Source of the DNA: Chrysoperla carnea
Taxonomy: Eukaryota > Arthropoda > Insecta > Neuroptera > Chrysopidae
Length of the DNA: 64,000 nucleotides
Direction of reading: 5' to 3'
Assembly: GCF_905475395.1 (NCBI RefSeq)
Contig: NC_058337.1
Location: 86,980,368-87,044,367, forward strand
The position numbers and the translations under genes were made by a program. Positions 1 to 64,000 of this stretch are shown here, piece after piece. Every line of letters begins with the position of its first letter. Position 1 is the first letter of the stretch. The notes beneath the pieces were generated by a model. The model saw only the letters and a list, made by a program, of their open reading frames with translations, had not been told where the DNA came from and searched no databases.

Positions 1-2
1 TA

Positions 3-428
3 CTGCGTGGTATATCATACGACTATTATGCACAATTATTATTAACCCAGAACCGAGTAAAAAAAGCTATCGATTGTCTTAAATCAGCATACGACATTTG
101 TGTTCAAGTCTTGGGAATTACCAGTAATCAATCAATCAAATTGTTAAATGATTTGGGCTCAGCGTATTGGCGTGCTGGTGATTTAAGTAATGCAGAATCA
201 TATTTTAAGAAATCATTAAGCCTTATTCAAATATCGGGTAATGAAAGTTACACAGGTGTTTTAAAATATAATTTAGGAACACTTTTAATGGAAAAAGGTT
301 TGTATAAAGACTCTCAACAAATGTGTAAAGAAGCTTGGCATTTTGCTAAAGCAAGTAATGATAATAATTTATTAGAAAGAGCTAGTGATTGCTTAGATAA
401 TGTAAAAAGTAAAATTAATAGTAAATAA
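3..428 (+). CDS. TTC19: TTC19-like tetratricopeptide repeat protein, 3' end (partial)
   Basis: The last 141 codons of a gene that begins before the window. The frame is open from base 3 to the TAA at 426-428, so the true start is not visible; the TTG at 111 is an internal leucine. The protein shows two to three TPR helix pairs: DYYAQLLLTQNRVKKAIDC, then SIKLLNDLGSAYWRAGDLSN, then YTGVLKYNLGTLLMEKGLYK, ending in a Lys-rich tail. Order and spacing of the repeats, and the phrase AYDIC followed by a DLG/NLGTLLM pattern, resemble the C-terminal half of TTC19. That mitochondrial protein is needed for respiratory complex III maintenance (family knowledge). No signal peptide can be judged because the N-terminus is absent. 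Another TPR protein cannot be excluded. The gene converges with the zinc transporter on the other strand. Confidence 0.72.
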   Translation: MRGISYDYYAQLLLTQNRVKKAIDCLKSAYDICVQVLGITSNQSIKLLNDLGSAYWRAGDLSNAESYFKKSLSLIQISGNESYTGVLKYNLGTLLMEKGLYKDSQQMCKEAWHFAKASNDNNLLERASDCLDNVKSKINSK

Positions 429-566
429 TGAAAAAAAAATTCAAACTTGTAAATACAGATATTTTTTGTTCAACATAGAACATAAAGAAATTCCAAGAAA
501 GAAAGGTTGAAATATTTCATTAAATTTATATAAGGATGAATTTTTGCTGACTTCGAGTTGAGACAT

Positions 567-671
567 AGTTATTGAAATAAATACCACGAAAAGTACTTTT
601 TTATTTCGAGTATCGTACGATACTCGAAATAAAATTTTATTTAGAAGATTGTGATATTTATTTCAATAACT
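567..671. repeat. Foldback hairpin just downstream of the TTC19-like gene
   Basis: Outer arms at 567-587 and 651-671 are reverse complements at 20 of 21 positions. Inside them lies a perfect 32-bp palindrome at 601-632 centred on CGTACG. The left arm also carries an AATAAA hexamer (576-581) in sense orientation 150 bases after the TTC19 stop codon, which could serve as its polyadenylation signal. Probably a small foldback MITE. Confidence 0.75.
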
Positions 672-2799
672 ATTTCATTAAGTTGTCTAGAGCACAAAAT
701 CAATAATTTCTATTGCCGCCTCCACACTATCGCGAAGTAGCACGAAGTCGGGCGAGGAATGATATTACGGAGATGATAATAGTGGTGTCTCGACTGTCCT
801 CGCCTTGCCTTATACAACTTCGCTAAAAAAGTGTTTTTTGTACACAACTCAAAGGTAATACGAGGCATGCTTGTGAGTCTTATTTCCACATCCTCGTGAT
901 TACTTGTATAGTTCAGTAGCTGTTGTGTATTGTATACAATTTTTGTTCAAAAGTTTTGTTATAAACGCACAGAGAGCTACCGCAACTGCAGCGTAACTAC
1001 GTACCAAAAACATATGTTTCCCTTGAGGCAACAAGGAAATATGTAACATGCTACACGTGTTAATTTTGTTGCTAGATGTTTCCGTTCGACTTCTTCCTTA
1101 AGTAATGAACAAATCTAGTCATTCAATATTATTTAAAAACCAATCCTATATGAGAAACGATAAAAAACGGCATTATCATTGTCGATAATTTATCGTTGAT
1201 CTTCTTTTGACCAATTCTCGGTAAAATTTCAATGTGGAATAATCAATCTACACTTTACCCTGTTTTAAAAATAAAGTAATTTGAAATTTTTGAACAAAAT
1301 TTGCGATACTAAAAATTGCAATGGAGAATAATCCATTTAGGCCATCTGGTTTAGTTCGACAAGGTAAGATTTGGGTAAATTATAAAAAAATGCCATAATT
1401 ATAGTTTTTATGAAAGAGGTTCATGATTTATACAATCGAACGCCTTGTTAAAATCAATGAATATTGTCGCAGCGCAACTGTTAATACTAATTTAAATCTA
1501 TTTGATATTTGATGCCAATCCCTAATTAAGACACTATTCAATAGTATTTCCTTGACTTTGTAGCTGTGATCTGTTTCACCATTCTCGGAATTAATCGCCT
1601 CCCAAACAATTTTATTTTTGTTCCCTGGAAAGTTTTCATTTCAAATCCATGTTTTTAACGATTGGTATTTGAGCTCCTCCACACTATCTCTTACTGGGGT
1701 TAAGAAGATTAAAAGTTTGTATGCGAATTCAGCTCCTAGCTGTTATTATCAAGAGTACTTTGGTTCTGGCAATTCTACAGTCTCCCCTTTCCGCTATTTT
1801 ATGTAGGTAGACATTTCTTGATTTCAAGACAAAAATCACGTTTCAATAAAAAGCATTTAACAATTTTCTAATAAAAGTGTTCCTCTATGTCTTACCAGTT
1901 TACGAGAACGATTTCTGAATCGCCACACTTTGGATTTTAAACGGAGTGTATAGTAAGTCTGTTTCACAATATAGTAGATAACGAGAATTAATGGATTTTA
2001 CAGTGGCATAATATAAACTAGTATTGATCAAAAACTTGTTGCTATCAATTTATATTGTGCTTCTTAAGTAAAAATGTTTTTGGTGGACTATATGCTTTTT
2101 CTCCAGTATATGTAGTTTCATTCATTTGTATGGAACCACTTGTTATGTTCTCAAATTTTACTATTCTTATATAGCATGCTTCTTACGGGGAGTCCAATAT
2201 CTTGTAATGTACTAAATTCAATTTCAATAACATCGGAGAATTGAAATGCTAAAATTTTGTGTAGAAATACAAAAATTTTGGTTAATGAATTCTCAATATA
2301 TCAAGGTTTGAGCTATCGAAGTCAATAATACATTAATATACTTGGTACACATAGTATTTTCCGACTGAGAAATATTTAGATTAAAGAAATATAAAAAAAA
2401 TTGGAATTATTGAGACTAAGTTACTTTCACACATAATAATTGTGAACAATTTCTAGTCAAATAATACGTATTTATAACCAAAAATTGGTACAAGTTATGT
2501 AATTTGTAATAATAAAATTTAATATATTTTGCTAATCAAATAAAAAACGTTATTTTTATTACATATACCTCTATTTAAAAGTTGATTTACCTGACACATT
2601 GAAAAAAGTAATACTCGGAACTTGTAAAAATTTTAAAATCCTAACATAAAAGCGAGTTAAAATTCTGATTGTTCTCATCATAGTATTGCATTTTGTTATA
2701 ACACCGAGTTTTCAGTTTTCTTCGGCGTAATTATAGACTTTATTCGCTGTATTGAAGGCAGCGAAGAAGAGTGAGGGTGTGTTATAAAGCCGTTTTATA
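672..2799. other. Intergenic, no gene seen
   Basis: AT-rich, with no coding-like open frame of convincing composition. A block at 715-845 is more GC-rich than its surroundings, with weak inverted symmetry (cctccacactatcgcgaag against a later gtggtgtctcg). Around 2695-2790 a degenerate segment ends in opposed TTATAACAC/GTGTTATAA motifs and resembles a stretch near 63190. Confidence 0.4.
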
Positions 2800-3130
2800 G
2801 CTCGTCTACGAACTTAAATCACTCGTTTACGAACTCACATTACGATCTGAGCACGCTATAAATTTTCAGCTCGTTATCTTTTCGTTTTTTAGTTATCATG
2901 ATGACGGTTAACACGCGGATAAATGGAAATAGATTAATTAAGCCATAAAGTGTTACAAACTTGGAACTAAACTTAATATATTTATTTCCACATATTTCGT
3001 ATATAAATGGTATAAAAATTGAATGGCAGAATACAGCCGGAAATGGACTAATTAGGTGATTTTATGAACACCTATACCAAAATTTATTCGTATCATCAAT
3101 ATTTCTAAGCGTTACATACTTAAAATATTT
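2800..3130 (+). repeat. R1 dispersed repeat, degenerate rearranged copy
   Basis: Contains R1 landmarks in shuffled order: GAGCACGCTATAA, TTTTCAGCTCG, GGAAATGGACTAATTAGG, GAACACCTATACCAAAATT and AAGCGTTACATAC. The segment ending in ATGGTATAAAAATT precedes, rather than follows, the GGACTAATTAGG segment, so this looks like two overlapping fragments or a rearrangement. Confidence 0.65.
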
Positions 3131-3711
3131 TGAATTCCTGTTCTGCTCGAAAGAAAGAATAGAAATTTAAAGTTCTCTAATTTGGACTCTCATGGGAAAA
3201 CAGACCGGTCGGTACGTTTTTTGATGTTGCACTTTGGGTTACAGTTTTGAAACTTCATTTGTAGTTTTCAGAAACTATAAAAAGAAATTTCACCCGATTT
3301 GATAAATTTTGTTTCGACGGAAATAGTCATATAGGCTCATTTTTTCAAAATGGCTGCCAAATTTAATAAAATAGAATAAATTGTTAAGGTGAGTCGAACA
3401 AAACTATTTCTACTCCGATTCGATCTTTAGCTAAGTGCAAGGATCATTTACTTCGAAAAATATTGGTTAACTTTCAAAAAATGAAAATAATCAAACATCC
3501 TGCATGCAAGGCATGAACTCCACGTATTTCGAACCAGGCGAATTAAATTAAGCCACCCCGTACTTAATTTGAAGCATAGATTGGCCTGGAGCCAAAACAA
3601 AAGTAGAACAATGTGACTCCCAGTCTAAACTATGGCTCGGAAAAAAATCGTTTTAAAATATTTCAAATATTGTGACTTTTTAACAATTTTCTTCATAGTG
3701 TTTTTATTGTT

Positions 3712-4332
3712 AACAAGTGAAATCAAACAATTGACTGAGTTAATTGTTGAAATACCATCCATAGTCAGTGTTGATTTCTTTATCACATAACACATACAAA
3801 CATGTGACACATACATAACTAATAAAGTATAGTACATATGTAAATGACTTTATAGGTTTCTGCATTACCGACCGACATTTAGTGTATAGTTTGTACACAT
3901 ATTATGTATAAAATTTTCGCCTAATTGGCGCCCTCACGGGTAAACAGTGATGTTTACGAAAAAATGTTTCAACCAAAAGTTGTTTAATTTTTGATAAGGA
4001 ACATTTTTTACATTTAAACTTTTGTTCTATCTCTAACGGTTTATAAGATGGGTCCTACGGACCCAAGACCCAATTGACCTATGATGCTCGTTTACGAACT
4101 CGACCTCACTTTTTACGTCCTGAGTACGCTGTAAAAATTTCAGCTCGATATCTTTTTTCGTTTTCGAGTTATCGTGTCCACAGACGGACGGACAACCGGA
4201 AATGGACTAATTAGGTGATTCTATGAACACCTATGACAAAATTTTTTTCCTAGCGTCATTATTTTTAAGCGTTACAAACTTTGGACTAAACTTAATATAC
4301 TATGTATATTTCATATATGCATGGTATAAAAA
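3712..4332 (+). repeat. R1 dispersed repeat, near full-length copy
   Basis: Starts AACAAGTGAAATCAAACAAT and ends ATGGTATAAAAA. Between them are the family landmarks in order: CAATTGACTGAGTTAATTG, GCGCCCTCACGGGTAAACAG, TTTACATTTAAACTTTTG, GGGTCCTACGGACCCAAGAC, a GACGGACGGACA run, GGACTAATTAGGTGATTC and GCGTTACAAACTTTGGACT. No coding capacity; presumably non-autonomous. Confidence 0.85.
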
Positions 4333-4545
4333 TGCGTAATTTTTGAGTTACAGGCTCTACTCGACCTATATTTTCTTAAAAAATTATCAAAAATCATTTC
4401 TGTTTTTCATGAATAAGGTCTATTACTTTGACAAAAATTACTTCATAACTTTTTTAGACATCGGGGAACTGCTAACACGCCATTTTCTAAATGAAAAAAA
4501 TTAAAAAGAAAGTAAATGAATCAGAGAGAAGCAGTAAGAAGGTTA

Positions 4546-4551
4546 TTTAAT
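4546..4551 (-). terminator. Possible polyadenylation signal for Catsup/ZIP7
   Basis: ATTAAA on the minus strand (TTTAAT as given), about 90 bases past the ZIP7 stop codon. It is the nearest variant hexamer I found; weak evidence on its own. Confidence 0.3.
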
Positions 4552-4637
4552 AAAAATAAAATGAAATTATATTAACAAATAATTATAAAAACAATTTGTT
4601 GATTAATCTAATTGTGATGTATATCTATACACAAAGT

Positions 4638-5915
4638 TCATTCGTATTCGGCAATTATAACCATCATGTATACTCCACATAATAACGCACCTATTTCTAA
4701 TATAGATTGACAAAACTTTTGCGGTTGTAAATCATCTAAAAGTTCTGGTATAACAGACACTAATGCAATATATATAAAACCACCAGCTGTAAATGGTAGA
4801 ACCCAATTCGTTGATTCAGTATCTGTTGTTTGAGTTAATAACGAAATCACTGTACCAGACATGGCACCAAGTGCTGTTGTTAATTGTAACCACATTGCTT
4901 TTGTTGGAGAACATCCAGATTGTATTAGAATTGCATAATCACCAATTTCGTGTGGTACTTCATGCAAGAGTATGGTTAATGTTGTTACCAAACCCACACT
5001 ATTACCAGCTAAATAGGATGCACCAATAGCTAATCCATCCGTAAAATTATGTGAAAAATCAGCAGCTAAATTTAAATAACCAGCTACTGCAATATCTTCT
5101 TCAGCATTTTGTACACAAGTTTGGTTACCATCTGTGTCAGTTGGATTAATTCCAGCAGTTTCTGAATCTGTCGGTGGAGTTGGTTTTAATTCGTCAGTAG
5201 TTGTTTCTTTATCGCTTCTTTCTGGTTTGATTCCTGCTTGTAAATCAGTTTTTTTACCATCGTCTACAGCTTCTGTAAGTTTTTTAGTCCCTCCCTCTTG
5301 TTCTTTTGATTTATTATTTAAGCCAGACGGAATTTTGGAATGTGAGTGTCCATGACCTCCTTTTACCATTCGCATTGCTTTTTCAATTGCTAAAAATGTG
5401 ACGATACCAGCCAAAACCCATAAACCCACAGACATATCATGTGGCGCGTGACCTTCTTCATCTCCATGTGAATGCCCGTGTGAGTGCGAATGAGAATGTG
5501 AATGCGAATGTGTATGTCCTCCTGACGGGTCTGGGGACATAGTCGCATGTGGTATTAAGTGTAAAAATGCATCACCTAACAAACCACCGGACGCAAACGC
5601 TAGCGACACTTTTAACAAAGGTTTTTTCTGTTCTGTGCCGTCTAATGGAATGAAAAATAATATGAAAAATGGTGCAACACTTATAAGAAACGTAGAACCT
5701 AATGCATAGAACCATACATCACTGACACTACGTTGAACGAGGGGATCACTTTTTGTGGGAATGTTAGCATTTGCTTCTTTTGAATATTTAAATGCCGGTT
5801 TCTCATCTTTACATAAACTATGACATAAAATTGGTAGGTCTAAAAAAATTATTAGGAATATAGTAATAAATATAAATGATGCTAAATACTTCTTAAAATT
5901 TGATTTCGTCAACAT
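4638..5915 (-). CDS. Catsup: ZIP family zinc transporter, SLC39A7/Catsup type
   Basis: A complete, intronless 425-residue protein; the ATG lies in an A-rich start context. Residues 10-35 form a hydrophobic signal or first membrane segment. Further membrane segments lie at about 66-90, 103-123, 163-182, 280-312, 342-362, 370-390 and 403-422. The two metal-binding ZIP signatures are intact: [11 protein letters not shown] (289-299) and [13 protein letters not shown] (318-330). HEVPHE is typical of the LIV-1 subfamily. A luminal-type His-rich run (134-150, alternating HS) and a second HGHSHS (188-193) fit ZIP7. A Lys/Glu/Thr-rich variable loop occupies about 195-275. ZIP7 proteins release zinc from ER and Golgi to the cytosol; in Drosophila, Catsup also limits tyrosine hydroxylase activity (family knowledge). 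Length is close to fly Catsup. It converges with the TTC19-like gene and is divergent from the kinesin. Confidence 0.93.
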
Positions 5916-6457
5916 TTTTTCTACATTTAATAATTTTTATATGTTCACAATACCAAAATTTACAACGTCAAACATACGTTGTGTTGTCACACTACGACAA
6001 ACGTATGATTGAAATAAAATAAAACCCTATATTTTTAGTAGCAAAACAATGATAGTCACTAAAAAGGTAACCTTGATAAATATCGAAAACGCAATATTTT
6101 TTATATGTATTGTTTTAACGATTTAAATATTTAACTCAATAATTAACTGAACAATATACAATAGATTATATTTTTTACTCAAGTCGATTAAAATTTCCTT
6201 GAAACGAAAAAAAATACTATGTTGATAAAGGTACAGAAACGATAAATTAGTATGCGGTACGCTTGATACATTCCATGGTTTATCCAAAAGATTTAACATG
6301 GCGCACGATAATTTCAAAAATAATCACAGGGTTAACGCCAGGACCAAAAAACACCCAGGCCCGTGCTAACTCCACCCCATTGAAGACTGGGGTAGTAAAT
6401 GAACGAAATTCCCATATATATACCTTTAAATTAATAATATAATAAAATTGTTATTAT
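5916..6457. other. Intergenic; Catsup upstream region
   Basis: Should contain the minus-strand promoter of Catsup, but no clear TATA box or initiator stands out. A more GC-rich patch begins near 6328 and includes CAGGCCCGTGC (6356-6366), whose reverse complement recurs at 7546-7556. Confidence 0.35.
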
Positions 6458-7075
6458 AACAAGTGAAAACAAAGGGTTGACTGAGTTAATTGTTAAAATA
6501 CCATGTAAAGACAGTGTTATGATTACGCAATCGTTTTTTTTACGTCGTGTAAGTAAAGATAGATAGCCACTCTTACACACAAAGTTATAAGAGTAACTTT
6601 TCTCTCACTTCTTCAGTATACAGGTAGTGCAGGTACCTATATACAATACCTGTATACATATACTATATAATGTTTCTTAACTTAAATTGCTCTTTCACGG
6701 GTAAACAATGATGTTTACGAAAAAATGTTTCAAACAAAAGTTGTTTATTTTTTATAAGGAAAATTTATATTCAAACTTTTGTTATATGTCTAACGTTTTA
6801 CAAAATAACCCAATTGATCTATGTCGCTCTTTTACGAACTCCACCTCATTTTTTTACATCCTGAACACGCTTAAAAAGTTTCAGCTCGATATCTTTTTGC
6901 GTTTTTGAGTTATCGTGTTGTTAGACAGACGGACAGACAACCGAAAATGGACTAATTAGGTGATTTTAACAACTATACCAAAGTTTTGTTCGCAGTAACA
7001 ATGTTTTTAAGCGTTACAAACTTGGAACTAAACTTAGCTCACCTTGATATATTTCATATTTACATGGTACAAAAA
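6458..7075 (+). repeat. R1 dispersed repeat, near full-length copy
   Basis: Starts AACAAGTGAAAACAAAGGGT and ends near ACATGGTACAAAAAC. It keeps TTGACTGAGTTAATTGTT, CACGGGTAAACAATGATG, TTTCAAACAAAAGTTGTT, GACAGACGGACAGACAACCG and GGACTAATTAGGTGATTTT. The GGGTCCTACGGACCC segment is missing, an internal deletion relative to the copy at 3712. Confidence 0.85.
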
Positions 7076-8144
7076 CAGGTTAGCGCCGAGGAACATTTTC
7101 TGTACCTTTAGACACAAAAATAATCAAATTTTTAACTTTCGAGTATTGGAAGTAAATTACGCTTCGTGGTTAGGACAAGATATTAACACCAATTTGGAGA
7201 AGTGTGTGTGTGTGTGTGTACGCACGTACGATCACTCGAAGCACTCGATATTTGCAATAAATATGCGTTTCCAAATGTCTATTAAATTCTTCAATTCACG
7301 TTCTGGCAGTATTGCATGTGACAACAGCGACGAATGAACGCTCCTGTTCTGTTCAGACCTTGCGTCGTCTCAAAACATACTTTAGATTGACAATAACTGA
7401 AGATCGGCTAAACTGTTAGTCCTCGCTCAATGTACATCGCGGTGTAGAGGTTGATGTACACAGAGTTTTAGAAAAGTTTTTTCTGTACCTCACAGAATTA
7501 ACTTTTTAAAAAACAGTTTGAACCCCTGCCTTGGATAATTCCTGCGCACGGGCCTGCGTCTATGTTCTATAATAACACTTTTTTTTTATACGACTAAATA
7601 TGTATGTAAAAACAATAATTAGCCACTTGATTTGTTCTGAGATAATTTTTGCCACATCTTCGCAGGGTCCGTGGGTGAAACTGTGAGTGAATCTTATACT
7701 CACTCCCATAATCCCTTGCTTTTCTATTATCATTTCATATTTTGATACTCAGTAGTCTGATCTAATCGATATTTCAATTTAATTTTATATAGCCAATTAA
7801 TTAATTAGTCAGTAATTTTACGGGTGTAAATAGTAAATTACTGAACAACTAATTCTAAATTATAATAGTACGCTCCATCATCAGTCATTCTCGTCATATG
7901 TATATACTTAGGGTTATTTAAAAATTTTAAGTTGTCAGACGACAAAGCAGCCGTTAGGGAAAGTAACCAATCAAAATTATTATCATTGACGTTTTTAGAT
8001 TAAACCTAACGTATACATTTAAATATTATTTTAAATTAATCCAAAAAAATGTTTGAGGAATAAATTGTTAAGTAATGACGAAAAAAACCAAAAATAAAAA
8101 TTGAAACATTTCAAATCAACAAAGTTTTGAATAAATTTGAAGAT
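7076..8144. other. Intergenic upstream of the kinesin gene
   Basis: Holds a short GT microsatellite (7203-7218) and otherwise unassigned sequence. About 500 bases after R1 are slightly GC-richer and end with GCACGGGCCTG at 7546-7556. No promoter motif is obvious before the kinesin. Confidence 0.35.
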
Positions 8145-10238
8145 ATGTTGCCAATAACACAAAATGCAAGTGATTCAATTATTTATAAAGAATCATATAC
8201 AAAAATACAAAATGCTCATGTATTTCCATCGCTTGGAACACCAACTCGGAGTACACGAAAACCAGCCAGCACTCCGAAAACACCAGAATGTTTTAAAAGA
8301 GTGGACGTTGAAGAAATACAACCATTGTCTAAGGGTAAAATTAGTAAATTAAGTGTTGCTGTACGTATACGACCAATGACTCTTCGAGAAATGAATACAC
8401 CAGGCTGTATGAATGCAATTCAGGTGAAGGATAAAGATTTAGTTGTACAAATTTATACGGGAAATGATCTAACAAATGAAATAAGTCATTGTTTTCATTA
8501 TGACGATATATTATGGTCATGTGATCCCGAAAATGATATGTTCGCTAGTCAAGAAAAAGTTTATGAATCAGTGGGTCGACCATTGCTTGAAGAAACCTTT
8601 AAAGGATACAATGCATGTCTTTTTGCATATGGTCAAACAGGATCTGGTAAAAGCTATAGTATGATGGGCAATGAAAATGATTCAACCGATGCAGGTATTA
8701 TACCCCGTTTTTGTAAGGATTTATTCGACTGTGTTCAAAATCTGGATTCAGCATTATCCGTAGACATTGAAGTGAGTTACTTTGAAATATATAACGAAAA
8801 AATTCATGATTTATTATCCGACCAAAGCGTGGGACGTAGTGCTCCATTAAAAGTACGAGAACATCCTACTTGGGGACCGTATGTGGTTGATTTAAATGTA
8901 TATCAAGTTAATTCGTATCAATCATTACAAAATTGGATTCAAGTAGGAAATCGTTTACGAACAACAGCTTCAACGACGATGAATGAAAAATCATCTCGTT
9001 CACATAGTATTTTCAATATTATGTTAAATATCACCGCTCCTAAAGATCATCCGGAAATTGTGAGTAAACGAAGTAAAATTAGTTTCGTCGATTTAGCTGG
9101 CAGTGAACGCGTTGGTAGTATTACCAACAACGAAGAACGATTAAGACAAGGTGTTTATATAAATCGATCTTTATTAGCGTTGGGTAAAGTAATAGCCGCG
9201 TTGTCGGATCGTAGATCAACAAATCATGTACCTTATCGAGAATCAGTACTTACATGGCTATTACGAGAAAGTTTAGGGGGTAATTCTCGTACAAGTATGT
9301 TAGCAACAATAACACCAGCTAGTTGTCATTTAGAAGAGACTTTATCCACATTACGTTATGCCTCACAAGCTAGAAATATTGTAAATCGTGTCCGTATCAA
9401 TGAAGATCCAAACGATCGTTTAATACGTGAATTAAAAGCTGAAGTTGAAGTATTACGTGCGTTACAACAGGAATATTTACGCCAGTCAAGTTTTAATCGA
9501 TCTAGTTTAAATACCAGTTGTGCTTCAACCCAATCTCTTCCTGAAGAAACTATCGAACCGAAAAACAATAATCCAAGCGGTTGTGAATGTATTATTGAGA
9601 ACATTCATGGACGTTTATTTGTTGTTGTAAACGATTTGAAATTAAATGAAACAATTTTAGATGACCAAATTGATTTAAAACATGGCGAAAAATTAGTTCT
9701 AACTAGCACTAGCATAATTAACATCGAAAAAAGTGAAATATCATCATATTCAGATGACGAAGAAGATGGAAATTCTTCTATGTACTTAGAAAAATATACA
9801 AATATTTCAAATGATCAAATCGATGATTTGAATAAAAGTATCGTAGCGATTGAACGATATAACGATTGTAAGGAAAATATCAATTCGAATTCAAACTCAT
9901 TTATGGAATCTGAGTATTCTGGTTCAAATTTTTTAAAGCAAGTTGAAACAATATTGAGTGCTTCAAATTCTCCATTGAAATCATTACAAATTAAAACATT
10001 ATTTAATAATAGTTTTCAAAAGAAAGCAGCTCGAAAGAAAGAACAAGATAATATTTATAAGTATATTTTACAATTAGAGGAATGTAGCAAAGCAATTTCG
10101 AAATTTACGAAAAATGATAATGAAGTTGATGCTTTACAAATGCTAAATGAGGCTGTGCAAAATTTAAGTATGACATTCAGTAATTCCCGTCGTAAACATA
10201 AGACTGTGACATTTTTCAACGAGGACCAACTAAATTAA
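8145..10238 (+). CDS. Klp38B: Kinesin-3 family motor, KIF14/Klp38B type, short and intronless
   Basis: The first in-frame ATG is at 8145, after an in-frame TGA at 8076, giving 697 residues in one uninterrupted frame. Residues 1-66 are a variable N-terminal extension. The motor spans about 68-414, with P-loop GQTGSGKS (163-170), switch I NEKSSRSHS (280-288), switch II DLAGSE (316-321) and a kinesin-3 neck RVRINED (415-421). Phrases such as GIIPRFCKDLF, YNEKIHDLL, the REHP...GPYV segment and YRESVLTWLLRESLGGNS fit KIF14 and fly Klp38B, which act in chromosome positioning and cytokinesis (family knowledge). After a short helix (about 425-447) the tail is Asn/Ser/Asp-rich. I see only a doubtful trace of the FHA domain expected after the motor, around 490-530. 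Klp38B and KIF14 are much longer (over 1100 residues), so this copy is C-terminally reduced or divergent. All motor motifs are intact, so it is probably functional. Confidence 0.88.
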   Translation: MLPITQNASDSIIYKESYTKIQNAHVFPSLGTPTRSTRKPASTPKTPECFKRVDVEEIQPLSKGKISKLSVAVRIRPMTLREMNTPGCMNAIQVKDKDLVVQIYTGNDLTNEISHCFHYDDILWSCDPENDMFASQEKVYESVGRPLLEETFKGYNACLFAYGQTGSGKSYSMMGNENDSTDAGIIPRFCKDLFDCVQNLDSALSVDIEVSYFEIYNEKIHDLLSDQSVGRSAPLKVREHPTWGPYVVDLNVYQVNSYQSLQNWIQVGNRLRTTASTTMNEKSSRSHSIFNIMLNITAPKDHPEIVSKRSKISFVDLAGSERVGSITNNEERLRQGVYINRSLLALGKVIAALSDRRSTNHVPYRESVLTWLLRESLGGNSRTSMLATITPASCHLEETLSTLRYASQARNIVNRVRINEDPNDRLIRELKAEVEVLRALQQEYLRQSSFNRSSLNTSCASTQSLPEETIEPKNNNPSGCECIIENIHGRLFVVVNDLKLNETILDDQIDLKHGEKLVLTSTSIINIEKSEISSYSDDEEDGNSSMYLEKYTNISNDQIDDLNKSIVAIERYNDCKENINSNSNSFMESEYSGSNFLKQVETILSASNSPLKSLQIKTLFNNSFQKKAARKKEQDNIYKYILQLEECSKAISKFTKNDNEVDALQMLNEAVQNLSMTFSNSRRKHKTVTFFNEDQLN

Positions 10239-10506
10239 CCCAGATCTCTTTTTGAAATATTTGAATCGTTTGCAATTTCTTTTTTTAATTCCAATCGAGG
10301 CAACTCTCAAATAAACTACGAAAAAGAAATTTTATCGAATATTTGTATATTTTCTTAGCACTTATTTTTATGTGTTGACTATTAAAAAAAATTGATATAT
10401 TTTTTTTTAATTTTGTAATTTTTGTGTGATAATTAGTTTTTGTCTCTTTGTACACTTTTATTTATTTTTATCTGTTTAACTACTTCATCTGTTTCAATGC
10501 TTTTCT

Positions 10507-10512
10507 AATAAA
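10507..10512 (+). terminator. Polyadenylation signal candidate for the kinesin gene
   Basis: AATAAA about 270 bases after the stop codon in U-rich sequence. A second AATAAA lies at 10729-10734, directly before a long T run. Confidence 0.4.
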
Positions 10513-10734
10513 ATTGGAGAATCGGGAAAAAAAATGTATAAATTGTATCTTGTCTCATGTATCGTATTTTGTATTCGTGTAAATTGTTCTTGAAATTAAA
10601 CCCGTGAATCTACTCTTTTAGAAAGCATTGAATTCTATTCTTACCTCATTTTAATTTCACTGAAAGAAATAGTTTTAAACTAATATAAAAAATGTCTTTT
10701 ATATGTGTACATGTTATTATATTTTTATAATAAA

Positions 10735-12523
10735 AGTTTTTTTTTTTTTAAATTGTATAATTTGAAGTTCTTATTTTTATGAATTTATAATTTTTGCTTT
10801 AGGTACCTAATACGAAGTTTCATAAAAAAATAATTTTCGGTTTTTCTCAATATCTCTTATTTTAAGGACTCCTGGTCAAATGTTCCTGTGTTATAGGTAA
10901 GATATATTTGTCCTGAAAAAAATCGGATTAGGAGCCATTTTTGCTTATTTTATTTTATGGTACAGGCTACATTGTTTGACTTTTGGTGATATTTTGGTCT
11001 TTACAAAATAGAAAAAATCGGGAGAGGGGGCCAGTAGTTTACAGGAGATCCAAAATTGACAAATTTTAAACGATGAGGGGCACAGCGGGACTGATACTTT
11101 CCGCCCAGAGGGGAGAAAATATCATTTCGTGCGAATAAAAGATACTTTGTTATATATTAATATTGAAAATAAAATTTCTAAGAAATTTGGTCTGATTCGC
11201 CTTCAAATTTAAATTCGCGACAAAAAAAAAACAAATTTAAATTCCATTTGTTAGTTGAAATTACACATGTCTGTGTTATCGATTATTAGCTGTGGTCACC
11301 TTAATCCCAAACTATTTTATTTTTGCTTTGTTAAATTATTTAATTAGTTTCGAAAATATTACATTTAGAGAAATATACAAAAGCTATTCATACAAAAAGA
11401 TCTAAAAATGGTATATGTATTTACTATTTAAAATAGTTTACTCATGTACCTCATTTACAATTTAATTCGATTCGCGGTGTATTTTAAATTTTTATTCTGA
11501 AAATTATATCGTAGCAGCCATTAATTCGTAGCATTTTGGCATTAATATTTTGTTGGTATTACTGATTATTTTATATTATAATCATTTATCATTATTCATA
11601 TACGTATATTCGTAAAACAAAGATCGCTTTGATTCGTGACATTAAAAATATCGAGTTTATCTCTTCTTTTAATATTTTTATTGCTATATTATATTCAAAT
11701 TGTAATATTCGTAATTTTTTCATAATTTTGTCATATTTTGATAATAATGTGCGTCAAGTTTGCATAAATTTAATAAATTGCAAGCACCATTAAAGACCTT
11801 GATCTGGGAGTAGTTTCTGAAATGGAGTTTTATGGGTACATACAATTATTTTTATCATTTATTTTGTGAATCCTTTTATAAAAATTATAGATATTCAAAA
11901 TAAAATAGTTAAATAAGAAAATAAAATTTTTGGTGATAAAGTGACAAAGGCGAATTAGTAGAATAGGACATTATTCGTGAATAGTAATAAATTCCTTAAG
12001 TTGGCAATATAAATAAGAGATATTAATAAAGGAATATGAACGTAACATTTCGTAGCATTTGTAGAGTAGGGTGTGAATATCCGGTATCAGTATATCCGGC
12101 TAGTTAGGTAGATGCCAACGCATTATCGCTAATGCTGTTACAAGGACGACATATTTGGAAGATATTTATAAAAATATAATGAAAAGTTTATTATATTATT
12201 AATTAAATTAATTCCCACAACCTTAATTCCTTTATTATTTGAATGCATGCATAAGGTTTAAATAAAATAAATTAAAATTAAGGATTGAAATTTATAAATT
12301 AGGACTAGTAATTAAATAATATTGTGTAGTAATATAAATTACATATATGAACTACTAAATCAGGTGGATTTTCAATGTGAAAATTGAATCATGTAAATTT
12401 CCTATTTGTGTTTTAAAAATATTGACTTAGAAAGAGTGTTAGAAGTGATTTTTTGATTTTCTTTTCTTAAAACTATTTTTAGGATTGTGACTCATTGCAT
12501 CTATTAATAATTTGCATATCAAT
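10735..12523. other. Intergenic between kinesin and PNUTS
   Basis: Very AT-rich. The last few hundred bases must contain the PNUTS promoter and 5' UTR exon. Two ATATCCGG motifs (near 12076 and 12092) are the only notable short repeat. No TATA box could be assigned. Confidence 0.35.
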
Positions 12524-12526
12524 ATG
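12524..12526 (+). CDS. PNUTS: PNUTS coding exon 1 (initiator codon only)
   Basis: Only the ATG is coding; the donor GTAAGT begins at 12527. The exon's upstream limit (5' UTR) is unknown. Intron 1 is 78 bases. Confidence 0.75.
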
Positions 12527-15500
12527 GTAAGTACATATATATACGAATATACGCCGATTGGTTCTTTGTACCCTTAATTTACTTTGGTTTCTATTTATTT
12601 TCAGCCCCGAATAGATCCTCAACAGCTGTTATCCTGTCTCGGAGTTTTATTGAATTCCAATGGAGGGATTCGATCAAAAGATGAAGTTGTACGATTAGCA
12701 AGGTAAATTTCATTCATTTTAAAAATTCTGGTTAATTAGAAATTTTTTTTTAACTTAATAATCGATTAATTATCCTATTTTAAAAAATATCAAGGCTTTG
12801 TTAACAAAGTGGGTCTGATGTTCAATTTCCGTGACCTTGATAAGATATAAAAGTAATGGAGTTTTTAAAAGCTGATGTAATAATACATAAGAAAAATATG
12901 AGAAAATTTTTTTTAATCAAAAATTCGTCCGAAGTTATTTTATAATTAAACAAATTCTGATAATTTAAATTTTATTTTTATTTTTTTTCTGAAAATGAAC
13001 AAATTAAAAATATAAATCCAGGCAACTAGGTCATTGCGTGGGAAACGGGTTTCTTTGTAAAATTTAATAAATTAATGTTTTGTTTTCTTTTGGTTACAGC
13101 CTAATGACAAAATATTCGAAAAATCTCGTCAGTAAATGTGTCTACATTTTAATTTTGAAAAATACTGATACGGAACTTTTAGGGCGATTTATGTCAGCCG
13201 GAGGATGGAATTTAACACATGTTTGGCTTACCAATGGTATAATGAACAAAAATTGGGCATTAGTAGGTGAACTTTTAGAATTAATGTTAATGTGTCCAGT
13301 GGATGTTGAACGTTTAAAAGCAAATAATTGCCCAAAATTGGTGAAAGGATTGTCAAAAGAAGGAGGCCCAGAAGGTATGTACATTTATTTTCCACTATAT
13401 TTTTATTTGTGCTTTTTCAGAGATAATTTCTGTAATAATTTCGTTCAATAACTTAAAAACATACATTCTCTTTCAAAATTACTGTTAAATTTTCACATAA
13501 GTAAAACGCTTGTTAAAGATGTATGGGTATCCCCGCGGATGTTTCATAATGATATATTTTATTGTGTTTTTTGAAGTCAAATTTGAACAATTTTATGAAT
13601 TTCGTCGTTTTCTATTTTAAATTAATTTAGTTAGGCTGTTTGGGGCTTATAAAAATTAACTAATTACTTGTTACACTTTGTAAAGCTTTTATTTCTCAGG
13701 GAAAACAATTTCGAAATTTTATTTTCATTTCAAGTATATTTACTGGGAAATTTGTATATTATTTATACTGAGCTCAACTTTTTTAATTTACTAAAAAATA
13801 AAAAAAAACTCAAAAAATGTCAGATAAAATATACACTGAAAAACTTTTTATGAACACAAAAGATTAATGTGCCTAACTGAACTATGTAAACTTGTACTTG
13901 TATTCGCGACACATTCTTAGCTAAATTTCTCTCGTATGTTTATGGTATGCTGCTAAAGGATATTTTACTCAAATGCTTAAAATTATGAAAATAATAAAGA
14001 AAACGGACAATGGAGTAAATAAATTAATTTTGTCTGTAATCCATTAATCTTAATTTCGCGTAACAAACTTTTCAGAAATATTAGGAAAAAATATTTTCAA
14101 GCTACATTCATGATTCACAATTTCGTTAGAAATTAGATTGTTTTGTAGAAACGTGTCATTTTCTTGGAATAATTTTTGAACTTTTTGCCTTAGATATAAA
14201 TTAACCTTAATATTATTTTATATTGAAGCCACTGTTTAATTAATTTGATAATAACTTCTCCAAATTTAATAATCGTAGTTAAATTAATTATGAGACACAT
14301 TAAAATATGTTAACTAGTGTCTTGATTATCATTGGTTCTAATGAAGATTTTTTACAGATTAGATACTGTTGTGAATTGAATTATTAAATTTAACTACTAA
14401 TTTTAAAATTTAAGAATTCCTTACTTTTGGAAATTAAGAAAATAAAATTAGTTTAATTAAGAAAAAATTTCGTTTGTCCACAAAATCGTTAATTCAAAGT
14501 AGCGTTAATAATTTTAAAAATACTCAAAAAGTAAAAATTTTCGCTATTTTTAAAGTATTGAACGAAACGAAAATTGGACTAAAAAGTTTAAATTAAACCC
14601 AACTCATCAATTTTATATAACCTCGCTAGTTTTTAGAATAAGTTCTGTGGGTTTGCAAATACATTTTGTGATAAATAAAAAGTTATAAATGGGATGTACT
14701 AACATTAACGTAAGATATGATTTTTACGCCGTTTGTGCTGTTTTGATAATGAAAAAACAAAGATGACGACAGTTTATATTTAAGGGTTTGTCAAAAATGG
14801 ATTACTGCACAAAAAAACAGCGGGCTTCCATTTTAAGCTATATTTTAAAATAATGAAAGTTTAAGAAGTGCAGCTCGCATTTTTTGTGATAATCATAGTC
14901 CGGATATGCGATTTTACTTCATCAAAAGATTTAAGAAAATTTTGAAAGACTAAATCATAATTGACTAAATCATAAGATTTAACCTCGTTGGATTTTTAAT
15001 CTTGGGATTTCAATTTGCTAATTCCATTCATAACCATATGTTTATGTGCTTGAATCAATAATAAATTTATTACTTTTAATTACAAAACTATATTTTCGAT
15101 AAAAATTATATCTTGCGTTAATGTTAGGGCAACCTTTATAAATGTTAAACGTATTGCACTAATAGTTTATCAATGTTTTATAATGGTGGTTTCGTACGTG
15201 CTTTTTTATTTATTTATAAAATTTGACAAATTCAATTCAAGGTCTGGGTAGTGTGTACCAACTTTCAGTTATTGAAAGACTTAATAACTTTCTTTCAATT
15301 ATTGTCTTTATATTATAAAAAAAAAAAAAAAAAAAAAAAACGATAAAATTTTGTACAAATATATTTTTGATGTTAAGTGCAATAAATCTCCCCCTTCCTT
15401 TATTGAGTATTGAAGAAAAAACCTGCGAAGATGATTCAATATTTAAAAGTTTAAATATATGAAGGGAACAAATTTATAGCATTAAAAATGCTACTTTAGT

Positions 15501-18500
15501 CCTATGATGATAAAGCATTTTTCGTTAAAAAAGAAAGTAAGTTTGGGTTAAAACAAAATTCGGTAAAATTTCAATACTAGATGCCTTATTTCCTTTTTCG
15601 GATTTCATAAGGATTGATCGCCATCTTAAAATTCAAAGGTGAACTCAATTGTTTTTATGTGAAAAACGATTATTACACAATATTATTAAAAAAAAAAGTC
15701 GTCGTGTACAACTCCTTTCATCAGTGAATTATATCATAGCAAATCGAAAAAAATTTCCTTCCCGTAATTAAACCATTTTTTAGTTTTGTAACTTTAAATC
15801 GATTAATAATCTTTTCTTTTCTTTTTTTTATTATTCAAATAAAAACGTTATTAAGTAATTTGGCACATCATTTTGAAATCCGCCCGTCCTCCAACTCATG
15901 GAAAATTTTAATTTTTGATTTTATCGGACGCTAGATACTTTGTTTATTAAATGTAGTATCAATTCATTTTTATACTTATCTATTTCTTTTTATAAAAATA
16001 ATAATAAAAAACCCATTACATATATTTTTTAAGTTTTTGGCGCAATTCTTCAAAAACTTTCCATTTTCCAAAATAAAAAGTAAAGACTCAACAGGCTGGA
16101 ACCATATATGAAATTCCAGCCTGTTAAAAATCACTAAATGAAAAAGAAGACTGTCCTGCTTGTTAATATTTCTTAATAACATTATTATTATTATTATTAT
16201 TTTTTTTTTTAAATTGACCTTGAATAAAATTCTATTCATAAAATGAAGCAAAAAAGTTAACCAAGATTCACCATATATATTGAAACTATAATTTAAATCA
16301 AAGGAGAAACAAGATTTATTGACTGACTCATATATTTGAACCCCGATCTCAAAGTTACCAAGATTAAAAATTGACACAGCTTCGTTCAATATTTTTAGGG
16401 CGGGCATTGCAGCAGTCTTAATTCTAGTAAATTTGTATTTTAAATTTGTGTTATTAAAGTATCCTAAGGGATTTTTCCCCTAACCGTTTTCGAGATACTC
16501 GCAGAGTTGAAAAACAATCCAAAGCTTGAAGAATTTAAGCAGAATAAGCAATAACAAAACTATACTTAATAAAATGAAAAAAAAGAATTCAAAGGAATTT
16601 GCGAATATTGCTATAGTTTTTGAACATTTCAAAAAATTAGATAAGTATATAAATTTTCGAAAATTTCTTTAATGAATATTCTCATTTTGTTATGTAGATG
16701 CTTCATAAACATTTTAATCGAGAGTTTACAGCTTAAAATTAGTAAATAAAAAAAAGTTTGTCCTAAATTTGTGGTGCAATATTTCGAAAAACGCTCAATA
16801 TTGATAACCTCTTTAAAAGAGTTGCGGAAAACTGCAAGTGTGCGAATCAGTCAATAGATTTCGTTTCTCATATTTTTGAACCAAAACCTGCATAATGTAA
16901 GAAAAAAGAAGTTGGAAATATTATTTTGAGTTATTTTTACCATAAAATCAGTTTTCTCGCACATAATTGGTTGCCCTCCTTAAATTCAAAGATATTTTCG
17001 AGGTCCAATCATTCATTAAAAATTTTACCAGACTTCCTGACGCAAAAATCAAAATTCAATGTATCATACGAAAGTACAGAAAATTATTTTAAATTAATAT
17101 TCAATTTTTTTTTTAATTGTATGTAATTTATTAAATTATAAAATTACATACAATTCTTATATAATATTATTTTCACATTAAATTTCAGGTGTTCGTGTAC
17201 TAGCCAGTAAACTTGTAGAACAATGGTTAAAGGTCGTAAAAGGTGAAACACAACAAGTCAGCAATAATTGTATTTTAAATGCATCTTCATATCAATCAAC
17301 CAACTCATGTGTTCAATTACCACAAACAATCTCATCATCTAGTAATACATCATCAACGACAATTAATGAACCTTCAGAGACACAGACTGAACGTGTTGAA
17401 GTCATAGAAACAAGTTCATTTGAAACAATAACTACACAATCAGAAACAGTTGTTGACAATAATAGCAGTATTACAACTGAACCAGCTTCAAATGTTATTA
17501 TAGATCAAGCAGTAGATCAAAATGTTGAAGTTGAATCTTCTCCCCCTGTATATAAAATATCATTTCGTGATGGTAAACAAGTTATTGCCAAAGTGGATGA
17601 AACATCATCAGATGCTCCACCTTCCAGTGAAACTAAACCAGAGAAAGAGAAATCTCATAGTAGTAGTAGTAATAGTAGTAGGGATAAAGATAAGGACAAA
17701 AAGCATTTAAGCAGCAAACATTCTAGTAAATCAAGTTCTAGCAGTAGTAGTAGTAGTCGAAAATCTAGTAGTAGTAGTTCATCACACAGGGATAAAAGTA
17801 GGGACAAAGATAGGGACAGGGACCGAGATAAAGATAAAAGTAAGGACAAAGATAGAAAAGAGAGTAGGGATAAGGATAAAGATAGGTCTAAGCATAAAGT
17901 AAATGGTACACATAGTAGTAGTAGCAAATCTAGTAGTAGTAGCTCTAAAGAAAACAAGGAAAAACAGGCAGAGAAAGATAAAGCAACATTAGCAAAATTA
18001 CAACCGTTAAGTTTAAGCAAGTTAGGTAAAATTCCTAAAAAATCAAGTGAAGACGATAAAAAAGATAAAAAGATAGCTGATCCCCCACCAAAGGTTGAAG
18101 TAAAAAAACCATCAATATCAATCGAAAATCGTAAACATAATTCAGAATCACGACCGAAAACCGTTAAAGTATTCAATGCAAAAATGCGATCAACAGGATT
18201 AGAGGAAGAAGTGAAACCACCACCACCAAGACCTGTGCAACGGAGTAAAATCCCACCACCTAAACGTGCATCTCCACCAAAAGATATAATAAAGGATATA
18301 AGTGTATCACATCCACCAGAAAAACGACCAAAAATTGTCGATTTAGTTAATGGAGATATACCACCAGAGCGACCTGGTGGTATTAAATTAATTGCACCAA
18401 AACCAAAACGTAAGTATTTGTTATTAATTTTTGATATTAAGATTATTTCTATTTTACAGGGTACACTTGTATTCAGCTGATGTTAATCGATGAAGACACA

Positions 18501-21500
18501 ATCATCTGGTTAACATTTTTTATAAAGTGCAATTTAAAAAGTGAAAAAAAGTGGTCAGCGTAAAAAAATTATTCAATTTTTTTTCTAAATATTGGAAGTG
18601 TTATAAATTCTTTTACACGTAACTAAAGTTGTTAATTAATTACCTTCATAGTTACACATAATTACAGGTTTTAACTTATTTATTTTTTATAAGGAAGTTT
18701 TTAATATAGGACATTAATGGACACACAGTATTTTTTTGTTTGTTTCAACACAAGTACAAAATCATCTGATGTTAATTGAATTATTCTTTTCAGAATATAT
18801 TACCTTCTTTTTTTTCTAAATATTTTTTATTAATTATATATAGTTCACTAATTCATCTCAGTGTGTGTCTGTCTAGGGTGCTCAACAACTCTCTCGATAT
18901 GTTCATTTTTTATTACTTATTTTTGGTGATTGGTAAGTTATGAAGTGGATTTTATTAATAAATTATGAAATCAATGTAAATCATTGATTTATTTCAAGGA
19001 TATTCGAACGTCCTTTTGTTAAATAGCTTAAAATCGTGAACCAATGAATCATAAAAAAAAATGAGAGAAACAACACACTTTATATCAATTAACATAATCT
19101 CATTTACATATTGAAACTTGATTTAAAACCAAACTTCGACGAAAAAACATAATTTCCGTTATTTAAAAACACACAGTGAAATTCGTTTTATTATTAGAAC
19201 CGTGCTCAAAAGTAATGTAAAAATTACTGTCAATTTCTCTACTAATTATGTGTAAATCTTTAAAATAATACTTACCATTCACGATAATTAATAGCACTCT
19301 ACGAAATTCTTACAAATATGTAATGTATATTGCCTACATCGATTAGTATTTAAAAAAATCGAATAAATCACAATGTATAGCTCTGAAATTTTCGTAGCCG
19401 TTTTCACTTTGTGAAAATGGCAATCCGATAGTCGAATAACTCAAAAATATGTCATTATTGGCCTCGTACCTACGTTCTCATTAATGTTGATAGAAACATC
19501 TTGAAATTTTAGTTAATATCGTTGAAAAAACTACCACCATTCTTCGGCAGTCTGTTTTTTTTGATTGTTGAGATAAAGTAGAAGACACATTACAGGACGC
19601 AAAATACGTGTTCAATTGCATCCATAGCCAGAAATTCTTGAGGCTATAATGTGTGCCGCCAATAAGTCGTCATATGTCGGATTGACTGCGATAGCTTTGA
19701 ATGAACATCTAATCCACTGCAAATTTCGAACAAAATATGTTTTTTTATAGAAGAAGACAATAAGCCAATCTCTTTGAGGAGCTAACAGCCTCTGCAGGTT
19801 TCAATATTAAACAGACAAACTCATAATAAGATTAGATTTCGTATAATTATGGATAAGAACCTTGATTTTCATATGCGCCAATTGTCAATTCTTGACCTTT
19901 CGCATAATAAAAGGCAAAAATTACAATTAATTATCTCTTAAGCTCATATTATTGAAGTCCTAAGTCGCGAAGTCTGCTGTTGGGCTATTATTGTGCGTCC
20001 GTCAGAAATGCTACAACGCTATATATGAACGATCGGTTTCTCTTAACTTATCAAACGAATTTCACTGTAAATTAAAAAAGTGCGAAATATCTAGAAAAAA
20101 ACTAAATTTGACGTTTTAAGAGACGATGAAAGTTATTTAAATTTTAATATAAATTTTGTTTGTATGAAACATTTGTAATGTTTAAACAAATCATTAAAAT
20201 GGACTCTTTATTATTATTTTGAGTTATTACTGAAATTTCTATGTGCTACCAGATGTTTAAAATTTATAAATCCTAGTTATAAAGGATATGATAAAAAGTA
20301 AGATGCTATTATTATAAAATAGCTAAAGTTGGAATGAAATGATCAAATCGATAAGTGGCTGATAAAAAAAATCCCAGTACCGCACTAAATAATTATTTTG
20401 TTACCCTATAAAATGGATAACATGCGGATATGCATGCCGAAAGTCAGTCAATCATGAAGATAATTGCAAAGAACAAAAACGGATAAAAAGTTTGAAAGAA
20501 CGAAAAATTTCTATTTGCTAGAACTGCACATGTATGAATAAGCATGTACTTAGTTTTACAATAAAATTAGTCAGTCTGTTCGTAGTTTCCCACATTGTCT
20601 ATACGAGGATATCAAAGCAAATGTTTGAATGGTAGGATTTTGGCCTGAATTAAAACTTACAATACTTACAATATGTTGCAAATACTGTCTCAAGTTTTTG
20701 AAAGTTTCAGAAAAAAGAATCTCGAACACATCAAGGCCATTGTCATTTTGGTCATGTATGGATACAATGTATAGTGTAAGATGATATACCGTCGCTTTGT
20801 TGGGCTTCTCGGACCTTTTTTACCAAATTTTAATAGACTTTCCAAATAATGTATTTGCAGTTAATGTGTTACGTTTCTGGAGAATCGTGGATGAGTGAAA
20901 AGTTTCCTACTTGTATTCGGTGGCTTCCTATGTCCATATTATCACTAAATATAGCTTAAAATGATAACTATATTTGTCATATCGAACAATCGTGATTTCT
21001 TTGATCTAGTCTTTGTGATTGAAATTGATTAAAAATAAAATTTGTATAAAATGTGTCCAAACGAATCCAGTGGGAACGTTGCAGAAATAATTTAAAAATG
21101 ATCACCATATCTTGCCCAACTTTGTATTCGATTTGTGTACAGAAAAAAACCAAGTTATCATTTTATGTTGAAGCTAGGTAGTAGTGGGACACTGCAGGAA
21201 GTGTTATCTTTTATCAAACGTATTGGTTAAACCCCCTCTTAACTTACCATATTCAAATGAATCAAAAAATAATTTGGTTTGTAATATATAATTTAGTATA
21301 AATATGGTGATTCGAATTAAAAATTATTTTGTATTGCAATTATGCTGAATTTTAGAAAAAATAATCAATTGTTAGTAAATTTCGTGTCTCAATAAATTCT
21401 AATTGAAATGATGACATATTCAAATAAATCTGTATAAATATTAATTTCAATTCATAAGCAATAAAATCTGAAATATCTAATACTATGTTTTGAAGAAAGT

Positions 21501-24500
21501 TAATAAGCCTAATTAAAATTAAATCAATTAAATTTTAATTATTCAAAATACAATTTAGGTAAATTTAATTCATAATTGCATTTATATTATGAACGGATAA
21601 TTCAGGCAAAAATTATTTACGAAATGAACGGAAAGATTGATCATAGTAATAAATATATAAATGTGATTTTTAGTTAGGTTGTGACGTCACATGTTAAAAT
21701 TTAAAATATAACGCGAAGTTTATATGTAAACTAAAATAATATCACTAACTCGAGTGAAGTGATACCTTACGCGCTATTTGACTTTTTGTTTATTTTATTA
21801 AAAATTAATTTGAATGATAATTATAAAAAATTTGAAACTTCTGCTTGAATTTAATTATTTTTAAATATAAAATTGAAAAGTATGTGACGTCACAGGGAAG
21901 GGGATTTACAAATATGATCACCTGTGGCAAGAACCGTAAGGGGAGGGTCAAAAAAGCATAAAATTCGTGTTACGTAGTTTATGGACGGCCCCTTTCTTGT
22001 GGGATCACTAATTTTACTTGAGCTATTCTTACATAATGCTTTATAAATAAAATTTTAATATGTAAAATTGTTTTCAAAGTAAAAAATAATCCTTAATAAA
22101 GAAGTATCCATTACAATGCAAGGGTTGTCCATTTAGGGGATTCCCTTTTAAGAATATAATGAATTTGGTGTCAGTGGGATTAGATTTCCCACGATGTAAT
22201 TCGAAGAATAATAAATTCTCAAGAAAGGAGTAAGGAAATTTCAAATATATAAACTATTTCATTATATAAAATTTAGTTGGTATATTTTTACTTGCATTTA
22301 TGCTGTATATATTTCTTTTTTACCCAGTTTTATTTGAATAATCGATGAATAAGTTGAGAACAGCTATTATTTTATAACTGAATAGCTATAATATTCTTCA
22401 ACATGAATCAATTTGGATATGCTTGATTTTCAAAATAAAGTCCTTGCGAAATCTTTCGAAAAGTTGTAAATATTATGCATTAGCCTCGAGTAATTTATAG
22501 TATCCGTATATTCAAATATGAATAGTAACATTTTTCTCAATTTATATTTTATTTTTTTCACATTTTTTCATTTCACATTGTTTTATAAATAATTCATATA
22601 TCGAAAATTTTATGAATTTCTAAACAATTTTAGTAAAGGATATCGAAATTAGTACGTACGGTTTGCAAATAAATTTAGAAATTTGATAATGTTTAATTTT
22701 AAATGTTTGGCTTTCACATTACAAAAAGACGATAATATAAAAAACCATGACATTTAAGAGAGAGAATTTAAAAGATTCGGCTATGAAAATTCATGTAGAT
22801 AAATATCAATTTAATTTTTCCATCTTAATTATTTACATTATATAATAATAAGTAGTTTCGATTATACTCGTTGGACCAATCGAAATTGATGTTAGTGAGT
22901 GGTTATTGGTGAGCATTTCTTTATGTTCATTTACACTGATGTAATCAGTGATGTTGCTAAACATTTGATTGGATTCGATCCAACTATTGACTTTTGGCAC
23001 TTAATAGTATCTTTACCAAAATATATTATTGCTAATAACCACCGCTATGTGTTTATGAACGTTAACGATTGTCGTTATTGATAGGACTGGCGTTTAAAGC
23101 TAGCCTTAAAGCATAAAGTTTACAATCCAGAAAGTATTAATCAAGTTTCATTATGTTATTGATAATATTGGTTTACATTTGAAAAACAGACGAATATATT
23201 TAATTTCTAACATGTAGTTTTTTTTTTTTATATTTGTAATATAAAATAAAAAAATATTTTGTTATTTATAACGAAATGTAGAACATTATTTGGACTTACT
23301 GGGAACACTCCGCTTAAAATTATCATCGTGATCCATGGCTCCAAGGCAATGAAGAATAATTCATGATCCATTCATCGTCAAGAATAGCGGGGATATATTT
23401 GTTCATCGTTTGGCTTGTTAAGTATTTCTAAAGAAATTTTCTTTAATTATGAAAGTTTAAATTGGGGGCACTTTTTTCAAATATATTAATTAACTGTAGG
23501 GGATGAAAAGATTTTCAATAATCTTTCAGCAGTATTCAGCATGTGGGTTCGATTCTGTGGCGTAATTTGGTGGACTCCAGATGTTTACCCCTGGGATCCT
23601 TTATAATTTATTTAAGCACTATTAAAGCATCCCGAAGTTTATAAAAATTCATTCATATCATAATAATTCCTGATAGGATTTTTGTAGATTATTTTCAAAG
23701 ATATTGAATTTTGGAATTAAAAAAATATTAAATTAATAGTTATTTATTAAATATACCGGGTGTTTATGAATTAAATTGAGAAGCTCCAAAGTAAATGTCA
23801 CTGAAATATAAATCAATAGTCGAAATGATCAGAGGTCTTGTGTTCGAAACCCGAAGATTGCGTATGTTTCTTCATTTTCCTATCTAAAATTTATTCAGAT
23901 TTTATTTAAAAAAATGCGTATTTAGCAGTTTTATTTCATTACCTATATTAACCGAACAATTAGCAAAGAATATCACTTGAAGTTTATTGTAGTAACATTT
24001 TACATTCTATTATCCTTGAAAAAATTATTTATTTTAGACCGGTTTTAGCTATTTATATCAATTATTCAAATTCCTTCAAACAATAATTCTTGGCTATTTT
24101 ATTCGTTCACTTTACTTCGAGAAATAACAATTTTTATAATGCCGATAAAGAATACACAACTAAGACAAAATTATAAATGACGTGTTGATTACGAATTTTT
24201 TATCGAAGTTCTTTCTGGATAAGATTTCCAGTTTTTTTAATAATTCGATCGAATTCTATGCACCGATTCATTCATATATCTATAATAAAACATAAATGAA
24301 AATTGCCTGAATAAACAAGAATACTGGACAAATAAAAACTATTGTAATGTATAGAAAAATGTAGATAATAAAAATTTCCCGACTGATCACAGCTCAACGA
24401 CGTCCTTGGGAACGAAAGCTAGAATGATTGCTTAAATAAAAACCCAATAATTAATGAGTCGGTTGTTCGTATTTTTAATTTCTTTTTCGGAATAAGTATT

Positions 24501-27500
24501 TATCAGCTTGTCTTTAAAAATCAAACTTCCGTTTAGAGATAACAAATTAAATTTTGTGTTCGTATTTTTGATTTGTTTTTCGGGATAAGTATTTATCAGT
24601 TTGTCTTTAAAAATCAAACTTCCGTTTAGAGATAACAAATTAAATTTTGTATAATTTAGAATGGTGTCCGTGAAAATAAAATAATAAAAATAATTTTTGA
24701 ATTAAGTTCGAAAATGTTTGGAGATACAAGTTTCTAATATATTTTTTAATATTTTGATTAGAATACCCATTCATGTTAGTTAAATTGAGTTGTATTAGTT
24801 ATCAATATAATATTTTCGTGTCCCCTATTATGAACTGTATATTTTTATGCTTCTCGCGCGGACAACATCGAAAAATTCGTTTTCGTTTGCCTCATAGTAT
24901 GTTCTTTCATACTTCCAATTGATATAACTTTTCTAAAACGCGGCAATTGACATGTTTTCCTAGAAAATTAGACCATTATTTAAACTTTTTTTTGATCAAT
25001 AGTTCATTTAGAAAATATGGCAGAGCGAACAAAATAGTAGACGTTTCGAAAAATTAAACTAATTTTTCGATATGTAAGCTATGTAGAAACCTCGGTAATT
25101 TATTCTCATTCTAATCAATGCTGATATCTCTCTTTCCGAGTCACAAGGAAAGGAAAAGCTTGGAATAAAGTTATAAAATTAAATATATTTACTATATATA
25201 TATATTTTACTTAAGCGAAATTTTATGGCTGGAGCGAAACTGCTTGTGCAAATTTCTTCAAAAAACATTCACGCTTAATTAAAGGACTCACATACAGATT
25301 ACGTGCGCGAGAATCCAATATTCAAATAAATTTTGTTTATGGTTCAAATTTAGAAGATACCCCACTGTCTCGTTACCTTTTTGTCGCAGACAGATAAATA
25401 AAAACTGTTTTCGTGAAATTTGTAATTTGATGGACATTTAGATCATCATAAATTAGGAAAAAATTTTGAAATAAACATCCACGGCATATTTTATACTCAT
25501 TATTCATATTTACTGTTGTGAGTTTAAATTTTGAAAATATTCTAAATTGTAAAAAATCTCAAAATTTGATTTTTTTTTTAGATACTGCATTAACTCATTT
25601 GGGAAGTTAATGTAAACAAAATTTCTGATCTATATTTTGTATGCCGAATCTATAATGATTGGTCCCGAGATCTCAAAAACATTTCCAATTAACAATATTT
25701 TCACCCCGGATTTCTAGAATCCGATTCCGCGTAAAAAAAATATATCAGTTGGAATTAATTTTTCAAATGGGTTATAGAGTTTCCCAAAAAACTTGCTGTT
25801 TGTAATAACAATTTACTCGACCACGTTTTGGCCTCTGTGTTATTTCTATTATATCCAGCGTCTAAAAAAGTAGAAATGTATATAGATTCCGGAGCTCAGC
25901 ATTAATTTTGGATCTTCATAAGGTTGAATTAAAGTGGAAATCTTAGGGCATAGTAGACATGTAACAGTTGAAGGATTTGGTAAACCAAAGTGCATGAAGT
26001 GATCTGTCCAAGTAAACCGCATAAATCGATTATCAATGAATTTGAATTTTATGCTATGATTTTGCATGTAAATTATGAGCTGGTTATAAATGGAAAATGT
26101 GAGCTGTCCAAAAACTAACCCTATAGAAGAACTCTAGAATGATATAAAAAATAAAATTATAGAAATTTTGATATAAAGAATTAAGTTTTGAATGGCAGCT
26201 TTTTTCGAACTACTGAGGATTGTGGCTAAACGAAATAAGAGGTTCCACTGTAATAAATCGTTATATGGGCTTTTTCCAAATTGATATCCGGAATTCTGTC
26301 GATCTAAGTAACAACAATTGCTGCAACCTTTTTTGACTATTTCTCCACTTTTAGAATATTCTACCAAATAGGGTCCATTGTTTTCATTGTTTGAAAATGT
26401 CAATAAGACGCTAAAAAAGAGATGAACAGTAGTGCCAGTAGCAAAACGCATTTTTAGTGGTTCTGTAATTAATTGAAGTACTTTGTATGTATTTCAGTTG
26501 GAGTGGCGAGCCTTTATGTATCTATGTGCCATTTTTTCTAAAGAAATGTTTAATGAGGCTATAGAGTGGCGTCAAACAAATTCCACTTCGTGATTATTGT
26601 GAATTCAAGAATCGAATGCCCTACGTCTGTTTGAAAAAAAACTTACAAAGCCATTTTTTTGCCCCACCAGCAGTTGTTACTCAAACAATTTTTTTCTCAG
26701 CAAGTGATTTTCTTAACAGCCGTACTAATATTTGTATCCTTTGTAGTTGTTAGTAACGATGTTATCGCAATTAACTGTTTCAAAAGCAATATCAAGAGCT
26801 AAACGTGCAGTTTTAGTGACGTCAGTGCTTGCGTCAAAACATAGCGGTATAAAAGGAACGAAGTTAATGTCAATTTATTAGAATAAAATCACTTTGTTCC
26901 TTCGCAATTAAATGCTTTATGCCTTCATAATGAACTTGGTCATCTGTAGCGTGCTCAAAATATTTAACTCGTGCCATTGGTTCGCCATCCCTGCTAAATT
27001 ATATAGGATTATATAACATGCATTTCCAAGAACAGTCATCATGTATTTCTAAGAACTTACCTATAATAACAAATTCATTTGATATTTTCAATATATTATT
27101 AAAGCCTTATTATTAATAATAGTTTTGCGCAAAATTATTGATAATTTTTAATGAAAAAAATTTTTTTTCGCTAAAAATCATTAAACGCAATGCATCGTCT
27201 TTTAATGATATAAAGTAGATACATAATATACCTATTGCTTATTTCTTATTCTGTCAAATTAACATAAGTATGCTTATTATTCATTAAAAAAATTTATATC
27301 AATTTTGATTATATAGGGTGCCCCATTTTAATTTGTCCAGTTTTTCGGAAACTAATCAAGATGGGGAAAATTTTTTCATCTTAAAGCTTCAAGGTTTCTA
27401 GGGGGTAATATTGGTAATAATAACCGAAACCAATTCTTTGCCCTGAGAGCTTGTTTGCTATAATTTTTAGTAAATTAAAAAAAAAAATTCGTTAAAAAGT

Positions 27501-30500
27501 TCGTTCCGAGAGACAATCTTTTAATTTTAATGATTTAAAAAGTAGGAACAGTTTTTCCCCTGGGATAGTCATGTTACTGTACATAATACTTAGACGTAGT
27601 GTGTATACACGTACTCAATATACACAAACAGCTGCATATTTATAAATAATTTTTTTTTCTAACTCTGTCTTCTTAAATATTAGTTTTTTTGAGCATGCCT
27701 CCTAAAAACTGTTTTTAAGATACTAGTGCACTTACTCACTCGGATTATATGCACTTAATTGAATATCTCGCTTCACAATCGCTAGAAAAAATTCTTTTCT
27801 TTTACAAATAAAATTTACCTACTTTAACATTATATTTTAATTTCATTAATTTAAATAGACGATTTAGTACAAGTTTTGAAATAATACGGCCTAGTAAGTG
27901 ACTTGCTAAACCTGTTTGTTGGGTCCATGTTGGTTACGTGTTGTGTGATGTTTGTGGCCACAATCTCACACTGGTAAATAATTTATTGTGAGGGGTGGGG
28001 GAGATATATCTGTAGTTGTAAGTCTATGCCGGTAAACCACACTTACCACAAATATTGGACAAACTGAAGTATTATCAGTTCGATAATGTGGTCGTAAATT
28101 CGACTTTCAATTTGCACTTCATTCCAACTAGCCGCGGGGCTCGAAATCATGATTTTATATCCACTAAGGCAATTAACGTTTTTTTGGTATGCGTTGTGGT
28201 CCTTTTTAAAGTTGGGATACATCTTTACAAAAATAGTCTTTAAAAAAACTTCAATACGCATTACGTATCTATGTGGGGGTGCTGCCACATTATAACTAAC
28301 TGTATGCTAGGGAAAAAACATAAGTTTCTACTCCTTTAAAATAAAACCAAGTCTTTTTATAACTCCACTCTCGCTACACAGGAATTTCATTGCCCATAAA
28401 TGTACGTATAAATATACTAGCGGTAACTATTCTGTTACTATGTATAGTAATAAATGTAGATATCGTTGCTTCATGAATACCCGGTGCGATATACTATAAC
28501 TGGCCTGTCTGTAAGTTTACTTAAGTTATTATTATGATATCTTTAATCATAATTATATAATATTTAACATTCGAAAATTAATAATTTATTGATTTTAATA
28601 TAAATAAAATTAATTTCTAATAATAAACCATTAAGGTAGTACGAGTGCCAAAGGTAGTTTAGGCTTGTGGTTGAAATTATTTGTACCTTATTTTTAACTT
28701 TGATGATGATTTGTGTCGGTCTATTTTATCCTTAATCCGTGGTGCATATCATCAAAAACTGCAAGGGTATACATATTAAGTTTAGTCAGAGCTATATCTT
28801 AAGGTATTTCCAGCATGGTATCTGCAGTTCCTATGCTAAAGCTATGGTTAAAATTTTTTTCGACATAATTTAACGAAAAATTAAATTTAAGAATTTAATA
28901 ATGCTTACTATTAATTCCCAAAGTTTCAGAAATTTTGACCGTTTAAAATGGGAAATAATTATGCCAACGTCCCAATTTCGATCAATTTACGTCAAAATTA
29001 ATATCTCGAAAGTGAAAATTAATTTCTAAATTTTTTTTTTAGAATTTTATTGTATAAACATTTTTTTCTACTTTTTCTTCAATATATAATAATATCATAA
29101 AAAATAGTTGGAGAGACCGGACATTTTACATGCTTTAAATGGGACATGACCCTCAAAATCGCGAACTTTGTCTTTAAATATCTCGCGATCTAAACGGCCA
29201 AAAATTATGAAATTTTAGGAATTCATAAATAAAGCTATTATAAACCCGAGAAAAAAAATTCGGCCAAATCTGTCGAAAAGTGATTTCATGCTGGAACTAC
29301 CTTAATAACTTTTTTAATAACTTATCGAATTTCCTTAGTATCACTTTGAACATTTATGGTAAAAAAAAACCTATAAATAATTATGTAACTTAGACACTGA
29401 TATAATCATATCTCTATGCAGTCTTTACTGAGTATTGAAACAATTAACTCAATTATTTTAATATATTCAAAATATGGACTCGTAGAATAAACACTATAGG
29501 GGTCGACCTTTTTGTTTAAGTTGAATTGAAATTTCTTTTGCAGAGATGGATTGATTAATTTTTGGGATATCAATTAATCGAATGAAAAAATTATCCCAAT
29601 ATTTGAGAATACTAAGCGAGCTCAAGTAAACACAAAAATTTCTATGATTATTGATTGTCCATTCTTACAAATGCCCGACCCTGCATTTTCGCCATTCTTT
29701 GCGTTTAACACTCGCGCTCTCTTGCAAAACCATAAAATCGATTGGTCTCAGAGTTACACAAAATTGAGGCCTGGAGACGGAGTTAAAAGTTAAGTAAACG
29801 GATGTGTTTACTGTATAGACTTGATTAATTATGATAATGGAGCGTTGCAATATGCGTGTATTTAGTCTTGATGTTGAAATTTCCGAACGTGACTTCGCTA
29901 TTATTAAAAAATGAATTCAAAAAGAATATCAAACCAATATGTTAACTTCAAAATCGTTATTAGACCGACAGTTACTTAGTTTACAACAAAGCTTGATGAG
30001 TGACTAGTATAATGCGCTTTAAGTAGGGCACCGAATTGGACGAAATTATTTCAACTAGTTCAACATGATCTAGAGAAATCGAAAAACGCTCTGAAATAGA
30101 ATTACGGTGATAATAACAAGAATATGTTAATGGTGGAAGCATAGGAAAATGAATTGTTTTCCAATCTTTACAAAATATTTTAAGTAAAAAAAAACTTAAT
30201 TGCAAGCATGGGCTAGAAAATAAATTTTAATGAACTTAAAATTGTTTTCCCCTTAAGTTAAACCATTATCTTCCTTAAAATTTGAGTTAGGCGCTTCAAG
30301 ATTTTACTTATAAGTCACAAATAGAGGGTTTTGGTAGGAGATTGTTAAATCTTTTAAGAAAGTTTATCAGGCGTCGCGTCGTGGAAATGCGATGAAATGT
30401 TTCTTTTGTAGTGTCTGAATATAAAAATCAAAAGTTTAACCGAAAAGTCTTGGTGTCTATCGAATTATTCGATTTGCGGAATTTTATTCGTCCCTGAGGC

Positions 30501-32568
30501 ATTTTGAAATTTTAATATCTTAAAATTAGGTATTTATTCAAATGAAAAAGTCAAATTAATTTACGCAGGCTTACATTAAGCAGATATAATTTAATAGAAG
30601 CAGTGGAAAAAGTAAAAAAATATGACCACAAATATTTGTTTACCTATAGTTCCATGTTTTTAGTAAGGCTTGTTTTGAAAATTTGTGCATCTTTACAATC
30701 GTGGACTCATTTTTTTAAATAAAATATTTAATAAAAGGAAGAATTTTAGAACAATACTTCCCACTATTCGTCACTGGTAATAGAATAATTAAGTTTTGCA
30801 ACAAATTGAAATATACCTGTGTGTAATTTTAATTAAAGGTTTTATATAAAGGTTTACAATGTTTACATGTTAAGAATTTATAACACTTCCATATTTCGCT
30901 GACCATGAATTTTATTGATTTTAACAAATTTTCTTTTTACTTATAAAACTGTTTAATTGAATCCAATTTCAAATTTTGTTTCTTTTTGTTACAGCTGTTG
31001 GTCTTCAAGAATGTGGATTGTTTATGGATGCTATGGTAGCAGCTTCAACCAAAAAAGAACCTAAGAAAAGAAAACGGCGGATGAGTGTTACGAAAGAGGA
31101 TGGGGCTCCAGGAGGCAAGACTAATTCACCACCTAATTCTCCTACAACAAAAACTGAAAAACCTCCAACATCACCAACTCAATTGCAACCCACTGCACCT
31201 AAATTTTATAAAGATACGCTAGAAGATGAGCCTGAAGTTAAATCTGAAAATAAGGAAGACAAAAGTGATAGTTCGGTTGAAATCAAAACAGAAAAAGCTG
31301 ATAATAAAGACAAGGAGAAAGAAGAGAGTGATAAAAGTGAAAAAGTTGTTGATGCATTTGTTAGTAGTCCTGACATTAAAATTGAAGAAGAGTTATTAGA
31401 CACTTCCTTTAGTAAAATGAAGGACGAATTTAAAATACCTGGTGGCGTGTTAGTTTATCATAAGAAATCTGGTCCTAAAAAGAGTGTTAAATGGAAAGAA
31501 GATGCTTGTTTGGAACAAATTCAGTACTTCGAATTGGATGAAACGGAACGAGTGAATGTAACAAAAACATTTACGGACATGAAACAAATAGAAATGTCGG
31601 GTGAACGCGAGGCCTTACAAATGTCTAGAAAATTACCAAATGAAGATTTGATGGATGAGCGTACACGGTGGCGACCGCTAATTCCAATTGACCTTGCACC
31701 AGATCTAGCGGTACTTGGGAAGAAAAGTAAAGAAAAGGATATTCAATATGCTCGTGAAAAAGTTATTTTGCAGGCATTATACTTTCATAAGTCTATGATA
31801 CCTGATTCACCGACTGAACCTGATGTTGAACATCATCCTATGGAAGATCCAGTTATAATTCCTTTAGATGATGTTGCTGGAAATCCTGACAATATTAAAG
31901 ATTTTACATCAACCCCATGGCCAGAATCTAAAGGTGAATTACCACGAGCACAGGCACCACCTCCAGTTGCACCGTTTCCACCTATACAACCAAACTTTAT
32001 GAATGTGGGCGGACCAAATGCATTCCCACCATTTGCAAATCAAGCTAATTTCATAGAACCACCAATGATGGGTGGCGGGGGTGGTACTGGCGGCGGAGAT
32101 TGGCGAACTGGTGATGGCCGAGTAATGGGTCCCGTGCCAAATGATATGGGTCCTATGGGACCTCCACCACCAAATATGTTTGGACCTCCAATGGGTGGTA
32201 TGCCACCTCCAAATATGTTCCATGGTCCAGGTCCAGATGGTTTCAATATGATACCGAATCTGAATAACATGAACGGTCCATTCCCACCAGGACCGCCTGT
32301 TAACTTTCAAGGGGGACCTGGTCCAGGACCTGGCATGTTTAACGATAGTGGTTTTCAAGGAAGAGGTGGTGGTAATATGCGTGGAAGAGGTCGAGGTGGT
32401 TTTGATCGGTTTAATAATGGACCACCAAATAATTGGAAAGGCGGTGGAGGAGGTGGTAAAAATTGGATGAATCGTGGAATATGTAAACATTTTCAAAAAG
32501 GTGGTTATTGTAGACAAGGTGATAAGTGTCAATTCTTACATCCTGGTGTAAACTGTCCGCCATTTTAA
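12524..32568 (+). CDS. PNUTS: PNUTS (PPP1R10), nuclear targeting subunit of protein phosphatase 1; gene span
   Basis: I joined five coding exons: 12524-12526, 12605-12702, 13100-13374, 17189-18409 and 30995-32568. All introns are GT-AG, all phases fit, and the joined frame encodes 1056 residues. The start is an ATG placed directly against its donor (ATG/GTAAGT), giving MPRIDPQQLL. Residues 1-150 are a TFIIS N-terminal (LW)-like helical bundle as in PNUTS. Residues 260-330 are Ser/Lys/Asp-rich. KMRSTGLEEE (457-466) matches a motif conserved in vertebrate PNUTS. KSVKW (695-699) is the RVxF-type PP1-docking site. A Pro/Gly/Met-rich region precedes a C-terminal CCCH finger, C1029-x8-C1038-x5-C1044-x3-H1048. 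In other animals PNUTS assembles PP1 with WDR82 and TOX4 and controls RNA polymerase II phosphorylation and termination (family knowledge). Identification rests on the order of four independent features. Confidence 0.92.
12605..12702 (+). CDS. PNUTS: PNUTS coding exon 2
   Basis: Follows TTTTCAG and ends at AAG/GTAAAT. Encodes PRIDPQQLLSCLGVLLNSNG and onward to residue 33, the first helix of the TFIIS N-like domain. It ends with two bases of the Ser34 codon. Confidence 0.88.
13100..13374 (+). CDS. PNUTS: PNUTS coding exon 3
   Basis: Acceptor TTGGTTACAG, donor GAAG/GTATGT. Encodes residues 34-126, including RFMSAGGWNLTHVWL and LKANNCPKLVKGLSKEGG. These are the core helices of the LW domain, with the conserved GGW/LTxG pattern. 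Confidence 0.9.
13375..17188 (+). other. PNUTS intron 3
   Basis: 3.8 kb, AT-rich. Contains an uninterrupted A run (about 15319-15341), an ATT microsatellite (16183-16200) and a perfect 12-bp inverted repeat at 16090-16125. The minus-strand open frame of 143 codons across the ATT tract has low-complexity composition and is not believed to be a gene. Confidence 0.75.
16090..16125. repeat. Perfect 12-bp inverted repeat
   Basis: AACAGGCTGGAA (16090-16101) and its exact reverse complement (16114-16125) flank a 12-base loop inside PNUTS intron 3. The stem is much more GC-rich than the intron around it. Confidence 0.7.
17189..18409 (+). CDS. PNUTS: PNUTS coding exon 4
   Basis: Acceptor TAAATTTCAG, donor AAAAC/GTAAGT. 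Encodes residues 126-533. It starts with VRVLASKLVEQWLKVVKG, the last helix of the LW domain. A Ser/Thr-rich stretch follows, then the Ser/Lys/Asp tract built from AGT and AAA/GAT codon runs, the KMRSTGLEEE motif and Pro-rich segments. Confidence 0.9.
24465..24650. repeat. 93-bp tandem duplication
   Basis: Two adjacent units (24465-24557 and 24558-24650) both run from GTTCGTATTTTT to AATTAAATTTTGT and differ at only a few positions. The period is a multiple of three, so a minus-strand frame reads through both, repeating LLSLNGSLIFKDKLINTY. I take this as chance rather than coding. Confidence 0.85.
26734..26965 (-). pseudogene. Coding-like fragments of unknown family
   Basis: Two successive minus-strand pieces read like protein. 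The first contains GEPMARVKYFEHATDDQVHY followed by EGIKHLI; the second contains FVPFIPLCFDASTDVTKTAR. They are in different frames, broken by stops, and have a less AT-biased composition than the intron. I do not recognise the family. A decayed transposon or processed pseudogene is the likeliest source. Confidence 0.3.
28803..29301. mobile_element. TTAA-flanked MITE, copy 1
   Basis: Begins GGTATTTCCAGCATGG and ends with the inverted match CATGCTGGAACTACC, each next to a TTAA (28799-28802 and 29302-29305). The interior is non-coding. Internal phrases such as TTTGACCGTTTAAAA, TACGTCAAAATTAATATCTC and GCGATCTAAACG recur in the copy at 57463. TTAA target sites suggest a piggyBac-like transposase acting in trans (inference). 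Confidence 0.8.
30995..32568 (+). CDS. PNUTS: PNUTS coding exon 5 (terminal)
   Basis: Acceptor TTTTTGTTACAG. Encodes residues 533-1056: a basic stretch KKEPKKRKRRM resembling a nuclear localisation signal, an acidic/Lys-rich segment, PP1-docking KSVKW, a Pro/Gly/Asn/Met-rich region with an RGRGR patch, and the CCCH finger CKHFQKGGYCRQGDKCQFLH. The stop codon is TAA at 32566-32568. Confidence 0.93.
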
Positions 32569-32613
32569 GACTGCTTGTGAACTTTCTTTGTAAAATAGTG
32601 TATATTGGGTGTA

Positions 32614-32619
32614 AATAAA
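32614..32619 (+). terminator. PNUTS polyadenylation signal candidate
   Basis: AATAAA 45 bases after the stop codon, followed by U-rich sequence. A further AATAAA at 32843-32848 could be a distal site. Confidence 0.5.
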
Positions 32620-32849
32620 ATTTTGTAATTACAGAAAAGTTATGTAAATATGAAGAATCGGTTGTATATAAAATATTTTATATTCTCGGTCATTGTAAAT
32701 ATTTGTCTAAAATTTATTGTATATGCATAAATACTATATTTAATGTTTTTATAAAACGCTATTTAAAAATTTATAAAAGAGTTAATACAATTTATAAAAA
32801 ATTATTTTTGTGTTTTTGTTTGTCGTAATTTTATGATCCTTTAATAAAT

Positions 32850-34689
32850 TCTAATTATATATTTCACATGATTTGAAAACATGGAATTGTCGAGGAATTT
32901 CGAGATATTTGAAATGTGAACTAATACGCTTGTTGCCTGATGTCACATTTGCAATATTACCCATAAAAATGTAAAACTAGACTTAATTCAATAACAAAAT
33001 TTGAAAGTGAAATTAAAATTGATACAGATTGTGTTGATTGACAACATTCAAAGATTGTTGTCCCATCTCCTTTTAGCAAAAAGTTTTATATGTATTTTCT
33101 ACCGGGATACCGGCCAATGACATCAAAAAAATCAAATCAAATTCAAAAATCGACTTCACTTTTCTTTCCATCCAGTGAGAAATCTTCACCTGGAGTGATA
33201 AAAAAATTTAGTAGGTAAACATTTCTATTTTAACATTATTTTAAAAGATTGAAATTCCCAACTATCAAATTACCACATGGGACCTTTTCATTTCAATTAC
33301 GATTCATTGTTTAATACAGACAGTAATAAGTTAGACAAAGATACGAGATAATTGTTATTCATTTTATCATATAAGTTTTTTTAGCAAATTGTCCGAAACA
33401 AAAGGTAATCATTTTTTAAAATGAGAAGGTCTTTTGGTCGAATGTATACGTATTCATGAAAGATAAAATATATCTTCATATTGTTTAATTAGGAGAAGGG
33501 CGATAGCGTACTCCATTGTACGTTTGGAATTGTTTTGAATTGGAATTATTGATTTGTAACCGCCAACAAAGTTCGTATGTGATAAGTTAATAGGTAAGTT
33601 CTTTTTGTCATAAAGAAGTTTTGCCATGGTGTAAATGATAAAAAAGGTAGTATTAACAAAATCTATACTAATAATATAAGAAAGATACATCGACAACATC
33701 GTGAATTAGACGAAAGTTTCGAATAAAAAACCCTAGTGTAATGACTTCTCTTACTTTGAATATTTTAGTATGCAACTTGTTTAGCTTAACTGTATTATGT
33801 GTTGCATCTTATTATAAAAAATATTGTAAAAAAATATTAAAATTTTTTTTCTATGAACTTAAGTAGCAATATAAACGAGATGTTTTCCATTCGAAAAATC
33901 ATTGAAGAGTTTTCAACGGTTCTTGTGCTTTAAAATTTACTGATTCCAAAAAAATTACTTTTAGATATTGGTACGTGTCAGTAACAATATAAGTATTTAA
34001 AAATAAACACAAGAGGAAAAATTTGTTCATAGACCAATCGAGTGTGTAGGTCCCTGGTTTAACTTTTTTTAATTATAAAATTTTTTCCCCAGCTGAAGTA
34101 TTGGGAGGTATAAGCGGTCTTAAAATTCAAACTATAATAAAATATTACACAAAATTCTTAATTTGTTAGTGTAAGTTTAAACGTACAGGGAAAAAATGTT
34201 TCAAAAAGGGAGAAATATCAAAAATATTTTTGATATTTTTGTCTGGCTCTAGTAAAATGAATAACTATAGAGGCTGAAAGTTGTTTACAACCAATTTTTA
34301 TCATAAAAATAAACATTGTTTTCATAAAAATTAAATTTTATTGTTATTAGCACCTCTAATGGTCAAATAATTATTTTGTAAATAGACTAACATTAACACA
34401 TATCGTGCGAAGACATTAGAAAATTGTTATTCTTGAATTTATCCTTTAAAATGTGTTAGCTACTTATAGTTCAATTAATTACTGAATTAATTTCTATAGA
34501 ATATTATATTAGAATTATATAGACTCGGTAAAATCCATCATTGAGCATGAGTAATTTTCGAATGAAAAATTTTTGCAGGGTTCCGTTTAAAAAATGCTCC
34601 TGAACGTAAAAGCTAAACATTTTTAACTTATAAGTTAAACATTTTTCTCTAAACCCTCCAGTTTTCCAGTAAAAACTTCGTAAATTCTG
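32850..34689. other. Intergenic, no gene seen
   Basis: AT-rich with only short, low-complexity open frames on both strands. No repeat boundary or regulatory site could be assigned. Confidence 0.5.
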
Positions 34690-35205
34690 AGTGAAAACAA
34701 ACAATTGACTGAGTTAATTGTTGAAATACTATGTACAGGCAGTGTTGATTACACTGTCATTTTTCACATGCACACATGTCACACATACATAACTGATATT
34801 CCCATATAATACAAACTATTCAATTTGCGCCTAATTTGCGCCCCCACGGATAAACAGTGATGTTTACAAAAAAATGTTTCAAACAAAAGTTGTTTATTAT
34901 AGGGAACATTTTTTACAAGATGGATTTTACGGACCCCAGACCTTGACCTATCTTGCTCATTTACGTATTCGGCTAGCCTTTTTGCGTCCTTAGCCCACTG
35001 TAAAAATTTCAACTTGATATATATTTTCGTTTTTGAGTTATCTTGTCTTCAGACGGACGGACAGGCAACCGAAAATAGACTGATTAAGTGATTTTATGAA
35101 CACCTATACCAAAATTTTGTTAGGAGCATTAATTTTTTTAAGCCTTACAAACTTGGGACTAAACTTAGTATACCTTGATATATTTCATATATCAATAGCC
35201 AAAAA
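34690..35205 (+). repeat. R1 dispersed repeat, copy with internal deletions
   Basis: Starts GTGAAAACAAACAATTGACT and ends near ATATATCAATAGCCAAAAA. It carries TTTGCGCCCCCACGGATAAA, TTTCAAACAAAAGTTGTT, CAGACGGACGGACAGGCAAC and TTAAGTGATTTTATGAACAC. It lacks much of the TTTACATTTAAACTTTTG segment. Confidence 0.85.
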
Positions 35206-35881
35206 TATGGTCTAGCATTAAATTGTGTGTTATAATATTTTTCATGATAGCATAATAGAAATATGAAATTAAATGTTATAAATAAAATTTCTAATCATGA
35301 GAAAGAAATGTTACAAAAATCAATAATTTTCGACGTATTCTATTACTCATTTCCCCTCATATTACAATATTAGCTACGCCCCTGCTACATAAAGGTAATC
35401 ATTCATTATTAGTTATATAGAAAGGTTTGATAGAAAGTAACAAGGCAGTTTGTAAATATTAAATTAAATTTTAAGTTGTGAACTTGTTGTCTCTAATATT
35501 TTATCGCTTTATATGATTACATCGGTCAGCGTTTATTGTCAATCGAATAGAATTATTTTGATTTTTTAAGTTGTCGTATGTTTACAAATAATGCAATGAT
35601 AGCATACGTCATTCTATTACCATACGAAAGATAATATTTATAAGTATATATAGGTTGTCATCACAAAAGTTACGTATACTAACGTGACACAATGGGCTTG
35701 TTCAAAATAACAATGCGCGTTCACTCTTGTGTGAGCGCACAAAAAAAAAGTGTATTATTTTTTCTGTAGCTAGCTAGAGAAAGATAATGTATGTGCCTCA
35801 GGAAGATAGATATTGAATTAGAAAAAATAATAATGCAATTCAAGAATTTTAAATCTAGTACGTGTTAGTTTTTGTTAAAAG

Positions 35882-35944
35882 CTCGCTGTAAAACTATTAT
35901 GTACACTAAGTACTCGCAGTAAAACTATGATGTAACATTAAGTT
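35882..35944. repeat. Short tandem duplication (about 31 bp x 2)
   Basis: CTCGCTGTAAAACTATTATG at 35882 is repeated as CTCGCAGTAAAACTATGATG at 35913, each followed by similar TA-rich sequence. It lies just outside the inverted-repeat element that starts at 35970. Confidence 0.6.
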
Positions 35945-35969
35945 ACATAGACTGAAAATCAAACGATTT

Positions 35970-36323
35970 GTGCCAACATCTGAGGTAATTGCTTGGGTCA
36001 AATCTATCATGACGGCGGTGTAGAAATGTCAAAACAAAGTGTTGTTATCATACTTGTCATTGTAGATTCGTAAGAAAAAATGTAAAGTGATACGTAATAA
36101 GTATTTTTTTAAGACAAAAAGTGCAAAAATTCAGTGAAATCACGATTTTTTTCTCTACAACATTTTGTGATATGAAAATTTGATATTCAATGCATGTTTT
36201 TTTGATAAATGCCACTATATTCAATGTATATTTTTTGATAAATGTCCTTATATTCTTTTGATAAAATAATTTTTTTGATAAATGTTCCTAGCTGACCCAA
36301 ACAATTACCTCAGATGTTGGTAC
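35970..36323. mobile_element. MITE-like element with 31-bp terminal inverted repeats
   Basis: Left end 35970-36000 and right end 36293-36323 are reverse complements at 29 of 31 positions (core CCAACATCTGAGGTAATTG). The 292-base interior has three tandem TTTTTGATAAATG-type subrepeats near the right end and no coding capacity. Confidence 0.78.
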
Positions 36324-37850
36324 ACCTCTCACTGTACGGAAAGATACTCATTCTATGTCCTTAATGAGCTAAGGGTGTAATTAACTCAAAATGTAAAATA
36401 TTCCCATGAATATTACCGAGTGACCAGGCACTAATTCGAACGGTTTTGTATTGAGACCAACTCTTTTTATCTATTCGAACCCCCCAAAAATGACTTTTAC
36501 CATTTTTTTGAGTACCATTTTACTCGAAAAATTCATATAAATATATGTCAATCCACCGCGTAGAGTAGTAAAATTTGAACTAATAAAAATCTTAGAAAGA
36601 TTCTGAAAGCCTACCTGGCACTGAAGGGGGAAAGGTAAGAAGGTTCAGGAGAAGTCAAGTCAAGGGTAAAGATGAGTTGGATGTATGGGGAGATTAGGAA
36701 ACAGACGGTTAATTTTATTTATTATGTCGATTGATGAAAATGAGAAAAAAAGTTGAAATCGTTTAGTAAAACGAGTGAATGACATAATAGGGTATCATTT
36801 TTGTTGGAGCATTCTGTACAAATTCATTATCCCCACTATTCTCAAGCAAATGTCATTTTTTGTACAATGCTGACATTCAAACTTCAAACATAACATTGGA
36901 GAGAGAATAAAGTGAACATACGTACAATTGTTAAAAGGGGAAATTATATTTATTAATTTTTATAAAAATAATCATGCGGTTCTAATAATTTTTAGAGTTT
37001 AGTAAATATTTATTTATTTTTTTGTGAATGTATTATTATACATTATACATTATAAATTTTATTTATTTGTATTCAGTTTTAGAAGTTATTGGTTAATTTT
37101 CAATCGTAAGTATTTTCTATTTGTTAATTATTTTTTGGCATGGTATTTTAACATTTTCTTTATTGTGATGCGACGATGTTGTCATTTTTTTTACATTTTT
37201 CGACACGTGTGTAACTCACGAACTTATTGAATTTTTATTTTTAATGTTGATATTAAATAAGGGGCTTCATTTAAGTTGTTATAAATTTTTATTCACTTCC
37301 TAGAGAGCTTACACAGCAATTATAAATAATTAAAAAAAAATAGCAAGAATGTGAAATCAGAAACAATCGTTGGATACCATATGTAAGCTCCAAATAAACA
37401 ATAATCAGTTTTTTGGAAATTATTTTTAGAAATATTCAATTGCATCAGCTAAATTTCTTAAATGTGTTTTTGACATTTGTATACCAAAAATATTCATTTT
37501 TTATGGACGGTATAAAGTTCCAAAATCTTAATTCAAGAGAAAAAACTTAATTCAATTTACTTACTGAAATTTGGTACTCAAGGGAATTCAAGGTAAAATT
37601 TCAATTTCGGAATAATTTGGTCGACTGCTTTGTATTGTAAACATTCCCCCAAAATAAAGCGCGTTTGTGTAACCAAAATAATGTAGATTTCACGTACCTA
37701 ATATTAAAATTTGATGTGGTACTTGAATTACTTTCGATAAGATTTCACAAAAAATGTCCTTATAGTTACGGACACTGAATGGCCAAAACTCATACTGAAG
37801 TCTTTTTAAAGAAATTGGTTGATTTTTTAAAAATTCATATTGTTTAAAAA
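36324..37850. other. Intergenic, no gene seen
   Basis: AT-rich. A purine-rich stretch at about 36610-36710 is the only compositional change noticed. Confidence 0.45.
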
Positions 37851-37955
37851 TGAATGTTAAAATTTTCGAAAGCAGAGATTTTTATAAAGAATAACTTTTT
37901 GTCGTAAACCTTATAATAAAAAACTTTTTCCATATGTAGCCAACTTAAGTATACA
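37851..37955 (-). repeat. R2 repeat, minus-strand copy
   Basis: Reverse complement of the segment at 50852-50962. Shared phrases, read on its own strand, are TACTTAAGTTGGCTACATAT, then a GGAAAA run, AAGTTATTCTTTATAAAAAT, and CTCTGC with TAACATTCA. It abuts an R1 copy. Confidence 0.75.
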
Positions 37956-38605
37956 AACTGTATATAAGGTGCACTAATTTTAGTCCCAAGTTAGTAACAC
38001 TTAAAAATATTGATGCAACAAACAAAATTTTGGTATTAGTGTTCATAAAATCACTTAACAGTTCATTTTTGTTTGTCTGTCTGTCTGTTCGTGGACACGA
38101 TAACTCCAAAACGAAAAGAGATATCAAGCTGAAATTTGTGTAGCGTCTTTAGGACGTAAAAGGTAAGGTTGAGGTCATAAATGTTAAGCAATATAGGTCA
38201 ATTGGGTCTTGGGGCCCTAAAAGTTTAAATATAAAAAATTTCCTTATAAAATAGTAAACAACTTTTGTTTGAAACATTTTTTCTTAAATGTTTACCCGTG
38301 AGTGCGCAAGTTAAGACAAAAGTTTGTTGTCCATTTTCTCCAAAACCATAAAAGATATTGAGTTGAAAATTTGCAGGTAGTTATCTTCAACCAATGGTTT
38401 TATGAATCATTCTCAGGAAACGAAAAAAATTCTAGAAAAATACTTTCGAAAACCAAATAAATTGGGGGTGACTGCCTCCATAATTGTGTTGGTTTTGTAC
38501 TGTTCTAATTTATAAAAAAGATAATGTAAGCACTGATATTCAACACTTTCTATACAGGGTATTTCAACAATTAACTCAGTAAATTGTTTGTTTTCACTTG
38601 TTATT
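37956..38605 (-). repeat. R1 dispersed repeat, reverse orientation
   Basis: Reads R1 backwards, from TTTTAGTCCCAAGTTAGTAA to AATTGTTTGTTTTCACTTGT. The centre (about 38320-38520) does not match other copies and may be a replaced segment. It stands head-to-head with the copy at 38615. Confidence 0.8.
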
Positions 38606-38614
38606 AATATATAT

Positions 38615-39097
38615 ACAAACAATTGACTGAGTTAATTGTTGAAATATTAATACATAGGTACTATAAAATTTGCACCTAATTAGCGCCCTCATGGGTAAAC
38701 AGTGAAGTTTACAAGAAAATGTTTCAAGAAAAAGTTGTAAATTTATATTATAAGGAACATGTTTTACATTTAAACTTTTGTTCTATCTCAAGATATTCCA
38801 TCCTGTTTACAAGATGGGTCCTACGGACCCAAGACCCAATTGACCTATGTTGCTCATTTACAAACTCTCCTCACTTTTTATGTCCTAAGCACGCTATAAA
38901 AATTTCAGCTTGATATCTTTTTTCATTTTTGAGTTACCGTGCCTACGGACAGACAGACAGCCGGAAATGGACTAATTAGGTGATTCTATGAACACCTATA
39001 CCAAATTTTTTTTCATAGCATTAATATTTTTAAGCGTTACAAACTTGGGACTAAACTTAATATACTATGTATATTTCATATATACATGGTATAAAAA
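38615..39097 (+). repeat. R1 dispersed repeat, forward orientation
   Basis: Runs from ACAAACAATTGACTGAGTTA to ACATGGTATAAAAAC and retains TTAGCGCCCTCATGGGTAAA and GGGTCCTACGGACCCAAGAC. It begins 10 bases after the end of the inverted copy before it. Confidence 0.85.
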
Positions 39098-39949
39098 CGG
39101 AACATTAAAATTTAATTTCTACAGCAAGTACATTTAAACGGTTTTTAGCGTAAACCAAATTTACACGCAAATAAACAATAATAGTTTTAATAAGTAGCTA
39201 AATTCTAATATCATGTGTATAAAAGAATTTAATAATTGGTCTTGTCCAGGTAGCTAACTAAATATCTAGAGGGAATAATTTATTTTTTGTTGATTAGATC
39301 AAGGTCAATAAACAAAAAAAAAATCATGTTTTTAAACTTAAAGAACCGACCACTCACCCCCATTTGGATTTATTTTTGAACCAATTATGTTATGGTCATT
39401 AATGTTTAATATATATTTGATTGAGTACATTGTAATTCCATTATTTTATCAATGATAATTTAAAAATTTACTTTTGAGCTTTGAACTTTTAAAGAAAATC
39501 AAAAGTTTCCATTCTGTATTAATCATATTTATATCTTATTTATGAAAAAAGTGCAATTTTTTTAAATCATAAAATTAAAAATTATTTTTCTTTTAATCTG
39601 CAGATAAGAAAGATTGGTTGTAAGTAAATTTGGCACTTTTTTGTTATAAATAAAAAGATGTAATTATGCGCATCCGTTCAATTTCCATACTTTTTCGCTA
39701 TCGCTACATCTAAAAAATAGAATGTCAGATAGTGACAGAAAAAATAAACAATTTTTACAGTCTGCCAATGATAGGGAACATATATACAGCCACAAGTAAC
39801 AGAAAAATGTATAAAATAACATGCATAAAGCATAGTTAAAAATTAGCATTTGTTTTCAAAATAAAGAGAATAATGTTTTACTGCCTGCCATTCATTTGAA
39901 TAAAAGACACACTAAAAATTTATCAAGAGACGGTTTTCTTGTGTTCAAA

Positions 39950-40085
39950 CTTTTTTTATATTTTTAACTTTTGTTGTATCTTTAACGGTGTTCAAAATGC
40001 GTCTTACGGATCCAATTGATCTATTTACAAACTCAGCCTCACTTTTTACGTCCTGCCATAAAAAAATTATCTTGTGTTTTGGACA
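39950..40085 (+). repeat. R1 fragment
   Basis: Short internal piece with TTTTAACTTTTGTTGTATCT, TCTTACGGATCCAATTGATC and CTCACTTTTTACGTCCTG. Both ends are missing. It lies 250 bases before the first visible GPCPD1 exon. Confidence 0.65.
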
Positions 40086-40333
40086 CAGTTTCTGTTATAA
40101 TCAGATGAAAGTAAATAATTCTATCTATCGAGACCAGTAAGACCAGATACAATTTCGAAGACGAACTGGTCAAAATTCTTAGAAGTGTTATTTTTATTTA
40201 ACTCTTCTGACAACAATATTCGATTCAAACGTAAAAGTCATTAAATTTTAGTGACTGTTTAAAATACTATCCAGATAATTACTTACTTTTGTGTAAAAAT
40301 TAAAATTCTAATGAAAAATATTTTTTTTTGTAG

Positions 40334-41480
40334 AATTTTGTACATTCGTGTGTGCAATGCAACGCTGGTTTTTCTTAGAACCAGAGGAAAATGCAAAAAT
40401 TCGGGCAACAATCGAGGCAGAACAACCACCAATTATCGATACAACAAATTATGCAGAGAAGCGTGAATGGCTTTACAAAGTACGTGTAAATGATCTGCGT
40501 CCAGGTGAAATACCATGTGTTACGGGTAATTGTAAAGAGCTAGGTAATTGGGAAGTGGATAAATGTGTACCATTACAAGAAGTTCATGATCCAAAGGCTG
40601 GAACCTATTGGTCAAAAGTTCTTTCTATACCAAAGTATGAAACCATTGAATATAGGTATTGTGTCGTCACATTTATTGCACCATGCCCTCATGCAGTTGT
40701 GCGAAAATGGGAAACAAATTTAGTTCCACGCACTATACCAAAATTAATCGGTGAATCACCATCAGCCAAAGATGAACCAGAAGAATTTGGTTACTACGAT
40801 GACTCAGGACGTGTGGATCGCGGTTGGGCATATCGTGATACAATCATACAATTTAAATTATTTAATAATCCAATTACTGTTTGGCAACAAAAGTTAATTG
40901 GTCGTACATTATTCGTAAAAGTTACACCAGTTGTTTTGATGAAAAACTGCCATGATCAGCCTCAGTCTCCAATCATTCAAAATGATATTGGTACCGAGGA
41001 ATCGCTAAGTATGGATACAGAATTTACACAACCACCGATACATACAGTAACCGAAGTTGTCTCGATGAAATCCGAAGAGGAGAACAATTTTCAATTACAA
41101 GGTCAATTTGGTGTAGCTTATGAAAAGGATGATTATTTAATTTTCCAAATAAGTGTGGTTCAACCACAAAATGTAGCATATTTATTCGATTTTTATGTGT
41201 ACAGTTCACGCGCATCCAAAGAAAGCGACCCACCATACCATGTTGGATTCAGTTACGTTTTAGCTAGCTCAATGAAATCCGAAGGACATATGGTAGTTCC
41301 TATCACTAGTGTTAAACAACGGCCATTAGGTGAAATGAAATTAGAATATTTAGTGATAACACCATTAAAGGAAGTACACTGTAATTTTAAAATATCATAT
41401 GCACGCCATTGGAAACAATCATGGGCTGGGCTGGATGTGGCACATCGTGGTCTTGGATGTAACTTCGTTGATACTAAAAG
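40334..41480 (+). CDS. GPCPD1: GPCPD1-like glycerophosphocholine phosphodiesterase, exon with CBM20 and start of GDPD (partial gene)
   Basis: The exon follows a T-rich acceptor ending in TGTAG and ends at AAAAG/GTGAGA in phase 2. The first ATG in frame is at 40357, but the frame is open to the acceptor, so a start in an upstream exon is possible. From that ATG, a CBM20 starch-binding-type domain follows: VRVNDLRPGEIPCVTGNC, KELGNWEVDKCVPL, later YRYCVV and VRKWETNLVPRTI. A middle region matches the body of GPCPD1/GDE5. Then LDVAHRGLGCNF opens the GDPD barrel, with catalytic H363 and R364. GPCPD1 hydrolyses glycerophosphocholine to choline and glycerol-3-phosphate in the cytosol (family knowledge). 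The mapped coding part is 450 residues including the next exon; roughly the last 250-300 residues of the usual length are not found here. Confidence 0.88.
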
Positions 41481-41620
41481 GTGAGACTCACAAGGTCTTA
41501 CGTGTTTTATTGTTGAATGATTGCGCTAGCTTTTGTTTTGAGAGAGCAGAGTTGTTGGTAGTGCGCATTTTATGAATGATTTAAAAATGAAAAACACACA
41601 AAATAAATCTGTCTACACAG

Positions 41621-41846
41621 GTGTGCTGAAGTACGTGAAAATACCATTGCATCATTGAAGACAGCCATATCGCATGGTGCCGATTTTGTTGAATTTGATG
41701 TACAATTGAGTAAAGATCTTATACCAATTATATATCATGATTTTTATGTGATGATTGCGATGAAACGGAAGAAACATATCGAAGATACTGATATGTTGGA
41801 ATTGCCGGTTAAAGATTTAACATTGGAACAACTGCATTTATTGAAG
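41621..41846 (+). CDS. GPCPD1: GPCPD1-like gene, next coding exon (GDPD core)
   Basis: Acceptor GTCTACACAG, donor TTGAAG/GTACAC, phase 0. The frame joins the previous exon through a split Arg codon to give DTKRCAEVRENTIASLKTAI. It contains GDPD catalytic residues E399 and D401 (VEFDVQLSKD) and H414 (YHD), plus LPVKDLTLEQLHLLK. The three elements HR, ExD and HD are all present, so the domain looks active. No following exon was recognised before 64000. Confidence 0.88.
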
Positions 41847-42649
41847 GTACACAAAATATTTATTTCACTATTTAATTAATTAGTTTTAAAAATTTTTGAA
41901 AACTTCACTTATTGTATTTTTTAAAAATTATTCAGTGCTTAAAATTATTATAATAGATTAAGTTTTATTTTGATCATATTATTACTATTAATTACTTGGG
42001 AAGACTCCACAGTTTTGTTATATGAATAAGATTCCACTCAAAATTTTCGAATCCATTAAATTTGAAAGTTCTTAAGAATAGAGCAACAGTCTCCACAGTC
42101 ACAAAATTCTAAGAGTAGAGATTTTCTAAATTCTAGGACAAAAGTTCAATGATAATATTAAAAATATTGTCATAAATTTGCTTAAGGAAGAAAGCTGCCC
42201 TAAGAATTTATTTTATTTTTAAAGATCTGTCCTAAAATTCCATAAATGGGGACGGTGATACTAGAGGAAATATATCGACATGGCATGGCTCCGTCTGTAG
42301 ACTTCATCAAGTATTAAATAATGCATATTTGGTCAGTTTATTATTCGTGTAATATATAGTTGGGTGAAATTTAAAAATTCACCCAAAGATGACCCAAGCA
42401 TCAATAGTAGTACAACTTTGTAATGGTTTATAAGTTGTGCTCTATAAAATAAGTATTTGTTGAAGCTCTACTTCATAATATTTGTTATACTATTCTGTAT
42501 GGTTAGGGATTCTAGTATTATGACGAGTGTCCATCAAAAATGGTTCTATATGTGAACCTTTATGTATATGTCTTTAATATAAACTGTATTTTAAGTTAGT
42601 ATTGCCATCTATAGGTCTTTCCCAATATTAATCAACATAAACAAGGCTT
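41847..42649. other. Presumed GPCPD1 intron sequence
   Basis: AT-rich, with no exon recognised. If the gene is intact, everything from 41847 to at least the window end is one or more of its introns; otherwise the gene is broken here. Confidence 0.45.
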
Positions 42650-42887
42650 ATTCGCCATGGGAACTGATTCTAACGCTGTCTGGTGGTAGGAAATAGAAGC
42701 TGTTTATGACAAGTCAAATTTCAACAGAAATAAATCACATAGTTTAAATAATTTATTTTTTATTATTTCACTCATTATCAAAATATAAATAAACAATCCA
42801 ATCATAGCCATGCATAAATTTGACTTGTCATAGACAGCTTCTATTTTCTATCACTAGACAACGCTAGAATCAGTTCCCATGGCGAAT
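42650..42887. repeat. Foldback element with 72-bp arms
   Basis: Arm 42650-42721 and arm 42816-42887 are reverse complements over 72 bases with about six mismatches, starting and ending in ATTCGCCATGGGAACTGATT. The 94-base spacer is AT-rich. Probably a foldback MITE; it lies about 190 bases before the small ORF at 43076. Confidence 0.85.
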
Positions 42888-43075
42888 TACTAATAACTGG
42901 GAGTTGCAACCCGGCAACTGGCGACAATAATTCGTACTAATTATAATAGAAAGTTTTTACAGTAGTTTCAATTTAAACCACCAGATTACTTACCATCAAT
43001 CTCTAGCAATCAACATATTTCAATTATTGTTATTATAATTATCGAGTTATTTATTAATTTCTATTTAACAAGAAA

Positions 43076-43198
43076 ATGCCACGACGTCGTACGTTAACGG
43101 GTCGTAAAGAGTGTGATCGTAACCGCTCATTAATGTATGATGTAGAAAACGTTAGAAACAAAATCAAGAAGAATCACATCGAGTCTTTATCGAGATGA
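43076..43198 (+). CDS. Small ORF, 40 codons, unknown
   Basis: ATG in the favourable context AGAAAATGCC, stop TGA. The peptide begins MPRRRTLTGRKECDRNRSLM and ends in KKNHIESLSR: strongly basic, with one Cys and no signal peptide or membrane segment. Within the frame, bases are clearly richer in G, C and CpG (CGACGTCGTACG) than the flanks, and codons such as CGT, AAG and ATC are used. That is unlike random AT-rich sequence. I do not recognise the peptide. It could be a real small protein, a first exon of an unseen gene, or part of a mobile element next to the foldback repeat. It cannot simply be a GPCPD1 exon, since it ends in a stop and matches nothing in the GDPD domain. Confidence 0.35.
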   Translation: MPRRRTLTGRKECDRNRSLMYDVENVRNKIKKNHIESLSR

Positions 43199-44058
43199 TG
43201 TTAATTTCACAAAATAATTTAAACCTTTTTTTTATGTAATCTTTGTATTTTTAATTAAGCGAGCCATTACAAAGTTGTACTTTAAGCTCATTTTTAAATA
43301 TATCCGTTTGGAACCATTTTGAACAGTTTGATGAGTAATATTTATTGTACAACAAATCTAACATCTTTATTTGACACTAAAATATAATTAGGTTTTAGTA
43401 TGATTATTATATCTGATGTTAATGTTTATAACAAGATAAATTTCTTTTTCTGGATAGAAGAGCAAAATGCCTTGAAAGCTGTAAAAATATTTTTGTTTAT
43501 CAATTCAGCCCTATAAAACCTTACAATTCCAATAATAATGTTACTTGATAACATTAATAATAATTAAACAATAAAATATTTTGTCCAACAAAAATACTGC
43601 ACGATGAGTTTGTCTACCACCTCGAACATGCCGTACTTAAGTATTTTTATTTTTGAATACATACATGTTTCACTTTTGCTGAATTATTTAATAATTATTA
43701 ATGTTATTAAGTTGGCATAGTGTCCCACAAATAGCATAAATATGTCGTTATCATGCTCAATTGAAAACGCAGTACTTTCGAAAAACGTCGTAGAGAAAAG
43801 TTTAGTAGACTCGCCAAAAGGAAGCCAAAAATTTCAAGTATGTAATAATCATTGAACATAGAACTCTTTATATCTCACGATCTTAATTATTTCCCTGTAT
43901 TTTAAAATACACCTGTGGGTACATATGATTCATGATTTCACAAAACATTCTGTCAACATACAATTTATTTAAAATAAATAATAAAAAATTAATTTAATTT
44001 TTGAGCATTGTTAATAAATATTCAATAGGTGACAGTAGAATTAGCAAATCATATTGTT
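43199..44058. other. No gene seen
   Basis: AT-rich sequence between the small ORF and an R1 copy. No polyadenylation site, exon or repeat boundary could be assigned with confidence. Confidence 0.4.
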
Positions 44059-44622
44059 ATACCACGCATATATGTAACATGCAAGGTATACTAAATTTAG
44101 TCCCAAGTTTGTAACGATTAAAAATATTAATGCTATGAACAAAATTTTGGTATAGGTGTTTATAAAATCACCTAATTAGTCCATTTTCGGTTGTCTGTCC
44201 GTCTGTCTGCCAACACAATAACTTAAATCGAAAAAAGATATCAAGCTGAAATTTTTACAGCGTACTCAGGACGTAAAAAGTAAAGTCAAGTTCGTAAATG
44301 AGCAACATAGGGCGATTGGGTCTTGATCTATGGGTCCGTAGGACCTATCTTGAAAACCGTTAGAGATAGAACAAAAGTTTAAATGTAAAAATCTTCCTTA
44401 TAAAAAAATAAACAACTTTTGTTTGAAAATTTTTTTCGTAAACATCACTGTGTAGCCGAGAGGGCGCAAATTAGGCGCAAATTGTATACTATGTATTATA
44501 TGGGGATATCAGATACGTATGTGTGACATGTATGTGTGTGTAATGTGATAAAGTAATCAACACTGTCTATGCATGGTATTTCAACAATTAACTCAGTCAA
44601 TTGTTTGTTTTCACTTGTTTAT
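44059..44622 (-). repeat. R1 dispersed repeat, reverse full-length copy
   Basis: Runs from TATACCACGCATATATG to TTGTTTTCACTTGTTT. All landmarks are present in reverse: CCTAATTAGTCCATTTTCGG, TGTCCGTCTGTCTGCC, GGTCCGTAGGACCTATCTTG, AACAACTTTTGTTTGAAAAT and CAACAATTAACTCAGTCAAT. One of the best-preserved copies. Confidence 0.88.
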
Positions 44623-44995
44623 TACTGATTTTGTAAAAGAGGAAATTTTTACTACACTTAATGCTTAATATTTGTCTCAAATTTGATCGTTTCTTTCTAA
44701 AAGTAATTCATATCAATTTGAATGACGTTTTCAATAATATAGCACAAATATTCTAACTAATAATTGTTTTTTTATTATTTTAAATAGTTTTGAATATTAG
44801 TATTTGATCTATTTTATTATTATTCATTGACATCAATCATTTTCAATTAAATTGATTATTTCATCATAATTGAAAGCTTTAAAATTTTTCAATTCTATTT
44901 CAAAAACAAAAAAGTCTTTTTATAAATTTTCAGAGCTATTATCATCATTGAACTAACTTTTAAATATATTGCGTAATTGATATATAAGATTTACA

Positions 44996-45521
44996 TTTTT
45001 ATACCATGTATATATAAAATATATCAGGGTATACTAAGTTTGTTCCCAAGTTTGTGATGCTTAAAAATATTAATGCTACGAACATATATTTGGTATAAGT
45101 GTTCATAAAATTCATTTCCGTTTGCCCGTTCGTCTGTCTGTCCGTACGTCTTACAACACGATAACTTGAAAAGAGATATAAAAGTGAGGTCGATTTCGTA
45201 AATGAGCAACTTTGTCAATTGGGTCTTGTAAACAGTTAGAGATAGACAGAAAGTTTAAATGAAAAAAATAATCCTTATAAAAAATAAACATCTTTTTTTG
45301 AAACATTTATTCGTAAACATCACTGTTTACCCGTAAGGGCGAAAATTATATAGTATGTATTATATGGGAATATCAGATATATGTGTGTGAGTGTGGCTAT
45401 CTAAGAGTGGCTGTCTTTCTTTACTTACATAACGTACAAAAACAAACGGTTGCGTAGTAAACACTGTCTATACATGGTATTTCAACAATTAACTCAGTCA
45501 ATTGGTTATTTTCACTTGTTT
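44996..45521 (-). repeat. R1 dispersed repeat, reverse copy
   Basis: Runs from TTTTTATACCATGTATATAT to TTATTTTCACTTGTT. It lacks the part holding CCTAATTAGTCC and the GGGTCC palindrome, so it has internal deletions. Confidence 0.85.
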
Positions 45522-45639
45522 TTAAATTAATATTAAAAACTTTTTATCTTCTATGAAAAATATATATCCAAGTTCACTGTGGTTTTCATTACCTTAATGA
45601 AGTTTATATGATAATTAAATTTAAAACAAATCTTTCAGA

Positions 45640-45850
45640 AAAACCAGAAATTTCAGCTTGATATCTCTTTTCATTTTTTAGTTATCGTGCTTACGGACAG
45701 ACAGACGGATAGACAACTGGAAATGTACTAATTAGGTGATTTTATGAACACCTATACCAAAATTTTGTTTGTACCATCAATATTTTTAAGCTTAACAAAC
45801 TGTGGACTAAACTTAGTATACCTTGATATATTTCATATACACGGTATAAA
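45640..45850 (+). repeat. R1 fragment, 3' part
   Basis: Contains TTTCAGCTTGATATCTCTTT, GACAGACAGACGGATAGACA, GAACACCTATACCAAAATTT and ends ACACGGTATAAAAAT. The first half of the element is absent. Confidence 0.8.
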
Positions 45851-46659
45851 AATTATTGCTGATTTGACTAAAGTGAGTGTTATGGCTTCGATACTATCAT
45901 ACTACCTTAATTAGTAGTCTGCAATAACAGTTACGTAATTTTTAGGTAATGTAATGGTTAAAGATTTTTTTGTGAACAATTCCATCGACACCTTGTAATC
46001 ATTATAATTCCAAAATTAATGTTACGCTTTTTATTGTTACTTTGTATTGAAAATTTTCTTAATAATGTTTAAATTTTATCTTATCAATGATCCATTTAAA
46101 TTTATTTATTTTAATTATTTATCAACGATGTGTTATTTATTGTTAGCAACAGAATTATAATATTTTTGAACTACTTACAAATAATTTTCAATACAGTTAT
46201 TAAATCTTTTCTTTTCTTAAAGAAAAAGTACACAATAGGAAATAAATTTCGTCAAGGCGTCTGCGCGTTTTTCTGCTGAACATACACTACTATTATAACT
46301 CGTAAAATGGTAACTTTATGCCAAAATCTAGTCAATGTTTTTATTAACCTTTTTGATTTTTTAACTAATTTTTGTTGTTGCAAAATTCGAAACATTTGTA
46401 TTATTCAAATCAAGGATCCCTAGATCCATTAGGAATTACGAATTAGGGTCATATTGAGGACTACATACGGTTGCATCCATCGGCAAATAATAATTTCAGG
46501 CTCGATTTCTATGCATATTCCCCTTCAAAAAACTTTCCTTAATCAGGATCAGGAGCATGCCAGGCAAATATCTGATTCAATTTTTTAAATCAATTTTCAT
46601 GTTGACACCATTTGAATGTTAATGTCAATTGAATCAAAATGCTTATTTCTTTTAAAATT

Positions 46660-47010
46660 GTCATCTAGTACGTATTTTTGGTCGCTGAATACAAATCCGA
46701 TGTCAGATAACATGATTTCTGCCATGTTTTCCAAAAATCGTGCCACTTTTTACACGAAATTCCACTTTTTGACACAAAAACAAAAAAGTATTTATCGTCC
46801 AAACTGTTATCTAGGAGGTATTTTTGGTCGTTGATTATGAATCTGATGTCAGATTAACGGATTTTGTCACGTATTCCGAAAATCGTGTCATTTTTAGTCA
46901 AGATTTCATTCACTTAATTTTTTTTGGGCACAAAAAAGTTAGACTAAGTATTTATCGTACAAACTGTGCTCTGAGGGGTATTTTTGTTCGCTGATTACGA
47001 ATCATAGAAC
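46660..47010. repeat. Degenerate tandem repeat, about 145-165 bp period
   Basis: The phrase GTATTTTTGGTCGCTGAATA near 46669 recurs as GTATTTTTGGTCGTTGATTA near 46815 and GTATTTTTGTTCGCTGATTA near 46978. Each is preceded by a TATTTATCGTxCAAACTGT-type or CATCTAG-type lead-in and followed by AATCxGATGTCAGAT-like sequence. Confidence 0.65.
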
Positions 47011-49383
47011 TCGTGTAATCGGAATCGTAATCTAGAGTTTTGCAGGCGAAAATCTGATGGGGCTTAACTATCTATTAATACTCTCCAAACAGCGGATATA
47101 AGCACGGAATTATATTTTTGTGTATAGCGTCTATTTTATTCATAATAATCTATAAATTAATAGTAATTATTATTGATAGTGCAGTGCACATAAATCTTCG
47201 TAATTATTTTCATATTATGAAATTTATCTTATCGAATTAAGGAAGTGTTTTTATTATGTTCGAATATGGATTTGAACTTTGAACTTACATTCTTTATTAG
47301 TTTTTTGATATACCTATTTACTGTTACAAATTAATCAATTTCAATTTATAAGTCCTGTGATGGCTGCATGTTACTCCAAATTTAGATTTGTTTTGTTTAT
47401 TTTATTTTATTATATAAACAAAGGAGATTTTGAAATCCTTTTACATTTGTACTCGTTTATTTGTCTTTGATTAAATTTTTTTTTATTAATAGGTATTTCA
47501 ATCGCGATAGGCGAGGCCATCCGGGCGTAAAATAGAGCTGAAATGACTCCGGGGTAAAACCAAATTTTAAGATTCCATCCAAAAATCACTGGTTAACAAA
47601 CAAATTTTTATTCAAATCTTATACTAACTTGTATTCAAGATAATCATAAAAAACGTTTATATTTGAGAATATAATCCTCAATCGGGGTTATGTTAATGTT
47701 ATACATATTTATTTAACAAACTTAACTTACATCCTTATCTGGGTAACAATTTTCTTATGTGCTTAGATTTAGATACATATTTGACGTATATCAATTGAAA
47801 TGAAGTTTGAAGTAATTGATATTGCAACCGCTAGAGTGGCTAAATTTAAATTTAATCTACAGTATCGACAGCAGATAATTTTGGGCGCCAAAAAAAATTT
47901 GTATAATTTATTTTGAAAATGATTTCCCCAAGTAGGGCTTTATTCTATTGTAGTTGTCTATTATAGTTTCGATTGATTAATCGTATTTGATTATTGTCTC
48001 GGAAGTTACGTTACTCGTTAATTTTTAACTTTATTATTTGTTTTATTGTGCACTCTTGATGACCGATGGCCAATCATTAATTATTCTTTTTCAATCAATC
48101 AGCGTTTATCACGTGATCTTGCCTGAGCTATAAGCAATGATAGGGTCCATTCAACTGATTTTGATCTAGATAGTAAAAGATATGTCTTTTCAATTTTGAG
48201 CCAATGAATTATGAGCTATGACGACTGGTAGCCAACCTTGTAAAATCGTAAAATTTATCAAACCGTTATTAATACATGATCACTGCAGCTCAGCAGTCTA
48301 AAACTGCAATTTCTTTTTTTAACTGTACAATTTAGCCACCAAATAAATTGTGCAAAATTGTGGTTTTTTGTAACTTTTCATAGGTAAAAATACTATATTT
48401 ATTATTTTTCAGATATATAACATCAATTTAGACATATTCCTATTTCCTCATCGTAATTTGATAGGTTTTTTTTTCCCCTTTAATATTCCACTGTTTATTA
48501 CCTAAGTTATTTTCAAATCATTTTAACGCTGACAATGTTCAATCAAATTCATAAAGAATATTATAGAAAGTGCATGCGTACTATACTGCTTAAAAATTTT
48601 TATTATGATAGGTACAAGTTCCGTTACTGCCTTCAGTTTTGGCCTAGTCTGTAGACTTATTGAGAAGAGTACAGGTCAGGATAATTGCACAACCTGGATT
48701 TGCCAAATGCTTGGTCAAAATTTCTATTTTGCCCCCCTCTAGTCCAAAAAATCTTTTATAAATCCCTTCTAATATAAAAAAATTTCTATGTTTAAAAATT
48801 GTAAAACATTGAAAGCTGGAGAGAATAGGAGAAAGATAAAAAAAGTACGACATTTCGAAAAAATAGGGTACTTTGATGTATCACTTCCTATAGCTCGTAT
48901 ATAGCGGTCACAAACATCGAATGTTTCTGAAACTGTGTCTTCTTTTTTAAAATATTTTGTATTTATTATTATTTTATAAATTAGGAACTAAAAATATTTT
49001 TATTACTATTACTATCCGATTATACTTGATAATCGAATCATACAAACGTCACCATTTTTAAAAACAAACAAACAAATTAAAATTTGTTATTTCAAATGTT
49101 TTTACAATGGTAAATGATGCAAAATTTAATGATAAGATTAGAATATCCTTGGCGATGTTTTTTGCTGTACGCACGCCTTCATTTTATATATCAAGTATCG
49201 ATATTAATTTGCTTACGTAACTAAGTTTCTCCTCTTTGCCTATCTATTATAGATAATATTGACAGAATTCATGATTTTGTTGTTAGATTATTGATTACCT
49301 GGGTATTATTACTACTAGTATATTCGGAATGAGAAAACAAAAGTTTGAAAGAAAAAATTAAATTGCTCTTTTACAAAGGTGAG
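47011..49383. other. No gene seen
   Basis: AT-rich. A brief GC-richer patch at 47490-47560 (GGCGAGGCCATCCGGGCG) is unassigned. Confidence 0.4.
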
Positions 49384-49526
49384 AAAAAATAGTATATTAT
49401 ACTACAAGGGCTAAAAGTTTGAGATTTCTGCACTACGCGATAAGATGCCCGAGGCGAAGCCGTGGACATCATATCGCGCAGTTCAGGGCTCTGAAACTTT
49501 CTACTCGTGAGGTGTATACTATTTTA
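49384..49526. repeat. GC-rich foldback hairpin
   Basis: An imperfect palindrome about 140 bases long. AATAGTATATTATACTACAA opens the left arm and the right arm closes with GTGTATACTATTTT. Further in, CTGCACTACGCGATAAGATG faces CATCATATCGCGCAGTTCAG. The centre is GCCCGAGGCGAAGCCGTGG. It stands out sharply from its AT-rich surroundings. Probably a foldback MITE. Confidence 0.75.
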
Positions 49527-50851
49527 GATATACTTTCTGCTTCTGTTGGGAGGCAGAAAGTCCAACATTTATGCTTCGGTATCAAAATATAAATATGGGA
49601 CTTAGTACTTTTTGTACTTTTTGAGATAAACTGACAGTAGACGTAAAGATAATTTAATTTATCAGCATAAAAAATTTGAGACCTATAGCGAAAATGCGGT
49701 CATTTGGAACTCAACCAAAATCAAGCTTGTCGATTTCAAGCACTGCTAAAAGATGCTACACTTCTTACAATTTTACTGTATAATTTTGTCACAAATAAAT
49801 CGGCAATTGTCATGACTAATTAATTTTTAAAACAAAAGATAAAAAGACTCATAAATGACAATGTACAAAAATTTACTGATATTGACGATCAGGTATATAG
49901 TTATAAATTATCCAAAACGTGTTTATTAAAAACGTCATTGTAATTGTACATGACAACAAATTAATATACGTAAAAGTTGAACTTGAATTAAAAAATCATA
50001 CAAATACATAATATTAAATAATATCGTAGAATATTCGCTGGCCTCTATGTCATGTATTTTATCCAAAAATATTTCATAAATTGTAAGTTTTGGGAAGTTT
50101 TCTTAGTGGCTGTTTTTCAGTGTGATATTTCTTGATAAAATATAGCTTTAACATGCTCAATGAAGCCTTGGCTTTAAAAATTGTCACCAACATATCAAGC
50201 GAATTTTTTTATCAATAATAGTCGATAAACTCGCCTCTTCAGCTTTCTGATGAAAATCGATGATTTTGACTTCAATACGACTTGTTTACTAGAGAAGATA
50301 TCAAGAAATCTCGAGGCACTTTCATTATTGAATTTAGAAGAGCAGCGTATCTACTTATTCCCGATTGCTAAAAAACTGTTCAAATGCTACTATGACCCTT
50401 ACGTAAATTAAATGAACAAGAATTTGGTAAAACTATGTTTAAAACAATCCCTATCCGTATTTCCAGTGTTATAGAAGGGATATAAGAAGGAGAAAGCTTT
50501 AACGTGGTGTTCTTTACTTTTAAGCCCGGCAAAGCGAATGGGTGGTACAATTTCTTTACTTATCCTGGTTACAATAACTTTTGTTTATGATTTTCTCCAA
50601 AAACAGGAATAGAAATCAAACCTACGTTTACGCCCTTTTGTTTCAAAATTTACGTATGTATTTTTATGGATATGTAGAATAACAATAGAAATATAATACC
50701 ATAGAGATGTGTAGACATAGGAAACGCAATGAGTGAATTCTTAACCGCAGAGAAAGAGACATAACTGATAGGTGTTCTTCCCTCTCTGTCTCACAGCCAA
50801 TAATAAATCCAACAACAATCAAGTGTGCAGACGACAACACCTGTTTTGTAT

Positions 50852-50962
50852 ACAGGGTGTTCTACTTAAGTTGGCTACATATGGAAAACTTTTTTATTAT
50901 AAAGTTTACGAAAAAAAGTTATTCTTTATAAAAATCTCTGCTCTTGAAAATATTAACATTCA
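50852..50962 (+). repeat. R2 repeat, plus-strand copy
   Basis: Starts ACAGGGTGTTCTACTTAAGT and runs to TATTAACATTCA; the inverted partner is at 37851-37955. The GGGTGT start resembles ends of many short insect interspersed repeats, but only these two copies were found here. Confidence 0.75.
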
Positions 50963-52487
50963 GCTGTTCACTTTTGACATCGAATGTACAGCCTGTCCAA
51001 AAATTGAAAATCTTCGACTGGAATGTTAATGGTCGTTTAGAAATGTTCATCATTTTGAACAGATAATAAGGGAAACAGTTCAAGAAATCACTCTCGAGAT
51101 ATGTGGGCGTGTATTTAAACAATTTTGTAAAAGAACAATTATATGTATGGAACAAGAAGGTAGATACGTTGAGGCAAAAACGAACTTTGTAACTCTATGA
51201 TATTATCTTTATGAGAATAATTTCGTTCTTTTAGGTTTTAGCAAACAAATTAGTACGAATATGCGTATTAACGGGTTTCCTGTATTGTTATACAATAATA
51301 ATTTTAAAAATAATAAAAATATCAAAATAATAATATTATTATATAAAGACTTACTTTATATAAACAATATTATTTATATTTTATCAATGCTAGACAACAA
51401 CGATATTTTATAAATAATACGATAGTTTAAATACGCTAATATTTTAATGCTACTATTATCTTATTTATTTTTAATTATTTATTATATCAGGTTATGGTTG
51501 ATATGGTCTTTGGAATCCAGATCAATAAATTAATTATTCAGAACTGATGAATCATTTCTAAATTATTGTAAACTTTATATTATTTCGAATATATATATAT
51601 TATTATCAATATGTTTCGGCAAGTCATTCAAGTATTCGGTAAACTATGTAGATACACTCCTCTGTGTCACAAAAAATGCACGTGTTTTACCATTCTAAAT
51701 GTTTAAACTATAAAATTATATGTGATTTCTATTAGCGTAACTAGGGAAACAAAATTCAAATGTTTTTATTAAAATTTTGTTTCCGTTTAAAATCTAAATA
51801 TAATAACCGTATTAGACTGAAAGAAAATATGCTTTTGTTCTTGTTCTCCTCAAAACTATCCTTAACGCTACGTTCTAATTTAAATACCAATCTTAATTTT
51901 TCACAGTCAGATAAAATTTCAAATTGATAAGATAATTTCTTCGGGATAAACCGCGACAAAAATCAAGATATCATACATTCCCCCCCCCCATTTTCGGGAT
52001 GAAAACAACATTTTTGTACGAGAAAGTTAATAATATTATTTGTAATGCTTTAAAGTTAGCACCTCCCCTTCTCCTGATAACTTTGAAGTATAAAATTAGA
52101 TTATTAAACTATTTTTTTAAATATGCCAAGGACAATTTTTTAATTTAAATATTTTGTACTTAATGTCCCCGTGTTTATAAAAATTGTTTGTTTGTTTGTT
52201 TGTAAACTATTATATTTTGCATTGGCACAGGATGAAAACATTATATTCGGCCAAAGAACAAAGACAATTTACGTAGGATAGAACCTTTTCTCATATGGGA
52301 GCTAAGAAATTGAATATTTACTAAAATGATGGCACGCACTATACACATACATAAAAGTTTGGATAAAGCATGCATGCTATTTATGTTGTTGAACGCGGGT
52401 TCGTTCATGTGTTGTTTTCTTTGTTTTATGCATAAGAACGTTTTACTTTATATATTATAAATGGCTAACGAGATGGTTGCCAAATTG
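50963..52487. other. No gene seen
   Basis: AT-rich; includes a C run (about 51981-51989) and a TTTG microsatellite (52187-52201). Confidence 0.4.
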
Positions 52488-52812
52488 TATATCAAAATAA
52501 ACTAATTTTGGTCTCAAGTTTTTAACGCTTAAAAATATTGATGATACGAACAAAATTTAGTATGAGTGTTCATAAAATCACCTAATGAGTCCGTTTCCGA
52601 TTGTCCGTCCGTATATCTGTCCGTTGTCCGTCCCTCTAGCCTGCTCACTTCTTAAAAAATAAGTCTGAGTTTGTAAATGAATAACATAGGTCAATTGGGT
52701 CTTGGGTTCGCAAAAGTTTAAACGTAAAAAATGTTTCTTATAAAAAAATAATCAACTTTTGTTTGAAACATTTTTTCGTATACATCACTGTGTACCCGCG
52801 AGGGTGCAAATA
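52488..52812 (-). repeat. R1 dispersed repeat, reverse, truncated
   Basis: Retains TTTTGGTCTCAAGTTTTTAA, CACCTAATGAGTCCGTTTCC, CATAGGTCAATTGGGTCTTG, CAACTTTTGTTTGAAACATT and GTGTACCCGCGAGGGTGCAA. The end carrying AATTAACTCAGTCAATTG is missing. Confidence 0.82.
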
Positions 52813-54319
52813 ATAATAGATACGGAGTTGAAAATTTGCAATCAGCTTCAGTTAGTGGTCTTATGAAACGTCGAAACATAAAATGCTTTCAAAAATTACG
52901 AAATTTTTGAAATTCAAATAAATGGCGGATAATTTAAAAAAAAATCTAATTAAATGAAAATCGACCTCCTAGATATTCTGTCCTGTGGCACTTTAAATCT
53001 TAAATCCCAATTTTTAGTATTAATTTGTATTCTTTATTATAGAAAAAGTTATTTTTACTCGAAAAATTTTTTTCTTAAGAAAATAGCGTAAATTTTAAAT
53101 AGAACTGTAGTACGTCTATAGAGTTTTCAAATATTTACCGTTTTCAATAGACAATTATCAGACAACTTTAAAAATAAATTTTTCATTTTAATAGTAAATA
53201 CATTGCCAACACACGCTTATGCCAAAGTGCCAAATATCAACCTACACTTTGCGTTTCATTAGTACCTAAACGTCATCAGTACGTATTCAGAATTAATTGC
53301 GTAGCGTTCAAAAACATGCATTAAATATTTTTAAATTAAACAATTTATTTTTTGAGTTATCTCCGATTTATCAGAAAACTTGGGATTAAGCTTTTTTTAC
53401 CCTTTAGATCAAAAGTTATATGACGCCTAGTGGCGCTTTTGCCTCAGTACTTCCCGAGTTATTGGCAATTGAAATTCGGAGTATTTAATAGGTTCAATAA
53501 CTGAAAAATTTGGCGTTTTTCAAAAAAATATATCATACATTTTTAAAATTACTATAAAAAACCTTGAAAATGAAAAATGTTTTTTTAAGTCATTTGCACG
53601 AAAATTAATGAAATTATAATGAAAAGAAAGTTTCTCGTACCGTTTTTTTATGTTTTATTCAGCTCAAAAGCTGATAAATTTACCACGGGAAATTTAAAAC
53701 TTTCCAATTTTTTTTATTTAGGTACTGACAACATGCTCAAAAAGTTTTAACAGTTTCGGATATATAGTTTTCAAAATATTGCAATTTAAATGAAAAAAAA
53801 AAAAAATTAGAAAAAAACAAAAAAAATTGGCTTTATTGTTAAGTAATTCGAAAAATAATAAAGATACAAGTTATAACATTTCGAACCCATCGCCCATGGT
53901 CACGAAATGTGTACCTCAAAAAAGTTTTTTTCCTAATACGGGACCTAGTCTATAGCTAGAAAAACTCTCGCTCTAATTTGAGCAAATCTAGATACAGTGT
54001 ATTTTGTTTTTATACAATTTTATTTGGTGTATTAAACCTCGATTCTTGGTAGACTTTTGTCCTACGCATCGTGAAAGAATTGGAATAGGTTTTTAATTTC
54101 ATAAATTATTACAAAACAATGTTTTATATATAAAATCAATAAATTGATTTTAATAGTTTTTCTGACAATGGCAATGAAAAATATGAAGTTTTTTACCGCT
54201 AATTGACGTTACATGTGTATAATAATCTTCTATTTATAAAATTTAACAATTACTCTGAATTATTTCAATTTTCCATATTTCCTGTACTTGGATTGTCCAA
54301 GTACATTTATATTCATGAT
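52813..54319. other. No gene seen
   Basis: AT-rich sequence with many A and T runs; nothing assignable. Confidence 0.4.
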
Positions 54320-54505
54320 AATTAAGTACCATAAGGGTTCCGTTCCAAAAACCCCATGAAATTTTGAACAAAGGGGGGGGGGGCAGACAAGTGAGGGCAG
54401 GGTAAGTGAAGGCTATGTCGCGGTAGTTTATGTTTTAAGTTACAATTGCTAAGCGAACATGACATTCATTGTTAGGTGGTACGAAGTTCGCCGGGTCAAC
54501 TAGTT
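54320..54505 (-). repeat. Interspersed repeat fragment
   Basis: Read on the minus strand it begins ACTAGTTGACCCGGCGAACT followed by TCGTACCACC. This resembles the head of the element at 60982 (CTAGCTGTTAAACCCGCTTC). A run of 11 G (about 54374-54384) lies inside. Similar CCCG...TTCG heads occur on many insect non-LTR-derived repeats (general knowledge); the class here is not proven. Confidence 0.45.
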
Positions 54506-55899
54506 TGTCATAAAAAAGATCATTTTAGCTTCTTCCGCCTCTCGCCCAGAATGCACGCATGTTACATTTTTTACTCTATTTCGCAAGTTACACATCTAGA
54601 TAAGAAAACATATCTGAATAAGATCTGTTTTTGACTTAAATTGATTATTGGATCATTGGAACAATCTAATAAAAGCATATTAAAATCAATCAAAACAAGA
54701 ATAACTAAAATGAAATATGTTTTTTTTAATTGTTTAATAACTGCATAGAGTTATTTATTTTTAGATATTTCATTGAATAACAAATTAATCCAAGTTAAGG
54801 GCTACATAAATTGAATGATTATATTTAGATTTAAAAAAAAATGTGCGTATTCGCTCCGTGCGTGAGTTTCGTTTCCATGGTAACGATACACTACTTTAAT
54901 TATAGAATTGTATGGATGCATATATAATTGTATGAATTGCATTTAAGACTTATATTTAAAATTTAATATTCTTGTCTCACAAATTTAAATAAATAATTAT
55001 GATAATTTACATTTGAAAAATAATATTTGTTCAATTTGATTTCTTATTTTCACAATTTTTAATGCATTAAGTTTAATTAATTCGTGTTTCAATAATTTTA
55101 ATTTGACATTTCTATTATATTAACATGTAAAGAATTGCAAATTAGTCATAACAGCCCCCTTTAACTCCAAAATTTTTCACTTAAAGCGCTGGCATCGATT
55201 TTATTGTCCCCTACCATGACTACGCACACAACGAATATATGCACACACACAAATAACAGTGCTGTAGTTTAAAAGTATCGTAACTACAGTACACAACAGG
55301 AGAGAGTGGTGGGGGAGGGAATAAATAGTTTTACAATGTATGCATATTCATGACCTTAAACAATTTGACACTCGAATGTCACGGAGAAGTAAAAAGTTTG
55401 GCTAATCGAGGTCATCAAATTCGAACAACTACAAGGTTGACGACATTGACTATATTAACGTTACATATTTGCATAACATTTATTAATAACTCAAAATTTA
55501 TTTTACATAAATAGCTTCATTTAAACGACTGGCAACTTGTTTTAGGGCTAATAGAAGCGAATATTTTGGTTTAACACTTTCGGGTTATGGGGAGAATTTA
55601 CTTGCTATTAGTAAACTCGTCAATGTAATCATGCTAATATTATCTAACAAGTAGATAACAGACAGTAAAGCTATTTTCAACTTTACTTGCTGACGAATGG
55701 GTAACTAGCTAAAAACTAACTGATTCTAATAAAAATTGTTAGTAAAGGAGCTGTGTGAAATTTAAAAAAATATTTTTTTGCCAACTTCCAGCTAGTAAAT
55801 TTGCTTTATGTAATCCCCGCTTTATAGGCGTAATTATAAAGGCAAATAAAGAAGGTGAGTTGACGTTAATTAATCTTCAGGAATTCAAGATCTGCAGCT
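54506..55899. other. No gene seen
   Basis: AT-rich; a short CA-rich stretch near 55240. No exon or repeat boundary recognised. Confidence 0.4.
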
Positions 55900-56545
55900 C
55901 ATGTTAAACCAGCTTAATTTATATGCCAAACAAGTTGCCAAATAAACTTAAAATAAATTCCGATAAAACGAAACTATTGTCAAATGTGAGCACAGAATTA
56001 TATAAATACTTGGGACAAATAGTTTTGACGGAAATTCCAACATTGGAGTGACACATCGAATCCAATGCATGGAGGAGATTTTGGTCACTTAAGAACATAT
56101 TGAAAAGCAAAATTCCAATTTCTCTGAAAAGAAAAGTTATCGACTCTTGTATTCTTCCGATATTGTCACGTGAGCTACACACAATGTCATTACCGAAAAA
56201 AAATGTAGCAAATTTAAAGATCTGGCAGAGAAGTATGGAACGAAGTGTGTTTGGTGTCAAAAGGTTGGGTAAATTGAGATGTTCTTTCAGACGTTCTAAA
56301 ACGAGAATAAAAGATGTGATCTTCATAAAAAACTAAAATTTCATTGGGCTGGGCACGAATAAGAGACAAACTTAATATTACGCTCCACCGTGTGGACGCC
56401 ATATGAGTGTACTCGAAAATGAGGGTGATCCCTAACAAGATGGCGTGACGAACTTATAAAATTTGCAGGTGAACAATGGTCTACAAAAGCTAAAAGCAGA
56501 AACTTATGGGTTTCATTGGGGGAGGCCTATTTTAATATATTTTTT
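55900..56545 (+). pseudogene. Decayed LINE reverse-transcriptase C-terminal fragment
   Basis: Plus-strand frames read, in order, INSDKTKLLSN, YKYLGQIV, RRFWSLKNILKSKIPISLKR, KVIDSCILPILS, KIWQRSMERSVFGVKRLGK, RIKDVIFI, KFHWAGH, TRWRDELIKFAGEQW and NLWVSLGEAYF. This is the order found at the C-terminal end of RTE-like non-LTR reverse transcriptases (family knowledge). The frame is interrupted by an in-frame TGA near 56048 and by frame changes after about 56336. The RT catalytic motif is upstream and absent, so the element is 5'-truncated and dead. Minus-strand open frames over the same stretch are shadows. Confidence 0.75.
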
Positions 56546-56659
56546 TGACGCCGCGTTATTCTATGATCGTGGGATAGACGTTGAGTCTATCTATCGTTAT
56601 TCTATGATGTTGAGTCTAAAGTATTATGAGTGCAAACCGGCAGGATGGGTAGATTTCTA

Positions 56660-57282
56660 AATTTCAATCATTAAACCCGCTACATAGTTTGCAGTGTTTG
56701 CATACGTAGATTATTGCATCTTTACAGCTGCTACGGATATTTTAACTGCTTAAAACATTAAATATTGCAGTTAGGTCACTTTATTGGAATATATTGTGTG
56801 AATATATATTTGGTAGTCGCCCAATATGGTGTTTAATTAATAATAAATCAATTTAATTTAATTTATTTAAATTTATAATGATTTTGTAATCAACACATAT
56901 TTATTTATGTGTTGATTAATAAAAATAAAGTCAAGGTTTCAAGTCATAAATATAAAACACATAACTTCCCACTATTTGTTTGATCACACGATACACTAAC
57001 ATATCATACACTAAGGCACAAAGTCCTAATTAATGTGCCGGAGGGGAACACGTGTCACTTTTTATTTTTTTACCATCTTCTTTTTTCAATTTTCTCATGT
57101 CAATGACTAGTACTACGTTACTAATAACTTGAATCGTAGACGTGCAAATATTCTTATGTAAATATATATATAGGGTGTCCCGTGTCTTGATGGCCATAGT
57201 TTAAGAGCATATATTATTGGCAATTTTAAGTTGAAAGTGGCTTATATACTTTTGTCCAAAACCTAATAATTAAGAAGTTATA
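56660..57282. other. No gene seen
   Basis: AT-rich. TATAGGGTGTCCCGTG near 57171 resembles the outer end of short interspersed repeats and may mark the left end of the element containing the hairpin that follows. Confidence 0.35.
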
Positions 57283-57390
57283 GTTCGTTCAAACCAAATG
57301 GCACCGAACAAGAGAGAGTGTAGATGAATATGTATGTGCACTAAAATCTACACTCTCTCTTATTCGATGCCACTTTGGTTTCAAACGACC
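57283..57390. repeat. Long precursor-like hairpin
   Basis: Arm 57283-57325 and arm 57346-57390 pair over about 43 positions with two single-base bulges and few mismatches. The inner 16 pairs (AAGAGAGAGTGTAGAT side) are perfect up to one G-U/A-C-type change. The loop is 20 bases. Size and shape resemble a microRNA precursor or a small foldback repeat. Confidence 0.7.
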
Positions 57391-57462
57391 TATATATGCA
57401 CTATTAAATTTAACCAATAAAGTAAAAACATTGTTGAGTAAAGTAGTATAATGTTTTATTAA

Positions 57463-57921
57463 TATATTTCCAGCATCGTTCTTGCAGTTCCTATGATAAA
57501 ACCCACTTTTTGACAGAATTTAACGAATTTTTTTTCACAGACTTAAAATAGAGCTTACTATTAAATTCCAAAGTTTCAAAAATTTTGACCGTTTAAAACA
57601 TGATATAATTAATTCCTAAGTTCCCAATTTTGACCACTTTACGTCAAAATTAATATCTCGAAAATAAAACGACGAGGTGCTTTTTTTCTAAAAACGTTTC
57701 CTCTTAACTTTCCTACTTTTTTTTCTGTTGATAGAGAGTTTTTTATGTTGTAAAAAAATAGCTGGGAGGACAGTGGGTTTTAGGTACGTGCTTTGACCCT
57801 CGAAATCACGAACTTTGCAGCTGATTAATTCGCGATCTAAACGACCAGTAATTCTGCAACTTCACGATCTCACATCCAACATTATTCTTAGCCTGTGAAA
57901 AAAATAGTGTCGACAAGTATC
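57463..57921. mobile_element. TTAA-flanked MITE, copy 2 (degenerate)
   Basis: Lies between TTAA at 57459-57462 and TTAA at 57922-57925. It shares with the copy at 28803 the phrases ATTTCCAGCAT, TTGCAGTTCCTATG, TTTTGACCGTTTAAAA, TACGTCAAAATTAATATCTC and TTCGCGATCTAAACG. Its inverted ends are eroded. Confidence 0.7.
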
Positions 57922-57925
57922 TTAA

Positions 57926-60900
57926 TTAAAAATTTTTGTATTGCTAACACAAATGTAATCAAAATTTTGGTTCAAAATGCTTCCCATTGCCTCGCAACAC
58001 AATATTGCTCTTCTAATAATTGAATACGTAGTTATCTGAAGAGGATCTGGGTCGACCCATATGGATGCAGCTAGAGCAATAATATTAGTTCATCTCTGGT
58101 TTGTGAATTATTTGAATAAACTAGATTTTTTATATGCCTCCAAAGATAATGGACAAGAGGAGTTAGGTATGAATTTTCAAAAGAATACTCTCTGAAACCT
58201 TGGCTATCGAGTCACTGAACATCCTCTACATACTTATATATATAGTACGTATATAAAATTATTAAATAAATATTCCACTTTTTCATTCCGTTAAGTAAAA
58301 AATAGCATATAATCATTTTTGGGTTCCGTCAGTACTTCGGCCAAATTAGTGGTCAATACGATTGCTTGAACTCTTTAACGCTTGAAGCTAATGAACTAAA
58401 CAACTTCGCTATGTGATTTTTTTTAGCTTTGCTTCAAAAACATTGTATTAGAAATTAAAAGCAAAGAATATTATTCATAAAATTATCTTTTCATAAATTT
58501 GAAAAGTATAACTCAAATGATGTTTATCGAAATTGGATAAAATTTGGATGTGATAGAGCAAAATTAAATTTTTTGGATTCTGATGACGTCATTAAGTTAA
58601 AAAATTCAATTTTTTTGATAACACAGGCAAATTCGATCCGATTTTATGAGATTTTTTTTGAAACCCACTAATTTTGGATCAGTCTTTTCAGTTGTGATGT
58701 CAATTTTTCGCTAGCTATCACTAATATGCTTAATTCCGGGACCAGGACTCCACATTCTTGAAATTTATTAGAGCTAGGTTGATTCTTAAAATCTGTACTA
58801 ACAATAAGTGAATATTGTAGACTTTTGCCGGTTTCCATGATTTCTATGTAATTTTTTTGTAATGGATATTGAAGGCCAATGTATGTACATCCAACCAACA
58901 TATTTTTTATTGCGATTGTTTGATAGCAAAGACAATGATAAAAAGGAAAATTTCAAAATGTTTCACCCAAATCTAATTTTATGATAAATTAGATTTAACA
59001 ACCTTTCGATTAATTGATTATCTCGAATATTGTCTGCGTTGATATCCCATTAGGTGGTATTACACGTCTCAAGGTGGATAAAAAAATCCTCTTATAGTAC
59101 TGAAATGAGCAATAGACAGATATAGCCATCATTGGCGCAGCCTAAGCACATTCCTAGCGATGCATTTCCCAATTTTTCTCTCTTTAGCCTATGGATATTT
59201 GAAAAAGTTTAAAAATCACAAAACACAAAAAATCTAAAGTAAAGCTTTTAGCCCCTCAAAATAAGCATTTCTAACCATTAAAGGCATAACCGGGCAATTT
59301 TACCAGGGGGGAGGGAAATTACCTATTTCTTATTATCATTACTCTTACGCTCATGGTATTTATTTGCAAAAATTCTCTGAACAATCATTTTATATTTCTG
59401 TAATGGTCATGATTAAAAAAAACAAAATAAGAATGTCGAAACGCTTCGATTTAGATATCTATTATTGAAACCTATTACCTACAGTGAAGAGGAAATTTTT
59501 ATATAAACGATCATATTAAATTTAATGAGAGACCCATCCATCAATCTTAATTAAATTTGAAAATTATTTACATGCATTAAAAATTTACTATATCCTGTAA
59601 TTAAAAATAATATATCCCGTTAGAATGTTCTGGAATATATATGAATGTTACCCATAAAAATACAATTCATGCATGGTAGAGCATTTAAAAAAATATTATA
59701 ATGTATTTTTTTATATTGTTTTGTATGCCATTATTTGGCTTTTATCAATCATAATTTTCCTTTAATACTTTAAACGTGTGTCTAAATACTTCTGAATGAT
59801 AAGTATAATTAATTGGAATTTAGGAAAAAATAAAACGAAATAATTTCTGTAATAGTGTCCCATTTTTGAACGCAAGGAGTGAAAACTTCAGAACCTATCC
59901 AACTCTTCGATAGTCGACAAACTCAACCTAACCAACTCGTAATTACAACAATACTCTGGGTCTATTTTTTCGGTATAATTTTTCCGATTACCAATTGATG
60001 TCGATGGTACAATAGTGGCTCTTGTTCCAAAAAATGTTTCTTACCTTCTAAAATAAAATTCGAAAGAATCTAACGTTTCGGTAATTATATGGAGGTTTAT
60101 ATCTTTAATATCTAAATGTGTTTGTTGCCGAAAAATTTTTTTTACACATTTACAAATGAAATTTACATCATCAGATCCAAGTATTTTATATTGGAAAATA
60201 TAAGAAAGTTGAAAGTCGAAGATTCATTAAAAAAATTTTCCTCTTGAAAAGTAATTTGTTTTTATGATTTAAGTACTCGTATGAACTAATTCAAGAACTT
60301 TGAAGTATATGTAATCTGAGTTCTTATAAAGCAAAAAATCGTCAATGAATGATGTACTTTACATTTCAAAACAAATGTAGTGAATGTACTTAATTTTTAG
60401 AAATTAAAAACTTTCGATTCACTTGAATAAAAATGTGAACCCATGTTAAATAAGACAAAGAAATTGTTTTGATATAAACAAAAGGAAATTGATATTAAAA
60501 CATATCATTTTAGTTTATAAGTTCTTATTACACAAACTTTAACTATATAAATATTTATTATTAATATATTATACTTTTAAATAATTAATAATGATAAAAT
60601 TTTCTTTTAAAGTTATACCATTTCATAAAATGATAAAGTTACTGTCCTGTGTGTTGCCTTACACGGACTCCCTTTCAGCGTGATGTAATTGAGCATGTAT
60701 GTGTGCTTTTTAAGGTCTGGGGGCTATAGCCGCTAGTACGATTCAAAGTTGCAGAGACGCCGTTTTCTGCAGAGCCATATAAACAAGTATGAAACACGGT
60801 ATTTTTGAAAATTTAACAAACAAATTATGCTTTGACAGAACCTCTGCCAGTTGCGTTAGTAGTTTCGCCTTATTTTCCAGTTGAAATATAAAAAGATTTC

Positions 60901-60981
60901 CTTTTGTTTCAATTCATTTAACAAAGCTGAAAAATTGCAGAGTTTTTAACTTTTTAGAGAATATGAGAGTTTTTATGATAT
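57926..60981. other. No gene seen
   Basis: AT-rich, short open frames only. One isolated three-module heat-shock element, GAATGTTCTGGAA, lies at 59623-59635. Confidence 0.4.
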
Positions 60982-61759
60982 AACTAGCTGTTAAACCCGC
61001 TTCGCTGGGTTGTTTTTGCACATTTAAATATCAAAATTGTTAAATGAAAGATTTTTTTTTTAAATTCTCTCTGTATGTACGGAACAGTAAGATTTTTTTG
61101 GCCGATCCCAATATTATGTCTACACTCTCTTTGTGTACGGAAAAGTAAGGGAAAGATCGATAGAAACCCATGGAACATTCCAGAATATTCGAGAAAGTTC
61201 TAGAAAATTCGATAGAAATCCATAGAACATTCCAGAATGTTCGAGAAAATTCTAGAAAATTCGATAGAAATCCATAGAACATTCCAGAATGTTCGAGAAA
61301 ATTCGACAGAAACCCATGGAACATTCCAGATTGTTCGAGAAAGTTTGATAAAATTCAATAAAAATCCATACAACATTCGAGAAAGTTCTAGAAAATTCTA
61401 TAGAAATCCATAGAACATTCCAGAATGTTCGAGAAAATTCTAGAAAATTCGATAGAAATCCATGGAACATTCCAGAATTTTCGAGAAAAATGGAAAGACA
61501 TTTGCGCCAGTAGCGCCATCTAGTGAAAATTGTACTATTGACAGTGGCGCCATCTATTGAAAATTATTAGAACTATTTTTTAAATCTATTTTCTATGAAT
61601 TCCTAGATCATTTTTAATTCCACCCCCACCAAACTCCCTTATTCACAATGGGAGCCTAAGGGCTACCCAATGACATAATCCCCTACCGAAGGTCAATGGT
61701 TAGTTTTAGGGAAAATCGGGGACATACAAACAAACACTCTCTTTTTATATATATAGATT
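60982..61759 (+). repeat. Interspersed element carrying a heat-shock-element minisatellite
   Basis: Begins CTAGCTGTTAAACCCGCTTC followed by GCTGGG and ends ACTCTCTTTTTATATATATAG. Inside are two copies of a CTCTxTGTxTGTACGGAAxAGTAAG segment (about 61067 and 61125), the GAA/TTC array (61173-61487) and two GCGCCATCTAxTGAAAATT direct repeats (61523 and 61550). No reading frame of note. The class is uncertain; non-LTR-derived or Helitron-like are possible. Confidence 0.6.
61173..61487. promoter_or_regulatory. Array of heat-shock elements (about 45 nGAAn modules)
   Basis: Seven tandem units start at 61173, 61225, 61277, 61319, 61371, 61413 and 61465, spaced 52 or 42 bases. Each full unit is GAA-nn-TTC repeated every 5 bases for eight modules, then a 14-base spacer like GATAGAAATCCATA. 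Inverted nGAAn pentamers at 5-base intervals are the binding site of heat-shock factor trimers (established). The 42-base units have lost exactly two modules. Several units contain the core TTCTAGAA. Whether HSF binds here is not shown. Confidence 0.75.
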
Positions 61760-62251
61760 AGCTGATTTTTCATAATATAACATAAACCTTAAAATAATAC
61801 ATCAAGATAAATATTAATGCTAAGAAAATTAAATATAGCTTCACTTAAAAGTAAATTATCAATAACTGGATCTATATTTCATGATCATAATATTTTAATG
61901 AGGGTTATTAACTCATAAACATGAGACAAACGTAAAATGATATTAATACATTTTAGAAATCCACGTGATATCTTTAATCTATTAATAGGTATCCAGTTTG
62001 TATGTCAGTATCGTTGATTGATAAATAAGTGCAATAAAATTTAATGTACTAATAATAATGGCATAATGTATGGCTTAGTGGATAATTGTTCTAAAGATTG
62101 ATTATTCGAATATCATTCATTTATGGTATAATTTGTTTATGCTGCTTAATACTCCAATTTGAATTATCGATTAACACTCATTGATGCTATAATTTTTTTA
62201 GTATTTGTTCCGTGTTTTCTTCATCTTCTCCCGAAGTCACTATTTAGGAAA

Positions 62252-62785
62252 AGTCTCTGATCTCATATCGTAGCAAATTTAGTCTACTTTAAAAACATCT
62301 TGAAAAAGTACTTCAAAAACAACCCGTTTAGGGTTATAATTGCCTAAATCTGAAAAAAATTTTCACGGATTTTCTCGATTTTTGACAAAGTTGCATTCGA
62401 CGCTCGAAGTCACAAACTTGGATTATTCATTGGTACATCATCTTAAACAAGTTTGCTAAAAATCAGAACTACCGGATTTGACGTTAGCTCTGATGTATGA
62501 AGTTAGTTGGAAAGTATTGGATCTACAGAGTCCATTCTCGTCTCATATTGTAGCAAATTTAGTCTACTTAAAAATGTTCTTCTAGTCTACTTCTAAAAAT
62601 GTTCCAGAATTTATCAAAAACCTAGCCTTTTAGGGTTATAATCGCCAAAATCCAAAATTTTCACGGATTTTTCGATTTTTGACAATGTTGCATTCAGCGC
62701 TCGAGATCACAAACTTGGATTATTCATTAGATCAACATCATAGACAAATCTCCAAAAAATCAGAACTACCGGATTTGATGCACAC
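62252..62785. repeat. Tandem duplication, about 280-bp period
   Basis: TCTCATATCGTAGCAAATTT near 62261 recurs as TCTCATATTGTAGCAAATTT near 62541. Both units continue with TTTAGGGTTATAAT, TTTTCACGGATTTT, GATTTTTGACAA, GTTGCATTC, TCACAAACTTGGATTATTCA and CAGAACTACCGGATTTGA. Confidence 0.8.
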
Positions 62786-64000
62786 TACCCCGTACTTTCA
62801 AACGACAAAGTTACTGTATTTATGAGTATATTGGAATTGTTTCGACTTTGAGGAAAATTTATCTAAATCAGAAAAGTCGAATTTACGATTTATTAGTTAC
62901 ATTAAGGCCTATTTTCTTCACCTACTTCCAACCTAGAACTGAATCGACTTCAATTTAAAAATCGATTCAAGTTTAAAGGATGAAAAATGTTATCACTTAA
63001 ATTTTTATAAAGTTTTCAAGTGTACAAATAAAGCAACATTAGAAAAAAGAATAGTGAGTTCTTTAATGGGAGGCCGTCCTTCAAAATTTTTGGTTACGGA
63101 CGATTTTAATTTATTTTAACTTTAAAGTGGGTCAATATTTAATTATAGTATAGTCAAATATTTTAAGGTATGCATTTTTAGTCCAATTTTCTTCTAAAAT
63201 ATAGACTTATTTACTGTATTGAAAATCAACAATAAGGGTTGAAGGTGTGTTTTGTATTCCCTAGAACACAATTTAGGGGCTGCCAAATAGAAATCATGTA
63301 TTCCTTATTAAAATCTAAGACGAAAAGTTCGTTGATATTTCGCGAATTGTTCATTTAACGCCTCGCTAAAAGTATCGTTAATATCGTTTTTAAATAGAAG
63401 TAAAATTACAGTAAATAAAGTTTACCATTTTTAGCCAGTTTTCCAGTTTACAACACAGAGAGTTCTAAAATAAAAAATTTTAACTATATTCTAGAATTTT
63501 GAATGTAAATTTCTTAGTGAGCAGTAAACTTAAAGAATTGCAGTAAACGTGATTTCCTACAGCTTGTTTAGTTGCAAAATTTAAGTTTTCCACATATTAG
63601 TCGAGAAATTTTTCACATTAAAAACGATAGCCTTAATCGTTAGAATTGCTGATAGCCTTAATCTAATAACACGAAGTGTCTAATGAGGGAGAAATATGTT
63701 CTTAATAATGGAGCTCCGTTGTTCACGAGTTTTTTTATTATTATGTGTTTTAATTTAATTTAAATTATGTAATTTTTTTAAACTAATTATGTTTAAAGTG
63801 TTAAAATTAACAAGATTAAGATAACATTAATTTGACTATATATTTATTTATTTACATATTTTAAGTGCTGAATAATTATTTAAATTGTACAATTTTTAAT
63901 ATATGCAATAAAATTTTAAGTATTGATTTTTGAAATGCAATTAATTTGTAAAGGTCTGCCAATTCATTTGAGATATTTTTATTTGTTTGAACTAGAAATT
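62786..64000. other. No gene seen
   Basis: AT-rich to the window edge. A segment at 63190-63260 weakly resembles 2720-2790. Confidence 0.4.

What the first reader, a model, noticed from the sequence alone, without database searches (positions are those of the whole stretch)
61173..61487. Dense tandem array of heat-shock elements inside an interspersed repeat
Seven units of alternating GAA and TTC triplets at strict 5-base spacing give about 45 intact modules in 315 bases, far more than a normal heat-shock promoter. Length differences between units are exactly 10 bases (two modules, one helical turn). Decayed modules sit in register, so the array has been copied as modules. The surrounding sequence looks like a mobile repeat. 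Helitrons that spread HSE tandem repeats and rewire the heat-shock response are known in Caenorhabditis, so this may be an independent insect case, or an HSF sink.
Basis: partly seen in the sequence, partly recalled or inferred. Interest (0 to 1): 0.8.

Follow-up and report, generated by a model that had tools for sequence, protein, structure and literature searches.

The report
Mobile element carrying heat-shock switch arrays
A young family of jumping DNA elements (Helitrons) in this animal genome carries dense arrays of sites that look like heat-shock-factor binding sites, and a related Helitron that still encodes the jumping enzyme has a heat-shock-like promoter, which suggests a heat-responsive mobile element of a kind described so far in worms and wheat.

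Summary
The array is real: 50 GAA/TTC triplets, 40 in alternating 5-bp runs (8,8,6,5,8,5); 13 four-module matches against 0.02 expected. It fills 42% of a 774-bp non-autonomous Helitron on the minus strand (61757 to 60984). Three genome searches gave 305-313 candidates each, 40 scored each; I estimate about 300 copies. Of 39 fetched copies with both ends (from the best-scoring ones), 38 start A|TC, 37 end CTRR|T, and flanks show no target-site duplication; they differ from their majority by about 1%. The 7-module pattern occurs 914 times per strand, reversed control 0. A second, coding Helitron (1460-aa frame) shares the terminus type and has a 4-module HSE 19 bp before a TATA box and 460 bp before the ATG; this HSE occurs at 16 places, 13 just upstream of a Helitron Rep domain. 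HSF binding and heat induction are untested; HSE cores are not clearly better kept than spacers; no coding Helitron with this family's exact ends was found. Closest known: Caenorhabditis HSE-Helitrons (2019), whose survey saw no such clusters elsewhere, and a heat-activated wheat Helitron (2026).

The parts
60984..61757 (-). Non-autonomous Helitron, 774 bp, 5' end at 61757, 3' end at 60984
   Evidence: Boundaries shared by 39 copies whose flanks differ, bar one pair; A|TC and CTAG|T at this copy
61735..61757 (-). 5' terminus TCTATATATATAAAAAGAGAGTG, preceded by host A
   Evidence: the 118-bp 5' end is 100% identical at the 40 scored places of 310 candidates
60994..61011 (-). 18-nt 3' subterminal palindrome AACCCAGCGAAGCGGGTT, 10 nt from the 3' end
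   Evidence: its single-strand fold is weak
60984..60987 (-). 3' terminus CTAG, followed by host T
61163..61489 (.). Array of heat-shock elements: seven units of 52 or 42 bp, the last truncated; 50 GAA/TTC triplets in 61173-61487
61513..61526 (-). CTCF-like motif (consensus recalled), 1 mismatch
61547..61560 (-). Second CTCF-like motif (consensus recalled), 2 mismatches

Best explanation
The array is the internal minisatellite of a young, recently mobile, non-autonomous Helitron family of roughly 300 copies. Each array is a dense cluster of HSF-type sites (nGAAn inverted repeats). Shown: Helitron ends, dispersal, low divergence of the copies read, HSE grammar, and a coding Helitron of the same terminus type in the same genome with an HSE and TATA box upstream of its Rep/helicase frame. 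Inferred: HSF trimers bind the arrays on heat or proteotoxic stress and act as enhancers on neighbouring genes; the coding Helitron is transcribed under heat, and Rep made then mobilises elements of this type. Arrays grow and shrink by decamer and unit slippage or unequal exchange, or during rolling-circle copying.
For: Termini: A|TC 38 of 39, CTRR|T 37 of 39, no duplication of flanks (p=0.74 against permuted flanks). Copies: 305-313 candidates in three searches, 40 scored in each. HSE pattern 914 per strand, control 0. Each of 39 copies keeps 29-79 modules in runs of 4 or more, median 40. Spacers inside the window's 8-module runs are near random (identity 0.39) while cores are intact; 21 control runs from prokaryote and viral contigs have mean 0.85, minimum 0.56 (L003 and L009 hold the same sequence). 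In the array 23 of 23 TTC are followed by NA and 24 of 27 GAA are preceded by A. Coding Helitron with HSE and TATA; this HSE at 16 places, 13 of them 1.5-1.7 kb upstream of a PF14214 hit in the right orientation (one search compared). Two hsp70 intergenic regions carry 3-module HSEs of the same kind.
Against: No binding or expression data. Core versus spacer: within the window array cells lean to core (4 of 147 against 15 of 180, p=0.03) but columns do not (p=0.35); among 184 of 230 units of 39 copies columns do not (p=0.59), and rare variants are not fewer in cores (30 of 4416 cells) than in spacers (20 of 5152; my tally). None of 7 coding loci carries this family's 60-bp ends. The HSE promoter was found in one coding family only: 4 other whole loci and 5 of 6 guessed upstream stretches lack a run of 3 modules. 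Likeness of that promoter's HSE to the array is inconclusive: 0.4% to 13% of simulations reach it, by stretch and fixed positions. Runs with the same pattern occur in organisms without HSF.
Confidence: 0.68

Rival explanations
1. An ordinary Helitron internal minisatellite: a palindromic decamer was amplified by slippage, and its HSE likeness has no function.
For: Helitron relatives can hold internal tandem repeats (passages of PMC4067079). Runs with the HSE pattern occur in HSF-free genomes; 10 of 21 control runs of 8 or more modules are perfectly uniform decamer repeats. No clear core conservation among copies.
Against: Spacers inside the runs are near random while cores are intact, lower than any of 21 control runs. 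The grammar TTC(T/G)AGAA matches the host's hsp70 regions. A coding Helitron of the same terminus type has an HSE promoter.
Confidence: 0.22
2. The array acts as an HSF sink: with some 40 modules per copy over about 300 copies it titrates HSF and blunts or delays the heat response.
For: 914 seven-module matches per strand; 1643 modules in runs of 4 or more in 39 copies.
Against: No binding data. Copies may be silenced. In C. elegans, Helitron HSEs are associated with heat-induced neighbouring genes (PMC6927752, abstract and sections 6, 9, 12).
Confidence: 0.06
3. The array works at the RNA level: transcripts fold into long hairpins that feed small-RNA silencing.
For: RNA fold of the array has z = -7.6.
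Against: Alternating GAA/TTC is self-complementary by construction, so the fold follows from the HSE grammar.
Confidence: 0.04

Closest known systems
HSE-carrying Helitrons of Caenorhabditis (Garrigues et al. 2019, eLife, PMC6927752; abstract, passages and sections 6, 9, 12 seen)
   Same: Helitrons hold high-density, partly tandem HSE clusters (some copies with more than 100 HSEs) dispersed in the genome.
   Different: Here the genome is 559 Mb (C. elegans 100 Mb) and lacks SL1; the paper's survey saw no such clusters outside Caenorhabditis. The scan pattern as printed there, NGAANNTCCNNGGAN, has 0 matches in this window. Kinship to the worm elements was not tested. HSF binding is shown there, not here.
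Xuan-Feng Helitrons of wheat (Nat Plants 2026, PMC13286980; abstract and passages seen)
   Same: Coding Helitron with an nTTCnnGAAn element in its promoter, plus a non-autonomous partner that it mobilises under heat.
   Different: No HSE array in the non-autonomous element is mentioned in the passages seen; heat activation and mobilisation are shown there by experiment.
Hel-2 and Lep1 Helitrons of insects (PMC4344730, PMC4038834; passages seen)
   Same: 5'-TC, 3' hairpin, A/T insertion; the 3' CTAG terminus is shared with Hel-2 (Lep1 ends CTRY, with CTRR after its acquired sequence).
   Different: No HSE array is mentioned in the passages seen; sequence kinship not tested.
HSF1-activated human satellite III (PMC9032817; passages seen)
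   Same: Tandem repeat with putative HSEs, driven by HSF1.
   Different: Pericentric satellite, not a mobile element.

Membership tests
Canonical Helitron (definition from passages of PMC4067079) | 5' TC and insertion after host A | tested here: met
   38 of 39 copies; in six I walked back over a longer TA run to the TC
Canonical Helitron | 3' CTRR followed by host T | tested here: met
   37 of 39 copies
Canonical Helitron | 16-20 nt palindrome about 11 bp from the 3' end | tested here: met
   18 nt, 10 nt from the end; but the fold is weak, z -0.81 and -1.39, and hairpin-plus-CTRRT sites occur about 2.25 times per 64 kb by chance in 20 simulations (one in this window)
Canonical Helitron | No target-site duplication | tested here: met
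   Own left-right flank scores do not exceed permuted ones in 39 copies, p=0.74; the window copy alone has an imperfect flanking repeat matched by 188 of 5000 AT-matched pairs
Canonical Helitron | Rep/helicase supplied by an autonomous member | tested here: inconclusive
   64 Helitron_like_N matches in the genome; the 5.3-kb coding family shares terminus type and 15 of the first 16 nt, but none of 7 coding loci has the 60-bp ends
HSE-distributing Helitrons as in Caenorhabditis | High-density HSE clusters inside Helitrons | tested here: met
HSE-distributing Helitrons as in Caenorhabditis | HSF occupancy and heat induction of neighbouring genes | not testable with these tools
   No ChIP or RNA data here
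Heat-activated Helitron pair (wheat type) | Heat-response element in the promoter of the coding Helitron | tested here: met
   HSE 19 bp before TATATAAG, 460 bp before the ATG in L111; 13 of 16 genome matches upstream of Rep. By sequence only; promoter activity not tested
Heat-activated Helitron pair (wheat type) | Coding element mobilises the non-autonomous one under heat | not testable with these tools
   Needs experiment

The most novel reading that the evidence does not exclude
An independent, recently active heat-wired Helitron system outside Caenorhabditis: a coding Helitron switched on by HSF through an hsp-like promoter, and a non-autonomous lineage that turned the same kind of site into an array of about 40 modules and scattered some 300 HSF enhancers, about half of those read with twin CTCF-like sites, over the genome, so that heat both moves the element and redraws the heat-shock gene set. 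If so, HSE-loading is a recurrent Helitron strategy rather than a Caenorhabditis accident.
Probability: 0.35. Interest if true: 0.85.

Novelty: new member of a known kind. Interest (0 to 1): 0.74.

Why it matters
The 2019 survey concluded that the link of Helitrons with many HSEs may be restricted to Caenorhabditis. Another host with such clusters, plus a coding Helitron bearing an HSE promoter, makes the idea that Helitrons exploit the heat-shock response testable as a recurrent strategy, and offers some 300 natural insertions of closely similar sequence for testing how added HSF sites change gene expression.

Tried and rejected
Coding repeat: open minus-strand frames cross the array, but the 52-bp period is not a multiple of 3. 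Retroelement reading with a 15-bp target duplication: suggested by the window copy's flanks, rejected by 39 copies. Rfam: no match at gathering scores. Array derived from the coding Helitron's promoter: undecided. A first test gave 672 of 5000 simulations reaching the observed 20 of 23; the stretch that BLAST picked, 21 of 23, is reached by 20 or 23 of 5000 with 12 positions fixed and 210 of 5000 with 17 fixed. Core selection: not clearly detected. Relatives in IMG/VR: no exact match to patterns from the element's ends or to recalled moth Helitron ends; since the recalled moth ends are absent too, this says nothing about other insects. Literature strings: one search found no paper; none of the rows listed (30 of 69, 15 of 17 papers) looked related. 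Keyword searches showed no non-nematode animal HSE-Helitron in the rows listed (20 of 31 papers shown, 20 of 192). Taxon: 133 forward and 190 reverse (TTAGG)6 matches, those listed scattered inside C1, no conclusion; SL1 0 matches.

Full report
Observation. The stretch 61173-61487 holds 50 GAA or TTC triplets, 40 of them in strictly alternating runs at 5-bp spacing (8, 8, 6, 5, 8, 5). A 4-module HSE pattern matches 13 times in the 64-kb window, all inside the array, against 0.02 expected from shuffles. Units are 52, 52, 42, 52, 42 and 52 bp plus a truncated seventh; the two 42-bp units can each be aligned with one decamer missing, at different places, and units 2 and 6 are identical.

What carries it. 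On the minus strand the repeat reads A|TCTATATATATAAAAAGAGAG ... AACCCAGCGAAGCGGGTT-TAACAG-CTAG|T, 774 bp. A search of the window's own genome (559 Mb, 337 contigs) gave 313 candidates, of which the best 40 were scored, with matches on C1-C6. I fetched 40 stretches at matches of that list; one overlaps another (L091 and L066) and was dropped. Of 40 copies examined (window plus 39), 39 have both ends (L093 shows no 5' end). In these, 38 of 39 begin A|TC and 37 of 39 end CTRR|T; in six the TA run behind TC was longer and I walked back to the TC. The exceptions are L073 at the 5' side, L066 and L094 at the 3' side. L071 and L101 share both flanks and so look like one insertion duplicated. Left and right flanks of a copy are no more alike than permuted ones (p=0.74), so there is no sign of a target-site duplication. 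These are the marks of canonical Helitrons given in passages of PMC4067079. The hairpin fold itself is weak.

Number and age. Three searches give 305-313 candidates each, of which 40 were scored each time; the 118-bp 5' end is 100% identical at its 40 scored places. Over the 39 copies, which come from the best-scoring matches and so lean to the young and similar, divergence from their majority has mean 1.75% and median 1.0% (5' part), mean 1.4% and median 0.8% (3' part). The pattern of seven modules occurs 914 times on each strand, reversed-pattern control 0. The rows listed fall at 17 places on C1, of which 15 lie beside an element match or end listed. From this I estimate roughly 300 loaded copies; most were not read.

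Is it HSE or just a decamer repeat? Seven-module runs also occur in 41 stretches of prokaryote genomes and 9 of viral contigs, some of them the same sequence. Among 21 control runs of 8 or more modules, 10 are perfectly uniform decamer repeats; spacer identity has mean 0.85 and minimum 0.56 (L003 and L009 hold the same sequence). In the window's three 8-module runs it is 0.39 with intact cores. The three are copies of one unit, so this is one observation, and it was picked because the cores looked intact. In the array 23 of 23 TTC are followed by NA and 24 of 27 GAA are preceded by A. Two divergent hsp70 intergenic regions of the same genome hold 3-module HSEs of the same grammar: two in L124, one in L125. 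Against function: in the window array deviations are fewer in core cells (4 of 147) than in other cells (15 of 180; p=0.03) but not by column (p=0.35). Among 184 units of 52 bp from 39 copies (46 of 230 units had another length and were left out), core columns deviate at 3.9% and others at 9.2% per site, not significant by column (p=0.59), and rare variants are not fewer in cores (30 of 4416 cells) than in other columns (20 of 5152; my tally from the table). Purifying selection on the cores is thus not shown.

The coding Helitrons. The genome has 64 Helitron_like_N matches. Three fetched loci (L111-L113) hold a 5.3-kb element, 99.76-99.91% alike, with ends A|TCTATATATATAATAAAAC and CCCGGGCGAAGCCGGGTTTTTAAGCTAG|T and an open frame of 1460, 1460 and 1418 aa from the first Met. 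Each holds a 4-module HSE; in L111 it is 334 bp from the 5' end, 19 bp before TATATAAG and 460 bp before the ATG. A 25-bp HSE string occurs at 16 places in the genome; comparing coordinates, 13 of 16 lie 1.5-1.7 kb upstream of a Helitron_like_N match in the right orientation. Four other whole loci (L114-L117) and five of six further stretches, placed by guess upstream of Rep, lack a 3-module run; the sixth belongs to the same family. None of the 7 whole loci carries the 60-bp ends of the array-bearing family, so partnership is a guess from terminus likeness (15 of the first 16 nt). Whether the array descends from such a promoter is undecided: 0.4% to 13% of simulations reach the observed likeness, depending on the stretch and on the positions held fixed.

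Mechanism. Most likely HSF binds the arrays under stress and the element is a mobile cluster of HSF sites; the coding relative is probably heat-induced. Binding, induction and any effect on genes are inferred. In this window the nearest recognised gene is a GDE1-like phosphodiesterase (C2_GDE1 and GDPD domains, 40.3-41.9 kb), about 19 kb away. Scans of 49.0-64.0 kb on both strands gave no Pfam domain; the minus strand of 41.5-49.0 kb and what lies right of the window were not scanned. I therefore name no target gene for this copy.

Known work. C. elegans Helitrons carry HSE clusters that bind HSF-1 and are linked to heat-induced neighbouring genes; the authors found no such clusters in the other surveyed animals (PMC6927752: abstract, passages, sections 6, 9 and 12). 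As printed, their cross-species pattern was NGAANNTCCNNGGAN, which has no match in this window; if it was run so, this locus would have been missed, but it may be a misprint. Later Caenorhabditis work agrees on HSF-1 sites in Helitrons and reports one neighbour, fbxa-215, that goes down after heat shock (passages of PMC12062965 and PMC8896005). A wheat Helitron with an nTTCnnGAAn promoter element is heat-activated and mobilises a non-autonomous partner (PMC13286980, passages). The present system joins an HSE array and an HSE promoter in another host. My searches of the paper library listed no insect or other non-nematode animal case; only 20 of 192 papers were shown, 20 of 31.

Limits. Most candidates were neither scored nor read. 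A search for the HSF gene did not complete.

Noticed in passing
window 61513-61560: Two CTCF-like motifs (consensus recalled, not from a call) sit 34 bp apart beside the HSE array; 18 of 39 copies keep two or more TAGATGGCGC cores.
   Followed up: partly
L111:3054-3531 and 16 genome places: A coding Helitron family has a 4-module HSE and a TATA box upstream of its Rep/helicase frame, like a heat-shock promoter.
   Followed up: yes
window 3907-4332, 6651-7075, 34690-35192, 37961-38325, 38662-39097, 44053-44489, 44995-45521, 45648-45853, 52488-52811: Another interspersed repeat family with several copies in the window, about 65-90% alike in self-comparison.
   Followed up: no
window 62261-62481 and 62541-62778: Two-copy duplication about 280 bp apart, 77% alike, just beyond the Helitron.
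   Followed up: no
G000 C4:64682012-64688106, C4:68143465-68149299, C2:36862179-36867226: Three divergently arranged hsp70 pairs with uninterrupted frames.
   Followed up: partly
   Followed up: no
L004:4003-4050, L003:497-531: HSE-like runs with varied spacers (identity 0.56 and 0.67) in IMG/VR contigs, unlike the 10 of 21 control runs that are uniform decamer repeats.
   Followed up: no
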